This document shows, piece after piece, positions 1-64,000 of a stretch of 64,000 nucleotides of DNA. Under the pieces are notes generated by a model. That model did no database searches. It saw only the letters and a list, made by a program, of their open reading frames with translations, and was not told the DNA's origin. The position numbers and the translations under genes were made by a program. Source of the DNA: Sphingorhabdus wooponensis (GTDB taxonomy: Bacteria; Pseudomonadota; Alphaproteobacteria; Sphingomonadales; Sphingomonadaceae); NCBI RefSeq assembly GCF_003933235.1, contig NZ_RWJI01000001.1, positions 936,001 through 1,000,000 of the forward strand. Reading direction: 5' to 3'. The stretch's first letter is position 1. Each line of letters begins with the position of its first letter.

Positions 1-201
1 CAATATCGCCTTATAGGCCGCGCGTTCTGTCGGGCATGCCTCATCGGATATTTTGATGAATGCGTTTGGCGCGGATTTTTCGGCGACAGCCACATTGTGG
101 ACTTCAATCATGCAGTTGTTGAATGCCTTGCGTGCGTTGTCCATGGGATCGCCTTTCATGGCGGCCATGCTGAGCATTGCTGTTGCGATGATAGTGATCA
201 T
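1..201 (-). CDS. Small secreted hypothetical protein, 3' end outside window
   Basis: The first 67 codons of a gene read on the minus strand from an ATG at 201-199 and run off the window edge. The N-terminus is hydrophobic and Met/Ala-rich (MITIIATAMLSMAAMKGDP), like a short signal peptide. It is followed by a soluble stretch containing two Cys residues (NNCM and EACP) that could form a disulfide. A GAGGG ribosome binding site lies about nine bases upstream. I do not recognise the family. The gene is real in my view because of the start signal and the secretion-like leader, but its function and length cannot be judged from this part. Confidence 0.6.
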   Translation of the reverse strand, partial: MITIIATAMLSMAAMKGDPMDNARKAFNNCMIEVHNVAVAEKSAPNAFIKISDEACPTERAAYKAIL

Positions 202-313
202 GTTTCAATATCCCTCATGTTCATTCCCGGACGGTTCTGCGGCCGCTCATACTGCAGTTTACACAAGCGTCATGGCGCAATCAATGCGCTATAACAGATT
301 GATCTAGGCGCGT

Positions 314-1618
314 TCACCGAACGATTTTGCCGCCCTTTACAACGGCATCTACAGACTCCAACTCCCGCACGTTAGCTAAAGGATCGCCATCGACAGCGAT
401 GATATCGGCAAAGCGACCAACCGCGATCGCGCCAACATCCTTTTCGCGGCCAAGCGCTTGGGCGGCGTTGCGCGTTGCGGCTTGAATAGCCTCAATCGGT
501 GTCATGCCATATTCAACCATGACCTTGAACTGACCGCCCACAAGACCGTGCGGCATCACGCCCGCATCCGAGGCAAAAACCATCTTCACGCCAGCTTTAT
601 GCGCTTTGCGGAAATTGTCGCGCTGGATCTGCGCTACTTCGCGGTCCTTGCGCAGGTTGTCCTCCAATACGCCGTTTTTCGCGCCCTCGGACTGCGTATA
701 GTCGGTGTTGAAGATGTCCATCGAGAACCATACGGGCCGTGCGCGCGCGGCGGCAAGCTTTATGCCCTCATCGTCGACAAGGCTTGCATGTTCAATCGTG
801 TCGATGCCCGCTTTGATTGCTGCCTTTATGCCGTCACCGCCATGGGCATGGGCCGCAACGCGCAGACCCCATTGGTGCGCCTCTTCGGCTATCACACGTA
901 ACTCGCGTTCGGAAAGTTGCTGCTGACCCGGCTCGGTATTGCGCGAAAACACGCCGCCCGTGGCGCAGACCTTGATGACTTCAGCGCCATATTTACGCTG
1001 GCGCCGGACTTCGTAACGCAATTCGTCCTCGCTATCGGCAATGCCTTCTTCCTTGGACGTCCCTTCAAGACTGGGCGGAAGGAATGTCGAGTCACAATGC
1101 CCGCCAGTTGCGCCGATGGAATAGCCAGCCGGCACGATACGCGGACCTATGGCATAGCCGTTTTCAATCGCCTGCTTCAGGCCGATGTCATTCCGGTTTT
1201 CCGCCCCGACATTGCGCACAGTCGTAAAACCTGCCTTGAGCATGGCCTGCGCGGCACCAACGGCCGACATGCCCCAGAAGCTGTCGGTAAATTCAAGGCC
1301 TCGATAGCCACCAATATCGGCAGGACTGTCAAGATGTACATGCATGTCAATGAGGCCAGGCAAGATGGTTTTGCCGGTCATGTTGATATGCGTGACGTCG
1401 CTACCCCACTTTACGGTGCGGGCATCGGCAATGCTGGTAATCCGGCCATCCGCTCCGACAAAAACAGCTGGAAAATCGACTGTTTTACCGGTCAAAACAT
1501 CGACCATCTTGTCGGCGGTAATCACTGTGGTCTGCGCTTGGGCCGTCGAAGACAAAATAAAGACGCCAGAAAACGCCAAGACCCGCAAATTCTTCAGCAG
1601 ATTCTCACTAAATGACAT
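314..1618 (-). CDS. Secreted metal-dependent amidohydrolase
   Basis: This 434-residue protein belongs to the amidohydrolase superfamily, imidazolonepropionase/Xaa-Pro dipeptidase-like branch. A signal peptide covers residues 1 to about 28 (cleavage near AQA-Q), so the enzyme acts in the periplasm or outside the cell. The metal site is complete: HVH at 93-95, a lysine at 216 (VIKV) that is normally carboxylated, His257 and His277, and Asp351 in FASDAG. The C-terminal GRFADI and VKGGKIVR segments complete the composite beta domain typical of the group. Known relatives hydrolyse cyclic amides, dipeptides or lactones, and the substrate cannot be told from sequence. It lies 134 bases downstream of lpdA on the same strand and is probably transcribed separately. 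Confidence 0.85.
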   Translation of the reverse strand: MSFSENLLKNLRVLAFSGVFILSSTAQAQTTVITADKMVDVLTGKTVDFPAVFVGADGRITSIADARTVKWGSDVTHINMTGKTILPGLIDMHVHLDSPADIGGYRGLEFTDSFWGMSAVGAAQAMLKAGFTTVRNVGAENRNDIGLKQAIENGYAIGPRIVPAGYSIGATGGHCDSTFLPPSLEGTSKEEGIADSEDELRYEVRRQRKYGAEVIKVCATGGVFSRNTEPGQQQLSERELRVIAEEAHQWGLRVAAHAHGGDGIKAAIKAGIDTIEHASLVDDEGIKLAAARARPVWFSMDIFNTDYTQSEGAKNGVLEDNLRKDREVAQIQRDNFRKAHKAGVKMVFASDAGVMPHGLVGGQFKVMVEYGMTPIEAIQAATRNAAQALGREKDVGAIAVGRFADIIAVDGDPLANVRELESVDAVVKGGKIVR

Positions 1619-1752
1619 ACCCGAATTCCCTAGATAATTTTGTTACCGGAAAGATGGCAAAAAATCGAGGTGTAGGACAGCAAAAACATCGCCGACAGAA
1701 TTTTAAGGCTTAAGTCCTAAGCGCCTTTGCGGTGCTGTTCGGTGCGCCCCAT

Positions 1753-3144
1753 TCACATATGCAGCATCTTGCCATAAGCGCCGAGCACGCTCTCGTGCAT
1801 CATCTCGCTTAAGGTTGGGTGCGGGAAAACGGTATGCATGAAATCGGCCTCTACCAACTCGGCGGTTTTGCCGATGGTATAGCCCTGGATCAGCTCGGTG
1901 ACTTCCGCGCCCACCATATGCGCGCCCAGCAATTCGCCGGTCTTCGCATCAAACACAGTTTTGACGAAGCCTTCTGCCTCACCCAAAGCGATTGCCTTGC
2001 CATTGCCTAAGAAGGGGAAATTCCCGACTTTAACGTCATAGCCTGCTTCTTTTGCCTTGGCCTCCGTCAAGCCGACACTCGCGACCTGCGGGTGGCAATA
2101 TGTGCAGCCCGGTATGTTGCGTGGGTCCATCGCATGTGGGTGTCCACCCGCGATGGTTTCCGCTGCGATCACGCCCTCATGGCTTGCCTTATGCGCCAAC
2201 CATGGCGGGGCGGTGATGTCGCCAATCGCCCATAGGCCAGGTACATTGGTGCGGCAGTTCGCATCGGTTTTCAGAAACCCTCGGTCCATCTCCACGCCAA
2301 GCGCCTCCAGCCCAATATTTTCGGTATTGGGGACAATACCGATGGCGACGATGCAATGGGTGAATTCGGATGCAACGACTTTGCCGTCTTTGCCCTTGAT
2401 CGAAGCTGACACGCCGGTCGCGCTGGCCTTCAGGCTTTCAACCCCTGCCCCGGTCATGATCTTCATGCCCTGTTTCGTTAGCGCTTTTTCCAAGAAAGTA
2501 GAAACATCGGCGTCCTCGACCGGCACGATGCGATCCAGCATCTCAACGACCGTCACTTCGGCGCCCATGTCATTGTAGAAACTAGCAAATTCGATGCCAA
2601 TCGCGCCGGAACCAATGACGAGCAGCTTTTTCGGCATTTCGGTCGGCACCATTGCGTGGCGATAGGTCCAGATCCGTTTTCCATCGGCAGGCGCAAAGGG
2701 CAAATCCCGCGCGCGCGCGCCGGTGGCGAGGATGATGTTCTTCGCTGTCAGCTCTTCGGTCTTGCCGTCCTTGGTGACCGAAAGTCTATTGGCCGCGAGC
2801 AGCTTGCCATCGCCCATATGGACGGTAATTTTGTTCTTCTTCATCAGATGCGTGACGCCCTGATTCAACTGCTTGGCCACACCGCGCGATCGTTTTACCA
2901 CAGCGTCAATATCGGCGCTGATATTGGCGGCGGTTAGACCATAATCGCCCGCATGCTGCATATAATGATAAATTTCGGCCGAGCGCAGCAAAGCCTTGGT
3001 CGGGATACAACCCCAGTTGAGGCAAATGCCACCAAGATTTTCACGCTCAACAATCGCGACTTTCAAGCCGAGTTGTGCGGCGCGAATGGCGGCAACATAA
3101 CCACCGGGGCCGGAGCCAAGGATGATGAGGTCGTAGTTAGACAT
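1753..3144 (-). CDS. lpdA: Dihydrolipoyl dehydrogenase (E3)
   Basis: This 463-residue FAD enzyme reoxidises dihydrolipoamide on the E2 subunit and passes the electrons to NAD+. The FAD-binding GSGPGG motif starts at residue 10. The redox disulfide is Cys41/Cys46 in GGICLNWGCIPTK, and a second dinucleotide fold (GSGAIGIEFA) follows near 180. The C-terminal catalytic pair is His442/Glu447 (HPTLSE). Length is normal for the family. The gene is third in a pdhC-orf198-lpdA cluster, starting three bases after the orf198 stop, so it is very likely the E3 of the pyruvate dehydrogenase complex, although E3 can be shared with other 2-oxoacid dehydrogenases. Confidence 0.95.
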   Translation of the reverse strand: MSNYDLIILGSGPGGYVAAIRAAQLGLKVAIVERENLGGICLNWGCIPTKALLRSAEIYHYMQHAGDYGLTAANISADIDAVVKRSRGVAKQLNQGVTHLMKKNKITVHMGDGKLLAANRLSVTKDGKTEELTAKNIILATGARARDLPFAPADGKRIWTYRHAMVPTEMPKKLLVIGSGAIGIEFASFYNDMGAEVTVVEMLDRIVPVEDADVSTFLEKALTKQGMKIMTGAGVESLKASATGVSASIKGKDGKVVASEFTHCIVAIGIVPNTENIGLEALGVEMDRGFLKTDANCRTNVPGLWAIGDITAPPWLAHKASHEGVIAAETIAGGHPHAMDPRNIPGCTYCHPQVASVGLTEAKAKEAGYDVKVGNFPFLGNGKAIALGEAEGFVKTVFDAKTGELLGAHMVGAEVTELIQGYTIGKTAELVEADFMHTVFPHPTLSEMMHESVLGAYGKMLHM

Positions 3145-3147
3145 TAC

Positions 3148-3744
3148 TCAGTTTCCAATTAGTGTTAAAGTCGCAGCTATAGCAAAGGTACTCACGGCTG
3201 AAATGCACAGCATCCTTAGAAACATTTCAGTTTTTGAGTTAAGTCCACCAATATTGACCGAGAGCTCAATGTCGTCCATTGTGTGCACCGATATGCTTCT
3301 TGCATAATCGGAAAGTAGGTTTGCTTTGATGAAACCATTTCGTTCAAAATGCTCTATCACCAAATCCCAGTTTTCGTTTTCAGCCTGAAAGTCTTTAATT
3401 CTGCACCCGTCGGATTCCGTGATACCAAAATATCCAAAATTTTTTTCAGTGGGCTTTGCTGGTGCTTCAAACTTTATCGTGAATTTCCGAAGTGTAACGC
3501 CAGATGCATTTCGGATTTCTATTGGAGAGTTTATTAATTCACCGAATGAGTGAGCCTGCCACTGAAACTTTAGGTCCTGGTGCGGAGTAACTAAGGAAAT
3601 AGGTTTATCCAACATTATCTTAACTGTTTTCTTTTTTCTTTCGTACCATTGATCTAACAAAGGCTTGAGGAAGGCGCCAAGTATTACACCAAAGACGGTT
3701 GCCGCCACTGGTATAACGACAAACCAGCTTGGTTGACTGCTCAA
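3148..3744 (-). CDS. AT-rich two-span membrane protein inside the pdh cluster
   Basis: This 198-residue protein is of a family I do not recognise. It has a transmembrane segment at about residues 7-28, a basic run (YERKKKTVK) just after it, a soluble and probably beta-rich domain of about 130 residues, and a second transmembrane segment at about 174-196. By the positive-inside rule the soluble domain would be cytoplasmic. The start is a TTG at 3744-3742 overlapping the pdhC stop as TTGA; the first in-frame ATG is much later and would remove the first membrane segment. The DNA is clearly poorer in G+C than its neighbours (about 37% in the four 60-base lines I counted, against about 60% in pdhC). 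This suggests recent acquisition that kept the operon reading through to lpdA. Confidence 0.75.
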
Positions 3745-5033
3745 GCCACCAACCCCAAAGGCTTCTCCACCAGTTCCTTGAAGACTTTCATAAACATCGC
3801 GCCATCTGCGCCGTCGATGGCGCGGTGGTCGAAGGAGCCTGTGACACTCATGACCGTGGCGATGGCGAGGGCATCATCTACTATATAGGGGCGCTTTTCC
3901 CCTGCCCCAACCGCTAGGATCATCGCTTGTGGTGGGTTGATGACGGCGTCGAATTGCTTGATGCCCATCATGCCCATGTTGGAGATCGACGCAGTGCCGC
4001 CTTGGTATTCATGTGGCTTCAACTTGCCGTCCTTGGCACGCGCCGCAAGCTCGGCCACTTCGGTCGAGATTTTGGACAGCGATTTGTTCGCGGCGTCGGT
4101 GACGATGGGCGTAATCAATCCAGTCGGCACGGATACCGCGACGCTGATATCTGCGCGGCTATATTGCAGCATATTGTCGCCGGCAAAACTGACATTGCAC
4201 GCAGGAACTTGTATCAAAGTCAGCGCTAGCGCCTTAATCAGCATGTCATTAACCGACAGCTTGATGCCGCGGCTTTCAAGGCTGGCGTTCAATTCGCCAC
4301 GCAATTTCAATAAGGCATCAAGGCGAACATCTACCGTTAGATAAATATGCGGCACTTGCTGCTTGCTCTCGGTCAGGCGGCGCGCGATGGTTTTGCGCAT
4401 ATTGCTGAGCTTGACGACCTCATGTGGAATATCGGTGTCAATTGCAGTGGGTTTTACGACAGGCGCTTCTGTTCGAAGGCTGGCATTCGGAGCGGTAGCC
4501 GCAACAGTTCCGCCAGAGAGCGCTTCCACATCAGCCTTCACGATACGACCATTGGGGCCTGTGCCAGCGACAGCTGTCAGATCAAGCCCCTTGTTGTTGG
4601 CAATACGTTTGGCAAGTGGGCTGGCTATCACGCGGTCATTGTTTTGCGATGGCGCAGGAGTTGCTGCGGCCGCCTGTGAACGAGGTGCTGCCGCGGTCGG
4701 TTCCACCGCTTGCGTGGTTGGAGCCACCTTCTCCGCTGCCACAGGCGGAACGGATTGAACCGGCGCAACAGCAGAGGGCGCTGCGTCCTCATCCTCACCC
4801 TGAATCATCGCGATAACCGCGCCGACCTTCACGCCGTCTGTTCCCTCGGCAACCAATATTTGGGTCACGATACCCTCATCAACGGCTTCGAACTCCATTG
4901 TCGCCTTATCGGTCTCAATTTCGGCCAACAAATCGCCGGAAGACACTTTGTCGCCTTCCTTGACCAACCAACGGGCTAATGTGCCTTCTTCCATCGTGGG
5001 CGAAAGGGCGGGCATTTTGAGTTCTATGGGCAT
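3741..5033 (-). CDS. pdhC: Dihydrolipoamide acetyltransferase, pyruvate dehydrogenase E2
   Basis: This 430-residue E2 subunit transfers the acetyl group from E1 to CoA. An N-terminal lipoyl domain carries the lipoylated Lys43 in ETDKAT. An Ala/Pro/Val-rich swinging arm follows (about 83-130), then a peripheral-subunit-binding domain at about 135-170 (ASPLAKRIA to GRIVKADVE). The C-terminal catalytic domain has the His403 motif DHRAIDG. The open frame extends further upstream to 5336, but the ATG at 5033 starts directly with the lipoyl fold ([12 protein letters not shown]) and is the right start. One lipoyl domain is typical of alphaproteobacteria. pdhA and pdhB are not in the window. The next gene overlaps the stop by four bases. 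Confidence 0.95.
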
Positions 5034-5055
5034 CGGGTACTGGCCTTTTATAGAC

Positions 5056-5068
5056 GTCGTTAAACGAC
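5056..5068. promoter_or_regulatory. Operator-like palindrome upstream of pdhC
   Basis: A 13-base palindrome, GTCGTT-A-AACGAC, lies 22 bases upstream of the pdhC start codon in the 153-base gap between pdhC and the divergent stress-protein gene. Its place fits a repressor or activator site at the pdhC promoter. No regulator gene adjoins it, so its partner is unknown. Confidence 0.35.
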
Positions 5069-5160
5069 TCCGAATAGCCAAGCTTTCCCAAGCGTCAAGC
5101 GTGATGAGGTTGCCAATCCCGCAAAATTCGCGCAGGCTATACGAATTCATGAAATGCTGT

Positions 5161-5175
5161 GGGCATACTATGCCC
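5161..5175. promoter_or_regulatory. Operator-like palindrome upstream of the stress-protein gene
   Basis: A perfect 15-base inverted repeat, GGGCATA-C-TATGCCC, ends 11 bases before the chosen ATG of the universal stress protein. A one-base centre is too short for an RNA hairpin loop, so a DNA-binding dimer site is the simpler reading. It differs in sequence from the pdhC-side palindrome. Confidence 0.35.
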
Positions 5176-5186
5176 CGGGGGAAACT

Positions 5187-5642
5187 ATGCGCACATATCT
5201 TGTGGTTATCGACGAAACCGAAGAAGCACGGCTTGCCTTGCGGTTTGCATCGCGCCGCGCTGCCAAAACGGCTGGCACAGTGCATATCCTTGCGCTTGTG
5301 GAGCAGGCGGATTTTGTCGCTTGGGGTGGCGTTCAAGCGACGATGGAGGCAGAGGCGCGCGACCGTGCGGAGCAGCTTGTAACCGCTGCCGCAGGTTCAA
5401 TCTTCGACGAAATGGGCGTTCGTCCTGCTATTACCGTTAAACCTGGCGAGGCCATTGATGTTGTAAAAGCCATGTTGGAGGAACATCCCGGTATCGCCGC
5501 ACTCGTGCTGGGCGCCGCCGCCCAAGGTGCGCCTGGTCCATTGATCAGCTACTTTACGGGCGTAAATGCAGGGACACTGCCCTGCCCCGTCATGGTTATT
5601 CCAGGATCTCTCAGCGACGCTCAATTGGATGAATTGAGTTAG
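5187..5642 (+). CDS. Universal stress protein (UspA family)
   Basis: This is a 151-residue single-domain Usp protein. The N-terminus [15 protein letters not shown] is the first beta strand and nucleotide-loop region. The middle has the long helices, and the end ([18 protein letters not shown], then CPVMVIPG) resembles the usual G-x2-G-x9-G-S/T ATP loop in a degenerate form. The open frame begins earlier at 5154, but the ATG at 5187 fits the fold and has GGGGGA just upstream. The gene is divergent from pdhC and converges on rnr, whose stop is two bases away. Usp proteins bind ATP or signal molecules under stress; the exact role is unknown. Confidence 0.85.
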
Positions 5643-5644
5643 CT

Positions 5645-7915
5645 TTAGCGCCTTTTTCCCTGATGCCGGATGTTCCCGGGCCTGCCCCTCTTTCCTGCGT
5701 CATATTTGCCCGCCTTGGGCTTGCCCTTATGCTTGAAACGGTCGGGGGCGTAGCTTCCGCCCTCAGGCAATTCAAAGCGCAGCGACCCTGAAATCGGGTT
5801 CGCCTCTGCCAAGCGTAGTTCAAGGCACATGCCCGGCCGATATTCCTGCCGTGTTTTTTCGCCAATCAATGTCTGGCTGGCTTCGTCATAATGGAAATAA
5901 TCCTTACCCAAGGTTGAGACAGGAACTAAGCCATCTCCGCCAACACCTTGTACAGTAGCGAAAAATCCAAAATTCTGCACACCGGTAATCCGCGCTTGAA
6001 CGATTTGTCCGACTTGCGCGGACAGATAGGCGGCAATGTAACGGTCTGTTGTTTCCCGCTCCGCTTCCATCGCGCGTCGTTCGGTGCGGCTGATGGCTTC
6101 TGCAGTGACGGCGAGCTTCGTAATCGCAGCCTCGGTCAAGCCCGTTATAGGCTCAACATCCTTTATTTTTGGCTTGGGCATCTCAAGCCCATAAGCACTT
6201 ACCAATGCGCGATGCACGATAAGGTCCGCATAACGGCGGATTGGTGAGGTGAAATGGGCATAGCTACCCAATGACAAGCCGAAGTGCCCAACATTATTGG
6301 GGCCATAATAAGCCTGTGTCTGGCTGCGCAACACCGCTTCCATGATTTGCGGCCGCACTTCTTCATCGATGATTTTTTCGAGGATATTGTTGAATGTCTC
6401 AGGCTTGACCACCTGACCAAGCGCGAATTCGATATCAAAAGTCTTCAGATATTCTTTCAGTGCCACCAGCTTTTCACGGCTTGGCGGTTCATGCGCGCGG
6501 TAAATCAACGAGGATTTCTTTGCCTCCAGCGCCTTGGCTGCGGCGACATTCGCGGCAATCATAAAATCTTCGACCAAACGATGTGCTTCTAGCTGCTCAC
6601 GCTCGGCGACTCCTGTGACGCGACCTTGATCGTCGAGCGTAATGCGCTTTTCCCGTAGATTGAGTTCCAGCGGCCCGCGCTTGTTCCGTGCCTTAGAAAG
6701 CAATCTCCAGCACGCCCAAAGCGGTTTGAGCGCTATTTCCAGCAACGGATTTTCCATCTGCCCATCAATAGCGGCCTGTGCATCCGGATAAGGGATATTG
6801 GCCGCAATTCGCGCAATTGCGCGCGTGAAGCGCCATGACGTAACTTGCCCAGTCTTGCTGATGGCAAGGTGGCAGGCGATCACCGCGCGATCCTCCCCTG
6901 CTCGCAGCGAACATTTGTCTGAAGACAGCGCGTGCGGTAGCATTGGCACGACGAGGTCGGGAAAATAGACACTGTTTCCGCGCTTCGACGCTTCATGGTC
7001 TAATGCGCTGCCTGGACGGACATAATAGCTCACATCGGCAATTGCGACGATGGCATCAAAGCCACCGGTATCAGTATTTGCGGTTGCCCAGATGGCGTCA
7101 TCAAAGTCCCGCGCGTCGCGTGGATCGATGGCTATGATAGGTAAGTGGCGCAGGTCTTCACGATGGTCGTCTGTGACCGGTAATTCTCTTACGTGCTCCG
7201 CCTCACGTTCGGCGGCTTCGGGCATTTCGAATGGTATGCCAAACTTGTGAATGGCGATCAGGCTGAAGCTTTTAGGCGCAAATGGATCGCCCAACACTTG
7301 CGTGACCCGAGCCGATTTCTTGTATGCGTTGCCCGTCAATTCGGCGAGTACCAGTTCCCCGGCCTTCGCATTGCCAACGTCACCAATTTGCGTATCAAAC
7401 CGCGCTTTCTTGTCGACGGATTTCAGCCAGAAACGGCCATTTTCACCGCCTTCGACCACACCCAAAATTTGCTCGCTGCCCTTAGCCAGCTTTTTCATGA
7501 CGTGCGCGACGTGGCCGTTGCCACGCTCTTCGGTGCGCGCCAATATGCGGTCACTTATGCCCAAGGCGCCACGCTTGCCTTTGGCTTCTATCACCCGAAT
7601 TTTGGGTAATGGAATGCCTTCAGCCTCCCAATGTTCCGGTACAGCGACCGTGTTATCGCCATCAATCGCAACAATCTTAAGCACCGTAACCTTCGGTACG
7701 CCGCCCATTTTGTGAAAGGCACGGCCCGGGGCCATGTCAATCAGCCCTTCGTCGGTCATGTCTTTCAACAATGCTTTTAGGGCAATCTTCTCATTACCCC
7801 GCAAGCCAAATTCCCGCGCAATTTCCCTTTTACCCGCAGGGTCCTTGGATATTTTGATAAATTCAAGGATCTGATCTCGGGTTGGGAGGCCTTCAAATTG
7901 CGCATATTTGGTCAT
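5645..7915 (-). CDS. rnr: Ribonuclease R
   Basis: This 756-residue processive 3'-5' exoribonuclease degrades structured RNA and takes part in tmRNA-linked decay and rRNA quality control. An N-terminal winged-helix region (about 1-70) and cold-shock domains lead to the RNB catalytic domain. Its four metal-binding acidic residues lie in DPRDARDFDDA (Asp264, 270, 272 and 273). An S1 domain starts near residue 640 (GQIVQARITGVQNFGFF), and the tail is rich in Lys, Arg and Gly. Length is normal. It starts three bases after the proS stop, so proS and rnr are co-transcribed. Confidence 0.95.
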   Translation of the reverse strand: MTKYAQFEGLPTRDQILEFIKISKDPAGKREIAREFGLRGNEKIALKALLKDMTDEGLIDMAPGRAFHKMGGVPKVTVLKIVAIDGDNTVAVPEHWEAEGIPLPKIRVIEAKGKRGALGISDRILARTEERGNGHVAHVMKKLAKGSEQILGVVEGGENGRFWLKSVDKKARFDTQIGDVGNAKAGELVLAELTGNAYKKSARVTQVLGDPFAPKSFSLIAIHKFGIPFEMPEAAEREAEHVRELPVTDDHREDLRHLPIIAIDPRDARDFDDAIWATANTDTGGFDAIVAIADVSYYVRPGSALDHEASKRGNSVYFPDLVVPMLPHALSSDKCSLRAGEDRAVIACHLAISKTGQVTSWRFTRAIARIAANIPYPDAQAAIDGQMENPLLEIALKPLWACWRLLSKARNKRGPLELNLREKRITLDDQGRVTGVAEREQLEAHRLVEDFMIAANVAAAKALEAKKSSLIYRAHEPPSREKLVALKEYLKTFDIEFALGQVVKPETFNNILEKIIDEEVRPQIMEAVLRSQTQAYYGPNNVGHFGLSLGSYAHFTSPIRRYADLIVHRALVSAYGLEMPKPKIKDVEPITGLTEAAITKLAVTAEAISRTERRAMEAERETTDRYIAAYLSAQVGQIVQARITGVQNFGFFATVQGVGGDGLVPVSTLGKDYFHYDEASQTLIGEKTRQEYRPGMCLELRLAEANPISGSLRFELPEGGSYAPDRFKHKGKPKAGKYDAGKRGRPGNIRHQGKRR

Positions 7916-7918
7916 GCT

Positions 7919-9448
7919 CTAATAAGTCCGCCCGATTAGTATTCGTTCGACAGCCGGATCACCTGTAAAAAAGCATGGGCCGTTGGCGGGTGCGGCGTCG
8001 ATGGGGCTGTTGCGCATCGTGATTTTCAAGGCTTTGAGTTGTCCCACGATGGCGTCGAGGGCCGCGCCCGTTGGACGCGACCATTGCACCTCAACCCAGC
8101 CGGCAAAGCCTGCTTCATCGCCTGCGAAATGCTGAGCAAGGTCCGTGATGTTGCGGTGAATATTGGCCTCTAGCCGTGCTTTTGCTTCGGTATAAAGATT
8201 GCTCTGGATATCCGCCAGCAACGTAGGCGCAGATGCCACAAATTCGGTGCGCGGGGTGAAGGCGGTCGCAAGCTTGCCGTCATCCTTATACAGGCTATCG
8301 CGGCGTATGACCGCGGCCTTGCCCTCATTCATGTCGCGTGGCCCCACCTCAACAATGATCGGCGCGCCTTTTTTGACCCAGGCCCAGCGTTTGTTCGACG
8401 CCTTTGTCGCTTTGGTATCCAATAACACGCGCAAAGGTTCGCCAAAGACGTTGAGCGCGAGTAATTCCGCCCGCAAGCTGCGGCAATATGCCAATACAGC
8501 CTCGTCTTCGTCATTATCACGCAGCATAGGTATGATGACAATTTGATGCGGAGCAATTTGCGGCGGGCAGCGCAGGCCATCATCATCGCCATGCGTCATG
8601 ATAACGCCGCCAATCATGCGCGTGGAAACGCCCCAGCTTGTGGTATGTGCGAATTGCTGATTGCCGTCTTTATCTTGATATTTAATGCCTGAAGCTTCAG
8701 CAAAGCCAGTGCCCAGATAATGTGAAGTTCCTGCTTGTAGTGCTTTTCCGTCCTGCATCATCGCTTCGATACTGTAGGTTGCTACCGCGCCAGGGAAGCG
8801 TTCATTTTCTGGCTTTTCACCCGCAACGACGGGCATAGCCAACGGACCTTCGGCAAAGGCGCGGTACATTTCCAGCGCGCGCATCGTTTCCTGCATCGCG
8901 TCTGCACGGTCAACATGGGCGGTATGCCCTTCCTGCCACAAAAACTCGCTGGTTCGCAGGAACATGCGCGTCCGCATTTCCCAACGAACGACGTTTGCCC
9001 ATTGATTGACCATCAAGGGCAAATCGCGCCAGCTTTGTACCCAGCGGCTCATCGCTGCGCCAATCACCGTTTCCGACGTAGGGCGCACGACAAGAGGTTC
9101 CTCAAGCTTCGATCCTGGATCCGGTATCAGCTTACCATTGCCATCACTGACAAGACGGTGATGCGTGACAACTGCCATTTCTTTGGCAAAGCCTTCGACA
9201 TGGTCGGCCTCCTTTTCAAAGAAGGATAAGGGAATGAACAATGGGAAATAGCAGTTTTCAACGCCGGCGGCCTTAATCTCTGCATCCATAAGCTTCTGAA
9301 TGCGTTCCCACATGCCATAGCCCCATGGCCGGATGACCATGCATCCACGCACACCGGATTCTTCGGCCAAATCGGCCTCTGAAATAACTTCTTGATACCA
9401 GCCAGCGAAATTCTGCGCGCGGGTGACGCTTAGAGCATGTTTTATCAA
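7919..9448 (-). CDS. proS: Prolyl-tRNA synthetase, archaeal/eukaryal-type (type 3)
   Basis: This 509-residue class II synthetase charges tRNA-Pro. It matches the archaeal/eukaryal form of ProRS, not the usual bacterial one: the N-terminus reads RGCMVIRPWGYGMWERIQ, motif 2 has RWEMRTRMFLRTSEFLW, motif 3 has SWGVSTRMIGG, there is no inserted editing domain, and the protein ends in Tyr. Alphaproteobacteria more often have a short bacterial ProRS of about 440 residues. The start is a TTG at 9448 giving MIKHALSVTR, with AGGT about eight bases upstream; no in-frame ATG fits the conserved N-terminus. It overlaps no neighbour and is followed by rnr. Confidence 0.93.
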   Translation of the reverse strand: MIKHALSVTRAQNFAGWYQEVISEADLAEESGVRGCMVIRPWGYGMWERIQKLMDAEIKAAGVENCYFPLFIPLSFFEKEADHVEGFAKEMAVVTHHRLVSDGNGKLIPDPGSKLEEPLVVRPTSETVIGAAMSRWVQSWRDLPLMVNQWANVVRWEMRTRMFLRTSEFLWQEGHTAHVDRADAMQETMRALEMYRAFAEGPLAMPVVAGEKPENERFPGAVATYSIEAMMQDGKALQAGTSHYLGTGFAEASGIKYQDKDGNQQFAHTTSWGVSTRMIGGVIMTHGDDDGLRCPPQIAPHQIVIIPMLRDNDEDEAVLAYCRSLRAELLALNVFGEPLRVLLDTKATKASNKRWAWVKKGAPIIVEVGPRDMNEGKAAVIRRDSLYKDDGKLATAFTPRTEFVASAPTLLADIQSNLYTEAKARLEANIHRNITDLAQHFAGDEAGFAGWVEVQWSRPTGAALDAIVGQLKALKITMRNSPIDAAPANGPCFFTGDPAVERILIGRTY

Positions 9449-9474
9449 AATCTTACCTGTTTTCTTTGAGGGAA

Positions 9475-10041
9475 TTATGAGGCGCGGTCAGCGGCCATTT
9501 TGTCAATCTGCGCCTGTAGCGCCGCTATCTGTTGTTTCAGCTCGGCAACGGTTTCATCGCGTTCCGGCTTTTTGCCTGATAGGTTACCCAAATTGGGCAT
9601 CAAGGCTTCCCGCGCAGAACGCATGAACTCGATATTCTGCTTTGCCAAATGGCCAAAAGGACCCGAGGTGATCGCGGTTTCAATCACTTCTTGAACTTGC
9701 CGTTGGTTTTTGCGGAAATTGTCCATCGACGTTTCCAAAAACTGCGGCACCATGCCTTGCATGGAATCTCCATACATTGCGATCAATTGCTTAAGGAAGC
9801 CAACCGGCAACATTTGCTGCCCGCTATTCTCCTCATCCATAATAATCTGCGTAAGCACGCCATGGGTAATATCTTCATTCGATTTTGCGTCAACGACCTT
9901 GAAATCAATGTCCTTGCGCGTGAGTTCGGCCAGGAAATCGAGCGTAATATATTTCGAAGACTGCGTATTATACAGCCTGCGGTTCGCATATTTTTTGATG
10001 ATGATTGGGCCATCACCATTTTTGTTGGCCGTACGTGCCAT
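9475..10041 (-). CDS. phaR: Polyhydroxyalkanoate synthesis regulator PhaR
   Basis: This 188-residue repressor of polyhydroxyalkanoate (PHA) storage genes binds both DNA and nascent PHA granules. The N-terminal PHB/PHA-accumulation regulator DNA-binding domain is clear (IIKKYANRRLYNTQ, about residues 14-27, then SKYITL). The central domain follows (YGDSMQGMVPQFLETSM), and the C-terminus is a coiled-coil-like Glu/Gln-rich segment (AELKQQIAALQAQI). A good GGAAGGA ribosome binding site precedes the ATG at 10041. PhaR regulators are usually autoregulated, and TGC-rich sites resembling PhaR boxes lie upstream. No PHA synthase is in the window. Confidence 0.92.
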   Translation of the reverse strand: MARTANKNGDGPIIIKKYANRRLYNTQSSKYITLDFLAELTRKDIDFKVVDAKSNEDITHGVLTQIIMDEENSGQQMLPVGFLKQLIAMYGDSMQGMVPQFLETSMDNFRKNQRQVQEVIETAITSGPFGHLAKQNIEFMRSAREALMPNLGNLSGKKPERDETVAELKQQIAALQAQIDKMAADRAS

Positions 10042-10088
10042 CGTTGGTCCTTCCGGAAAAGTTGCACCCCGATAGCATCAAGCCATAG

Positions 10089-10103
10089 TGCACTGCAACA
10101 TTG
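10089..10103. promoter_or_regulatory. Possible PhaR operator near phaR
   Basis: The sequence TGCACTGCAACATTG lies 48 bases upstream of the phaR start codon. It is close to the TGC-rich sites bound by PhaR repressors before phaP and phaR in other alphaproteobacteria. Its place fits autoregulation of phaR. The match is by eye only. Confidence 0.4.
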
Positions 10104-10208
10104 GTGAGGGGATAGGTATTCTGCCTGTAGAGATTGAGCAAACTATTCATTGCCGATCCTTATCTCACCCCGCTGTTTTAGTGCCTTCATGAATTTTTGA
10201 TTAACCAC

Positions 10209-10226
10209 TGTTGCAATGTTGCAACA
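10209..10226. promoter_or_regulatory. Second TGC-rich imperfect palindrome, PhaR-like
   Basis: TGTTGCAATGTTGCAACA is a near-perfect 18-base palindrome built from TTGCAA half-sites. It sits about midway between phaR and the TonB receptor and could serve either promoter. It resembles the site at 10089 and known PhaR boxes. Confidence 0.4.
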
Positions 10227-10298
10227 ATTCAAAAAGAAATGCAGCCATTCATATTCCAGTGGTTGCACTTCCAGCCCGCCTCAGTTTACCATATTTTA

Positions 10299-10319
10299 CT
10301 TTATGATTAATACATAAAG
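10299..10319. promoter_or_regulatory. Inverted repeat before the TonB receptor gene
   Basis: CTTTATG and CATAAAG form perfect 7-base arms around a 7-base ATTAATA spacer, 76 bases upstream of the receptor start codon in AT-rich DNA. It looks like an operator for a dimeric regulator at the receptor promoter. No Fur-like consensus is evident. Confidence 0.4.
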
Positions 10320-10394
10320 ATTAAGTTACTTAACTGTTTTGCAAGCGGGCGCTGGGCCTGAAAATTGTTCACGAAATTTAGCTGGGGAGCTACA

Positions 10395-13300
10395 ATGAAA
10401 AAATCACGTCTCTTTGTCGCAGCGTCATTTGGCAGTCTTGCCATGGTCATTGCATCGCCATCTTTTGCCCAGACTGCACCTGCGCCTCAGGAACCTGAAG
10501 AAGAGGTCAGCGTAAATACTAATCCTGCGCCTCAGGAACCTGATGAAGAGGTCAGCGTAAATACTAATCCTGCGCCTCAGGAACCTGATGAAGAGGTCAG
10601 CGTAAATACTAATGAAGAGGTTGAGGATACATCCAGCGCTATCGTTGTTACTGGGTCTCGCATCCGTCGCGACACATTCAGCACCATCGAGCCAATTACA
10701 GTTGTTACCGCTGAAGAAATTACGCAGGGCGGTTTCAATAGCGCCGCCGACGTGTTGCAAAGCCAAGTCGTGACTGCCGGCGCTGGGCAAATCAATAACT
10801 TTTATGGCGGCTTCGTTACCGCTGGAGGTACTGGTGCAAACACGCTGGGTCTTCGCAACCTTGGTCCCGCACGTACGCTCGTTCTGCTGAACGGCCGCCG
10901 ATTGGCACCTGCCGGTACGCGAGGCAACGTGCTTGCTGCTGACCTTAACGTACTTCCGACGGCAATTGTTGAACGCATTGAAGTTCTCAAGGCTGGCGCA
11001 TCATCAATTTATGGTTCTGACGCTGTCGCAGGTGTTGTAAACATCATGACTGACAAGAAGGTTCGTGGCGTTACTCTCGATGCGCAAATCAATATCCCTG
11101 AAGTGGGTGCCGGAGTCGATCGCCGGATTGCTACAACTTTTGGTTTTGGTGATGACCGACTAAATGTGCTTGGTTCATTTGAGTATCGTAAGCGTAATGC
11201 TTTGCGTCTTAAGGACCGTGACTTCACAAGCTGCCCTATACCAGGGTACAAGCTTGACGCTGCCTCGCCTTTGGGCTCAGACGATCCATACCCACTAGGT
11301 GATCCGCGTAACTGCTTCACGCTCGACAATGGTGGCGTAACAATTAATACACTCGGCCTTCCTAACCGCTCTGCAATTGGGCGCACGAGTGGAACGGCGG
11401 CTACTTTTAACCGCTTTGTTCCATCTGCGAGTGCTGGCGGCGGTACACCAGGATATCTTGGTGTAGGCCTCTATGACCGCGATACTTTTGATCCTGCAAT
11501 GCAAGAAGAAGAGTTGATCACTCCAGTTGAAAATTACACTGGGTTTCTTGCTGGAACTTACCAAACCGATATGCTGGGTAATGCAGAAATTTACGGTGAG
11601 GTGCTCGCCACTCGTCGTAAATCTTCATCTCTTTTATATCGCCAAGTATCTTTGGACTATTTGAGAGGTAGCCCACTTTTACCAGTTGAATTTCGTTCAG
11701 GCACGTTCCTCGCTGCCAATAACGTCTCAAGCGGGCAACCAGTTGCTGCGCGCGCCTTTGTGGGTTTTGGTCTGACCGACTCCGCCCAAGAAGTTGACTA
11801 TGCGCGTTTTGGTACAGGTATCCGTGGTGATTTTGCATTCGATGGCTGGCGTTATGACGCTTATGTCGGAAAATCTTGGACAGATGGTACTTACGAGATT
11901 GAGTCTTTCTTAATCGACAGAATGGCGAATGCGATGAACGTTGTGGAATCATCCACTGGTGTCCTGAGCTGTGCGAGCGCCGCTTCTAACGTAAATTGCG
12001 TTCCAGGACCTCGTCTTACTGCGGATGTTATTGGCGGTAAATTGCCCCAAGCGTTTCGTGATTACATTCTGGTAAATACCATCGGTAACACTAAGTTTCG
12101 TGAAACGACTGCAAGCTTTAACGTAGATGGTCCACTGTTTGCATTACCAGGTGGTGACGTTCAATTGGCCTTGGGCGCAGAATATCGCAAACAGCGCATT
12201 GATGACACGCCTGATGCAAACTCGATCAGCGGTAACCTTCTTGGTCTTACTGCGGGTACTCCAACACGTGGCACTGATAATGTGAAGGAAGTGTTCGGCG
12301 AAGTATTCGTGCCTATAATGTCCGATCGTCCATTCTTCCAAAATTTGAGCTTGAATGCCTCCGGTCGTTATACTGATTATGCGTCATATGGCAGCGACAC
12401 CACATATAAGGTTGCTGGCGAATGGGAGTTCTTTAAAGGCGTCGGCATTCGAGGAAGCTACGGCACGTCGTATCGTGCACCTGCACTTTCAGAACAATTC
12501 TTGGGCGCGACTAGTGGTTTTAGCAGTGGCGGTAGTGATCCTTGCGATTCAGACAACTTTCCACGCGCTAATGGCCAGCCAAACCCAAGTGCTTATTCTG
12601 CTGCTCAACAACAGCGTGCTGCCAATTGCCAGTCAATCGGTATTGATACTAACACCTTCCAGCAGAACTCGAGTATTACTCTGTTCCAACGTGGAGGAGC
12701 AGAAACTGGTCTGTCAGCGGAAACGTCGCGTAACTGGTCGGTAGGTGCTGTAGTGCAGCCGCGCATCTCAAATTCCACAACGTTGGGACTTGCGGTAGAT
12801 TATTTTGATATCAAGGTTTCTAACGGTGTTTCTTCGATTTCAGGTTCGAGCATCCTGTCTCGTTGCTACAGCGACGTCGACTTCAACCCAGCGGAAGGTT
12901 TTTGTAAGTTTGTAAAACGCGACGCCAACCAGATTTTGACTGTTACGAGTGGTTACGTGAACCTCTCCCTAGACGTCGTAAAGGGTTATGAGTTTACTGG
13001 TCGCTTTTCGACAAATCTGCTTGGTGGTCGATTTACTTTTAATGCTAACATGACAAAATACACAGAACAGTCTGACAAGACTTTCCCCGAAGAGATTTTG
13101 CTTGATAATAATGGGACTTTGAATGTTCCTGATTTGCTCGGTAATTTTGACGCCACTTATAGCACAGGCCCTGTGTCTTTCCGCTATGGTGTATCATGGT
13201 TTGACGGCAGTAGCGGTACCGCCAAGTACAATCAAACAAGCCGTACTACTGGATTAGTCAACCAAGCCAATGTTGATATCTTGAACGAAGGCTATCAACT

Positions 13301-13508
13301 CGAAGTGCCAGATTATTATCAGCATAGTGCTTCGGTTCAGCTAAATATCACTGATAAATTCCAGATGACACTTGGTGTACGTAATCTCCTCGATAAGGAT
13401 CCTCCAAAGGTCTCTGCATATTACACCGTCATCGGTAACGCCCCGCTATATTCAGGTTATGATTACACGGGTCGTCAGTGGTTTTTGAACACGAACTTCA
13501 AGTTCTAA
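10395..13508 (+). CDS. TonB-dependent outer-membrane receptor
   Basis: This 1037-residue outer-membrane receptor is powered by TonB. The ATG at 10395 follows GGGGAG; the open frame runs ten codons further upstream. A signal peptide (MKKSRLFVAAS to PSFAQ, about 1-26) is followed by an acidic linker made of three 15-residue repeats (PAPQEPDEEVSVNTN). Then comes the TonB-box/plug region: IVVTGSRIRRDTFS, LNGRRLAPAG and the KAGASSIYGSDAVAGVVN segment. The beta-barrel fills the rest and ends in Phe (NTNFKF), as expected for a porin-like insertion signal. There is no STN signalling domain. This plug type is frequent in sphingomonads for peptide, sugar or other organic uptake, and the ligand cannot be named. 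The gene is more AT-rich than its neighbours. It is monocistronic with its own terminator. Confidence 0.93.
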   Translation: MKKSRLFVAASFGSLAMVIASPSFAQTAPAPQEPEEEVSVNTNPAPQEPDEEVSVNTNPAPQEPDEEVSVNTNEEVEDTSSAIVVTGSRIRRDTFSTIEPITVVTAEEITQGGFNSAADVLQSQVVTAGAGQINNFYGGFVTAGGTGANTLGLRNLGPARTLVLLNGRRLAPAGTRGNVLAADLNVLPTAIVERIEVLKAGASSIYGSDAVAGVVNIMTDKKVRGVTLDAQINIPEVGAGVDRRIATTFGFGDDRLNVLGSFEYRKRNALRLKDRDFTSCPIPGYKLDAASPLGSDDPYPLGDPRNCFTLDNGGVTINTLGLPNRSAIGRTSGTAATFNRFVPSASAGGGTPGYLGVGLYDRDTFDPAMQEEELITPVENYTGFLAGTYQTDMLGNAEIYGEVLATRRKSSSLLYRQVSLDYLRGSPLLPVEFRSGTFLAANNVSSGQPVAARAFVGFGLTDSAQEVDYARFGTGIRGDFAFDGWRYDAYVGKSWTDGTYEIESFLIDRMANAMNVVESSTGVLSCASAASNVNCVPGPRLTADVIGGKLPQAFRDYILVNTIGNTKFRETTASFNVDGPLFALPGGDVQLALGAEYRKQRIDDTPDANSISGNLLGLTAGTPTRGTDNVKEVFGEVFVPIMSDRPFFQNLSLNASGRYTDYASYGSDTTYKVAGEWEFFKGVGIRGSYGTSYRAPALSEQFLGATSGFSSGGSDPCDSDNFPRANGQPNPSAYSAAQQQRAANCQSIGIDTNTFQQNSSITLFQRGGAETGLSAETSRNWSVGAVVQPRISNSTTLGLAVDYFDIKVSNGVSSISGSSILSRCYSDVDFNPAEGFCKFVKRDANQILTVTSGYVNLSLDVVKGYEFTGRFSTNLLGGRFTFNANMTKYTEQSDKTFPEEILLDNNGTLNVPDLLGNFDATYSTGPVSFRYGVSWFDGSSGTAKYNQTSRTTGLVNQANVDILNEGYQLEVPDYYQHSASVQLNITDKFQMTLGVRNLLDKDPPKVSAYYTVIGNAPLYSGYDYTGRQWFLNTNFKF
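10479..10613 (+). repeat. Three in-frame 45-bp tandem repeats in the TonB receptor
   Basis: Units at 10479-10523, 10524-10568 and 10569-10613 each encode PAPQEP-E/D-EEVSVNTN. Units two and three are identical to each other, and unit one differs at a single codon (GAA against GAT). The repeat lies between the signal peptide and the plug, near the expected TonB-box region. Near-identity at DNA level points to recent duplication by slippage or recombination. Confidence 0.9.
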
Positions 13509-13533
13509 AATAAACTTAAGACACAAATTAAAG

Positions 13534-13566
13534 AAAAGGGCGCCCATGAGGCGCCCTTTTTTGTTG
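13534..13566 (+). terminator. Rho-independent terminator of the TonB receptor gene
   Basis: A perfect 11-base stem (AAAAGGGCGCC, 13534-13544, with GGCGCCCTTTT, 13550-13560) around a 5-base CATGA loop runs straight into a T tract. It starts 26 bases after the receptor stop codon. Confidence 0.92.
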
Positions 13567-13614
13567 GTTTAACTAACGGTCAGCAGCGCTATAAAATCAG
13601 GCCGCTCCAGAATA

Positions 13615-14658
13615 TCAACTCCAGCTACGCTCGAACCTTGACCCTAAATTTGTCAGTAGCTCATATTGCGAAAGCTCCGTCAGCGCGGCGGCAGCTACAA
13701 GGTCATATTCTATGTCTACCCAATCACCTTCGCGTAAATCAGGTGATGCATTTAGGTTCAGCGTCACAAGGTCCATCGACACGCGACCGATAACGGGCAA
13801 TGCAAGCCCATCTGTCCACGCCCTGCCCTTACTCGAAAACGCGCGCATATATCCATCAGCATAGCCGATCGATATTGTGCCCACGCGGGTTTCTTCCGGG
13901 CAGGCATAGGTTGCATTGTAACCGACCATTGCACCTGCTGGTAAGTCGCGCACTTGTAGAAGCCGTGCCGATATTCGAACAACTGGCTTAATCCATTTTT
14001 CCATGCCAGCGCGGGCAATGCCGCCATAGAGGCTGATCCCAGGACGTGTCAGATCAAAATGATAGTCGTCCCCCAACATAATTCCTGCGCTATTGCACAA
14101 GCTAAACCGCTGTGCGGTCACTGTGGAAACAGCTTGAATAAATGCATGAAGCTGTGCTCTGTTTTGTGCAACATCGGTATCCGCCGATGCCAAATGCGAC
14201 ATCAATAGATCAACATCCATGCCATCAAGTACGCCGTCAGCTAAATGCTGTGGCGCTAGGCCCAAGCGGTTAATGCCGCTGTCGAACATGACATGGCATC
14301 GTCCGCCGCCTGCGTTGCGCCAGTGGCTAAGCTGTTCTGGCGTATTCAGCACTGGCGTTGCCCCCAACGCCCGCGCCGCTGCGATATCTGATGGCGCAAT
14401 ACCATTCAGCACAGATATCGAATGGGGCGGTAACAAATCGGCAATGGCTTCTGCTTCGCGCCAATGTGCCACGAAAAAGTCACGGCAGCCTGCATCACGC
14501 AATCGCGTAACAACTTCACGCGCACCCAAGCCATAAGCATTGGCCTTTACCGCCGCCCCTGCCCGCGCCGCGCCGCTGCACGCATCTAGCGCACGCCAGT
14601 TGGCGACGAGCGCATCTCGGTCAAGATGTAGGCGCAATGGGGCTTCAAAATCAGTCAT
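13615..14658 (-). CDS. alr: Alanine racemase
   Basis: This 347-residue PLP enzyme interconverts L- and D-alanine for peptidoglycan. The PLP lysine is Lys38 in AAVKANAYGLG. The second catalytic base is a Tyr in the AMVGYNATY segment (Tyr247 by position). Other family segments are the HVMFDSGINRLG strand and SIGYADGYMR. The length is slightly short for the family (about 350-380). It lies 31 bases downstream of the MFS gene on the same strand and may be co-transcribed with it. The other side faces the TonB receptor terminator. Whether this is the biosynthetic (alr) or catabolic (dadX) enzyme is not decided by sequence. Confidence 0.92.
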   Translation of the reverse strand: MTDFEAPLRLHLDRDALVANWRALDACSGAARAGAAVKANAYGLGAREVVTRLRDAGCRDFFVAHWREAEAIADLLPPHSISVLNGIAPSDIAAARALGATPVLNTPEQLSHWRNAGGGRCHVMFDSGINRLGLAPQHLADGVLDGMDVDLLMSHLASADTDVAQNRAQLHAFIQAVSTVTAQRFSLCNSAGIMLGDDYHFDLTRPGISLYGGIARAGMEKWIKPVVRISARLLQVRDLPAGAMVGYNATYACPEETRVGTISIGYADGYMRAFSSKGRAWTDGLALPVIGRVSMDLVTLNLNASPDLREGDWVDIEYDLVAAAALTELSQYELLTNLGSRFERSWS

Positions 14659-14689
14659 CGACTGCCTTTTGTCCCTGCTGCTCGCTCTG

Positions 14690-16276
14690 TCAATCCAGCT
14701 CCGTTTTTCCGGATGTTTCGGGCAACCAAATCAACGCTACGATGAATGCCATGGCGGTAATCGCCACGGTATACCAAAGTCCCGAAAAGGGCTGTCCGGT
14801 TTGTGCGACGATATATTGGGAAATATACGGCAGAAAGCCGCCAAAATAGCCTGTGCCTATGTGATAGGGTATGGACATCGATGTATAGCGGATTTTGGCG
14901 GGGAACAATTCCACAAGGATAGCGGCAACTTGCCCGTAGGTCATGCCTGACAAGGCCACCATCAGGAAGACCGCTAAGATGATTTTCCAAGGTTCGCGCT
15001 GCGCTGGGTCTGATTTGTCGGGATAACCCGCCTTCTCTAGCGCTGCGATATAGGCTTTTTCATCGAAACCCTGAAGCTTTGTATCCCCGACGTTCAAAGA
15101 CACAGTGTCGCTGGTTTGTTTGCTATAGGCTATGCCGCGTTTCGTCAGGAAATTCAGCGCTTGCGCACATTCGCTTTCGTGCACGCGGTTAAGTGCGTTA
15201 AAATCACATTCCGGCATAGACAAGGTAACAGGATTGCTCTGTGTCGCGCGTGCCAAAGCGGGGTTCGCGGCATCCGCCATCATCCAAAAAATCGGGAACA
15301 CACCGATGATGGAAAGGCCATAGCCAAGCAATAGAAGTCTTTTGCGGCCCCATTTATCCGACAGCCATCCGCACGCAACATAAGTGGGGGCTGCCAATGC
15401 TGCGCCAACCGCCATGTACAAAAGTGCGTCGGTCTCTGGAACGCGCGCAGTTCCAGTGAGAAAGTATAATGTGCCGAATTGGGACGTATAATAAATAACG
15501 GTCAATCCAGCTGCGACGCCGAATAATGCAACAAAGATACGCCCCACATTGCCCGGATATTGGAAGCTTTCCAGAAACGGATTTTTGGACGTTGTCCCTG
15601 CGGCCTTCATAGCCTTGAAAACAGGGCTTTCCGACAGTTTGACGCGCATATAGAGCGAAATCGCGAGCAGCAAAATTGAGGTCAAGAACGGCACACGCCA
15701 GCCCCATGCCTCAAACGCTTCGTTGCTCATGGACTGGCGCGTGATCAGTACGACAATGACAGCGAGCAGAAATCCGCCCGCGACGGACGCTTGGATCCAG
15801 CTGGTATATTGGCCGCGTTTACCGTCTGGTGCATGTTCGGCCACATAAATGGCTGCCCCGCCATATTCACCGCCAAGCGCCAAGCCCTGCAGACAGCGCA
15901 TAAGTAAAAGCAAGCCCGCGGCCCATAATCCTGCGGTTTCAAAGGTTGGCAACAATCCAATCGCTGCTGTTGCAACACCCATCAACGTTATGGTAACAAG
16001 AAACGTATATTTGCGGCCGATCTTGTCCCCAAAATATCCGAACAAAATTGCGCCAAATGGGCGCACACCAAAGCCCGCACCAAAAATTGCAAGCGATGCC
16101 AAGGTTGCTGCAGTCGGGTTATCTGCGGGGAAAAATAGCTTTCCGATTAACGCAGCCAAAATGCCGTAAACGAAAAAGTCATACCATTCGAAAACCGTAC
16201 CCAGCGATGATGCTGTAATAACAAGGCGATCACGTTTGGGATCAAGTACGACTTCGGTTTCGGCAGCACTGGCCAT
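14690..16276 (-). CDS. MFS metabolite:proton symporter (MHS-like) with a long internal loop
   Basis: This is a 528-residue twelve-helix carrier of the major facilitator superfamily, metabolite:H+ symporter type (relatives carry shikimate, proline/betaine, 2-oxoglutarate or other organic acids). Typical signatures are SSLGTVFEWYDFFVYG at the first helix, FGYFGDKIGRKYTF in the first cytoplasmic loop and RCLQGLALGGEYGGAA in helix four. An unusual soluble insert of about 90 residues after helix eight (ARATQSNPVTLSMPECDF to DPAQREPW) carries two Cys and a DUF4175-free, unrecognised sequence. It lies 62 bases downstream of pccA, so a propionate, methylmalonate or dicarboxylate substrate is possible but unproven. 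Confidence 0.85.
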   Translation of the reverse strand: MASAAETEVVLDPKRDRLVITASSLGTVFEWYDFFVYGILAALIGKLFFPADNPTAATLASLAIFGAGFGVRPFGAILFGYFGDKIGRKYTFLVTITLMGVATAAIGLLPTFETAGLWAAGLLLLMRCLQGLALGGEYGGAAIYVAEHAPDGKRGQYTSWIQASVAGGFLLAVIVVLITRQSMSNEAFEAWGWRVPFLTSILLLAISLYMRVKLSESPVFKAMKAAGTTSKNPFLESFQYPGNVGRIFVALFGVAAGLTVIYYTSQFGTLYFLTGTARVPETDALLYMAVGAALAAPTYVACGWLSDKWGRKRLLLLGYGLSIIGVFPIFWMMADAANPALARATQSNPVTLSMPECDFNALNRVHESECAQALNFLTKRGIAYSKQTSDTVSLNVGDTKLQGFDEKAYIAALEKAGYPDKSDPAQREPWKIILAVFLMVALSGMTYGQVAAILVELFPAKIRYTSMSIPYHIGTGYFGGFLPYISQYIVAQTGQPFSGLWYTVAITAMAFIVALIWLPETSGKTELD

Positions 16277-16338
16277 GACATTCCCCTAATAACCCTCTGT
16301 GCATGTTTTAATGCCAATGTTGGCACTTTCAAGCGGGT

Positions 16339-18345
16339 TCATTCCATTTCAAGGATCACAGCATCAACGGCCAGACTGTCTCCAGCCTTCGCATTTACCA
16401 ATTTGACCGTTCCGGATTTTTCCGCGCGCAAAATGTTTTCCATTTTCATCGCCTCTACCACCGCAAGTGGTTGACCAGATTCAACCTTGTCGCCGACATT
16501 GACATGCAAAGTCGTGAGTAGGCCCGGCATTGGACAAATAAGGAATTTGGACAGGTCTGGCGGGATTTTCTCAATCATGTGCGTTGCAAGATGCGCGATG
16601 TGACCGGGTAGAACGCGGGCAAAATAGGTTGCGCCGCGTGTCGTTAGATGAAATCCCGTGCGTGCTTTGTTGATTTTAACCGCGAGCTCTTCTTCCCCGA
16701 TTTCCGCTTCAATCAAGCGATCACCAGGGTCATATTCCATCGACAGGTCGAAAGGCGCACCATCAACATGCATGTCGCCATCAACCATTTCGATGTCATG
16801 CACCGCATCGCCAATGGTCACCTGCCAGCGTGCTGGCGGCTCCAGCGTATCCCCCAATTGACCATCGACATTCCGCGCGCGGTCGGCTTCTGCTGTCGCC
16901 ACAAAGCCAGCGATTGCCGCGAGCGATTTGATCAGTTCAGCATTTGCAGGTGCGCCCTGAAAACCGTCAGGATATACTTCCGCGATAAACCCTGTTGTGA
17001 GTTCACCCGAACGGAAACGGGGATGCTGCATGATGGCACTCACGAAATCGATATTGTGGCCAAGCCCTTCAATTTCGAAGCGGTCGAGCGCCGCAATTTG
17101 CAGGTCGGCAGCTTCGTCGCGGGTTTCTCCCCATGTTATCAGCTTAGCAATCATGGGGTCGTAGAACATCGAAACTTCGCCACCATCCATGACGCCATCA
17201 TCGACACGAACGCCATCAACGCCGCGTATATCCCCTGCCCAGCCCGCCACTGGCGGATGATAGCGCGTCAATCGTCCCGTGCTCGGCAAAAATCCGCGAT
17301 AGGGATCTTCGGCATAGACGCGGTTTTCAATCGACCAACCATCGATTTTGATATCGTCTTGCGTCATCGCAAGCTTCTCACCGGCGGCTACGCGGATCAT
17401 CTGTTCAACCAGGTCAATGCCCGTGATGCATTCCGTAACAGGATGTTCGACCTGCAACCGCGTGTTCATTTCAAGGAAGTAGAAGCTCTCACCGCTTGGG
17501 TCCGCGCCGGATACGATAAGTTCCACTGTTCCTGCAGAATAATAGCCCACCGCACGGGACAAGGCCACGCATTGCTCGCCCATTGCTTTGCGCATTTTGG
17601 GCGTAACGAAGGGCGAAGGCGCTTCTTCGACAACCTTTTGATGCCGCCGCTGGATCGAACATTCGCGTTCGTTCAAATAGAGGATATTGCCGTGCTGATC
17701 GCCCAATATCTGAATTTCGATATGGCGCGGGTTGAGAATGAATTTCTCGATAAACAAGCGGTCATCCCCGAATGAGTTCAGCCCCTCCCGCTTGGTCGCT
17801 TCAAAGCCTTCGCGAACGTCCTGCTCATTATACGCAAGCCGCATCCCCTTGCCGCCGCCGCCTGCGCTGGCCTTCATCATGACGGGGTAGCCGATTTCTT
17901 CCGAAATCCGCACCGCATGTTCGGTATCGTCAATCTCACCCACAAAGCCAGGGACAACATTGACCCCTGCCGACATTGCCAGTTTCTTGGATTCAATCTT
18001 GTCACCCATCGCGGCAATTGCGTTCACGGGTGGGCCGATAAAGGCGATATTTTCCTTGGCCAATGCTTCGGCAAAGCTGGTGCGTTCGGACAGAAAACCA
18101 TAGCCCGGATGTACGGCCTCTGCGCCTGTTTGCTTGCACGCGGCGATGATCTTCTCAGCAATCAAATAAGACTGCGCAGCCGGTGAAGGCCCGATATGCA
18201 CAGCCTCGTCTGCCATCTGCACAAAGGGCGCACGTGCGTCGGCATCGGAATAGACCGCGACAGTGGCAATCCCCATGCGGCGTGCGGTTTTGATGATCCG
18301 GCAAGCAATCTCGCCACGGTTGGCGATCAGGATTTTTTTGAACAT
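16339..18345 (-). CDS. pccA: Propionyl-CoA carboxylase alpha subunit (biotin carboxylase/BCCP)
   Basis: This 668-residue biotin protein carboxylates its own biotin with ATP and bicarbonate, and the beta subunit then moves the carboxyl group to propionyl-CoA. The biotin carboxylase domain has its ATP-grasp glycine-rich loop (MKASAGGGGKGMR), the ECSIQRRHQKV segment and the EMNTRLQVEHPVTE motif. A BT-type linker follows, then the biotinyl domain with Lys634 in EAMKMEN. The partner PccB is encoded upstream in the same operon. Start and upstream stop overlap by one base (TAATG) with the DUF1330 gene. The methylmalonyl-CoA neighbours argue for propionyl-CoA over acetyl- or methylcrotonyl-CoA. Confidence 0.94.
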   Translation of the reverse strand: MFKKILIANRGEIACRIIKTARRMGIATVAVYSDADARAPFVQMADEAVHIGPSPAAQSYLIAEKIIAACKQTGAEAVHPGYGFLSERTSFAEALAKENIAFIGPPVNAIAAMGDKIESKKLAMSAGVNVVPGFVGEIDDTEHAVRISEEIGYPVMMKASAGGGGKGMRLAYNEQDVREGFEATKREGLNSFGDDRLFIEKFILNPRHIEIQILGDQHGNILYLNERECSIQRRHQKVVEEAPSPFVTPKMRKAMGEQCVALSRAVGYYSAGTVELIVSGADPSGESFYFLEMNTRLQVEHPVTECITGIDLVEQMIRVAAGEKLAMTQDDIKIDGWSIENRVYAEDPYRGFLPSTGRLTRYHPPVAGWAGDIRGVDGVRVDDGVMDGGEVSMFYDPMIAKLITWGETRDEAADLQIAALDRFEIEGLGHNIDFVSAIMQHPRFRSGELTTGFIAEVYPDGFQGAPANAELIKSLAAIAGFVATAEADRARNVDGQLGDTLEPPARWQVTIGDAVHDIEMVDGDMHVDGAPFDLSMEYDPGDRLIEAEIGEEELAVKINKARTGFHLTTRGATYFARVLPGHIAHLATHMIEKIPPDLSKFLICPMPGLLTTLHVNVGDKVESGQPLAVVEAMKMENILRAEKSGTVKLVNAKAGDSLAVDAVILEME

Positions 18346-18710
18346 TAAGGAATGACCCCTTCAACAATCATAATGCGGGATACGGCATTTTTATGCCTGA
18401 TATCGGCGATAGGGCGATATTCGTCTGACATCAAAAATGCTTGAGCTGCAGACATATTTGCAAATGCAATGATAACCAATCGGCCTTTGGGGGTTTCGCC
18501 TTCAAAAGATGCCGTTTGCCCGCCACGAACAATATATTCTCCGCCATATTGGGCGACAATTGGAACGACTGCCGACGTATATTTTTCGTACGCCGCGGAA
18601 TCCGTTACTTCAACTTCGGCAAGAAGATAAGCCTTTGGCACCGGCAACGGGCGCGCGTTTTCGGAATCCGTCTGTGAAACAGCGCTGTCCTGACAAGTTG
18701 TTTTCAACAT
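18345..18710 (-). CDS. DUF1330 domain protein
   Basis: This is a 121-residue small alpha/beta protein of the DUF1330 (dimeric alpha/beta barrel) family: KAYLLAEVEVTDSAAYEKY, then GGEYIVRGG and the conserved EG...GRLVIIAFANMSAAQAF and SDEYRPI segments. The open frame extends upstream into bioB, but the ATG at 18710 avoids a long overlap. An extra N-terminus of about 30 residues (MLKTTCQDSAV) precedes the domain. The stop overlaps the pccA start by one base, so it is translated with the propionyl-CoA operon. No reaction is established for the family; the context suggests a link to propionyl-CoA or biotin metabolism. Confidence 0.8.
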   Translation of the reverse strand: MLKTTCQDSAVSQTDSENARPLPVPKAYLLAEVEVTDSAAYEKYTSAVVPIVAQYGGEYIVRGGQTASFEGETPKGRLVIIAFANMSAAQAFLMSDEYRPIADIRHKNAVSRIMIVEGVIP

Positions 18711-18723
18711 GATATCGCCAAAA

Positions 18724-19727
18724 TCACTCTGCCGCCTCCAGCGCCTTGCACGCGCGTAAGGGCTCCTGTGCATCCATTGGGCGCAGACCCAACTTTGCTA
18801 GCATCGCTGCGTCTTTGTCGTCGCCTGCATTGGCCGCGGTGAGCAATTTGTCACCGGTAAAGATACTGTTTGCACCAGCCATGAAGCATAAAGCCTGCGT
18901 TGCCTCGGACATGCTTTCACGCCCCGCGCTTAACCGTACCATACTCATTGGCATGGTGATACGCGCCACGGCGATTGTGCGGACAAATTCGATATCGTCG
19001 ATCTTCGCCAGTGGCGTATCGGCGAGCATATCACCGAGCACAGTGCCCTTCACAGGCACCAAGGCGTTAACCGGTACGCTTTCGGGATGCTGTGGCAAGG
19101 TCGCGAGCGTATGAATGAAGCCCACCCGGTCAGCGCGTGTCTCGCCCATGCCGACTATGCCACCGCTACACACGTTAATGCCCGCACGACGGACTTCGGC
19201 CAGCGTGTCGAGCCGATCCTCCATCGTGCGTGTGGTAATGATCTCATTATACCGCTCTGGTGAGGTATCGATATTATGGTTGTAATAATCCAAGCCAGCG
19301 TCGGCGAGCATGTCTGCTTGGCTGGGTGTCAACATACCCAAGGTCATGCAGGTTTCCATGCCCATGGCACGCACACCCTGAACGATTTGCACAATCGCAG
19401 GCATATCGCGATCCTTGGGGTTCCGCCACGCCGCGCCCATGCAGAAGCGGCGTGAGCCAGCGTCTGCGGCTTCAGCCGCCTTTTGCAACACGGCTTGGGC
19501 ATCCATCAACTTCGTTGCTGCAACGCCGCTGTCGGCCTTCACGGATTGCGAGCAATAGCCGCAATCTTCTGGGCAACCGCCGGTTTTGATGCTCAGCAAT
19601 GTGCATAGCTGTATCTGTCCCGCCGCATGATGCGCACGGTGCACGGTCTGCGCCTGATACACCAATTCGTCGAACGGCAGGTCAAACAAAGCCGCGATTT
19701 CTGCACGGCTCCAGTCGGTGCGTACTG

Positions 19728-19731
<4 letters not shown>
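18724..19731 (-). CDS. bioB: Biotin synthase
   Basis: This 335-residue radical SAM enzyme inserts sulfur into dethiobiotin. The 4Fe-4S cysteines are Cys53, Cys57 and Cys60 in [16 protein letters not shown]- and substrate-binding segments follow ([29 protein letters not shown]). The chosen start is a GTG at 19731 that overlaps the mcm stop as GTGA; the longer open frame would begin deep inside mcm. The gene lies between methylmalonyl-CoA mutase and the biotin-carrying pccA, so biotin supply is wired to carboxylase production. Other biotin genes (bioFADC) are not in the window. Confidence 0.95.
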
Positions 19732-21851
<2,120 letters not shown>

Positions 21852-21870
21852 AAAACTTCCATTCGCTAAT

Positions 21871-21962
21871 CCGTCACCCTAAACGCGTTTCTGGGTCCAT
21901 TTTGCCACTCACTTCGTTGTTTAGAGTAGCGTGATAGATGCTGCCACAAGTTCAGCATGACG
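21871..21962. repeat. REP-like intergenic palindrome between mce and scpA
   Basis: The arms CGTCACCCTAAACGCGTTTC (from 21872) and the reverse complement of ACAAGTTCAGCATGACG (ending 21962) form an imperfect palindrome of about 92 bases. From memory this resembles an intergenic repeat common in sphingomonads (GTCACCCTGAACTTGTTTC... family). It occupies nearly the whole 129-base gap and would fold into a long hairpin in the operon mRNA. Confidence 0.6.
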
Positions 21963-21980
21963 ATTGGGGGCAATGCGCGA

Positions 21981-22421
21981 TCAGTGCGCTCCTACACCCA
22001 CCTCCATAATTTCGGTCAAAACACCTTGCATATCCTTGGGATGCACAAAGAATATCAGCGTCCCATGCGCGCCAATGCGTGGCTCGCCAAGCACGCGTTT
22101 GCCCATCGTCTCAAATTCGGCCTTTGCCGCATGGATATCGGGCACTTCGTAACAGACATGATGCTGCCCACCCGCCGGATTTTTCTCCAGAAAGGCTGCT
22201 ATGGATGCATTGCCGGGCAGCGGTTCGATCAGTTCAATTTGCGTGCCATTCAGCGCGCCATCCGCGGCGGGCGTATCAACAAAGCAGACCTTCACCCCCT
22301 GATCAGGCAGGTCGAACGGTTCATGAATTTTCGTCGCGCCCATAACGTCGCGGTAAAAAACGATGCTGTCCGCTATGGATGGCGTTGCAACGCCGATATG
22401 GTTCAGACGGCCGAGTTTCAT
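21981..22421 (-). CDS. mce: Methylmalonyl-CoA epimerase
   Basis: This 146-residue metal-dependent enzyme of the vicinal oxygen chelate fold converts (S)- to (R)-methylmalonyl-CoA. Metal ligands are visible as His8 (LGRLNHIGVA), the central His in GGQHHVCYEV and the Glu in VLTEIMEVG near the C-terminus, with further family segments in VFYRDVMGA and FVHPKDMQGVL. Length is normal. It starts ten bases after the pccB stop, so pccB and mce are certainly co-transcribed. It supplies the isomer needed by the mutase encoded next. Confidence 0.94.
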   Translation of the reverse strand: MKLGRLNHIGVATPSIADSIVFYRDVMGATKIHEPFDLPDQGVKVCFVDTPAADGALNGTQIELIEPLPGNASIAAFLEKNPAGGQHHVCYEVPDIHAAKAEFETMGKRVLGEPRIGAHGTLIFFVHPKDMQGVLTEIMEVGVGAH

Positions 22422-22430
22422 ATTAGATCC

Positions 22431-23957
22431 TCACAACGGAATATTGTCATGCTTCTTCCAAGGGTTTTCCAACGCCTTGTTCCGCAATTTCCGTAAGCCC
22501 AAGGCGATCCGTTTTCGTGTGGAATGCGGATAGATGACCTCGTCGATGAACCCCTTGCTCGCCGCCACAAACGGATTGGCGAAGCGGTCTTCATATTCTG
22601 CGGTTTTCACCGCTTGCTCTTCGGCCGATAACCCGCGGAAGATGATTTCTACTGCGCCCTTTGCACCCATGACCGCGATTTCGGCGGTTGGCCATGCGTA
22701 ATTGAGGTCACCGCGTAAGTGCTTGGACGCCATCACATCATACGCGCCGCCATAAGCCTTGCGCGTGATGATGGTGATTTTGGGTACTGTCGCCTCGGCA
22801 TAAGCGAACAGCAGCTTGGCGCCATGCTTTATTATTCCGCCAAATTCCTGCGCGGTCCCAGGCAAAAAGCCCGGAACGTCAACGAAGCTGACGATTGGAA
22901 TGTCGAACGCATCGCAGAAGCGCACAAAGCGCGCGGCTTTTTTAGAACTGTTGATATCGAGCACACCTGCCAACACCATCGGCTGATTGGCGACGATGCC
23001 TACCGTGCGCCCTTCAATCCGGCCAAAGCCAATGATGATGTTCGCCGCATGGCTGGGCTGGACCTCAAAGAAATCGGCCTCATCGACTGTTTTGCGGATC
23101 AGCTCATGCATATCATAAGGCTGGTTCGCACTAGGTGGGATCAAAGTGTCGAGACTAGGTTCAATCCGGTCCCATGGGTCCTCAGTCGGACGCTCAGGCA
23201 CGCCCGTGCGGTTATTCTCGGGTAAATAATCAAAGAAATCGCGAACCGACAACAATGCCTCAATATCATTTTCGAAGGCATTATCCGCCACGCCAGATTT
23301 GGTTGTATGCGAAACCGCCCCACCCAATTCTTCTTGCGTCACGACCTCATTAGTCACTGTTTTTACCACATCGGGGCCAGTGACGAACATGTATGACGAA
23401 TCCTTCACCATGAAGATGAAGTCTGTGATTGCCGGTGAATACACCGCGCCGCCCGCACATGGACCCATGATTAGCGAAATTTGCGGGACAACGCCGCTGG
23501 CCAGCACATTGCGTTGGAACACTTCGGCATAGCCGCCAAGTGATGCCACACCCTCTTGTATGCGCGCGCCGCCGCTGTCGTTCAAGCCAATAACCGGGGC
23601 ACCGACTTTCATCGCATTGTCCAATACCTTGCAGATTTTCATCGCATGGGCTTCAGACAAAGACCCGCCGAATACTGTAAAATCCTGGCTGTAAACATAG
23701 ACCAGGCGGCCATTGATAGTGCCGCTACCGGTGACAACGCCATCCCCCGGTATTTTTTGTTCTGCCATACCGAAATCGATGCAATTATGCGTGACATAGG
23801 CGTCGAGTTCTTCGAAACTGGCTTCATCCAGCAAGATATCCAAGCGTTCGCGGGCCGTCAAACGGCCCTTGGCATGCTGCGCATCAATACGCTTTTGCCC
23901 ACCCCCCAGTTTCGACGCCGCGCGGCGTGCTTCCAGTTCAGCGATATTAGCCGACAT
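22431..23957 (-). CDS. pccB: Propionyl-CoA carboxylase beta subunit
   Basis: This 508-residue carboxyltransferase subunit moves the carboxyl group from biotin to propionyl-CoA, giving (S)-methylmalonyl-CoA. It shows the crotonase-like carboxyltransferase fold with oxyanion loops in [13 protein letters not shown] and [10 protein letters not shown] in the N-domain, and the [14 protein letters not shown] and [14 protein letters not shown] segments in the C-domain. The open frame extends to 23999, but the ATG at 23957 starts the standard N-terminus ([12 protein letters not shown]) and has GGGGA upstream. It heads the operon pccB-mce-scpA-bioB-DUF1330-pccA. Confidence 0.94.
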
Positions 23958-24019
23958 GGCATTCCCCATAAGCAATTTTGTTGTCCAAAGCCTTGGCATC
24001 CTGTCACGGCAATTGCAAA

Positions 24020-24035
24020 TTAATCGTGCGATTAA
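24020..24035. promoter_or_regulatory. Operator-like palindrome between pccB and trhO
   Basis: A perfect 16-base inverted repeat, TTAATCG-TG-CGATTAA, lies in the 144-base divergent gap, 62 bases upstream of the pccB start and 66 bases upstream of trhO. It could be a control site for the propionyl-CoA operon, trhO or both. No regulator gene is adjacent, and it does not match the PccR motif I know (two TTTGCAAA half-sites). Confidence 0.4.
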
Positions 24036-24101
24036 ATTCGGTTTGGCCCGCCATGGATTCCAGGCTGCATAAATCTAAAAAACACGTTATAGGGCCGCGA
24101 C

Positions 24102-25043
24102 ATGGACGAACAATATCCCATTAAGGTAGCGGCGCTCTATCGCTTTGTAGCATTTGACGCGCCTGAAGAATTGCAACCACGCATTCAGGCACAATGCGCT
24201 GCAGGCGGCATCAAGGGTACAATATTGTTGGCGCATGAAGGCATCAACGGAACCGTGGCTGGAAAACCTTCTGACATAGACGCCTTAATAGCTTTTCTGC
24301 GCGACATTCCGGGCTGCGCCGAGCTGGATGTGAAATATTCACACGCTAAGGAAATGCCCTTTTACCGTATGAAAGTGCGCCTTAAAAAAGAGATTGTTAC
24401 GCTCGGCGTAGATGGCATTGATCCAAAAAGAGAAGTGGGCACCTATGTGCAGCCCGAGGATTGGAATGCGCTGATTTCCGATCCAGACACTGTGTTAATC
24501 GATACGCGTAATGATTATGAGGTGGCGATTGGCACGTTTGAGGGTGCGGTTGACCCCAGAACCAAATCCTTCAGTGAATTTCCCGATTGGTTTCGCGCGC
24601 ATCGTGCGGAGCTAGCGGCAGGCAAAACAAAATTTGCGATGTTCTGCACAGGCGGGATCCGGTGCGAAAAATCAACGGCATTTTTGAAGGCAGAAGGCAT
24701 AGACGAGGTCTATCATCTGGAAGGCGGCATTTTGCGCTATTTGGAGAATATTCCGGAAGCACAAAGCAAATGGCAGGGTGAATGTTTCGTTTTCGACGAA
24801 CGCGTGTCAGTGAAGCATGGCCTGGAGCTTGGCGAAATGGAACTCTGCCACGCGTGCCGCCGCCCGATTTCACAAGAGGATAAGGCATCCGATTATTTCG
24901 TCGAAGGCGTGTCTTGTCCGGCTTGTTATGCCGAACGTACCGACGAAGACCGCGCCCGTTTTGCGGAACGGCAAAAGCAGATTGCCTTGGCCAAAAAGCG
25001 CGGCAAACAACATATTGGCGTTAATCCACGTGATGATGGCTAA
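24102..25043 (+). CDS. trhO: tRNA uridine(34) hydroxylase, rhodanese-fold (TrhO/YceA)
   Basis: This 313-residue protein carries out oxygen-dependent hydroxylation of uridine 34 in some tRNAs, the first step of the 5-methoxyuridine/cmo5U modification. An N-terminal acylphosphatase-like domain ([17 protein letters not shown]) leads to a rhodanese domain ([14 protein letters not shown]) with Cys182 in [11 protein letters not shown], and a C-terminal zinc-like Cys set (CHAC near 247, CPAC near 271). The start ATG at 24102 follows the divergent promoter gap. The family was long annotated as rhodanese-related sulfurtransferase. Confidence 0.92.
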
Positions 25044-25098
25044 TTTGCGTTTCTTTGGTTTCACGCGCAGTCAAAACACAAGGCCATGTAATAGGTAA

Positions 25099-25728
25099 AT
25101 GACCGCCCTGCCGATCCTATATAGTTTCCGCCGTTGTCCTTATGCCATGCGCGCAAGGATGGCTGTCGCGGTTAGTGGCGTACAGGTGGAACTGCGCGAG
25201 GTCGTGTTGCGCGACAAGCCGCCGGAAATGTTAGAGGCATCGCCTAAGGGGACCGTTCCTGTTTTGGTGCTACGCGATGGCAGGGTGTTAGAGCAAAGTC
25301 TGGATATCATGCGCTGGGCGCTCGCACAGAGCGATCCCAAAGGCTGGCTGGCCCATGACGACCAAGATCTTGTTTTGGCGAATGATGGGCCATTTAAACA
25401 AGCGCTAGACCGATATAAATATCCGCATCGTTATGATCTGGCCGATGGCAGCGCACATCGCGACGCCGCTTTGCTCTATCTGGGTGACTTGAATGACCGA
25501 TTGGCGGCGGCACCCTATCTCGGCGGCGCACAGCCTGCTTTCACCGATATCGCGATATTCCCTTTTGTCCGGCAATTTGCCGCCACGGATGCCTTATGGT
25601 TTGGTGCTTTGCCCCTGCCCGCGCTACAAAACTGGCTATCCGCACTTGTTGGCAGCGACCTGTTTGCAGCTATCATGACCCGCTACCCGCAATGGAAAGC
25701 AGGCGATACGCCGGTTCACTTTCCCTGA
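25099..25728 (+). CDS. Glutathione S-transferase family protein
   Basis: This 209-residue GST-fold protein has a thioredoxin-like N-domain with Cys13 in SFRRCPYAMRARM, the cis-Pro region GTVPVLVLRDG and the ES-type glutathione contact as EQSLDIMRWAL, followed by an all-helical C-domain. The Cys at the N-terminus suggests a thiol-transferase (omega- or beta-like) over a classical conjugating enzyme. It is 55 bases downstream of trhO and its stop directly abuts the stop of gor on the other strand, so a glutathione theme is shared by position only. Confidence 0.88.
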   Translation: MTALPILYSFRRCPYAMRARMAVAVSGVQVELREVVLRDKPPEMLEASPKGTVPVLVLRDGRVLEQSLDIMRWALAQSDPKGWLAHDDQDLVLANDGPFKQALDRYKYPHRYDLADGSAHRDAALLYLGDLNDRLAAAPYLGGAQPAFTDIAIFPFVRQFAATDALWFGALPLPALQNWLSALVGSDLFAAIMTRYPQWKAGDTPVHFP

Positions 25729-27075
25729 TTATTTCATCAAAACCAATTCTTCGGACATGCTGGGGTGCAAGGCGACAGTATCGTCAAAATCCTGCTTGGT
25801 TAAGCGCGCTTTAACCGCAACGGCCGCAGCCTGAAGAATTTCGCCGCTGTCTGGGCCGATTAGATGAAGGCCGACAACCCGTTCGTCCGGACCAGCCACC
25901 ACCATTTTATACAAGGCCCGCTCATTGCGATCGGCAAGCACGTTTTTCATTGCGCGGAAATCGCTTTTATACACCTTCACATCATCATGTTGCGTCCGTG
26001 CTTCCGCCTCGGTCATACCCACGCTGGCGATAGGCGGATTGCTGAAAACCGCCGTTGGAATACAGTCATAATTGACCGTGCGCGGATTGTTGCCGAACAC
26101 GCTATCGGCAAAGGCATGGCCTTCACGGATGGCAATCGGTGTCAATTGCACGCGGTTGGTGACGTCACCAACGGCGTAAATGCTAGGAATATTGGTGCGG
26201 TTGTCGTCATCGACTTTCACCGACCCGTCTTTCCCAAGGTCAACGCCTACCTGCTCTAAACCAAGCCCAATGGTGTGCGGCGTGCGCCCGATGGCCCATA
26301 ACAGCAAATCGGTTTCAATCGTCTCTCCATTGTCGCCCTCAATCAAAAGAGAGCCGTCATCCTGTTTTGTCACCGATTTGATGCCAAAGTGGAAATGGAC
26401 ATCGATACCTTTTTGACGACTTAGGTCGACTAAGCGATCGACAATTTCGTCATCATAACCACGTAAAACGCGGTCGCCATGTGTTACAAGCTTAACTTTG
26501 ACACCCAGTTCATTGAAAATACCAGCAAATTCATTTGCGATATAACCGCCGCCCGCAATAAAGGCGCGTTTGGGTAATTCAGAAAGGCTGAAAACTTCGT
26601 TCGATGTAATCCCATGTCCTGCACCTGGAATTTCAGGAACAGACGGCCAAGCACCCGTAGCAATCAAAATATGCGCAGCCGTGACCATACGTCCGCTGGA
26701 AAGTTGAACACTGTTTGCCCCCGTCAGTGTCGCGCGTTCGTGAAAAACCTCGACCTTATTGTTACCAAGCGTCTGGCCATAAAGGCCTTCCAAGCGGTTG
26801 ACCTCGGCAGCAACATTGTCGCGCAAGACGCTCCAATCAAATGTCGCACCATCGGTATTCCAGCCGAACCGTTTTGCGTCATGCAAATCTTCAGCGAAAT
26901 GCGATCCATAAACTAACAGTTTCTTGGGTACACAGCCGCGAATGACGCAGGTGCCGCCGACACGATGCTCCTCCGCCACAGCAACGCGGGCTCCATGCGA
27001 TGCCGCGATGCGTGAGGCCCGGACGCCGCCCGAACCTGCGCCAATAACGAAGAGATCATAATCAAAATCAGCCAT
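25729..27075 (-). CDS. gor: Glutathione-disulfide reductase
   Basis: This 448-residue FAD/NADPH disulfide oxidoreductase keeps glutathione reduced. FAD binding is GAGSGGVRASRIAA near residue 12. The redox pair Cys43/Cys48 lies in GGTCVIRGCVPKK, which has the Val-Arg-Gly pattern of glutathione reductases as opposed to the Leu-Asn/Trp pattern of lipoamide dehydrogenase. The NADPH fold is GGGYIANEFAG, and the C-terminal ALHPSMSEEL gives the catalytic His/Glu. Length is normal. It converges with the gst gene with no gap between stops. Confidence 0.93.
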   Translation of the reverse strand: MADFDYDLFVIGAGSGGVRASRIAASHGARVAVAEEHRVGGTCVIRGCVPKKLLVYGSHFAEDLHDAKRFGWNTDGATFDWSVLRDNVAAEVNRLEGLYGQTLGNNKVEVFHERATLTGANSVQLSSGRMVTAAHILIATGAWPSVPEIPGAGHGITSNEVFSLSELPKRAFIAGGGYIANEFAGIFNELGVKVKLVTHGDRVLRGYDDEIVDRLVDLSRQKGIDVHFHFGIKSVTKQDDGSLLIEGDNGETIETDLLLWAIGRTPHTIGLGLEQVGVDLGKDGSVKVDDDNRTNIPSIYAVGDVTNRVQLTPIAIREGHAFADSVFGNNPRTVNYDCIPTAVFSNPPIASVGMTEAEARTQHDDVKVYKSDFRAMKNVLADRNERALYKMVVAGPDERVVGLHLIGPDSGEILQAAAVAVKARLTKQDFDDTVALHPSMSEELVLMK

Positions 27076-27170
27076 ATATAGTTCTTTCCTGTGTCCCTGG
27101 GATATGGGGACAGGTCATAATATTACCAACGGGAATTCTCACCCATTGTTATCGAATAAATACCGATGGC

Positions 27171-28673
27171 TTAGATATCGCCAAGCGCCGCTGCAATCAG
27201 CGCAGTGGTAGACGGGTCAAAGCCGCTTGCGCCATTGTCACTTATGCTTTTTGCAATTTGCTTGCCGAGCTCAACGCCGAATTGGTCGAACGGGTTAATC
27301 CCCAACAAAACCGCATTCACAAATGTCCGGTGTTCGTAAAAGGCAATCAACGCCCCCACCGTTGCGGGCGTGACGTCGTCCAGCAATATCGTCGTAGATG
27401 GCCGGTTGCCGACATAATTGCGCGCCAAATCATCGGATTTCTGCCCCGCCATCAATGCCGCGCCTTGGGCAAAGCAATTGACCAGCAAGGTTTCATGATG
27501 CTTGGTATCGAAGTCATGCCCCGGCGTCTTGCTGGCGATGAATTCGACGGGGATAAGATGCGTGCCCTGATGCAGCAATTGGAATACGGCATGTTGGGCA
27601 TCGGTCCCTACACCGCCCCATGTCACAGGCGCGCTGTGGCGTCCAAGTGGCGCGCCTTCGGCGGTCACGGACTTACCGTTTGATTCCATCTCCAACTGCT
27701 GAAGATAATCGGGCAGCAGGCGCAAACGCTCATCATAGGCAAATACCGCACGTGTCTGGCAAGACTTGGTTTGGGCATAATAAAGATCCACAAATGCCGC
27801 CAATGTCGGGGCATTTTCCATGATGGGCGCATTGCGGAAATGTGCATCCATAGTGGCTGCACCATCCAACAGTTCTTGATACACCGACCACCCAAGACCT
27901 AGCGCAACAGGAAAGCCGATCGAGCACCACAAGGAATAGCGGCCACCAACGGTTTCGTTGAACGGCAAAATCCGGCTTTCGTCTATGCCCCATTCGATAG
28001 CTTTATCGGGATAGGCTGTCAGTGCGACAAATTGCGCATAAGGGTCTGCCACGCCGCCGTCGCGCATCCATTCCATGGCGCTGGTTGCGTTGAGCAATGT
28101 TTCGGTGGTGGTAAAAGTTTTGGAGGCAACGGCGACAATCGTCTTATGCGGGTCCATTCCCTTGACCGCTTCGGTCAGCGCCGCACCATCTATGTTTGAC
28201 ACGACTTTGACATCATAACGTGCGCCATCGCGGCCAAGTGCGTCTATGAGCAGTTTGGGGCCAAGCGCCGACCCGCCAATGCCGATATGCAATATATGGC
28301 GGATATCTCCCATTAAGCCAGCATCAATAGCCTCAACCAAACCGCGCATGCGTTGTTGCAGCGCGCGAGCATAGGCAACGGATTCGGCATCGCCCATACC
28401 GCGTTCAGCCGCATGCTCAGCGGCACGTGCTTCAGTCACATTGATAGCTGCCCCCGAAAACAACGCAGCCTTTGCAGCGTCAAGCTGCATATCTTCCGCA
28501 AGCTTGGCAAAATGACTTAACGCCGCATCATCAAGATGCGTTTTTGACAGGTCGAACCGAAGACCCATCTCCTGTATGGTCATTTTGCTCACGCGATCTG
28601 CGTCCGCCGCGAACAGTTTTACTAAGTGTTGCGGCTGATGCTGTTCCAGCGCAACCCATCGTTTATCGGTCAT
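27171..28673 (-). CDS. pgi: Glucose-6-phosphate isomerase
   Basis: This 500-residue cytosolic isomerase interconverts glucose-6-phosphate and fructose-6-phosphate. Family signatures are present: HIGIGGSALGPKLL (sugar-phosphate site), ASKTFTTTETLLN, the NETVGGRYSLWCSIG signature and the EFIASKTPGHDFDTKHH segment with the catalytic Glu/His region. The ATG at 28673 has GAAGAG upstream; an alternative ATG five codons earlier has no good ribosome binding site. The length is slightly short of the 540-550 usual in gammaproteobacteria but normal for alphaproteobacteria. It is divergent from lepB. Confidence 0.94.
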   Translation of the reverse strand: MTDKRWVALEQHQPQHLVKLFAADADRVSKMTIQEMGLRFDLSKTHLDDAALSHFAKLAEDMQLDAAKAALFSGAAINVTEARAAEHAAERGMGDAESVAYARALQQRMRGLVEAIDAGLMGDIRHILHIGIGGSALGPKLLIDALGRDGARYDVKVVSNIDGAALTEAVKGMDPHKTIVAVASKTFTTTETLLNATSAMEWMRDGGVADPYAQFVALTAYPDKAIEWGIDESRILPFNETVGGRYSLWCSIGFPVALGLGWSVYQELLDGAATMDAHFRNAPIMENAPTLAAFVDLYYAQTKSCQTRAVFAYDERLRLLPDYLQQLEMESNGKSVTAEGAPLGRHSAPVTWGGVGTDAQHAVFQLLHQGTHLIPVEFIASKTPGHDFDTKHHETLLVNCFAQGAALMAGQKSDDLARNYVGNRPSTTILLDDVTPATVGALIAFYEHRTFVNAVLLGINPFDQFGVELGKQIAKSISDNGASGFDPSTTALIAAALGDI

Positions 28674-28794
28674 TTTCGGTCTCTTCATTATGGGCGTTGT
28701 AACGCAGCGTGAATCTCGGCGCTGGCAAATAACGCGCCTTCACGGTAAAAGACCAGCCTAACCGTCATTCGACGACATTATTTTGTGAGATTTT

Positions 28795-29685
28795 GTGACT
28801 TCTAATACTGAAAAGTCAGGCGATTCATCTGCAACTGCGCCTGCGCCGCAGGTTTCACCACCTGAAACGTCAGAATGGCGCGAATATGGTGGCTTCTTAC
28901 TGAAGCTTGCATTGTTCGTATTTATATTACGCAGTTTCATCGTTTCGCCCTTCAACATCCCGTCGGAATCGATGCAGCCACGCTTGCTCATTGGGGATTA
29001 TTTGCTCGTAGCGAAATGGCCATATGGCTATTCCAAGAATAGCATGCCTTTTGCATTGCCGATTATACCGGGACGGATTTTTGCGGGCCAACCAGAACGT
29101 GGTGATGTCGTGGTTTTCAAGGCCCCGATGTCAAACGGCGCGGATTATATTAAGCGTGTCATTGGCCTTCCCGGTGATGTCATTCAGATGCGCGAGGGCA
29201 TCCTTGAAATCAACGGCGTCGCCGTGAAAAAGGAACGTATTGCAGACCTTGTTATTCCAGTGACGCAAAATATGCGAGATGCCGCTGAGCTTGATCGCAA
29301 TCCATTCCCTTGCTGGCGTCCCGACATGGAGGAACCTGCGGCGAAGGGCGGAACACAATGCCGCTATCCCCGTTTTCGGGAAACATTGCCGGAAGGCAAA
29401 AGCTACGAAATCCTCGATCTTGCAAATGGTCTAGAGGGCGACAACACTGAAGCATTTGTTGTTGGTGAAGGCGACTTGTTTCTGATGGGTGATAATAGAG
29501 ATCGCAGCGCTGACAGCAGATGGTCCCCCATCGACAAACCAGGCGCTATTGGCATGGTGCCGCAAGAAAATCTCGTGGGGCGTGCGTTGGTGTCTGTATT
29601 CTCCACCGATGGATCATCGCATTGGTTGCTGCCATGGACATGGTTTACGGCCACGCGCGCGGAACGCATTGGACAAGGGTTTTGA
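28795..29685 (+). CDS. lepB: Signal peptidase I
   Basis: This 296-residue membrane serine protease removes signal peptides from exported preproteins. An N-terminal cytosolic Pro/Ala-rich stretch is followed by one transmembrane helix at about 34-53 (LLKLALFVFILRSFIV). The catalytic Ser59 is in IPSESMQPR, the general base Lys120 is in YIKRVIGLPGD, and the GDNRDRSADSR box lies near 230. The start is a GTG at 28795. The gene leads a lepB-rnc-era operon, an arrangement found in many proteobacteria, and its stop overlaps the rnc start by four bases. Confidence 0.94.
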   Translation: MTSNTEKSGDSSATAPAPQVSPPETSEWREYGGFLLKLALFVFILRSFIVSPFNIPSESMQPRLLIGDYLLVAKWPYGYSKNSMPFALPIIPGRIFAGQPERGDVVVFKAPMSNGADYIKRVIGLPGDVIQMREGILEINGVAVKKERIADLVIPVTQNMRDAAELDRNPFPCWRPDMEEPAAKGGTQCRYPRFRETLPEGKSYEILDLANGLEGDNTEAFVVGEGDLFLMGDNRDRSADSRWSPIDKPGAIGMVPQENLVGRALVSVFSTDGSSHWLLPWTWFTATRAERIGQGF

Positions 29686-30350
29686 CCAACGAAGAACAAG
29701 AGGCTTGGCTGACGGCGTTACTTCCAAAGCCGCCAAAGGATTTGGCACTTTACCAGCGCGCACTCACGCACGGCAGTACGGGGCAACCGGACTATCAACG
29801 GCTCGAATTTCTCGGCGATCGTATCTTGGGACTTATAATCGCGGATATGCTCTATCACCGATATAAGGATGAAGCCGAGGGGCGCTTATCGCATAGGCTA
29901 AACGCGCTGGTTTCGGGCGTGACCTGCGCAGACATTGCGCGGGAAATTGGTCTTCCGCCTTATATCCGTTTGGGCAAGCAAGCGCGTGATGATGGTGCCC
30001 AACAAAGCGATAATGTTTTGGGCGACATCATGGAGGCCACTATTGGCGCTGTATATCTGGACCATGGCCTACTCGTCACCCGCGATCTTGTAGAACGGCT
30101 CTGGAGGCCACTCCTCGAATCCGCAACTGGCGCCCCCAAACACCCGAAATCCGAACTCCAAGAATGGTGCGCCGCCCATGGTCGCAAGGTTCCTGAATAT
30201 GTCATCACCAAAAAAGAAGGCCCTCCCCACGCCATGAGATTTGAAATCACCGTCACCGTAAAGGGCTTTGCACCCGTTGCGGCTACCGCCAATAGCAAAC
30301 AGGCCGCTGAAACCGCCGCTGCACTTGCATTTTTGGAAACCAACGCATGA
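29682..30350 (+). CDS. rnc: Ribonuclease III
   Basis: This 222-residue double-strand-specific endoribonuclease processes rRNA and structured mRNAs. The signature RLEFLGDRILG (catalytic Asp46) and the second acidic patch DIMEATIGAVYLD are intact, and a dsRNA-binding domain ends the protein (PKSELQEWCAAHG to NSKQAAETAAALAFL). The start is a TTG at 29682 overlapping the lepB stop as TTGA; the longer open frame would overlap lepB by about 160 bases and has no domain support. The stop overlaps the era start as ATGA. All three genes are therefore translationally coupled. Confidence 0.94.
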   Translation: MTNEEQEAWLTALLPKPPKDLALYQRALTHGSTGQPDYQRLEFLGDRILGLIIADMLYHRYKDEAEGRLSHRLNALVSGVTCADIAREIGLPPYIRLGKQARDDGAQQSDNVLGDIMEATIGAVYLDHGLLVTRDLVERLWRPLLESATGAPKHPKSELQEWCAAHGRKVPEYVITKKEGPPHAMRFEITVTVKGFAPVAATANSKQAAETAAALAFLETNA

Positions 30351-31240
30351 CCAAAAGATGCGGACATGTGGCCATTATCGGCGCTCCCAATGCAGGCAAG
30401 TCGACCTTAGTCAATGCTCTGGTCGGACAGAAGGTTGCGATTGTTAGTCCCAAGGCACAGACCACGCGCACGCGCATGTTGGGTGTTGCCTTGTCCGGTG
30501 AAACGCAAATCATCCTCGTCGACACACCGGGCATATTTGCCGCGCAACGTAGGTTTGACCGCGCAATGGTGGCTGCGGCTTGGGACGGTGCGGGTGATGC
30601 CGACATGATTGCGTTAATAGTCGACGGCCGCGCGGGCGCAGGACCAAAGGTGGAAAAGATCCTTGAAGGATTAAAGGACCGCCCAGAACGCAAGTGGCTC
30701 GTGCTCAACAAGGTCGATATTGCCGCCAAGGACAAATTGCTCGCTTTGACCACGAAACTGACGGACAAATGCGCGTTTGAACAGATTTATTATATCAGCG
30801 CGGTGACCGGTGACGGTTTGGAAGAATTCAAAACGGCGCTTGCTTACAATATGCCTGAGGGCGAATGGCACTTCCCCGAAGATCAAGTGTCCGATGCTAC
30901 GGAGCGCCTGATCGCGTCGGAAATAACACGTGAGCAACTTTATCTGCAACTGCATGAAGAGCTTCCTTATGCAAGCGCTGTGGAGACTGAAAAATATAGC
31001 GAGCGCGAAGACGGCTCACTAGAAATTCACCAGCAGATTTTAGTGGCCCGCCCTACCCAGCGCGCAATCGTTCTCGGCAAAGGCGGCGCGCGGATTAAGG
31101 CCATTGGAGAGGCTGCGCGGCTTGAACTGGCCAAGCTTATGGGCGTGAAAGTTCATCTCTATTTGCATGTCAAAGTGCATGCCAAATGGGACGAGGACCG
31201 CAGCCTGTATCGCGACATTGGGCTTGAATGGGTGGAGTAG
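30347..31240 (+). CDS. era: GTPase Era
   Basis: This 297-residue GTPase binds the 3' end of 16S rRNA and assists 30S subunit assembly. G motifs are visible: GAPNAGKST (G1), TTRTR (switch I), DTPG (G3), NKVD (G4) and SAVTGDG (G5). A KH domain fills the C-terminus (GKGGARIKAIGEAARLELAK). The family length is about 295-305. The start overlaps the rnc stop by four bases. The gene converges on topA; a strong perfect hairpin lies in the 73-base gap. Confidence 0.95.
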   Translation: MTKRCGHVAIIGAPNAGKSTLVNALVGQKVAIVSPKAQTTRTRMLGVALSGETQIILVDTPGIFAAQRRFDRAMVAAAWDGAGDADMIALIVDGRAGAGPKVEKILEGLKDRPERKWLVLNKVDIAAKDKLLALTTKLTDKCAFEQIYYISAVTGDGLEEFKTALAYNMPEGEWHFPEDQVSDATERLIASEITREQLYLQLHEELPYASAVETEKYSEREDGSLEIHQQILVARPTQRAIVLGKGGARIKAIGEAARLELAKLMGVKVHLYLHVKVHAKWDEDRSLYRDIGLEWVE

Positions 31241-31264
31241 ACTCGGGTCGATTTCTTCCCGATC

Positions 31265-31296
31265 CCCGTCGCACCAGCGCAGGCTGGTGCGACGGG
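31265..31296. repeat. Perfect hairpin / REP-like palindrome between era and topA
   Basis: A 14-base perfect stem (CCCGTCGCACCAGC, 31265-31278, with GCTGGTGCGACGGG, 31283-31296) surrounds a GCAG loop. There is no T tract on either side, so it may act as a bidirectional hairpin stopping convergent transcripts, or it may be a REP element; its CCAGCGCAGGCTGG core resembles intergenic palindromes frequent in sphingomonads. Confidence 0.7.
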
Positions 31297-31313
31297 TGGA
31301 TGTATTTCGTTGC

Positions 31314-33866
31314 TTACGTCTTTGCTTTTGCGGCTGGCTTGGCCTTTGCCGGCGCTTTCTTTGCTGCAGCTTTCTTCTTCGGTGCGGCCTTTTTCTTGAC
31401 CTTACCTTTAGGTGGCATCGCCGCGCGGGCGTCGATCAATTGTGCGGCTTCTTCCAATGTCAGCTCATTTGGTGAGATGGACTTGGGCAAAGTGGCGTTT
31501 GTCGTCCCGTCGGTCACATAAGGCCCAAAGCGCCCCTCCATCAGTTTAATCTCCGCATCGGTACGCGGATGTTTGCCGAGTTCCTTTAATGGCGCGCGCG
31601 CAGCACCACGGCCGCGGCCGGGGTTGGCCAATGCTTCGGCCAGCTTCACAACTGCGCTGTTCATGCCGGTTTCAAACACTTCAGTCGTTGACTGCAACCG
31701 CGCATATTTGCCGTTATGCGCCAAATATGGCCCATAGCGACCAATGCTTGCCGTGACGGGTTCGCCGCTCTCAGGATGTATGCCGACCGTGCGTGGTAAC
31801 GACAGCAACTTCACCGCCCATTCTAACCCGATATCCTCCGCAGGAATATCCTTAGGGATAGAGGCGCGTTTTACTTCCGCGCCCTCACCCATTTCGAAAT
31901 AAGGACCAAAACGCCCAGATTTTCGGCTGACTTCTAATTGCGTTTCTGGATGCTGGCCCAGTACTTCTGGACCGGTATCCTCTCCACTTTCGCCGCCGGG
32001 CTGCGCGAATTTCCGAGTATATTTGCACTCTGGATAATTTGAGCAGGCCACAAAGGCGCCAAACTTTCCGCCGCGCAGGGCAAGTCTACCATCGCCGCAT
32101 TTCGGGCATATACGTGGATCAGTGCCGTCCTCGCGGTCTGGAAACAGATAAGGCGACAAGAAGATGTCAAGCTCGGCAGTCACCTCAGATGGTTTCTGCT
32201 CCATGACTTCAACTGTTTTGGGTTTAAAATCGCGCCAGAATGCCTCCAGAAAGGTTTGCCAATCGGCACGGCCACCGCTGATTTCATCCAACTGATCTTC
32301 AAGACCTGCGGTATAATCATAAGCAACATAGCGTTCAAAAAAGTGTTCTAGAAATGCTGTGAGCAGTCGCCCGGACTCCTCTGCAAAGAAACGATTTTTT
32401 TCCACACGAACATAAGCGCGATCTTTTAGAACTTGGATAGTCGACGCATAAGTTGACGGGCGACCAATGCCCAATTCTTCCAAACGCTTTACCAACGTCG
32501 CTTCCGAAAAACGCGGTAGCGGTTGCGTAAAGTGTTGTGTCTTTTCCACAGCGTGTTTGGCGGGCGTATCGCCAACGGCCATGGCTGGCAATATCGCGCC
32601 ATCTTCGCTGTCGCTATCGTCTAGCCCTTCTTCATACACGGCCAGAAACCCTGGGAACTTCATCACTTGCCCTGTCGCGCGCAGGCCAGTCTGTCCGGTG
32701 CCGTCAAGCAGATCGACAGTGGTACGCTCCATACGGGCGGATGCCATTTGGCTGGCCATCGCCCGTTTGAAAATCAGGTCATACAAACGGCCATGGTCAC
32801 CGGAACCTACCTTATCCTTACCAAAATCAGTTGGCCGGATTGCCTCATGCGCTTCCTGCGCGTTTTTCGCTTTGCTTTGATACATGCGCGGTTTTTCGGG
32901 TAGATAGCCGCTGTCAAAACGATCCGAGATGGATTTACGCGCGGCGGAAATGGCGCTGTGGTCCATTTGAACGCCATCGGTTCGCATATAGGTTATCGCC
33001 CCATCCTCATAGAGACCCTGTGCGATGCGCATGGTGTGACTGGCGGAAAAACCCAACTTTCGTGCGGCCTCCTGTTGCAATGTCGATGTTGTAAAGGGCG
33101 GCTGCGGATTTCGGGTTACAGGTTTCGTTTCGACGGTTTCGACTGTGAATTTGCCCGTTTCCACTGCAAGACGCGCTTGTTCTGCGTCTACTTCAGTCTT
33201 CAGATCCATCTTGTCGAGCTTCTTGCCCATATATTGAATCAAACGGGCATCAAATTTTTGCCCCTTATGCTCCATAGCGGCCTTCACAGACCAATATTCC
33301 TGGGCACGAAACGCCTCAATCTCACGTTCACGTTCCACGATGAGGCGCAGTGCAACGGACTGCACACGACCTGCGGATTTTGCGCCAGGTAATTTACGCC
33401 ACAACACGGGCGACAAAGTAAACCCAACCAGATAGTCCAACGCACGGCGTGCGCGATATGCATCAATCAGGTCGACATCCAAAGCACGTGGATGCTGCAT
33501 TGCATCGGTTACTGCCTGTTTGGTAATCGCGTTGAATGTCACGCGGCCTACTTTGGCAGGCAGCGCCTTTTTCTTCGCAAGCACTTCTTGCACATGCCAG
33601 CTAATAGCTTCACCTTCGCGATCAGGGTCGGTCGCAAGGATGAGGCTATCGGCTTTCTTGGCCTCGTCGGTAATGGCCTTGAGCTGCTTTGCCTTATCGG
33701 CATAATTATCCCACAACATTTCAAAGCCATTGTCTGGATTCACCGAACCGTCCTTGGGCGGCAAATCGCGTATGTGACCATAAGAGGCGAGCACCTTGAA
33801 ACCCGGGCCCAAATATTTCTCAATTGTCTTAGCTTTTGCAGGTGATTCAACGATTACTAATTGCAT
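31314..33866 (-). CDS. topA: DNA topoisomerase I
   Basis: This 850-residue type IA topoisomerase relaxes negative supercoils. The TOPRIM domain starts with MQLVIVESPAKAKTIEKYL and carries the DPDREGEAISWH acidic motif. The active-site Tyr is in DGAITYMRTDGVQM. A four-Cys zinc finger follows near residue 590 (CPKCGDGRL to CSNYPECKY), then further topoisomerase C-terminal repeats (GRFGPYFE, GRYGPYLAH, GRFGPYVTD). The tail is a Lys/Ala/Pro-rich basic region (KKKAAPKKKAAAKKAPAK), typical of high-GC alphaproteobacteria and probably DNA-binding. dprA lies 91 bases upstream on the same strand. Confidence 0.95.
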   Translation of the reverse strand: MQLVIVESPAKAKTIEKYLGPGFKVLASYGHIRDLPPKDGSVNPDNGFEMLWDNYADKAKQLKAITDEAKKADSLILATDPDREGEAISWHVQEVLAKKKALPAKVGRVTFNAITKQAVTDAMQHPRALDVDLIDAYRARRALDYLVGFTLSPVLWRKLPGAKSAGRVQSVALRLIVEREREIEAFRAQEYWSVKAAMEHKGQKFDARLIQYMGKKLDKMDLKTEVDAEQARLAVETGKFTVETVETKPVTRNPQPPFTTSTLQQEAARKLGFSASHTMRIAQGLYEDGAITYMRTDGVQMDHSAISAARKSISDRFDSGYLPEKPRMYQSKAKNAQEAHEAIRPTDFGKDKVGSGDHGRLYDLIFKRAMASQMASARMERTTVDLLDGTGQTGLRATGQVMKFPGFLAVYEEGLDDSDSEDGAILPAMAVGDTPAKHAVEKTQHFTQPLPRFSEATLVKRLEELGIGRPSTYASTIQVLKDRAYVRVEKNRFFAEESGRLLTAFLEHFFERYVAYDYTAGLEDQLDEISGGRADWQTFLEAFWRDFKPKTVEVMEQKPSEVTAELDIFLSPYLFPDREDGTDPRICPKCGDGRLALRGGKFGAFVACSNYPECKYTRKFAQPGGESGEDTGPEVLGQHPETQLEVSRKSGRFGPYFEMGEGAEVKRASIPKDIPAEDIGLEWAVKLLSLPRTVGIHPESGEPVTASIGRYGPYLAHNGKYARLQSTTEVFETGMNSAVVKLAEALANPGRGRGAARAPLKELGKHPRTDAEIKLMEGRFGPYVTDGTTNATLPKSISPNELTLEEAAQLIDARAAMPPKGKVKKKAAPKKKAAAKKAPAKAKPAAKAKT

Positions 33867-33957
33867 GATATATTGTGCTTTTCTAAAATCTCTCGCGTAC
33901 GCGTGTAGGCTGACGGGGTAAGGCAGAGCTCGTCAAGACGAAAAATGCAGATGTTTT

Positions 33958-35061
33958 TTATGCCGCCAAGCGGACCTTCCCACCTGCACCGCGCTCTAGT
34001 TTTCCGGCCAGCTCAAGCTCAAGCAACACCATCTGGACGGTGGTTGGATTGCTGCCGGATTGCCGTACCAATTCGTCGACCGAGACATAAGTCATGCCCA
34101 TAAGGTCAATAACCGCGCCGCGCTCAACATTGCTTTCATCATCGTTCATTACGGCAAAGGACGGGGCTGTTTTAACTGCAGGTGCAAGCATCCGGTTGTC
34201 CAATGGAGAAACCAGCTCCGCAATTTCCGACGCGTCCTGCACTAATGTTGCGCCTTCACGGATAAGCTGGTTGCAACCACGCGAGCGCGGATCCAGCGGG
34301 GACCCGGGGATAGCCATAACTTCCCGCCCCGCTTCTGCCGCAAGTCTCGCGGTAATGAGTGACCCCGAATTTGGCGCGGCTTCAATCACGACTGTTCCAA
34401 CCGAAGTGCCGGCAATGATGCGGTTTCGATATGGGAAATGTCTTGCGCGCGGTTCGGTTCCCGGCGGTTGTTCCGCTATCAAAAGCCCACGCTCAGCAAT
34501 GCCCTCCTGCAGCGCGCGGTTTTCGGGCGGATAAACAACATCTATACCACCAGCGATAACCGCGACAGTGCCACTTTCTATGGAGCCCGCATGTGCGGCT
34601 GTATCAATACCGCGTGCCAGTCCCGACACCACAGACAGCCCCATTTGGCTGAGATCAAAAGCCAACTGACGCGCAAATTGACAGGCACCGGCCGAAGCAT
34701 TGCGTGCGCCGACGAGCGCCACAGCAGGTTGCGCCAATAACGATAGATTGCCCTTTACGCAGATAACGGGCGGGGCATTGTCCATTTGCGACAGCAAATA
34801 AGGATAGTCGTCATCGCCGATGAAAACATGGCGCGCACCAAAGTTTTGGGCAAACTGAAACTCCCGCGCAATGGCCTCATCATTGGCGAGAACCACCGAC
34901 TTACCACCGCCGCGACGTATGAGATCAGGTAAAGCCTCAATCGCGGCCCTTGCGCTACCAAAGCGCGCCATGAGTTGCCGATAACTTACGGGGCCTATGT
35001 TGGGGGAACGGATCAGGCGAAGCTGATCAAATTGTGCTTGCCTGCTCCCCATTGATGCCAT
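33958..35061 (-). CDS. dprA: DNA processing protein DprA
   Basis: This 367-residue DprA/Smf protein loads RecA onto incoming single-stranded DNA during natural transformation. A SAM-like N-domain (LRLIRSPNIGPVSYRQLM) precedes the Rossmann-like DprA core: VALVGARNAS, GLARGIDTAAHAG, AGGIDVVYPPEN and SGSLITARLAAEAGREVMAIPG. A C-terminal winged-helix DprA_WH domain follows (TYVSVDELVRQSGSN). The ATG at 35061 overlaps the plsY stop as TGATG; the open frame itself extends further upstream. dprA is present in many bacteria not known to be competent, so it does not prove transformability. Confidence 0.93.
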   Translation of the reverse strand: MASMGSRQAQFDQLRLIRSPNIGPVSYRQLMARFGSARAAIEALPDLIRRGGGKSVVLANDEAIAREFQFAQNFGARHVFIGDDDYPYLLSQMDNAPPVICVKGNLSLLAQPAVALVGARNASAGACQFARQLAFDLSQMGLSVVSGLARGIDTAAHAGSIESGTVAVIAGGIDVVYPPENRALQEGIAERGLLIAEQPPGTEPRARHFPYRNRIIAGTSVGTVVIEAAPNSGSLITARLAAEAGREVMAIPGSPLDPRSRGCNQLIREGATLVQDASEIAELVSPLDNRMLAPAVKTAPSFAVMNDDESNVERGAVIDLMGMTYVSVDELVRQSGSNPTTVQMVLLELELAGKLERGAGGKVRLAA

Positions 35062-35660
35062 CAGCTTTTGCTTTTGCCGATTCTGGGTTCCGTGCCATCC
35101 AGCAGATTTTTGATATTCGATCGATGCTTCCAAAAGACAATCAATGTGCAGGCGCTAAGCAACGCTACCAATTCATAATGACCGAAAATGGCAGCGGCGA
35201 TGGGCGCAGAAAGAGCGGCGACCAGGCCGGACAGCGACGATATCCGTGAAATAAGCAAGGCGCCAATCCAAGCCACTGCATACACCAAGCCGCCTTGCCA
35301 GAATAAACCAAACAAAATGCCTGCATAAGTTGCGACGCCCTTGCCACCTTTAAACTGAAGCCAAACCGGAAAAAGATGACCAAAAAAAGCGCCCGCTGCG
35401 GCCAGAATTTCTCCACCGGGTAGATATTTTGTCGCTAGCAAAACCGCGCACAGACCTTTTAGCAGATCAAGCAGCAATGTAAGTGCCGCAAGCCCTTTGC
35501 GCCCAGTCCGCAAAACATTCGTTGCGCCAATATTGCCTGATCCAATGGTCCTTATGTCAACACCCCCGGAGAAACGCGTGAGCAACAAACCAAAAGGGAT
35601 GGCACCAAGCGCATAGCCCAGCAACAGACCCATAAATATGTTGAACCAAGTATCACTCAC
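35061..35660 (-). CDS. plsY: Acyl-phosphate:glycerol-3-phosphate acyltransferase PlsY
   Basis: This 199-residue polytopic membrane enzyme transfers an acyl group from acyl-phosphate to glycerol-3-phosphate, the first step of phospholipid synthesis. The three conserved loops are visible: [40 protein letters not shown] and a C-terminal [17 protein letters not shown]. The start is a GTG at 35660. It is translationally coupled to dprA by a one-base TGATG overlap, a gene pair common in alphaproteobacteria. Confidence 0.93.
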
Positions 35661-35918
35661 CAGACGAATCCCCTAAGTTTCTGTATTCTGTAGCTGTTTT
35701 GTTCTTCATGCTCAAGGTTGTCGCCTTGATAAGCACCGCTTGCCCCCAACACCTCCATTTATACATAAGACAGGTTTGCATCGAAAAGCCCGCAGATTGT
35801 AATTTCCAAAATAACGGAGAGGTCAACGTATTGGGACCGTCCTTTCCTGCTATGTTTTCGTTAGGTGTAACGCAAATCAAATTACTGTAAGCGAAAATAT
35901 CGCAATAGCGGAACCCGA
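35661..35918. other. 258-base divergent gap before hemA
   Basis: I see no convincing gene here; a 75-codon minus-strand open frame overlaps plsY and has no start signal or recognisable features. The plus-strand side should hold the promoter for the miniprotein-hemA pair. A small palindrome, CGTTA-GGTG-TAACG (35859-35872), lies about 47 bases upstream of the miniprotein start and could be an operator. Confidence 0.5.
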
Positions 35919-36014
35919 ATGACGCTTATTGCAAGTCGTTCGCGCTGGATTTTTACGGTGCTCGCGATTATTGGGCTTCAGCATATTGCGATAGTGGTTT
36001 TTAACCGGGGTTAA
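35919..36014 (+). CDS. Possible 31-residue membrane miniprotein coupled to hemA
   Basis: An ATG at 35919 opens 31 codons that end in TAA at 36012-36014, sharing one base with the hemA ATG (TAATG). The peptide begins with a short basic head ([10 protein letters not shown]), has one hydrophobic span at about residues 10-28 ([18 protein letters not shown]) and ends NRG. The TAATG junction is the same coupling used by certain genes elsewhere in this window (nspC, pccA), which favours real translation. The ribosome binding site (GCGGAA about seven bases upstream) is only moderate. I do not know a family for it. It may be a membrane peptide, a coupling leader for hemA, or a chance frame. Confidence 0.45.
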
Positions 36015-37240
36015 TGTCCGTGAATTATAACGCTGTTTTCGAAAAGGCGATCGATCGGCTTCATGCTGAGGGCCGCTATCGCGTATTTATCGACATATTG
36101 CGGAATAAGGGCAATTACCCGAACGCGCGTTGTTTTGCGGGGCATAATGGTCCCAAGGATATCACCGTATGGTGTTCCAACGATTATCTTTGCATGGGGC
36201 AACATCCCGACGTCATTAATGCGATGGAAAACGCATTACACGATGTCGGCGCAGGTTCGGGCGGTACGCGCAACATCGGTGGCAATACACATTATCATGT
36301 TGAGCTGGAACATGAGCTGGCCGACTTGCATGGCAAGGATGGCGCATTGTTGTTCACGTCGGGCTATGTTTCGAACGATGCGACATTGTCGACACTCGCA
36401 AAGGTCCTACCAGGCTGCATCATTTATTCGGATGAATTGAACCACGCGTCGATGATCGCTGGTATACGTAACGCAGGATGTGAAAAGCGTGTGTGGCGGC
36501 ACAATGACCTCGCGCATCTTGAAGAGTTGCTCGCTGCTGATGATCCGGAAGCACCGAAACTAATTGCCTTTGAAAGCGTCTATTCGATGGATGGTGATGT
36601 AGCGCCTATTGGCGCGGTATGCGATCTTGCTGACAAATATAATGCGCTCACCTATTGCGACGAAGTCCACGCCGTTGGCATGTATGGCACACGCGGTGGC
36701 GGCATTTCAGAACGTGACGCCGTCGCAGACCGTGTGACTATTATCGAAGGCACGCTTGGCAAGGCATTTGGTGTCATGGGCGGCTATATCGCCGCGGACC
36801 AGAACATCATTGATGTCATCCGGTCTTATGCACCCGGCTTTATCTTCACCACGTCTTTGTCACCGGTTTTGGTCGCGGGTGTATTGGCCGCAGTGCGCCA
36901 TTTGAAGGCATCCAGCGTGGAACGTGATGCGCAGCAAGCGAACGCCGCCATGCTGAAAAAGCTTTTTGCCGATGCTGGCTTGCCCGTAATGATGAGCAAC
37001 ACGCATATCGTTCCTTTGATGGTCGGTGATCCGGTTAAAGCCAAAAAAGTCAGCGATATATTGCTCGCCGAATATGGCGTATATGTGCAGCCAATCAATT
37101 ACCCGACAGTGCCGCGCGGCACTGAGCGGTTACGCTTTACTCCCGGACCTCAACATAATGAGGCGATGATGCTTGATCTGACTGCGGCGTTAGTCGAAAT
37201 TTGGGGCAGGATGGAAATGCCAGTCGCTCAGGCGGCTTGA
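36014..37240 (+). CDS. hemA: 5-aminolevulinate synthase (C4 pathway)
   Basis: This 408-residue PLP enzyme condenses glycine and succinyl-CoA to 5-aminolevulinate, the first step of haem synthesis in alphaproteobacteria. The PLP lysine is Lys250 in [13 protein letters not shown]. Other alpha-oxoamine synthase segments are [19 protein letters not shown], the DELNHASMI loop and the [12 protein letters not shown] aspartate region. Length and N-terminus match alphaproteobacterial HemA, and the [19 protein letters not shown] start is typical. No ribosome binding site of its own is obvious, consistent with coupling to the miniprotein frame that ends on its start codon. It overlaps the convergent threonine dehydratase gene by 13 bases. 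Succinyl-CoA is also the product of the methylmalonyl-CoA operon in this window. Confidence 0.95.
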
Positions 37241-38214
37241 GCAAGCAACTTAACGAACAACTCACGATCCACGTTTCCGCCTGACAAGGTTACAGCGGTA
37301 ACGCCCTTGGGTTGTATCTTTCCGGTAAGCACAGCTGCCAGAGCGACAGCGCCGCCGGGTTCTACAACAAGATGTAGACTTTCAAACACCACGCGCATCG
37401 CGGTCGCAACTTCGTCCGTCGTTACCGAAACACCATAAGACACGCAGTTGCGCAGAATTTCAAAATTCACTGGATAGGTTTGCGGTGTTTGTAGAGCATC
37501 GCAATAAGTCGGATGCGTGAGGTCTTTGACTGGCAAAATTTCACCTGCAGCCAGCGAACGAATGATGTCATCCCAGCCTTCGGGTTCAACAATGGCGATT
37601 TCAGCGTTCGGACATGCCAGCGCAAGGCCGGATGCCAAGCCGCCGCCTCCGCAGCAAGACACTATCATATCTGGGCCAGACAAACCAAAATCGCACAGTT
37701 GCTGGGCAATTTCGATTCCAGCGGTCCCCTGCCCTTCAATTACCCATGGATCGCCAAAGGCATGCACCAAAGTGGCACCGCTTTGGGCAATCAGTGCAGC
37801 GGCAACTTCTTCACGCGATTCCGTGGCACGATCATAAAGAACAACTTCTGCCCCAAGAGCTTTCGTTGCTTCTAGCTTCATGCGCGGCGCATTAGATGGC
37901 ATCACAATAGTTGCCGATATTCCAAGCCTCTTAGCCGCCCAAGCAACGCCCTGAGCATGGTTTCCACTGGACACGCCGACAACACCCTGCGCGCGCTCTT
38001 CTGCGTTAAGGTCGGACAGGCGATGCCACGCGCCGCGAATTTTGAACGCACCTATTGGTTGAAGCATTTCCGCCTTGCACCAGATGGTTACACCGTCCAC
38101 TTCAAGCGGCAGCAAGGGTGTTTTAGGCAGAATATCCGCAATTTTAGTCATTGCCCGCAGTACGCCTTCGTGCGTTGGTACTTTTTGGGCCGCAGCCAAT
38201 TCTTGTTCTGTCAT
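37228..38214 (-). CDS. Threonine/serine dehydratase-like PLP enzyme
   Basis: This 328-residue fold-type II PLP enzyme resembles catabolic threonine ammonia-lyase or serine racemase/dehydratase. The PLP lysine is Lys58 in [12 protein letters not shown], the [17 protein letters not shown] substrate loop follows, and the phosphate-binding loop is [11 protein letters not shown] near 187. There is no C-terminal ACT regulatory domain, so it is not feedback-controlled IlvA. It converges with hemA with a 13-base overlap and is divergent (54-base gap) from the polyamine operon. Threonine to 2-oxobutyrate would feed propionyl-CoA, but the link is only conceptual. Confidence 0.85.
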
Positions 38215-38268
38215 AAAAGCCCCCTATATGCGTCCGCTGAACGAATCTCTGATAAGAGGAAACTGAAG

Positions 38269-39477
38269 ATGAGCAAGATATTGGTTATTGGCGCAGGCGG
38301 CGTGGGGTCTGTTGCGGTCCATAAGATGGCCATGAATTCGGATATCTTTAGCCACATCAGCCTCGCAAGTCGCACAAAGTCGAAATGCGATGCAATTGCC
38401 GCATCTGTGAAGGAGCGGACAGGTGTCGTCATAGACACTTTTGGTCTTGATGCGGATGACGTGCCTGCCACCACGGCTTTGTTGAACCAGATCAAGCCCG
38501 AACTGGTCGTAAATCTTGCTTTGCCATACCAAGATCTCAACATCATGGACGCGTGCCTCGCCGCTGGCGTTCATTATATGGACACCGCCAATTATGAGCC
38601 GTTAGATGTCGCAAAGTTCGAATATCATTGGCAGTGGGCGTATCAGGACCGTTACAAGGATGCAGGCCTTACGGCATTGTTGGGTTCGGGTTTTGACCCC
38701 GGCGTCACCAGCGTGTTCACAACTTATTTGAAAAAGCATTATTTCGACCGTATCGATACGCTCGACATATTGGATTGTAACGGTGGCGATCATGGTCAGG
38801 CTTTTGCCACCAACTTCAACCCAGAAATCAACATCCGTGAAGTCACTGCCGTAGCGCGGCACTGGGAAAATGGCGACTGGGTCGAAACCCCGCCAATGTC
38901 AGTAAAGCAAAACTTCGACTTTGAAGCCGTTGGCCCTAAGAATATGTATCTGATGTATCATGAGGAAATCGAAAGCCTCAAAACGCATCTGCCCGAAATC
39001 AAGCGTATCCGTTTCTGGATGACCTTTGGCGATGCGTACATCACGCATCTGAATGTGCTGCAGGCGGTTGGTATGACGCGGATTGACCCAGTGATGTATG
39101 AGGGCAAGGAAATCATTCCGCTGCAGTTCTTAAAGGCTGTATTGCCTGAACCTGCCTCGCTTGGGCCGACGACCAAGGGCAAGACCAATATTGGCTGCAT
39201 CGCCACTGGCCTTGGTAAGGATGGTACGGAAAAAACGCTGTATATCTATAATATCTGCGATCATGAGGACGCTTATGCAGAAACCGGCAATCAAGCCGTG
39301 AGCTACACCACGGGCGTTCCGGCCATGATTGGCGCGGCAATGCTGGTTACGGACAAATGGTCGGGCGCTGGCGTCTGGAATATGGAACAGTTCGATCCAG
39401 ATCCCTTCATGGATATGTTGAACGCACACGGTCTGCCGTGGCAGGTCAAGGAACTGGACGGGCCTTTGTCGTTCTAA
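38269..39477 (+). CDS. Carboxy(nor)spermidine synthase, saccharopine dehydrogenase-like
   Basis: This 402-residue NAD(P)-dependent enzyme of the saccharopine dehydrogenase family is very likely the one that condenses a diamine (putrescine or diaminopropane) with aspartate semialdehyde to give carboxy(nor)spermidine. The Rossmann fold starts the protein (KILVIGAGGVGSVAVHKMA). Further family segments are VVNLALPYQDLNIMDACL and GSGFDPGVTSVFT. The open frame runs upstream, but the ATG at 38269 with GAGGA upstream starts the Rossmann strand directly. It is coupled (TAATG) to nspC, which fixes the pathway role. The product in this genome could be spermidine or norspermidine. Confidence 0.88.
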   Translation: MSKILVIGAGGVGSVAVHKMAMNSDIFSHISLASRTKSKCDAIAASVKERTGVVIDTFGLDADDVPATTALLNQIKPELVVNLALPYQDLNIMDACLAAGVHYMDTANYEPLDVAKFEYHWQWAYQDRYKDAGLTALLGSGFDPGVTSVFTTYLKKHYFDRIDTLDILDCNGGDHGQAFATNFNPEINIREVTAVARHWENGDWVETPPMSVKQNFDFEAVGPKNMYLMYHEEIESLKTHLPEIKRIRFWMTFGDAYITHLNVLQAVGMTRIDPVMYEGKEIIPLQFLKAVLPEPASLGPTTKGKTNIGCIATGLGKDGTEKTLYIYNICDHEDAYAETGNQAVSYTTGVPAMIGAAMLVTDKWSGAGVWNMEQFDPDPFMDMLNAHGLPWQVKELDGPLSF

Positions 39478-40631
39478 TGGAAACCAGAGCTGGCGATCCT
39501 GGGGCATTTGCCCATTTTGATCTTCACCGCGTGCCCTCGCCTGCCTTTGTGGTGGACGAGGCGGCGCTGCGGCGGAACCTTGCCATTTTGGCGGACATCA
39601 AAAATCGGTCGGGCGCAAAAATACTCTGCGCGATGAAGGCGTTTTCCATGTGGAAAGTTGCACCCGTCATTAGTGAGTATCTGGATGGCGTATGCAGTTC
39701 GGGTCTTTGGGAATCGCGCCTTGCTCGTGATTATTACAAGGGCGAAATCGCGACTTATTGCGCGGGTTATAAAGAGACCGATATGGCCGAAATCGTTGAA
39801 ATATCCGACCATGTGATTTTTAACAGTCCATCGCAGCATTCCCGTTTTGCATCGTTCTTGAATGACAGTGTCGATGTCGGCCTACGCATCAACCCCGAAC
39901 ATGCCGAGGGCGAGGTCGCGAAATACGACCCCTGCTCGCCCGGATCACGGCTTGGGTTTCCGGTTAGCCAGTTGAAGGTTGAGCATCTCGAGGGTGTCTC
40001 AGGGCTGCACTTCCATACGCTTTGTGAACAGGATTTCGAACCGCTTAAGCGCACATGGGAGATGTTGAAGCCGCATATCGCACCTTTTTTTGGGCAGCTA
40101 AGTTGGCTAAACTTTGGTGGCGGCCACCATATCACCCGCGCAGATTATCAGCGCGACGAACTGGTTAACTTTATTCAAGAAGTTCGTTCCGAAACAGGCT
40201 TAGACGTTTATCTAGAGCCCGGTGAAGCCATAGCGCTAGATGCCGGTATTCTGATTGGCGAATTGCTCGACGTTTTTGAAAATGATCTTCAAGTTGGCAT
40301 AACCGACATCAGCGCGACCTGCCACATGCCGGATGTCATTGAGGCGCCCTATCGCCCCGCTATGCTCGGAGAGCGCTCAGAAGGCTCTCCAGTGCGCCTT
40401 GGAGGGCCGTCTTGTCTCGCCGGTGACATCATTGGTGATTATGTTTTGCCTGTTGCAGCAGAGCCTGGTGCGCGTTTCGCATTCCTAGATCAGGCACATT
40501 ATTCTATGGTCAAGACCAATACATTTAATGGTGTACCTTTGCCATCAATCTGGCTGTGGAATAGCGATACGGATGCGCTTGAATGCGTGCGTTCCTTCGA
40601 CTGGACCGCGTTCCGCGACCGTCTCAGCTAA
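39477..40631 (+). CDS. nspC: Carboxynorspermidine decarboxylase
   Basis: This 384-residue PLP enzyme of the alanine-racemase-fold decarboxylases removes the carboxyl group of carboxyspermidine or carboxynorspermidine, producing the triamine. The PLP lysine is Lys54 in ILCAMKAFSMW. Other fold III segments are the LNFGGGHHITR loop, EPGEAIALDAG, and the catalytic Cys in GPSCLAGDIIGDY. The ATG at 39477 overlaps the preceding stop as TAATG, so it is made together with the dehydrogenase. Ornithine decarboxylase follows 127 bases downstream. Together they form an alternative spermidine route that does not need S-adenosylmethionine decarboxylase. Confidence 0.93.
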   Translation: METRAGDPGAFAHFDLHRVPSPAFVVDEAALRRNLAILADIKNRSGAKILCAMKAFSMWKVAPVISEYLDGVCSSGLWESRLARDYYKGEIATYCAGYKETDMAEIVEISDHVIFNSPSQHSRFASFLNDSVDVGLRINPEHAEGEVAKYDPCSPGSRLGFPVSQLKVEHLEGVSGLHFHTLCEQDFEPLKRTWEMLKPHIAPFFGQLSWLNFGGGHHITRADYQRDELVNFIQEVRSETGLDVYLEPGEAIALDAGILIGELLDVFENDLQVGITDISATCHMPDVIEAPYRPAMLGERSEGSPVRLGGPSCLAGDIIGDYVLPVAAEPGARFAFLDQAHYSMVKTNTFNGVPLPSIWLWNSDTDALECVRSFDWTAFRDRLS

Positions 40632-40649
40632 AAACCAAACGAATCACTT

Positions 40650-40758
40650 TACAACACCCCCAGCTTTTCATAAGGCGCACGTCCGCTGCCCCAGGGGGAC
40701 TTCCAATAACCGCAAGGCAGCCTTGTTGTTTCATGTTATCTTTTGGGGGTCCCTTGAA
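40650..40758 (+). ncRNA. speF-like cis-regulatory RNA leader of the ornithine decarboxylase
   Basis: The 127-base gap before the decarboxylase holds paired elements: GCTGCC (40685-40690) with GGCAGC (40716-40721) enclosing a loop that contains AACCGCAA; GGGAC (40696-40700) with GTCCC (40749-40753); and C-rich runs (40657-40661 and 40689-40692) that could pair with the GGGGG ribosome binding site at 40745-40749. From memory the GCGCACGTCCGCTGCC and ACCGCAAGGCAGCC segments resemble the speF RNA motif found upstream of alphaproteobacterial ornithine decarboxylases. A small out-of-frame ORF (40733-40789) overlaps the decarboxylase start and may matter too. Confidence 0.6.
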
Positions 40759-41964
40759 TTGTACGAGAACACTGACGCACTTGCTGTAGTCCGCGCCCTC
40801 CGCCCGGACGAACCAATCACGCTACTTCGCCCACATGCTGCAGCACGCGCGGCCCGTTTCTTCGTTGAGAAGTTTCAGGGTAAGTCGCTATATGCGGTAA
40901 AAGCGAACCCATCACCTGCCCTTCTGGAAACCCTTTGGGAAGCGGGCATCACGCATTATGATGTGGCGTCCTTGGGGGAAGTTCGGCTGGTCCATAAATT
41001 CCTGCCAAAGGCAAAGCTTTGCTTCATGCATCCGGTGAAGAGCGAGCGTGCCATCGCGCAGGCCTATCACAACCATAATGTCCGTACCTTCAGCCTCGAC
41101 AGCCGTGAAGAGCTGGATAAAATCGTGCGCGCCACCGATGGTGCGACAGATCTCGAATTGTGCGTGCGCATTCGGGTTTCTTCTGAACATGCAAAGTTGA
41201 GCCTTGCGTCAAAATTTGGCGCAGATCCATCAGAGGTGGCTGACCTGTTGGTTGCAACACGTCAGGTTGCCGACAGCCTTGGCATTTGCTTTCATGTTGG
41301 CAGTCAGGCTATGACCCCAGCAGCTTATGCTGAAGCCATGGAGCATGTCCGCGCTGCGATTGTAAAGGCATCGGTGACGGTTGACATCGTGGATGTAGGC
41401 GGTGGCTTTCCTTCCGTTTATCCTGGCATGGAGCCTCCGGCGCTGGATGGCTACTTCGATGTCATTCACGATTGCTTTGAAGATTTGCCAATCAGCTACT
41501 CCGCAGAGCTTTGGTGCGAACCTGGCCGTGCATTGTGCGCCGAATATGCATCTTTGCTCGTGAAGGTTGAGAAACGTCGCGGGAATGAGTTGTTTATCAA
41601 CGACGGCGCTTATGGTTCGCTGTTCGACGCCGCCCATATCGGCTGGCGCTTCCCTGTGGCGCTTCAGCGGTCGGAAACCTCAATTGGTACCCAGATGGCT
41701 GAATTCAGCTTCTACGGGCCTACCTGCGACGATATGGACCATATGACGGGGCCCTTCATTCTTCCAGATGATGTTCAGGCTGGAGACTATATCGAAGTTG
41801 GCATGCTCGGCGCTTATGGCTGCGCCATGCGCACAGAGTTTAACGGCTTTGGCGAAACAGAAACGCTGGTTGTATCAGATCAGCCAATGGCAACGCTTTA
41901 TGGCTGGGCTCCAGCCAATGATGAAGGCGTGAGGGCCACGCGTTCGCAAAGCTCAAAGATCTAA
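40759..41964 (+). CDS. Ornithine decarboxylase-like type III PLP enzyme
   Basis: This enzyme of about 401 residues decarboxylates ornithine (or a related basic amino acid) to a diamine, feeding the carboxyspermidine pathway encoded just upstream. The PLP lysine is Lys48 in LYAVKANPSP. Conserved segments are CFHVGSQ, VDVGGGFPSVYPG, WCEPGRALCAEY and the catalytic Cys in YGPTCDDMDHM, in the ornithine decarboxylase and not the diaminopimelate decarboxylase pattern. No ATG fits; the best start is a TTG at 40759, nine bases after GGGGG, with other TTG codons upstream near 40723-40728 possible. A terminator hairpin follows the stop. Confidence 0.9.
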   Translation: MYENTDALAVVRALRPDEPITLLRPHAAARAARFFVEKFQGKSLYAVKANPSPALLETLWEAGITHYDVASLGEVRLVHKFLPKAKLCFMHPVKSERAIAQAYHNHNVRTFSLDSREELDKIVRATDGATDLELCVRIRVSSEHAKLSLASKFGADPSEVADLLVATRQVADSLGICFHVGSQAMTPAAYAEAMEHVRAAIVKASVTVDIVDVGGGFPSVYPGMEPPALDGYFDVIHDCFEDLPISYSAELWCEPGRALCAEYASLLVKVEKRRGNELFINDGAYGSLFDAAHIGWRFPVALQRSETSIGTQMAEFSFYGPTCDDMDHMTGPFILPDDVQAGDYIEVGMLGAYGCAMRTEFNGFGETETLVVSDQPMATLYGWAPANDEGVRATRSQSSKI

Positions 41965-41995
41965 GTTACATTTGACAATTTGTCTGAGGTGCATC

Positions 41996-42027
41996 ACCCT
42001 CTCCACCTAATGAATGGGAGGGTTTTT
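41996..42027 (+). terminator. Terminator hairpin carrying the next gene's ribosome binding site
   Basis: The arm ACCCTCTCCA (41996-42005) pairs with TGGGAGGGT (42015-42023) with one bulged T, then comes a T run (42023-42027). It looks like an intrinsic terminator for the ornithine decarboxylase. The 3' arm contains GGGAGGG, which is also the ribosome binding site of the MAPEG gene starting at 42030. Confidence 0.75.
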
Positions 42028-42029
42028 AT

Positions 42030-42458
42030 ATGAACACAGCTATTTTAGCGCCAGCAGCGGCATTGGTCCTGTGGTCTGTTTTCATGATGTATTGGCTCAT
42101 GGCGGCGCGGCTGCCCGCAATGGCGAAAATCGGCGTGGATCTTGGTAAGGCTGCACCCGGCGGACGGGGACAAGACATTGATCCTAATTTGCCGCCGCCT
42201 GTCGCTTGGAAGTCGCATAATTATGCGCATCTCATGGAACAACCTACTGTGTTCTACGCCGCAGTCGTAATCCTAGCTATATCCGGCGGCGCAAGCGAAA
42301 TTTCTGTTTATTTGGCGTGGGGATACACCGTTTTGCGGGTACTCCACAGTGTCTGGCAATCGACAGTAAATGTCGTCAGCGTCCGGTTTGTTTTGTTTCT
42401 GTTGTCATCATTATGTCTGACGGTTTTGGCCGTGCAGGCAGTGGTTGCGACAATTTAA
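42030..42458 (+). CDS. MAPEG family membrane protein, copy 1
   Basis: This 142-residue four-helix membrane protein belongs to the MAPEG family (membrane-associated proteins in eicosanoid and glutathione metabolism). Hydrophobic spans lie at about 5-27, 72-90, 94-112 and 118-140. The family's conserved loop is NYAHLMEQPTVFYA, followed by WGYTVLRVLHSVWQ with the conserved Arg/His. Eukaryotic relatives are glutathione transferases; for bacterial ones the substrate is mostly unknown. The ribosome binding site GGGAGGG lies inside a terminator hairpin. A paralogue follows 11 bases after the stop. Confidence 0.88.
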   Translation: MNTAILAPAAALVLWSVFMMYWLMAARLPAMAKIGVDLGKAAPGGRGQDIDPNLPPPVAWKSHNYAHLMEQPTVFYAAVVILAISGGASEISVYLAWGYTVLRVLHSVWQSTVNVVSVRFVLFLLSSLCLTVLAVQAVVATI

Positions 42459-42469
42459 GGGGGAGTAAT

Positions 42470-42913
42470 ATGGAAAGTAATATTTTAGGACCAGTCGTCG
42501 CGCTTGCGGCGTGGACAATGATTATCTGGATATGGATGTATGCCACACGCCTGCCAGCGATGGGCCGTGCAGGCATTGACGGAACCAAGATCATTGGCTC
42601 TTCCAGCGGTGCGTTGCGTGAGGCACTTATCGCCAAAGGCGAAGAAAAAGCGTCTTGGGTTGCAGATAATTACAATCACTTACATGAAGCACCTACCGTA
42701 TTTTATGCAGTATGCTTGGTGCTGGCGATGATAGGGCAAGGCGACAATTTGAACGCGACTATAGCTTGGGCATATGTCGGACTTCGCGTAGCGCACAGCT
42801 TAGTTCAGATTTTTTCTAACCGCGTGATCATTCGCTTTGCTTTGTTTGCGCTGTCATCCATCGCACTCATGATCCTCGTGGCGCATTCCGTGATGTCGGT
42901 ACTGCTCCACTAA
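42470..42913 (+). CDS. MAPEG family membrane protein, copy 2
   Basis: This 147-residue paralogue of the preceding gene has the same four spans and core: a LGPVVALAAWTM first helix, TRLPAMGRAGID, the NYNHLHEAPTVFYAV loop and WAYVGLRVAHSLVQ. The ATG at 42470 has AAGGGGGAG upstream; the longer open frame would overlap copy 1. The two copies clearly arose by tandem duplication but are well diverged, especially in the loop after helix one (GSSSGALREALIAKGEEKA here against a Gly/Pro-rich GGRGQDIDPN loop). The stop overlaps the stop of the convergent rlmD-like gene by four bases. Confidence 0.88.
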   Translation: MESNILGPVVALAAWTMIIWIWMYATRLPAMGRAGIDGTKIIGSSSGALREALIAKGEEKASWVADNYNHLHEAPTVFYAVCLVLAMIGQGDNLNATIAWAYVGLRVAHSLVQIFSNRVIIRFALFALSSIALMILVAHSVMSVLLH

Positions 42914-44109
42914 CGGCTAAAATGGCCGACTAGCTCGATATGGGTTGACCAGCGGAACTGCCCCACCGGCCAGATCCGCTGCAACCTGTATCCGGCAGCT
43001 ACCAAAGTTTTTGCATCCCGCGCAAAGCTGGCGGGGTTACAGCTAACATAAGCTATATTTTGCACATTCGACGCGGCCAACTGCGCCACCTGCTCCTTTG
43101 CACCGGCGCGGGGTGGATCAAGCACGACTGATTGGAATTTGTTGAGTTCGTCCGCCGTGAGCGGTCGCCGGAAAAGATCACGATGCTCTGTAAATATAGT
43201 TCGGCCCGTAGGCCCTGCTGCTGCCTTAAGAGCGAGACTGGCCTGCAGATCAGCTTCACCTGCATAAACCTTACGACCTTGCCCCATCGATAAGGCGAAA
43301 GTTCCAGAGCCTGCAAACAAGTCCGCCACTAAAGTGTCGTTCCCAATAATGGAATTGACCGCATGCACCAACTCCGCCTCACCATCAACAGTGGCTTGCA
43401 GGAAGCCATAAGGCTGATAACCCACTGCAACACCGCTAAGCGTTACAGTAACGGGCTCTGGTTCAAAAAAAGGTACAGGACCATAGCCTTCATCTAGCGA
43501 TAGGCGCGCGAGATTGTGGGTCTTTGCAAACTCTGACAATAACTCATGCGTATCTAGATCATTGGCGATCCAATTCTCAATTAGTACATCGACGCCCTGG
43601 TCAACCATCGCCAATTTTATCTGCACCTGACGAGCCCGATTGAGTCGTGGTTCGAGCAAACCGCGTATCGGTGCAAGCAAAGCAAATAGCTCCGGTGCCA
43701 TAACCTCACACTGACGCAAATCGATGATACGGTGGCTTTTTTCGGTACTGAAACCCAGCTGGAAATGCTTGCCGGCCCAAGCCGAGCGCACTGCGATGCG
43801 GCGACGTGACATAGGCGGCGACAGATAAACAGGCATCAGTTCGCCGATGCTGACCTGTTGCGTCGCCAGGGCGTGCGTTACACGTTCGGCAATGAATAGC
43901 CGCTGGCTGTCTTCGTCCAGATGCTGCAACTGGCAACCACCACATAATGGAAAATGCTGGCATGGCGGCGCAACATGATGCGGACCATGGATTAAGCCGC
44001 CCGACGGATCGACAATGTCGCCCGGCGCAGCGAGCGCTACATAACGTCCGTTTGCCGTGACGCCATCACCGCGTGCGGCCACCCTAATTATTTCTTCTGT
44101 CAATTCCAT
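42910..44109 (-). CDS. 23S rRNA/tRNA uracil-5-methyltransferase family protein
   Basis: This 399-residue SAM-dependent RNA m5U methyltransferase belongs to the RumA/RlmD-TrmA family. A 4Fe-4S cysteine set is in CQHFPLCGGCQLQH with a further Cys (RQCEVM). The SAM fold is ADLFAGSGTFALSMG, the catalytic DPPRAGA loop follows, and the nucleophilic Cys is in IAYVSCNPASFARD. A TRAM-like N-domain starts the protein. The ATG at 44109 is favoured over an upstream ATG as it begins the TRAM domain (MELTEEIIRVAARGDGV). The precise RNA target (U747, U1939 or tRNA U54) is not resolved. It lies downstream of ilvD on the same strand. Confidence 0.88.
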   Translation of the reverse strand: MELTEEIIRVAARGDGVTANGRYVALAAPGDIVDPSGGLIHGPHHVAPPCQHFPLCGGCQLQHLDEDSQRLFIAERVTHALATQQVSIGELMPVYLSPPMSRRRIAVRSAWAGKHFQLGFSTEKSHRIIDLRQCEVMAPELFALLAPIRGLLEPRLNRARQVQIKLAMVDQGVDVLIENWIANDLDTHELLSEFAKTHNLARLSLDEGYGPVPFFEPEPVTVTLSGVAVGYQPYGFLQATVDGEAELVHAVNSIIGNDTLVADLFAGSGTFALSMGQGRKVYAGEADLQASLALKAAAGPTGRTIFTEHRDLFRRPLTADELNKFQSVVLDPPRAGAKEQVAQLAASNVQNIAYVSCNPASFARDAKTLVAAGYRLQRIWPVGQFRWSTHIELVGHFSR

Positions 44110-44151
44110 ACTGCCCCATGCCCGTGAAGGGGCAAGCAATCAACCGGCGAC

Positions 44152-45873
44152 TTAAATATCAGCAAAAACGTGCGTTTCCTTGGCGCCACCGGGATGCGTG
44201 ACCGCGCCTTTATAGGCGGGCCCCACATTTTGGGCATAACGCCAAATTGCACCGGACTGATAATCCGTCTCACGCGGCTTCCAGTTTTTACGACGTTCCT
44301 CAAGAACTTCTGCAGCAACATTCAGATCAATGACGCCTGTTTCGGCATTAATCATGATCTCGTCACCATCCTCTACCAATGCTATGGGACCGCCCAAAGC
44401 GGCCTCTGGTCCAACATGACCAATGCAGAAGCCACGCGTTGCGCCTGAGAAGCGGCCATCGGTAATAAGCGCAACCTTTTCGCCCATCCCCTGCCCGTAA
44501 AGCGCAGCCGTTGTCGATAGCATCTCGCGCATGCCTGGGCCGCCCCGTGGACCTTCATAGCGGATCACAATGACTGAACCTTCACGAATTTCGCGCGCCT
44601 CAACCGCGGCGAAGCAATCTTCTTCGCAATCGAATACCTGAGCTGGGCCAGTGAATATCAAACGGTCCATGCCCGCGACTTTCACGATTGCGCCTTCTGG
44701 AGCCAGCGTCCCGCGAAGTCCAACAACTCCGCCAGTCGGCGTTATGGGGGCGGTTGCAGGATAAATGACTTTTTGGTCGGGGTTCCACGTGATTTGGTCG
44801 ATATTCTCGCCAAGTGTTTTACCCGTCACTGTCATACAGTCGCCAAATAACAAGCCTTCAGCCAGCAATGACTTCATGAGCATGTACACACCACCCGCAT
44901 CATACATGTCACGCGCGACAAACTGACCACCGGGTTGGAGATCGGCCATATATGGGGTGGTCTTAAAGGCATCTGCCACATCAAATAGGTCAAAATCTAT
45001 TCCAGCCTCATGCGCCATGGCAGGTAAATGTAATGCGCCGTTAGTAGATCCCCCTGTTGCGGCGACAATACGTGCAGCATTTACAAAGGCTTCACGCGTA
45101 CATATGTCACGCGGCCTGATGTTACGTGCAAGCAATTCCATAACTTGAACGCCCGCGGCATGCGCGATTTGGTCGCGTGTCGAATATGGCGCAGGTGCCA
45201 TGTTACTGTTGGGCAAAGAAAGGCCAATTGCCTCGCCAACGCAGGCCATAGTGTTCGCCGTATATTGACCACCACATGCGCCGTGGCCGGGGCACGCAAC
45301 ACGCTCAAGCTCTTCCAATTCCGATAGAGGACAAGCGCCTGCCGCATATTTGCCTACGATTTCGAACACGTCCTTAACGGTGACGTCTTTGTTATTGTGC
45401 CGTCCAGGAAGGATGGAGCCACCATACACAAAGATTGAAGGCACGTTTAAGCGCAACATAGCCATCATGATACCGGGCAGCGACTTGTCGCATCCGGCAA
45501 AGCCTACCAGCGCGTCATAGCAGTGGCCACGAACCGATAGCTCCACCGAGTCCGCAATAACTTCGCGACTGACGAGTGAAGATTTCATCCCCTGATGCCC
45601 CATGGCAATACCGTCCGTCACGGTAATGGTATTAAAACGGCGCGGCATACCACCGCCCTGCTCCACACCAACGCGTGCGATATCGGCTTGGGCATCGAGC
45701 GTCGTATTGCACGGGGCACTATCATTTCCGGCGGAGACCACGCCAACAAAAGGACGCGCAATTTCTTCGGCAGTAAGCCCCATTGCGTAATAATAGCTGC
45801 GATGCGGGGCGCGTTCCGGCCCTACAGACACATGGCGGCTTGGCAATTTGGACTTGTCGAATTGGTTTGGCAT
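44152..45873 (-). CDS. ilvD: Dihydroxy-acid dehydratase
   Basis: This 573-residue Fe-S dehydratase makes the 2-oxo acids of valine and isoleucine from their dihydroxy precursors. Signatures are [17 protein letters not shown] (a cluster Cys), [16 protein letters not shown] (another cluster Cys) and the C-terminal [20 protein letters not shown]. Length fits the ilvD/edd family, and the branched-chain form is preferred over 6-phosphogluconate dehydratase from its N-terminus ([19 protein letters not shown]). The open frame extends to 45948, but the ATG at 45873 has a strong GGAGGT ribosome binding site. It lies 35 bases downstream of the N-formylglutamate amidohydrolase gene. Confidence 0.92.
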
Positions 45874-45908
45874 AATGACCTCCGTTAAGTGGAGCGCTTT
45901 AAGCCATT

Positions 45909-46646
45909 TTATATGGATAAGCCAAGCTGTTCCGAAACAAAATGGCACATATCTGCCAGTGTGCGTGCATATCTTGCTTGGCCATCGGGATGGCAGGATA
46001 TGTCCTGCCGCATCTCGATACCAATATAGGCTATGTCATTGGCTTCGGCGTGGCGGTTCATCGTCGCGTTCAGCAGCTTGCCTGAATAAGGTAGTTGGTC
46101 GCCGACGGTATACCCTGCACTTTCAAGAAATGGGATTGCGAGTTTGGAGGCGGCTTCCTTATCATTATATAACACACCAACCTGCCATGGCCTTGCTTCA
46201 TCTGGCTTGCTCTCCAATGCCGGCGTAAAGCTGTGGAGAGATAAGATAAGTTTTGGGCGATGTTGAGCCAGCAGCTCACTTAAATGGAAATGATAGGGCT
46301 TATGAAATCGTTCCAGCCGTGCTTCTTTTTCGTTTTCGCTGATCGCGTTGCCGGGAATGGGTAATCCATCACTTGCGCTAGGAATTGCTGAATCATCATA
46401 CAAATCTCTATTCAAGTCGACAACCAGACGCGAATAACCGCCGAGAAATGCAGAGAAACCATCCTCGCGTGCAATTAAGCGCGCAACAGAGGCTACCCCG
46501 ATATCCCATGCAATATGTGTGTTAAGGCAGGCTCGATCAATTCGAAGGTCGATATCGGAAGGAACATGATTTGAAGCATGGTCTCCAATGATAAGGAAAC
46601 CGCCTTTGCGCGGCTTTCCAAATATTTCGAAGGGAGCATCCGTCAT
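45909..46646 (-). CDS. N-formylglutamate amidohydrolase family protein
   Basis: This 245-residue protein of the N-formylglutamate amidohydrolase (HutG-like) family has [12 protein letters not shown] near the N-terminus, [37 protein letters not shown] and [11 protein letters not shown]. These His, Glu and Asp residues match the expected metal and catalytic positions. The ATG at 46646 overlaps the ispE stop as ATGA. The usual histidine-utilisation genes are absent, so the physiological substrate may be another N-acyl amino acid. Assignment to the family is firm, substrate is not. Confidence 0.85.
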
Positions 46647-47470
46647 CGCAGCACACTGGCCATAGACCACCAATGCGGTTCCAGCCTTGCTCTTGCGGCC
46701 TCTAGTGATGTGACATCATCAAATAACGCAAAGCATGTTGCGCCAGACCCGGACATACGCACCATGGATGGCTCGGCCTGTGCAAGCTGGGTCAAAATGT
46801 CCGTAATGACGGGACATATCTTAGATGCTATCGGTTCAAGGTCGTTGCGCCCAGTAATTGTGGCATCCCACATATCGCCGCGACCAACTGCGCCGCCATC
46901 AATGCCGCCCCAAGCCTGAAATATTGCCGCTGTAGAAACAGATTGAAGGGGGTTTACCAGCAACAAATGTCGCGCGGGAACATTGCTATCATCCAAAAAG
47001 GCCAATGCCGTTCCGGTGCCACTACCAAAACTTGGGCGGCTGAACACGCAAGCGGGAATGTCTGCGCCTAACGGGGCAAGAATATCTGCCAGTTCTCGCT
47101 CGGAGGCACCCAGTGTCCAGAGCTTGTTAAGAAGCCTTGCAGTTGCCGCTGCGTCGGCCGACCCCCCGCCAATGCCCGAAGCAATTGGCAATCTTTTGTC
47201 GAGCCGAATTGCAGCTCCTTGCTTGACACCAAAATGCGCCTGTAACGACAAGGCCGCTTTCAGCACCAAATTGTTTTCATCGGCGTTTAGGTCGGCTCCA
47301 AAAGGGCCTACAATCTCCAAGCTCAGATCTTTTGCAGGGCGTGCGTTCAGAATATCGCCGTCTTGCGCAAAGGCGAACAGCGTTTCGATATCATGATAGC
47401 CATCATACCGCCGTTTACGAACGTGCAAGGCGAGATTAATCTTTGCAAAGGCTATTTCAGAATATTCCAC
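46643..47470 (-). CDS. ispE: 4-diphosphocytidyl-2-C-methyl-D-erythritol kinase
   Basis: This 275-residue GHMP kinase carries out the fourth step of the non-mevalonate (MEP) isoprenoid pathway. The N-terminal AFAKINLALHV and the glycine-rich ATP loop PIASGIGGGSADAAA (near 95-109) are clear, and the C-terminal MVRMSGSGATCFALF motif closes the site. The start is a GTG at 47470 (GTG-GAA-TAT). It is first in a minus-strand run ispE-N-formylglutamate amidohydrolase-ilvD-rlmD-like. A hairpin separates it from the ETF-ubiquinone oxidoreductase stop upstream. Confidence 0.93.
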   Translation of the reverse strand: MEYSEIAFAKINLALHVRKRRYDGYHDIETLFAFAQDGDILNARPAKDLSLEIVGPFGADLNADENNLVLKAALSLQAHFGVKQGAAIRLDKRLPIASGIGGGSADAAATARLLNKLWTLGASERELADILAPLGADIPACVFSRPSFGSGTGTALAFLDDSNVPARHLLLVNPLQSVSTAAIFQAWGGIDGGAVGRGDMWDATITGRNDLEPIASKICPVITDILTQLAQAEPSMVRMSGSGATCFALFDDVTSLEAARARLEPHWWSMASVLR

Positions 47471-47486
47471 GATTGCCCTTAACCCC

Positions 47487-47509
47487 GGGTGGCGAAGAAA
47501 GCGCCACCC
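47487..47509 (-). terminator. Hairpin after the ETF-ubiquinone oxidoreductase gene
   Basis: An 8-base perfect stem (GGGTGGCG, 47487-47494, with CGCCACCC, 47502-47509) with a 7-base loop lies right after the stop codon of the minus-strand oxidoreductase gene and before ispE. There is no U tract, so it may slow or protect, and only weakly terminate, transcription. Confidence 0.5.
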
Positions 47510-47512
47510 CTA

Positions 47513-49153
47513 TTACATATTGGGGTAATTAGGCCCACCGCCGCCCTCTGGCGTCACCCAATTGATATTCTGGTTCGGATCCTTGATGTCGCAAGTCTTA
47601 CAATGGACGCAGTTCTGGGAGTTTATTTGATAGCGAGGATCTTTGCCTTCTTCCTCAATCCACTCATAGACACCTGCGGGGCAATAGCGTGTTGATGGAC
47701 CCGCAAATTCCATAAATTCACTGTTCTTCTGAAGGTCCATATCTTTGACCTGCAAGTGAATGGGTTGGTCTTCGGCGTGGTTAGTGTTTGACAAGAAAAC
47801 CGACGACAGGCGGTCAAAGCTGAACACACCGTCGGGCTTCGGATAATCAATGCGCTCGGCCTTGTTCTTCTTTTTAAGCGCGTTATGGTCTGGATGGTGT
47901 TTCATCGTAAATGGCATGCGAATTCCAAAATTCTCTAGCCACATGTTGACACCCGCAAGCGCGCTGCCCAGCAGGTTGCCGTATTTTTCTACTAACGGAA
48001 GGACGTTGCGGACCATTCGTAGTTCTTTGTAAATCCAGCTATTTTCATATGCCGTCTGGTACGAAGTGAGTGCGTCATGTTCACGTCCCGCAGCCAAGGC
48101 TTCAACGGCAGCTTCTGCTGCCAGCATTCCCGACTTCATAGCTGTATGCGTGCCCTTGATACGCGGTACGTTTACGAAACCTGCAGAACATCCAATCAAT
48201 GCACCGCCGGGGAATGTAAGCTCAGGAACTGATTGCCAACCGCCATCGCTAATCGCGCGCGCTCCGTAGGAAACACGGCGACCGCCAGCGAGTATCTTCT
48301 TAACCTCTGGATGGGTTTTCCAACGCTGGAGTTCTTCAAATGGTGACAGATACGGATTTGAATAATTGAGCCACACAACAAAACCCAAGGCCACTTGGTT
48401 GTTCGCTTGGTGATAAAGGAAAGCGCCGCCATTGGCATCAGCCAAAGGCCAGCCTTGGCTATGAATGACGCGTCCTGCAGAATGTTGCTCCGGCGGAATG
48501 TCCCACAATTCCTTAAGACCGATACCGTAAACCTGCGGCTCGCAATTCTTGTCCAAGGCAAATTGTGGCTTAAGCAATTTGGTAAGATGGCCGCGCACAC
48601 CTTCAGCAAAGAAGGTATATTTTGCGTGCAATTCCATGCCGCGCATATAATCGTCCTTGTGGCTACCATCGCGAGCAATGCCCATATCGCCCGTCGCAAC
48701 GCCTCTTACTGAGCCATCGGCGTTGTAGAGAATTTCGGCAGCTGAAAAGCCCGGGAAAATTTCTACACCCAGATTTTCAGCCTGCCCCGCCAACCAGCGG
48801 CACACATTGCCGAGCGATGCAGTATATGTACCCTTATTGTGCATGAAACCGGGGGTTAGGAAATGCGGCATATTAAACTTGCCGGTCTTGGTCATGATCC
48901 AATGCTGATTGTCATTCACGGGTGTATCGGCCAGCGGGCAGCCCATGTTGCGCCAGTCAGGCAGCAGTTCATCAAGCGCCTTTGGATCAATAACCGCACC
49001 GGACAATATGTGCGCGCCTACCTCAGACCCTTTTTCAAGGACGCAGACGCTGGTGTCGGGGGATAGTTGTTTTATACGGATTGCGGCCGAAAGTCCCGCT
49101 GGCCCGGCGCCAACAATAACAACATCATAGGGCATCGACTCACGTTCACTCAT
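47513..49153 (-). CDS. Electron transfer flavoprotein-ubiquinone oxidoreductase
   Basis: This 546-residue inner-membrane-associated enzyme passes electrons from ETF (from fatty-acid and amino-acid acyl-CoA dehydrogenases) to ubiquinone. FAD binding is DVVIVGAGPAGLSAAIR. A ubiquinone/membrane segment lies in the middle. The C-terminus has a 4Fe-4S ferredoxin-like set, NCVHCKTCDIKDP, with an earlier Cys in TRYCPAGVY. Length and end (GGPNYPNM) match the family. The ATG at 49153 is upstream of an alternative at 49135. It fits the acyl-CoA, propionyl-CoA and fatty-acid activation genes in the window, although the genes are not adjacent. Confidence 0.94.
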   Translation of the reverse strand: MSERESMPYDVVIVGAGPAGLSAAIRIKQLSPDTSVCVLEKGSEVGAHILSGAVIDPKALDELLPDWRNMGCPLADTPVNDNQHWIMTKTGKFNMPHFLTPGFMHNKGTYTASLGNVCRWLAGQAENLGVEIFPGFSAAEILYNADGSVRGVATGDMGIARDGSHKDDYMRGMELHAKYTFFAEGVRGHLTKLLKPQFALDKNCEPQVYGIGLKELWDIPPEQHSAGRVIHSQGWPLADANGGAFLYHQANNQVALGFVVWLNYSNPYLSPFEELQRWKTHPEVKKILAGGRRVSYGARAISDGGWQSVPELTFPGGALIGCSAGFVNVPRIKGTHTAMKSGMLAAEAAVEALAAGREHDALTSYQTAYENSWIYKELRMVRNVLPLVEKYGNLLGSALAGVNMWLENFGIRMPFTMKHHPDHNALKKKNKAERIDYPKPDGVFSFDRLSSVFLSNTNHAEDQPIHLQVKDMDLQKNSEFMEFAGPSTRYCPAGVYEWIEEEGKDPRYQINSQNCVHCKTCDIKDPNQNINWVTPEGGGGPNYPNM

Positions 49154-49267
49154 TGCCTTTATCCTTTACCCGGCATATAATTCCAGCTGTCCCGTTATAT
49201 GAACAGCCTGTGGGAATTGCCATGCCAAGCAATTGACCCTGTCGTCAACTGGTGACTGAAGGGATTT

Positions 49268-50032
49268 ATGGAGGATAAGGGAAAAGTTACTGCTTTTGCA
49301 GTGTTTGAATCTTTATCTGGCTGGTGGGAGCTTGCCGGGGTTGATTCTGCTGTGCATGAAGATACGGTCGATTTGCTATCGCAAGAGACTATAGTAGCAA
49401 CTTCAAAGGTTGCGGTTACTGCCCATTCAGAAAAAAAACTGGCGGAGATACCTGCGCCGATACCTGCTTCCCCAACAATTATTTGGCCTAACGATATTCT
49501 CGGCCTTCGCGATATGGTTACCAGTGGCGCTTCCCTACCCGGAAATGCTTATGGCCCCATTCGCTTCCCACCCGTTGGCCCGATGAGTTGCCAACTGATG
49601 ATTATATCGGATTTACCCGACATAATAGCCGCGCCAGACACCACGATGCAATTGAATGCAGGCCTTCTGCATCGGATGCTTGCTGCGATCGGTATAGATA
49701 TGGCAGATTGCTATTGCACATGGTTGGCGACGAGCGTCCCTTCAACAGGTGATGTTCCCGAAAACGATTTGGCCAATCTCGCGGCATTTATGCGACACCA
49801 GATTCAACTTATTCAGCCCAAATCGCTGGTTATACTCGGTTCTGCCGCATGCAATGCTCTGTTAGGCGAAGAACTGATACATGCACGGGCAAAGCTCCAT
49901 AATATTAAATATGACGACATTAGCGTACCCACAATGGCGACATTCCATCCACGAACCCTTATTGCGCGGCCTGCCATGAAAAAGCTGGCTTGGATAGATT
50001 TGCAAATGTTTGCAAAGAAGGTGATGCAATGA
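49268..50032 (+). CDS. Degenerate uracil-DNA glycosylase-fold protein
   Basis: This is a 254-residue protein whose C-terminal half resembles family 4-type uracil-DNA glycosylases: SLVILGSAACNALLG and the HPRTLIARPAMKKLAWIDLQ motif, which normally holds the DNA-base-binding His. The usual active-site GEAPG-type motif is replaced by a SDLPD-like segment (IISDLPDIIAAP) and the four Fe-S cysteines are not in their normal places. The N-terminal 80 residues are unrecognised and low in complexity. It may be an inactive or repurposed DNA-binding member. It overlaps the next gene by four bases (ATGA), a pairing with a lytic transglycosylase that has no obvious logic. Confidence 0.75.
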   Translation: MEDKGKVTAFAVFESLSGWWELAGVDSAVHEDTVDLLSQETIVATSKVAVTAHSEKKLAEIPAPIPASPTIIWPNDILGLRDMVTSGASLPGNAYGPIRFPPVGPMSCQLMIISDLPDIIAAPDTTMQLNAGLLHRMLAAIGIDMADCYCTWLATSVPSTGDVPENDLANLAAFMRHQIQLIQPKSLVILGSAACNALLGEELIHARAKLHNIKYDDISVPTMATFHPRTLIARPAMKKLAWIDLQMFAKKVMQ

Positions 50033-51783
50033 ACATAAGAGCACATAAGACGTATTGGCTTGCATTTGCCTTAGCTTGCACCCCCTTTGCGGCCGCTCAA
50101 GCGAATACCAGTGGCGGCTTTCGTATTGCTTTGCCGTCTCAGCCAGCCCCATCTGTTCTGAACGCTCAAGAGAAAATCGTTTTCAAAGCAATCTTCGACG
50201 CTATCCGTGCGGAGAAATGGGAGGATGCCGCAAAGATGATTGATGCGGCGCCCCAAGGTCCGATGTCCGCGATGGCGCGCGCGGAATTATATTTAGCACC
50301 AAACAGACCAAAGGTAGAGGCAGAGCAGTTGCAAGCCCTGCTTGAGGCAGCACCTTATTTGCCACAGGCTGAACAATTGGCAACTATGGCGCGCAAGCGG
50401 GGTTTGGAGATGCTTCCAGATCGGCCCGGCATTCGCCGTTTTTCATGGCTGGGTGGCGCGCCCAAAAGAGATTTACCCGCAAACAAGGCAAGCGATAGCA
50501 TACGCGCCGAATTGCAGCTTTTTATTAAAAATGACCAACCTTTAGCCGCCGAACAATTTCTAGAAAGCAAGGCGTTGGAACTATCACCTGAGGCGCTCAC
50601 GGAATTACGCTACCGTGTGGCATGGTCTTATTATATTGAAAATGACGATGTCTCCGCGAAGCGCGTTTCTGCTGCTGCACAAATTGCTGGCGGTGAATGG
50701 GGTACGCAGGCCAGTTGGGTACTTGGCCTCGCTTCATGGCGGCTCGGTGATTATGCTGGCGCTTATGACGCCTTTGATTTTGTTGCCCGCTTAGCGAACA
50801 ACGCTGACTTAAAGGCAGCGGGCCTCTTCTGGGGTGCACGCGCAGCGATGGCAGCAAAACAGCCCCAGTTTGTTCAATCCAAGATGCAAAAAGCGGCGCA
50901 GTTATCGGAAACCTTTTATGGCTTGCTTGCTAGCGAGGCGCTTGGGATGGAGCCGATTGCGCGGAATATATCAAAAGTTATCCCGCTTGACTGGGCAAGT
51001 TTGAAAAACCAGCCGAACGCTGTCTTGGCTGTGTCACTTGCTGAAATTGGCCAGAATAAGTTGGCCGATACAGCATTGCGCCATCAAGCGAGAATCGGAG
51101 AGGCGCGACAACACAACAATCTCGCGCAATTGGCGGGCGCGTTGAACTTAGCTTCAACACAATTCTGGTTTGGTCATTATGGTCCATCACGTGACCAAAG
51201 CAACGCAACGGCACGTTATCCCCTGCCTAATTGGGAACCAACCGGTGGTTGGCGTGTTACGCCATCCTTAATCTATGCCCACACCTTGCAAGAATCCAAT
51301 TTCCGTACCGACGTTATCAGCCCAGCAGGTGCGCGCGGTCTCATGCAAGTTCGTCCCGGAACGGCGCAGGACCTTGCGCGCGCGCGCGGTGCTTACTTCA
51401 CGGCGTCCGAACTGGACCGTCCGGCTATCAATTTGGAATATGGGCAATCCTATTTGGAAAAGCTGCGGGACTTGCCCACAACAGGCGGACTACTTCCAAA
51501 AGTGATTGCCGCCTATAATGCAGGGCCAACTCCTGTGGCACGCTGGAACACCGAGATACGCGACAATGGCGATCCGTTATTGTTCATCGAATCTATCCCA
51601 TTTTGGGAAACGCGTGGCTATGTGGCGATAATTTTACGGAATTATTGGATTTACGAGATGCGCGAAAACAGGGCTTCAGGAAGCTTGAGGGGGCTAGCCC
51701 AATATATGTGGCCGAGATTTCCCGATGTAAATGGCATAGTCACTGCGCGAAGGATGACAGGAGGCGTCGTTGCCGCTCGATGA
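50029..51783 (+). CDS. Soluble lytic murein transglycosylase
   Basis: This 584-residue periplasmic enzyme cleaves the MurNAc-GlcNAc bond of peptidoglycan with anhydro-ring formation. A signal peptide (LAFALACTPFAAAQA) leads to a long helical superhelix, as in Slt70. A C-terminal goose-lysozyme-like domain has the catalytic Glu in HTLQESNFRTDV, then SPAGARGLMQVRPGTA and AAYNAGPTPVARW. The ATG at 50029 overlaps the preceding stop (ATGA); a longer open frame exists. The stop overlaps the moaB start by 14 bases. It probably works in wall turnover and not in phage lysis, as no phage genes are near. Confidence 0.92.
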   Translation: MNIRAHKTYWLAFALACTPFAAAQANTSGGFRIALPSQPAPSVLNAQEKIVFKAIFDAIRAEKWEDAAKMIDAAPQGPMSAMARAELYLAPNRPKVEAEQLQALLEAAPYLPQAEQLATMARKRGLEMLPDRPGIRRFSWLGGAPKRDLPANKASDSIRAELQLFIKNDQPLAAEQFLESKALELSPEALTELRYRVAWSYYIENDDVSAKRVSAAAQIAGGEWGTQASWVLGLASWRLGDYAGAYDAFDFVARLANNADLKAAGLFWGARAAMAAKQPQFVQSKMQKAAQLSETFYGLLASEALGMEPIARNISKVIPLDWASLKNQPNAVLAVSLAEIGQNKLADTALRHQARIGEARQHNNLAQLAGALNLASTQFWFGHYGPSRDQSNATARYPLPNWEPTGGWRVTPSLIYAHTLQESNFRTDVISPAGARGLMQVRPGTAQDLARARGAYFTASELDRPAINLEYGQSYLEKLRDLPTTGGLLPKVIAAYNAGPTPVARWNTEIRDNGDPLLFIESIPFWETRGYVAIILRNYWIYEMRENRASGSLRGLAQYMWPRFPDVNGIVTARRMTGGVVAAR

Positions 51784-52297
51784 AAATAGGACGTTCAAGC
51801 CGGTAAATATCGGGCTCTTAACGGTTTCCGACACCCGTGGTGTTGATAATGATACCAGCGGCGATATTCTGGCAGACCGGATCGCTGCAGCCGGACACAA
51901 AATTATTGATCGCGTCATTTTGCGTGACGACACCGCGTTAATTACAGCGCAATTGCATCACTGGATTGATGACAATAATATTGACGTGGTAATATCAACT
52001 GGGGGGACGGGCCTCACCGGGCGCGATGTTACACCTGAGGCGCTTAACCGCGTAAAGACCAAGGATATTCCTGGTTTTGGCGAACTGTTTCGCTGGTTAA
52101 GCTTCGCAAGTATTGGTACATCCACCATACAGTCGCGGGCATGTGCGGTATTGGCTGGTGGAACATATATCTTTGCCCTTCCCGGCTCAAATGGCGCCGT
52201 TAAAGACGGCTGGGACCAGATTTTGGTCCACCAACTCGACAGCCGCCATCGCCCCTGCAATTTTGTGGAACTGATGCCGCGTTTACGTGAATTATAG
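51770..52297 (+). CDS. moaB: Molybdenum cofactor biosynthesis protein MoaB
   Basis: This 175-residue MoaB/MogA-type protein adenylates or handles molybdopterin before metal insertion. The MoCF-binding core is STGGTGLTGRDVTPEA, with TVSDTRGVDNDTSG at the start and FALPGSNGAVKDGWDQIL near the end. The start is a TTG at 51770 with a perfect AGGAGG ribosome binding site (51759-51764) five bases upstream, inside the end of the transglycosylase gene. No other molybdenum cofactor gene is in the window. It ends at a perfect 14-base palindrome. Confidence 0.92.
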   Translation: MPLDENRTFKPVNIGLLTVSDTRGVDNDTSGDILADRIAAAGHKIIDRVILRDDTALITAQLHHWIDDNNIDVVISTGGTGLTGRDVTPEALNRVKTKDIPGFGELFRWLSFASIGTSTIQSRACAVLAGGTYIFALPGSNGAVKDGWDQILVHQLDSRHRPCNFVELMPRLREL

Positions 52298-52330
52298 ACT
52301 GATTGGGCGGCAAGCTCCGCCCAATCAGTC
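52297..52330. terminator. Perfect 14-bp hairpin between convergent moaB and acyl-CoA ligase
   Basis: GACTGATTGGGCGG (52297-52310) and CCGCCCAATCAGTC (52317-52330) flank a CAAGCT loop, beginning on the last base of the moaB stop codon. No T tract follows on either strand. It is placed to stop both converging transcripts, or to block antisense readthrough. Confidence 0.75.
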
Positions 52331-52350
52331 ACAAGGACGCAGCTTGCGGC

Positions 52351-53949
52351 TCAACCCTCGAGAACAAAATCCTTAAACTGCGCACGAAGTGCAACCTTTT
52401 GGATTTTGCCTGTACCGGTGTGCGGCAATTCGTCGACAAACAGGACGCGGTCGGGCATCCACCATTTAACGATACGCTCGGCTAAATACGCCTTTACGGT
52501 TGCTTCGTCGACGTCTGCCCCGGGTTTTTTGACAGCGATTAGAACAGGCCGCTCATCCCATTTAGGATGCGGGATACCGATCGCGCCTGCCTCGGCAATT
52601 CCGGGGCAACCCACTGCGATATTTTCAAGCTCAACAGAACTAATCCACTCGCCGCCAGATTTGATAACATCTTTCACACGGTCAGTGATCTGCATTGTAC
52701 CGTCTGGATGCAGTACAGATACATCTCCGGTATCAAACCACTGTTCCGCGTCCACTGCATCCGTATCAGCTTTGAAATAACGCTTAATGACCCAAGGCCC
52801 ACGAATTTGAAGCGCGCCCGAAGTCACTCCATCGCGCGGTGCGACATTGCCATCCTTGTCTATCACGCGCAGTTCAACACCAAATGGCGTACGACCTTGT
52901 TTGCAAACAACGTCAATTTGTTGTTCCAGCGTCAAATCATCCCAATTGGGTGTTGGCGCGCCCATTGTCCCAATAGGTGATGTCTCAGTCATGCCCCATG
53001 CATGCGATACGCGCACACCAGCCTTCATCAAACGCTCGATCATAGCGCGCGGCGCAGCCGAACCGCCAATTGTAACCAAACGGAGCTTACCAAGCGTCGA
53101 TTCACGTGCGGCCGCCGCTTCGGCATCTAGGTGCGCGAACATCGAGAGCCACACTGTAGGCACACCCGCGCTATGAGTTACGCCTTCCTGAAGCATCAGG
53201 CCGTGCAGAGTTGGGGCATCATTTGTTGTTGAAAACACAAATTTAACGCCTGCAGCCGCGCCTGCAAAGGGTAGACCCCAGCTTGCCGCATGAAACATCG
53301 GGACGATAGGCAACAGCACAGATTGCGGACTGAGATCGAAAATAGCGGGAGCTATTTCGGCCATCGCATGCAACATTGTCGAGCGATGTTGATACAAAAC
53401 GCCTTTTGGATTGCCGGTTGTCCCGCTGGTGTAACACAACATACATGCGTCGCGTTCATCGCCAGTTGCCCATTCATAATTGCCATCTTGGGCCGCAATA
53501 AAAGCGCCATAGCTCTCGTCGCGATCAAATATCACATAATGCTCAACTGTCTTCAGATGTGGCTTCAACCGGTCGATAATGGGCTGAAACATGGCGTCGT
53601 ACATCAACACCTTATCTTCAGCATGGTTCATGATGTAGATTAGGTCTTCATCAAACAGCCGCACGTTCACCGTGTGAATGACACCGCCAAAGCCAATGGC
53701 GCCATACCAAGCCGCCAAGTGCCTATGATGGTTCATTGCAAAGGTCGCAATGCGATCCCCTTTTTGCAGGCCAAGTCCAGCAAAAGCTTGCGCCAATTTG
53801 CGCGCTTCTGTGGCTACACCGGACCAATTTGTGCGTTCAATGCTGCCGTCGGTCCAACGCGTCATGATCTCACGCGTACCATGTTCGCGCGCCGCATAGT
53901 CAATCAAACGTGGAACCCGGAGGTCCCAATCCTGCATGGTATTGTGCAT
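52351..53949 (-). CDS. Long-chain acyl-CoA synthetase (AMP-forming)
   Basis: This 532-residue AMP-dependent synthetase activates a carboxylic acid, probably a fatty acid, to its CoA thioester. The ATP/AMP motif is CYTSGTTGNPKGVLYQHRS, followed by the SHAWGMTETSPIGT segment, WFDTGDVSVLHPDG and DRVKDVIKSGGEWISSVELE, and the C-terminal catalytic-lysine region KIQKVALR. It resembles medium/long-chain ligases of the FadD-like or dicarboxylate type, and the exact acid is unknown. The ATG at 53949 has GGGAGAG upstream. It is read on the same strand as dnaE but is 68 bases past the dnaE stop and has its own leader. Confidence 0.9.
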   Translation of the reverse strand: MHNTMQDWDLRVPRLIDYAAREHGTREIMTRWTDGSIERTNWSGVATEARKLAQAFAGLGLQKGDRIATFAMNHHRHLAAWYGAIGFGGVIHTVNVRLFDEDLIYIMNHAEDKVLMYDAMFQPIIDRLKPHLKTVEHYVIFDRDESYGAFIAAQDGNYEWATGDERDACMLCYTSGTTGNPKGVLYQHRSTMLHAMAEIAPAIFDLSPQSVLLPIVPMFHAASWGLPFAGAAAGVKFVFSTTNDAPTLHGLMLQEGVTHSAGVPTVWLSMFAHLDAEAAAARESTLGKLRLVTIGGSAAPRAMIERLMKAGVRVSHAWGMTETSPIGTMGAPTPNWDDLTLEQQIDVVCKQGRTPFGVELRVIDKDGNVAPRDGVTSGALQIRGPWVIKRYFKADTDAVDAEQWFDTGDVSVLHPDGTMQITDRVKDVIKSGGEWISSVELENIAVGCPGIAEAGAIGIPHPKWDERPVLIAVKKPGADVDEATVKAYLAERIVKWWMPDRVLFVDELPHTGTGKIQKVALRAQFKDFVLEG

Positions 53950-54017
53950 CAAAATCTCTCCCTCTTACCCCGCCGCAAGATACTGCAGACGCAATTTCTG
54001 TCTACGATTTTCGCAGT

Positions 54018-57000
54018 TCAGCGCACCAATGCCAAAACAGGGCCCAATGGTGCAAGCTCTACATTTTCAATACCGTCAATAAGCCGCACTTGGTCAGCCA
54101 AAGATGCATCAATCTGGAAACGACGACCAAGGCTAATATGCACCCAGCGTTCATTGGCAGCGCGGGTTTTGATAACCAATTCGCTTCGGCCGCCATCTAA
54201 TGGTGCCACGATCTTTGCGAGCTGCGATATGGCTGCTTCATGCGTCACATCCAACTGCATTTTTAGACGCGACACGCTGGTTAAACCAGAGAGGGCTTTG
54301 GCGCTTTTCACTGTAAAGCTGGGTGTTTCATCGCCGGGGCGCATGTCCATCTCACAATGCAGCAAAAGGCACTCCGCGTCTTTTGCCCACTCGGCAAGTT
54401 GTAAACCCACTGTCTCGTCGAAACATCGCACAGAAAACTGACCGCTATTGTCCGAGAAATCTGCAACCATAAAGCGCTTACCCTTGCGGGATTCGCGCCA
54501 GCGGACGCCTTCAATCAATGCGGACATAGTTGCGGATCGGCGGACGCCCTCGGGTATCGGACCGCTGTCGAGCCACACCGCATAAGGCTTTGCACCGTGG
54601 CTACTGGCCAGCGCATCATATTGGGAGCAAGGATGTGCCGAAAAGTAGAAGCCAAAAGCGTCTTTTTCCTGGTTCATTTGTTCGGCAGGTGCCCAATGCA
54701 GACTGCTATCAATCCTGAGCGCCGCCATGTCCGATCCGCCTTCTCCAAAAAGGCCGCCCTGTCCGCTTTCACGTGAATCACGAGCAGATTGCGCAGCTGC
54801 CAAAAGCGTTTCAGCCGCAGCATGGACCGCACCACGGTTTGGTTCCAGTGAATCAAATGCACCTGCAGCGGCGAGATTTTCAAGGCTTCTGCGATTAATC
54901 TGGCCTGGATCAACCCGGTTGGCAAAGTCATCAAGACTTTTAAATAAACCCGCCGCTGCACGCTCTTCGACTAATATTTCCATCGCGCCTTCGCCGACAT
55001 TTTTAATGCCGCCCAAAGCATAACGCACGGCATGTTCGCCATACGCATTAGTCTCTACGGTAAATTCAGCTTCGCTCTGGTTGATGTCCGGCTGCAAGCA
55101 GGTGATATCAAGCCTGCGCATATCATCGATGAAGGTTGCAAGCTTATCGGTCTGGTGCATGTCGAAGCACATGGACGCGGCAAAGAATTCCTCGGGATGA
55201 TGTGTTTTTAGCCAAGCCGTTTGATACGCTAGCACAGCGTAAGCGGCTGCATGGCTCTTGTTAAAACCATAGCCAGCAAATTTGTCAATTAAGTCAAACA
55301 GTTCATTGGCGCGATTAGGGGTGATGGCGTGCGTGGCACAGCCCGTAACAAAACGCTCGCGCTGGGCATCCATTTCAGCTTGAATCTTCTTACCCATAGC
55401 ACGGCGCAGCAAATCTGCTTCCCCGAGACTATAGCCTGCCAAAATCTGCGCGGCTTGCATAACTTGCTCCTGATAAACGAATATCCCGTAGGTTTCGTTC
55501 AACACAGGTTCCAGCAATGGGTGCGGATATTCAATGCTCTCTTCGCCATTTTTGCGACGGCCAAACATGGGGATATTGTCCATTGGGCCAGGGCGATATA
55601 GCGACACGAGTGCGATAATGTCCCCAAAGTTTGTTGGCTTCACAGCAGCCAGCGTGCGGCGCATACCTTCGGATTCCAACTGGAATACGCCAACCGTGTC
55701 GCCACGTTGCAGCAATTCATATACCGCCGGATCATCATGCGGCAGCAAGTCGAGATTGATCTCCACGCCACGTTTGGCCAGCATTTGGCTGCCTTTTTGC
55801 AGGACCGATAATGTCTTCAATCCCAAAAAGTCGAACTTAACAAGGCCAGCACTTTCAACATATTTCATGTCGAATTGTGTAACGGGCATGTCCGAACGCG
55901 GATCGCGATATAAAGGCGCCAATTCCGACAATTCCCGGTCGCCAATTACGACACCGGCGGCATGGGTCGAACTGTGGCGTGGCAAGCCCTCCAGCTTCAT
56001 CGCAAGGTCGAATAGGCGCTTCACCTGCGCATCGCGCCGATATTCTTCCCGCAACTCCGCCACGCCAGACAAGGCGCGCTTCAAATCCCATGGGTCAGTG
56101 GGCAGATTTGGCACTTGCTTACACAACCGGTCCACTTGGCCGTAGCTCATCTGCAGCACGCGCCCAGTGTCGCGCAAAACCGCGCGTGCCTTCAGCTTTC
56201 CAAAAGTAATAATTTGCGCCACTTGGCGTGCACCGTATTTTTTCTGCACATAACGAATGACTTCGCCACGGCGCGTTTCGCAAAAATCGATATCGAAGTC
56301 AGGCATCGACACACGGTCAGGATTTAGGAAACGTTCGAAAAGCAAGCCTAGCTTGATGGGATCTAGGTCGGTAATTGTTAGTGCCCAAGCGACCAGCGAA
56401 CCTGCACCCGACCCACGGCCTGGGCCAACGGCAATGTCCTGTTCCTTCGCCCATTTGATAAAGTCGGCAACGATCAGGAAGTAGCCGGGAAAACCCATGG
56501 CGCAGATAACGTCTGATTCAAACTTAAGTCGGTCAAAATAGACTTGTCGCTCGGCAGGATCCGTTATGCCTGCAATCTCAAGGCGCTTTTCGAGGCCAAG
56601 ACGCGCATCTTCCCGCAACTGCGTATCTTCTGCGGTTCTGTCGCCGGCGAGGCTTGGTAAGATGGGGTTCCGATATGGCGCGAGTGCTGCGCAGCGTTGG
56701 GCGACAACAAGCGTATTGGCCAATGCTTCGGGGACATCGGCGAACAGCTCGTGCATTTGCTTGCCTGTTTTAATCCAAGTGTCACGGCTGCTCCTGCGGC
56801 GGTCTGCGCTTTCGATATAGGCGCCGTCCGAAATACACAGCATGGCGTCATGCGCGTCGAAGAAGTCAGGCTCGGCAAAAAAAGCAGGATTCGTGGCTAC
56901 CAGAGGAATGTCGCGGGCATATGCAAGGTCAATAAGCGCCTCTTCAGCCGCTTCTTCAACTGCGTCGTTACGCCTGCTGAGTTCGATATACAAACGGTCG

Positions 57001-57494
57001 GAAAACAGCGCCTGAAGACGTGTCAGGTAGCTGGATGCGGCATCATTCTGCCCGGCACTTAAAAGCTGCGCCAACGCACCCTCTGCCCCCCCGGTGAGCG
57101 CGATCAGCCCGTCTTTATGGTCCGCAAGCTGCTCCAGCGTCACATGCGCGTCAATATCCTCTGGTCGGTCCAAATGCGCCATGGAAACCAAGCGGCACAG
57201 ATTGTGATAACCACTGTCGTCTTGTGCAAATAAGGGCAACCAGTCGCGGATGAATTTGCCGTCGCTTGTCGGTCGCCTTATCCCAAGCAACGCGCCGATG
57301 ATCGGCTGAACACCAAAAGATTTTGCGCCGTCCTGAAAGGGCATGACGCCATAAAGGCCATTACGATCACAAATTGAGATAGCGGGAAAGCCAAGCTTCT
57401 TTGCCGTCTCACCAATGGCCTTTGGTTCAATCGCGCCTTCCAATATGGTGTATGCGGAATACACGCGGAGGGGGACGAAGGGTACATAAGCCAT
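54018..57494 (-). CDS. dnaE: DNA polymerase III subunit alpha
   Basis: This 1158-residue replicative polymerase subunit performs chromosome synthesis. The PHP domain at the N-terminus (FVPLRVYSAYTILEGAIEP) lacks the metal-binding His pair found in active PHP domains, as in most proteobacterial DnaE. The polymerase core has the catalytic DFDIDFCETRRGEV, the VGPGRGSGAGSLVAWAL palm motif and a helix-hairpin-helix region (GYGFNKSHAAAYAVLAYQTAW). An OB domain and tau-binding end follow. The length matches alphaproteobacterial DnaE (about 1150-1170). It follows gpx on the same strand with a 62-base gap. Confidence 0.96.
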   Translation of the reverse strand: MAYVPFVPLRVYSAYTILEGAIEPKAIGETAKKLGFPAISICDRNGLYGVMPFQDGAKSFGVQPIIGALLGIRRPTSDGKFIRDWLPLFAQDDSGYHNLCRLVSMAHLDRPEDIDAHVTLEQLADHKDGLIALTGGAEGALAQLLSAGQNDAASSYLTRLQALFSDRLYIELSRRNDAVEEAAEEALIDLAYARDIPLVATNPAFFAEPDFFDAHDAMLCISDGAYIESADRRRSSRDTWIKTGKQMHELFADVPEALANTLVVAQRCAALAPYRNPILPSLAGDRTAEDTQLREDARLGLEKRLEIAGITDPAERQVYFDRLKFESDVICAMGFPGYFLIVADFIKWAKEQDIAVGPGRGSGAGSLVAWALTITDLDPIKLGLLFERFLNPDRVSMPDFDIDFCETRRGEVIRYVQKKYGARQVAQIITFGKLKARAVLRDTGRVLQMSYGQVDRLCKQVPNLPTDPWDLKRALSGVAELREEYRRDAQVKRLFDLAMKLEGLPRHSSTHAAGVVIGDRELSELAPLYRDPRSDMPVTQFDMKYVESAGLVKFDFLGLKTLSVLQKGSQMLAKRGVEINLDLLPHDDPAVYELLQRGDTVGVFQLESEGMRRTLAAVKPTNFGDIIALVSLYRPGPMDNIPMFGRRKNGEESIEYPHPLLEPVLNETYGIFVYQEQVMQAAQILAGYSLGEADLLRRAMGKKIQAEMDAQRERFVTGCATHAITPNRANELFDLIDKFAGYGFNKSHAAAYAVLAYQTAWLKTHHPEEFFAASMCFDMHQTDKLATFIDDMRRLDITCLQPDINQSEAEFTVETNAYGEHAVRYALGGIKNVGEGAMEILVEERAAAGLFKSLDDFANRVDPGQINRRSLENLAAAGAFDSLEPNRGAVHAAAETLLAAAQSARDSRESGQGGLFGEGGSDMAALRIDSSLHWAPAEQMNQEKDAFGFYFSAHPCSQYDALASSHGAKPYAVWLDSGPIPEGVRRSATMSALIEGVRWRESRKGKRFMVADFSDNSGQFSVRCFDETVGLQLAEWAKDAECLLLHCEMDMRPGDETPSFTVKSAKALSGLTSVSRLKMQLDVTHEAAISQLAKIVAPLDGGRSELVIKTRAANERWVHISLGRRFQIDASLADQVRLIDGIENVELAPLGPVLALVR

Positions 57495-57556
57495 GCCCCA
57501 TCGTTAGAACACGCGCCTGATTCGACAAGGTTTGTTTTTGGCTAAGCTGTGGACAA

Positions 57557-58045
57557 TCAAGCCGCCGCGGCGAGCAATGTTTCAATGTCCTTGGCCAGCG
57601 CCTCTGGCTTTACCTGTGGGCCATGACGGGCCACAACATTCCCTTTGCGGTCCACAAGGAATTTGGTGAAGTTCCACTTGATGCCGCGCGAGCCCAAGAG
57701 GCCAGCCTGCTGCTGCTTCAGATAATGCCACAACGGATCTTCGTCCGTTCCGTTCACATCGATTTTAGCGGCCAATGGAAATGACACATCATAAGTCAGA
57801 GAACAGAAATTCTGAATTTCCTGCGCGTCGCCCGGTTCTTGCGCACCGAACTGGTTGCATGGGAAAGCAAGGATTTCGAGACCTTGGTCCTTATACTTGC
57901 GATATAGCGCCTCTAGGCCCTTATATTGCGGGGTGAAGCCACATTTGGATGCCGTGTTTACCACGAGCAACACTTTGCCCTGATGCGCGGCCAGCGCTTC
58001 GGTGCCGCCACCAGGCATTTTTACTGTGAAATCATAGACTGACAT
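57557..58045 (-). CDS. Glutathione peroxidase
   Basis: This 162-residue thioredoxin-fold peroxidase reduces hydrogen or lipid peroxides with glutathione or thioredoxin. It is the cysteine form: Cys35 in NTASKCGFTPQY replaces selenocysteine. The catalytic Gln lies in the LAFPCNQFGAQEPG motif and the Trp in WNFTKFLVDRKGN. The extra Cys in FPCNQFG may act as a resolving residue, giving thioredoxin-dependent activity. It lies 16 bases after lolD on the same strand and so may be expressed with lolCD. Confidence 0.93.
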   Translation of the reverse strand: MSVYDFTVKMPGGGTEALAAHQGKVLLVVNTASKCGFTPQYKGLEALYRKYKDQGLEILAFPCNQFGAQEPGDAQEIQNFCSLTYDVSFPLAAKIDVNGTDEDPLWHYLKQQQAGLLGSRGIKWNFTKFLVDRKGNVVARHGPQVKPEALAKDIETLLAAAA

Positions 58046-58061
58046 TTAGTGTCCCCTATTA

Positions 58062-58733
58062 TTATCCGAGCTTACCATCATGCAAGCGCACGACGCGATC
58101 CATCTTTGCTGCCAATCGCTCATTATGCGTGGCAACAATGGCTGACGATCCCTCTTCACGTACCAGCGCCATAAATTCACCCAACACAATATCGGCCGTA
58201 TGCTCGTCCAGATTGCCGCTTGGCTCATCGGCTAGCACCAGCTTTGGCCGGTTCGCCAATGCCCGGGCGACGGCCACGCGCTGTTGCTCACCACCCGACA
58301 GTTTTGAAGGCCTATGGTGGAGCCGTTCAGACAGGCCTAACTGCGTGAGCAAATAGGTCGCACGATCATGCGCAACATCGGGTGCGGCATCCGCAATCAA
58401 CTGCGGCAAAATGACATTTTCCAATGCGTCAAAGTCGGGCAATAAATGGTGAAATTGATATACAAAGCCCAGCTTTTGTCTGCGAATTTCGGTTTGTCGG
58501 TCAACACCGGCGGCGCTAACTTCTTCGCCATCGAGTTTAATGGATCCTGAAAAGCTACCTTCCAAAAGGCCTATTGCCTGCAGCATGGTCGATTTGCCGG
58601 AACCCGATGGGCCAAGCAACGCCACCAACTCACCTTTGCCGACTACAAGGTCAACGCCGCGCAGTACTTGTATCGTGACATCGCCTTGCACAAATTTGCG
58701 GCGGACATCGATAAGTTCCAAGATATTATTCAT
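58062..58733 (-). CDS. lolD: Lipoprotein-releasing ABC transporter ATPase LolD
   Basis: This 223-residue ATPase powers release of lipoproteins from the inner membrane toward the outer membrane. Walker A is [10 protein letters not shown], the Q-loop follows in [13 protein letters not shown], the ABC signature is [15 protein letters not shown], and Walker B is [13 protein letters not shown]. The [17 protein letters not shown] segment is typical of LolD. The chosen ATG at 58733 overlaps the end of the permease gene by eight bases; the open frame runs further upstream. The permease partner is encoded directly upstream, so the pair is one operon. Confidence 0.93.
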
Positions 58734-59976
58734 AACGCAGCACCTGAACGGGGTCCGTACTTGCTGCCTTGAGCGCCGGGTATAAGGTTGCAAGGAAACT
58801 GAACAGCAAAGCCAGACCGCATATCGCTAGCACTTCGAACGGGTCAGTGCGCGACGGCAGCTCGGTCAAGAATCGGATAGATGGGTCCCACAAATTCTGG
58901 CCGGTCACAAATTGAATGAAGTTCACCACCGATTGCCGGAAATACAGAAATATCGCGCCTAATATCATACCAAGTATTATCCCCGAAGAACCAATCAGTA
59001 AGCCGACAGTCATGAAAATCTTCAGCAGCGATTTGCGCGAAGCGCCCATGGTCCGCAATATAGCAATGTCGCGGGTTTTGGCGCGCACCAGCATGATGAG
59101 TGAGGACAAGATGTTGAACACCGCGACCAACACAATAATCGACAGGACGACAAACATCGCGACGCGTTCGACCGCCAAAGCCTCAAATAAAGACGCATTC
59201 ATGCTTTTCCAGTCGACAATCTGCCCCTTATTCTCAAGCTTCGGCAGTAAGGGCGCGAGGATTTCATTCACCTTGTCGGGGTTTTCGGTCTTGATCTCGA
59301 TCATCCCGATTTCATCGCCCATCAGCATCAAGACTTGCGCGCGTTCGATGGGCATGATGACAAACGCTTTGTCATAATCATACACCCCCACTTCAAAGAT
59401 CGCTGCAACCTCATAGGATATTTCACGCGGGACGGTGCCAAATGGCGTCGTTCGACCAGCTGGGTTGATGATCGTGACGCTCTGACCGACCTGTATGCCA
59501 AGATTCTGGGCAAGCCGTGATCCAATGGCCACCTTGTCTTCATTGGGGTTTAACCGACGCAAATCGCCGGCAACGGTCCTGCCCTTCAGCGTGTCGTTTT
59601 TTAAAATATCATTGACCGACATGCCACGCGCCAAAATAGCCTCGACGCGGCCATTGAAGGTCGTCAACAACGGTTGCTCAATTAATGCCGTTGCATCTGT
59701 GACCCCGTCTGTCTGCTTCACTTCGGTCAGAATTTGACGCCAATCTTGCAAGCGACCGCCATAGCCTTGAACAACTGCATGGCCGTTCAAGCCAACGATT
59801 TTATCAAATAATTCGGCGCGAAATCCATTCATCACGCTCATCACAATGATCAATGCAGCAACACCTAAAGCAACAGCGACCAGGCTGATGCTAGCCACGA
59901 GGAAAATGAAGCCTTCGCCCTTCCCCGGAAGCAGATATCGGCGTGCGACCATGCGTTCATATCGCGACAATATCAT
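58726..59976 (-). CDS. lolC: Lipoprotein-releasing permease LolC/LolE
   Basis: This 416-residue inner-membrane permease has one N-terminal transmembrane helix ([23 protein letters not shown]), a large periplasmic domain and three C-terminal helices (about 275-300, 325-350 and 385-405), the arrangement of LolC/LolE. The [14 protein letters not shown] segment and the [23 protein letters not shown] cytoplasmic loop are family features. Only one permease is encoded next to lolD, so a homodimer (LolF-like) is possible, as in many alphaproteobacteria. The start is chosen at ATG 59976; ATG 59994 is an alternative and the open frame reaches 60141. Confidence 0.9.
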
Positions 59977-60296
59977 GTGCGGACACTCATCCATAATTTC
60001 TGCATAGATTGTTCTTAGGTTCCGCCATGAAGACTGGCAAGTATTGTTGCAGGCGTGCAACAGCATTTGAAAATAAGAAGATAGGCTTAGGGTTCCATTT
60101 GCAAAGCCAATCGCAAAAGCAGATGTAGATTTGGAATACATCGTTAGCTCAATAAGGCCGATGGTTCAGGGAGAAAATCAGACCTGTCGGTGGGGACCGG
60201 CAGAGGACTGAAAACCAACCATGCGCTGATAAAGCTGCATAGCGAGGCCGTTCGGACATTCCGGGCGGCCTTGTTTTTGAAGCAGTCGATTTTTTG

Positions 60297-60326
60297 CTCT
60301 TGTATTTTTTTCGGGCCATCCCATCT
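60297..60326 (+). promoter_or_regulatory. Heat-shock (sigma32/RpoH) promoter of hsp20
   Basis: CTCTTGTA (60297-60304) and TCCCATCT (60319-60326), 14 bases apart, fit the RpoH consensus (CTTGAA, 13-17 bases, CCCCATNT) with one mismatch in each main element. Transcription would begin near 60333, giving a leader of about 90 bases before the hsp20 start. Confidence 0.65.
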
Positions 60327-60334
60327 TGCCAGTC

Positions 60335-60418
60335 GGAGGCCACAAGGCTCCAAAACGAACATGCTGGCCGCTGCATCAGCGGGGTTGGCGACGAACCAAA
60401 TTGCTTGATGGAGAATTT
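60335..60418 (+). ncRNA. ROSE-like RNA thermometer in the hsp20 leader
   Basis: Three consecutive hairpins precede hsp20. Hairpin 1 is GGAGGCC-ACAA-GGCTCC (60335-60351, one bulged G). Hairpin 2 is CCGCTG-CAT-CAGCGG (60368-60382), extendable with G-U pairs to 60363-60389. Hairpin 3 pairs AAATT-G-CTT (60398-60406) with GAG-AATTT (60411-60418), with G60403 bulged, so that the GGAG ribosome binding site (60410-60413) is largely buried. The TTGCT anti-ribosome-binding element with a bulged G is the hallmark of ROSE elements. Confidence 0.72.
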
Positions 60419-60421
60419 GTA

Positions 60422-60907
60422 ATGACACGTTTTGATTTTACACCTTATCGCCGGAACACTGTTGGCTTTGACCGCCTATTTGAGCTGCTCGAAACCACGG
60501 GACGTGCCGCACAAAATGAAAACTACCCCCCATTCAATATCGAACGCACCGGTGAAAATGACTATAAGGTCACTGTCGCCGTGGCTGGATTCAAGATGGA
60601 TGAAATTGATATCGTTGCGCAGCAAAATTTGCTGATTGTCACCGGCAGCAAGCAAGGCGAAAGCAATGATAATCGTGATTTCCTGCACATGGGCATCGCA
60701 AACCGGAACTTCGAACGCCGCTTTCAACTTGCCGACCATATTCATGTCACCGACGCAGACATGGCCGACGGCCTTTTGATCATCAACCTCGTGCGTGAAG
60801 TGCCTGAAGCGTTAAAACCGCGCAAAATTGCGATTGGTGCGAATTTAACGCCAACGGTGATTGAGCATGATGCTGCGCCCAAGAAAAAAGGGCCGCAAGC
60901 GGTTTAA
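60422..60907 (+). CDS. Small heat shock protein, Hsp20/IbpA family
   Basis: This 161-residue alpha-crystallin-type chaperone binds unfolding proteins and holds them for refolding. The alpha-crystallin domain starts near residue 38 (FNIERTGENDYKVTVAVAGF) and ends with DGLLIINLVREVPE; an Arg-rich head (MTRFDFTPYRRNTVGFDRLF) and a Lys/Ala tail flank it. Length and domain layout match the IbpA group typical of alphaproteobacteria. The ATG at 60422 follows GGAG by eight bases; the longer open frame is not supported. It is transcribed alone, converging with pyrG over a hairpin. Control appears to be both transcriptional (sigma32) and by RNA thermometer. Confidence 0.94.
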   Translation: MTRFDFTPYRRNTVGFDRLFELLETTGRAAQNENYPPFNIERTGENDYKVTVAVAGFKMDEIDIVAQQNLLIVTGSKQGESNDNRDFLHMGIANRNFERRFQLADHIHVTDADMADGLLIINLVREVPEALKPRKIAIGANLTPTVIEHDAAPKKKGPQAV

Positions 60908-60915
60908 GCATTAGA

Positions 60916-60950
60916 AGATGGGGCGGCAGGAGAAAGCAGCCGCCCCGTCT
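60916..60950. terminator. Hairpin between convergent hsp20 and pyrG
   Basis: GGGGCGGC (60920-60927) pairs with GCCGCCCC (60939-60946), extended to 12 pairs (60916-60950) with one G-T pair, around an 11-base loop. It lies 9 bases past the hsp20 stop. No proper T tract follows on the plus strand, so it is probably a shared hairpin for both convergent genes. Confidence 0.6.
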
Positions 60951-60953
60951 CTC

Positions 60954-62588
60954 TTATACCAATCGGCTTTGCTGCAGCGCTGCCTTCACAAAGCTGGCGA
61001 ACAAGGGGTGCGGCGCAAATGGTCGTGATTTCAATTCCGGATGGAACTGCACGCCGATAAACCAAGGATGGTCTGGACGTTCGACAATCTCGGGCAATTC
61101 GCCATCGGGCGACATTCCACTGAACACCAATCCGCCTTGTTCGAGCGCGTCCTTATAATGGACGTTCACCTCATAACGATGGCGATGCCGCTCGGATATG
61201 TTTTTGCTACCGTAAATCGACGCAACATGGCTGTTTCCATCTAGAACGGCATCATAAGCACCAAGCCGCATCGTGCCGCCCATATCGCCGCCGGTCTCAC
61301 GCTTTTGAATACCCTCTTCGCTCATCCACTCGGTGATAATGCCAACGATAGGCTCATTTGTGGGGCCAAATTCTGTGCTTGATGCGCCTGATAGTCCTGC
61401 GGTGTTCCGCGCGCCTTCGATACATGCCATTTGCATGCCCAAGCAAATGCCGAAAAATGGTACATGGCGTTCACGTGCAAATTTGACGGCTGCAATCTTA
61501 CCTTCGGAACCGCGCTCACCAAATCCGCCGGGGACCAAAATGGCGTTCATGGGCTCAAGCGCCGTCGCAATGTCCTCTTCGGATTGCTCGAACAATTCGG
61601 CATCAATCCATTTGATATTAACCTTCACGCGGTTCGACAGTCCGCCATGCGTTAAAGCTTCGTTGAGTGATTTATAGGCATCGGCAAGGCCGACATATTT
61701 GCCGACAACGCCAATGGTCACCTCGCCTTCCGGGTTGGACTGCCGGTCGATGATATCGTCCCAACGGCCTAGATCAGGCTCGCCTTCCGATTCAAGGCCA
61801 AATGCCCGCAACACTTCGTTATCAAGCCCTTCGGCATGATATTGCAGGGGCACGGCATAAATGCTCTTTGCGTCCAACGCAGGGATAACTGCCTCTTTGC
61901 GTACGTTGCAAAAGGCCGCAATCTTGGCGCGCTCAGTTTCCGGCAAAGGATGTTCGCAACGGCACAGCAGGACATCGGGTTGAATACCCAAGGATGTCAA
62001 TTCACGCACACTATGTTGCGTGGGCTTCGTCTTCAATTCGCCAGCAGCAGCGATGTAAGGGACCAAGGTCACATGGACCGATAAGGTGAGTTCGCGGCCC
62101 AACTCGTTGCGCAACTGACGAATGGCCTCAATAAACGGCAGCGATTCGATGTCACCAACGGTCCCGCCGATTTCGCACAGAACAAAATCCAAATCCTGGG
62201 TCTCGGCCTTCGCAAATTCCTTAATGGCGTCGGTAACGTGCGGGATGACCTGCACAGTTGCACCAAGATAATCGCCGCGACGTTCTTTTTGGATAATCGT
62301 CTGATAAATCCGGCCAGAGGTAATATTGTCTGATTGCCGGGCGGAAACGCCGGTAAAGCGTTCATAATGACCAAGATCGAGGTCGGTTTCGGCCCCGTCA
62401 TCCGTCACATAGACTTCGCCATGTTGATAAGGCGACATCGTGCCTGGATCAACGTTAAGATAAGGGTCGAACTTCCGGATGCGGACGCGGTAGCCACGCG
62501 CTTGCAAAAGGGCAGCAAGCGATGCTGCCATAAGACCTTTGCCAAGCGAGGAGACCACGCCACCGGTGATAAAAATGAACCGTGTCAT
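60954..62588 (-). CDS. pyrG: CTP synthase
   Basis: This 544-residue enzyme aminates UTP to CTP with glutamine and ATP. The synthetase domain starts with [19 protein letters not shown] and has [15 protein letters not shown] and TKPTQHSV. The glutaminase domain has the catalytic Cys in [18 protein letters not shown], with the His/Glu pair near the end ([19 protein letters not shown]). Length is normal. It is last in a tpiA-secG-pyrG run on the minus strand, an order common in alphaproteobacteria, and converges with hsp20. Confidence 0.96.
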
Positions 62589-62687
62589 GGGAGAAAAGGC
62601 CTAAGCTATCTTTTCACCAAAACACAAGCGCACGAATCCGCCTGATGAAAATTAAACTGTGTAAAAAGATTTTTTCGAGGGCCGCGA

Positions 62688-63044
62688 TTATTTGTCGAGC
62701 GGAACTTCGGTTGCAGGTGCAGGTGTCGCTGCCGCTGGCGCAGTCGTTACTGGGGCGGTTGGCGCCACAGGCACTTCTGTGCGTTGCAAGCTATTGTCGA
62801 TTTCGCCGCTATTGCCTTTTTTCGCTGCAACAAAGGCCAAGGATATAGAAAGAATGATGAACAAGGTCGCCAATATCGTGGTCGTGCGCGTCAAAAAGTC
62901 GGCTGCACCGCGCGCAGACATCAGGCCCGATGGGCTTCCTCCCATGCCCAAGCCGCCACCTTCGGAGCGCTGCATCAAGATGATGCCAACGAGCGAAGCT
63001 GCGATAATGGCTTGAACGACGATGAGAAAATGAAAAATGCCCAT
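62688..63044 (-). CDS. secG: Preprotein translocase subunit SecG
   Basis: This 118-residue SecG improves SecYEG-driven protein export. Two transmembrane helices are visible (FHFLIVVQAIIAASLVGIIL at about 4-23 and TTTILATLFIILSISLAFVA at about 53-72), separated by the conserved glycine-rich loop (MQRSEGGGLGMGGSPSG). The Pro/Ala/Thr-rich tail (VPVAPTAPVTTAPAAA) is typical of sphingomonad SecG. The open frame reaches 63149, but the ATG at 63044 starts the first helix. It lies 79 bases after tpiA and 99 bases before pyrG on the same strand. Confidence 0.92.
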   Translation of the reverse strand: MGIFHFLIVVQAIIAASLVGIILMQRSEGGGLGMGGSPSGLMSARGAADFLTRTTTILATLFIILSISLAFVAAKKGNSGEIDNSLQRTEVPVAPTAPVTTAPAAATPAPATEVPLDK

Positions 63045-63123
63045 GAGAGATATTCCGAATATAAAAGGCAATATGCCAATGATTATTGCGCCCACATAGC
63101 GAGCGCATCCATATTCTTCAATG

Positions 63124-63870
63124 CTATTCGCCGCAGGCTTGGGCTGCAACCAATATTGGTTGGAATTTAGCCGCCGTCAGACTCGCACCGCCAATCAACC
63201 CGCCATCCACATTTGGCACCGCCAAAAGCTGTGCGGCATTATCACCATTCATCGAGCCGCCATATAAAATACGGATCTTTTCACCTTCTGGGCCATAACG
63301 CGCCACTAACGCAGCGCGAATGGCAGCATGCATATCTGCAACATCGGAAGGTTCGGCAACGCGGCCGGTGCCAATGGCCCATACAGGTTCATAGGCGACG
63401 CTGAGCCAAGCACCTGCAGCGGCCTCCGGTAAGGAATGGGCGACTTGGCCGAGGACAATGTCCAACGCCTTACCCGCTTCACGTTCCTCCAATGTTTCGC
63501 CTACGCACAATATGGCTTGCAAACCAGCTGCCTTCGCCGCTTCGGCTTTGGCGCGGATATCGGCGTCGCGCTCATGCTGAGCCGCACGACGTTCGCTATG
63601 GCCAATGATGGTCAATACAGCGCCTGCATCGGACAACATGTCCGCTGAAACACAGCCCATATGTGCCCCTGCCCTTTGCATGTGGCAATCCTGCCCACCG
63701 ATGGGAAACGCACCAACGGCGGTAACGGCACGCGTGATAAGCGTGGCTGGCACACATAAAGCTGAATCCACCAATGTGTAAAGTTGCGCCACAGCAGAAA
63801 TGGCTGCGATTTCGTCCAAATCATTGGACGTGCCATTCATTTTCCAATTCCCGACGATAAACTTGCGCAT
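63124..63870 (-). CDS. tpiA: Triosephosphate isomerase
   Basis: This 248-residue glycolytic TIM barrel interconverts dihydroxyacetone phosphate and glyceraldehyde-3-phosphate. Lys10 in VGNWKMNG, His91 in IIGHSERR and Glu161 in AYEPVWAIGTG are the catalytic residues. The phosphate loop GGSMNGDNAAQLL is near the end, followed by GLIGGASL. The open frame extends to 63918, but the ATG at 63870 gives the standard N-terminus. It probably leads the operon with secG and pyrG. The 130 bases upstream to the window edge show no supported gene. Confidence 0.95.
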   Translation of the reverse strand: MRKFIVGNWKMNGTSNDLDEIAAISAVAQLYTLVDSALCVPATLITRAVTAVGAFPIGGQDCHMQRAGAHMGCVSADMLSDAGAVLTIIGHSERRAAQHERDADIRAKAEAAKAAGLQAILCVGETLEEREAGKALDIVLGQVAHSLPEAAAGAWLSVAYEPVWAIGTGRVAEPSDVADMHAAIRAALVARYGPEGEKIRILYGGSMNGDNAAQLLAVPNVDGGLIGGASLTAAKFQPILVAAQACGE

Positions 63871-64000
63871 CAGACACCTCAAAATTTCATAGGCTACGAA
63901 TCTGTATGGGCTATCCATGCTTTCCGCCCTTTGGGCAAGTCTATCCCTTGATTGCCAGCGGTATGCCGCCTAAAGCGTCTCGCAAAGGCCACTTAGCGCC

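Follow-up and report, generated by a model that had tools for sequence, protein, structure and literature searches.

The hsp20 locus

The hsp20 locus raises the question whether one small heat-shock gene is held under heat control twice, by an RpoH-type promoter and by an RNA thermometer of the ROSE type in the leader of its mRNA. The founding member of the ROSE class lies before Bradyrhizobium hspA. Having followed the locus through a window of 64 kb (the whole stretch of DNA that was analysed, 64,000 nucleotides) and through related genomes, we hold it to be highly probable that the leader is a ROSE-type thermometer on a gene transcribed by RpoH. The identification as ROSE is very probably correct and draws on a match to the Rfam family RF00435, conservation controls, covariation and the ranking of the leader by covariance model R3; we infer that translation of hsp20 is induced by heat. 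The features discussed are:

60299..60305, + strand: -35 element CTTGTAT of an RpoH-type promoter, read from the sequence; the promoter is kept in relatives
60320..60326, + strand: -10 element CCCATCT after a spacer of 17, with 6/7 letters of CYTATNT
60331..60421, + strand: predicted 5′ leader of ~91 nt, its start site placed from the promoter; matched by RF00435 and R3
60335..60351, + strand: hairpin 1, small and GC-rich (centroid fold, close-group pairing)
60363..60389, + strand: hairpin 2, 11 bp with one bulged G (fold, close-group pairing)
60397..60419, + strand: terminal hairpin, the predicted thermosensor, 9 bp with a bulged G at 60403 (fold, covariation)
60401..60405, + strand: anti-Shine-Dalgarno ROSE motif UUGCU; U(U/C)GCU is found in 78/78 leaders
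60410..60413, + strand: Shine-Dalgarno (SD) sequence GGAG, 8 nt before the ATG, with GAG paired and the first G in the loop
60422..60907, + strand: hsp20, small heat-shock protein of 161 aa (PF00011, E 1.3e-17)

The ATG of hsp20 is read from the sequence at 60422, and the leader matched by RF00435 ends where the PF00011 protein starts, which makes it the leader of a small heat-shock gene. The genome comprises 2.18 Mb in 8 contigs, and a profile search of it at E ≤ 0.001 gave hsp20 at 60422 as the only HSP20 match. RpoH is encoded in the genome as well (TIGR02392, 359.7 bits against a curated cut-off of 323.1). By protein similarity, the nearest named relatives of the encoded Hsp20 belong to Sphingorhabdus.

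For comparison we used leaders of relatives picked solely by protein similarity (51 loci and the 30 best of 149 family genomes, own genome included). After the duplicates L053–L055 and L075 were dropped, 78 distinct leaders were left, the one in the window included. The close group consists of 27 leaders (the window and 26 loci) whose Hsp20 proteins are 82–95% identical, and the distant group of 51 leaders with Hsp20 proteins 45–77% identical.

An RpoH-type promoter kept in relatives

Upstream of hsp20, CTTG (60299–60302) is followed by 17 nt and then by CCCATCT (60320–60326). The alphaproteobacterial RpoH consensus is CTTG-N17-CYTAT-T, and the locus thus has the CTTG, the distance of ~17 nt and the CYTAT-T type of -10 element that mark such a promoter. 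The preliminary description had called the promoter near-consensus. This holds for the -10 element and the spacing but not in full for the -35 element, which reads CTTGTAT in the window and CTTGAAA in 38 of the 51 distant leaders; in the close group, CTTGAAA is seen in 4/27. RpoH would read this promoter to give an hsp20 mRNA starting near 60331.

All 78 distinct hsp20 leaders have a CTTG between -200 and -70, and a spacing of 17 was the best one in 65 of them. The best -10 score was at least 6/7 in 65/78 leaders (shuffles: mean 2.0, maximum 7) and at least 5/7 in 74/78 (mean 12.4, maximum 20), and a score of at least 5 combined with a spacing of 17 was found in 61/78 (mean 2.5, maximum 7). 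The best site in the remaining 17/78 is poorer or otherwise spaced, with a few plainly stray CTTG (e.g., in L022, L023 and L063).

Taken in this one genome, the promoter and hairpin signals are weak. The 64-kb window holds 11 sites with CTTG, a spacing of 16–18 and at least 6/7 of the -10 letters (4 on the + strand and 7 on the − strand), of which 7 have a spacing of 17 as compared to 3.08 in a Markov control, and a looser RpoH pattern was not enriched genome-wide (8 matches, the reversed pattern giving 9). A strict ROSE-hairpin rule yielded 2 sites in the window where 0.65 were expected (maximum 3). Such unremarkable counts would suit a chance match, in which promoter-like and hairpin-like letters happen to stand together in an AT-rich stretch. 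We give this reading next to no credence, as the conservation controls, the covariation and the model ranking all speak against it and 78/78 leaders carry the motif. It is conservation that gives the promoter claim its weight, and conservation in relatives, not counting in a single genome, that makes the case for the promoter and the ROSE hairpin together.

The groES gene of the same genome served as an internal control and has CTTGACC-N17-CCTATCT upstream. In this region (L111, G000:C1:1240750-1241025) the RpoH-type promoter is followed by TTAGCACTC-N9-GAGTGCTAA, which we take to be the CIRCE operator of HrcA. With this combination, groESL may be under another kind of double heat control.

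Anatomy of the leader

According to the preliminary description, a leader of about 90 bases would form three hairpins, the last of which places GGAG in a stem with a TTGCT strand that carries a bulged G. The predicted fold is in good agreement with this. The leader is ~91 nt long and folds into three hairpins, and in the terminal one, CAAAUU-(G)-CUU-gaug-GAG-AAUUUG, GAG pairs with CUU and G 60403 is bulged. As far as the available part of a review goes, ROSE elements have two to four hairpins (PMC4166951); here, three were predicted and counted, the last one holding the SD sequence. The U(U/C)GCU strand is predicted to pair imperfectly with the SD sequence and to leave a G bulged, as in ROSE, and compensatory changes occur in this hairpin in distant relatives (see below). 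At most 45 nt from the start codon, T[TC]GCT was found in 78/78 leaders (shuffles: mean 9.8, maximum 16), as UUGCU in 72 and as UCGCU in 6. A FourU thermometer was considered and rejected, because the strand facing the SD sequence is UUGCUU and has no run of four U.

The stability of the hsp20 leader was not unusual against shuffles (z −0.76) and is uninformative. For hairpin 1, the minimum-energy fold uses another register than the centroid. The minimum-energy fold also pairs CAAAACG in the leader (60351–60357) with CGTTTTG near the beginning of hsp20 (60428–60434) and CAT (60360–60362) with the start codon, a long-range pairing that encloses hairpins 2 and 3. As the AAAACG stretch is absent in L022, L023, L025 and L026, the CAAAACG/CGTTTTG pairing is probably not essential.

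Covariance-model searches

A search with the Rfam ROSE model had been proposed as a check on the leader. RF00435 was the sole Rfam family to match the leader at E ≤ 10, and it aligned end to end (model 1–94 on 60333–60422). The check came out in favor of ROSE as regards this full-length match, but the score of 22.9 bits (E 0.12 over 4227 families) stayed below the gathering cut-off of 45 bits. No family reached its gathering score in the Rfam scan of the window, and RF00435 found nothing at E ≤ 0.1 when run against the whole of the own genome. Nineteen relatives scanned jointly showed ROSE at E ≤ 1 only in L048, with 41.5 bits, which is likewise under the cut-off.

Of the 149 family genomes, 52 have a match to RF00435 at E ≤ 0.1, and in 16 the match passes the cut-off. 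The own genome belongs to neither set. Among the 65 RF00435 matches listed, 59 lie on the same strand as an HSP20 match and end −10 to +15 nt from its start; the other 6 had no such HSP20 neighbor among the matches compared. Matches of 26 to 69 bits are seen at the same place before other hsp20 genes of the family, and the leader in the window stands at the low end of a score series that reaches 69 bits. Across the class, 6/142 genomes matched at E ≤ 0.01, none of them above the cut-off and no control genome among them, which makes the RF00435 model a narrow one. The Rfam cut-off for ROSE is too strict here, since it is passed by none of the 20 leaders scanned against it (the window and 19 relatives) and by 16/149 genomes, yet 78/78 leaders carry the motif.

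Models were also built from the leaders themselves. Model R1 was built from 51 leaders, among them L033 and the Sphingorhabdus-named L027, L031 and L032; the L033 leader is identical to that of the same-genus genome G068. R1 found the leader in the window with 36.2 bits in the own genome, the next match having 17.0. Because R1 contained leaders of the same-genus type, it was rebuilt without L027–L035 and L050 as R3, which comprises 41 distant leaders, none from a Sphingorhabdus-named record or from a genome called same-genus by the tool. In the 2.18 Mb of the own genome, R3 still ranked the hsp20 leader (60325–60426) best, with 29.6 bits (E 0.003), ahead of the next match with 15.7 bits (E 2.6). 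In the 37 sources outside its training (the window plus 26 close and 10 nearer loci), R3 matched the hsp20 leader once in every source and nothing else at E ≤ 1, which makes 37 matches, with 19.0 to 55.4 bits. Across the order, R1 matched 30/99 genomes at E ≤ 0.1, 17/26 in the own family (some of which were in the training) and 13/73 in others, the best score among these 13 being 29.8 bits. As to other thermometers in the own genome, the next four R1 matches have 17.0 to 11.7 bits, and no obvious leader was seen in the stretches inspected.

Pairing in the hairpins

In the close group, 96.8% of cells in all hairpins pair, as compared to at most 52.6% in slid versions. The two helices of hairpin 1 have 99.0% and 98.1% of cells paired, with one pair changed on both sides, and hairpin 2 has 92.2% over 9 counted pairs, with 3 pairs changed on both sides, giving 4 such pairs in the two hairpins. 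The terminal hairpin shows no covariation in this group because its 9 pairs never vary there: they are invariant in the 26 distinct rows (of 27).

Compensatory changes in related genomes, which the preliminary description had named as a check, were found in the terminal hairpin of the distant relatives. The pair counts in the alignments used for this (A2 and A5) cover the terminal hairpin alone. Over the 51 distant rows, of which 50 are distinct, 95.3% of cells are paired (shuffle mean 89.0, reached in 0/500), 4 pairs are changed on both sides (mean 1.6, reached in 3/500) and 21 cells are changed on both sides (mean 5.9, reached in 0/500), although related rows can exceed shuffles even without structure. 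The number of pair types was reached by 35/500 shuffles. Slid versions did not exceed 62.7% paired cells, 3 such pairs and 14 such cells. The outermost pair holds 16 of the 21 cells changed on both sides. When the ten nearer rows were removed, which left 41 (40 of them distinct), the values were 95.3%, 4 pairs and 16 cells, and slid versions reached no more than 62.5%, with 3 pairs and 13 cells. RNAalifold recovered just 3 pairs on the mixed alignment A2, since hairpins 1 and 2 cannot be aligned across the distant rows. As the compensatory changes show, what is kept in the terminal hairpin is pairing and not letters alone. It had been said that ROSE would be hard to uphold if the model did not match and the terminal hairpin were unconserved; RF00435 matches with 22.9 bits, and the 9 pairs are present in 26/26 distinct close rows.

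Temperature and stem energies

Below heat-shock temperature, the terminal hairpin would hold the GAG of the SD sequence against the CUU of UUGCUU, a pairing that is predicted by the fold and supported by the covariation. This stem would be kept marginal by its bulged G and by weak A-U and U-G pairs, so that warming should open it and give the ribosome access. Hairpins 1 and 2 are probably stable scaffolds that aid the folding of the last one. With both layers in place, the chaperone would be off until heat and off again on cooling.

The computed minimum free energy of the isolated terminal hairpin at 37°C is −4.4 kcal/mol and falls to −8.2 once the bulged G is taken out, in line with a bulge that keeps the stem weak. 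A melting calculation on the leader gave no switch by 45°C, the SD sequence being mostly paired at all temperatures. The mean unpaired fraction of GGAG in the partition function was 0.28 at 10°C, 0.33 at 45°C and 0.36 at 50°C, and most of it comes from the first G, which is located in the loop.

The absence of computed melting by 45°C would also suit a leader hairpin that represses without sensing temperature, with Hsp20 itself or another protein bound to it until titrated by unfolded proteins. E. coli IbpA represses itself through its 5′ UTR, according to the available part of PMC10474464, and a terminal hairpin that never varies within the close group would suit a binding site as well. We nevertheless regard repression by a protein in place of a thermometer as unlikely, because the compensatory changes in distant relatives point to pairing that is kept, not letters alone, and because the naked leader from Pseudomonas opens with heat in probing, as reported in the available text of PMC3669281. 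Repression by a protein could act together with a thermometer. Still less probable, to the point of being very unlikely, is that heat control by RpoH at transcription alone matters and the hairpins are ordinary leader structure or stabilizers of the mRNA. While a leader stability that is ordinary for its composition (z −0.76) and the lack of computed melting by 45°C are compatible with this, the conserved item is specifically the anti-SD/SD pairing with its bulged G, in 78/78 leaders and with compensatory changes.

The close group differs from the distant leaders in where the weak pair lies. In 27/27 close rows, U-A is the pair below the bulged G and U-G the one that closes the loop. The 51 distant rows have U-G with C-G in 33, U-A with C-G in 11 and other combinations in 7, and the close-group combination in 0; the U-G wobble is found below the bulged G in 34/51 of them, whereas the close rows have it at the loop-closing pair. 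In the close group, the weak pair has shifted to the other side of the bulge. On the backbone of the window, this change raises the energy of the stem, computed for 37°C, from −5.3 to −3.4 kcal/mol, a cost of 1.9 relative to the commonest distant type. The stem energies average −3.3 in the close group and −2.95 in the distant rows (median −3.5), and as this median matches the close-group level, there is no overall difference in energy between the groups. A re-tuned ROSE thermometer in the close freshwater relatives, with its opening temperature shifted towards that of cool water, is a tentative and rather doubtful idea.

Relation to known thermometers

The hsp20 leader shares with the ROSE family RF00435 its place before a small heat-shock gene, the chain of hairpins and a U(U/C)GCU strand with a bulged G facing the SD sequence, and differs in scoring 22.9 of the 45 bits required. 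Control by sigma32 and ROSE in two layers is already known, and the leader is an additional example and not a new kind of system. For Pseudomonas ibpA, both the sigma32 promoter and the ROSE element have been shown by experiment (PMC3669281, available part). According to the same text, the last hairpin of those thermometers has the anti-SD and SD strands as it does here, but they comprise two hairpins in 61–62 nt as compared to the three predicted in ~91 nt here. Deletion of the bulged G lowers induction in the thermometers of P. aeruginosa ibpA (PMC3669281) and P. stuartii oppF (PMC11342760), as stated in the accessible portions of these papers. The ROSE-like elements before ABC transporter genes, as far as they are described in the latter portion, also have U(U/C)GCU with a bulged G facing the SD sequence, but they precede other genes and were found via a template based on Pseudomonas (PMC11342760).

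The excerpt of the review at hand calls ROSE probably the most abundant class of thermometers, always found with small heat-shock genes, and credits Waldminghaus et al. (2005) with a list of over 40 elements of the ROSE type from alpha- and gammaproteobacteria (PMC4166951). That set may include some from Sphingomonadales. In the literature searched, largely without subscription journals, we found no ROSE element or RNA thermometer of Sphingomonadales, and in the available text of the paper on Sphingomonas melonis Hsp17 (PMC10434288) the term appears in the reference list only. Very probably, the Sphingomonadales, and this freshwater lineage in particular, join the groups that control a small heat-shock gene by both a sigma factor and an RNA thermometer. 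The 78 leaders can serve directly as the seed of a wider ROSE model and can be used to ask whether thermometers follow the temperature of the habitat.

Other conserved elements near hsp20

A conserved structured RNA is encoded on the + strand at 60156–60278 of the window and ends just upstream of the hsp20 promoter. It has an intrinsic terminator, GGCCGTTCGGA..TCCGGGCGGCC TTGTTTTT, and its column identity averages 88% across the window and the 26 close loci. Small indels argue against a reading frame, and the predicted fold has 34 pairs, 2 of them changed on both sides. No Rfam family was found for it (best 12.3 bits, E 3.8), and the 6S candidate of the genome sits elsewhere. Among the 149 family genomes, model R2 of this RNA scored 143 bits in G137, 125 in the own genome (G000) and at most 34.8 elsewhere, and had no match at E ≤ 0.01 in the same-genus G068. 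On these sequences, the element is probably an undescribed sRNA of this sub-lineage.

Between a divergent lolC-like gene and this RNA lies a second conserved block (60030–60115), with the letters CTGGCAAG.ATTGTTGCAG..GCAACAGC and TTGCAAA, which could hold the promoters of the lolC-like gene or of the RNA. Downstream of hsp20 in L027 (2017–2121, − strand), a match to RF02100 tfoR was seen with 41.7 of 70 bits, below threshold, at E 5.3e-7.
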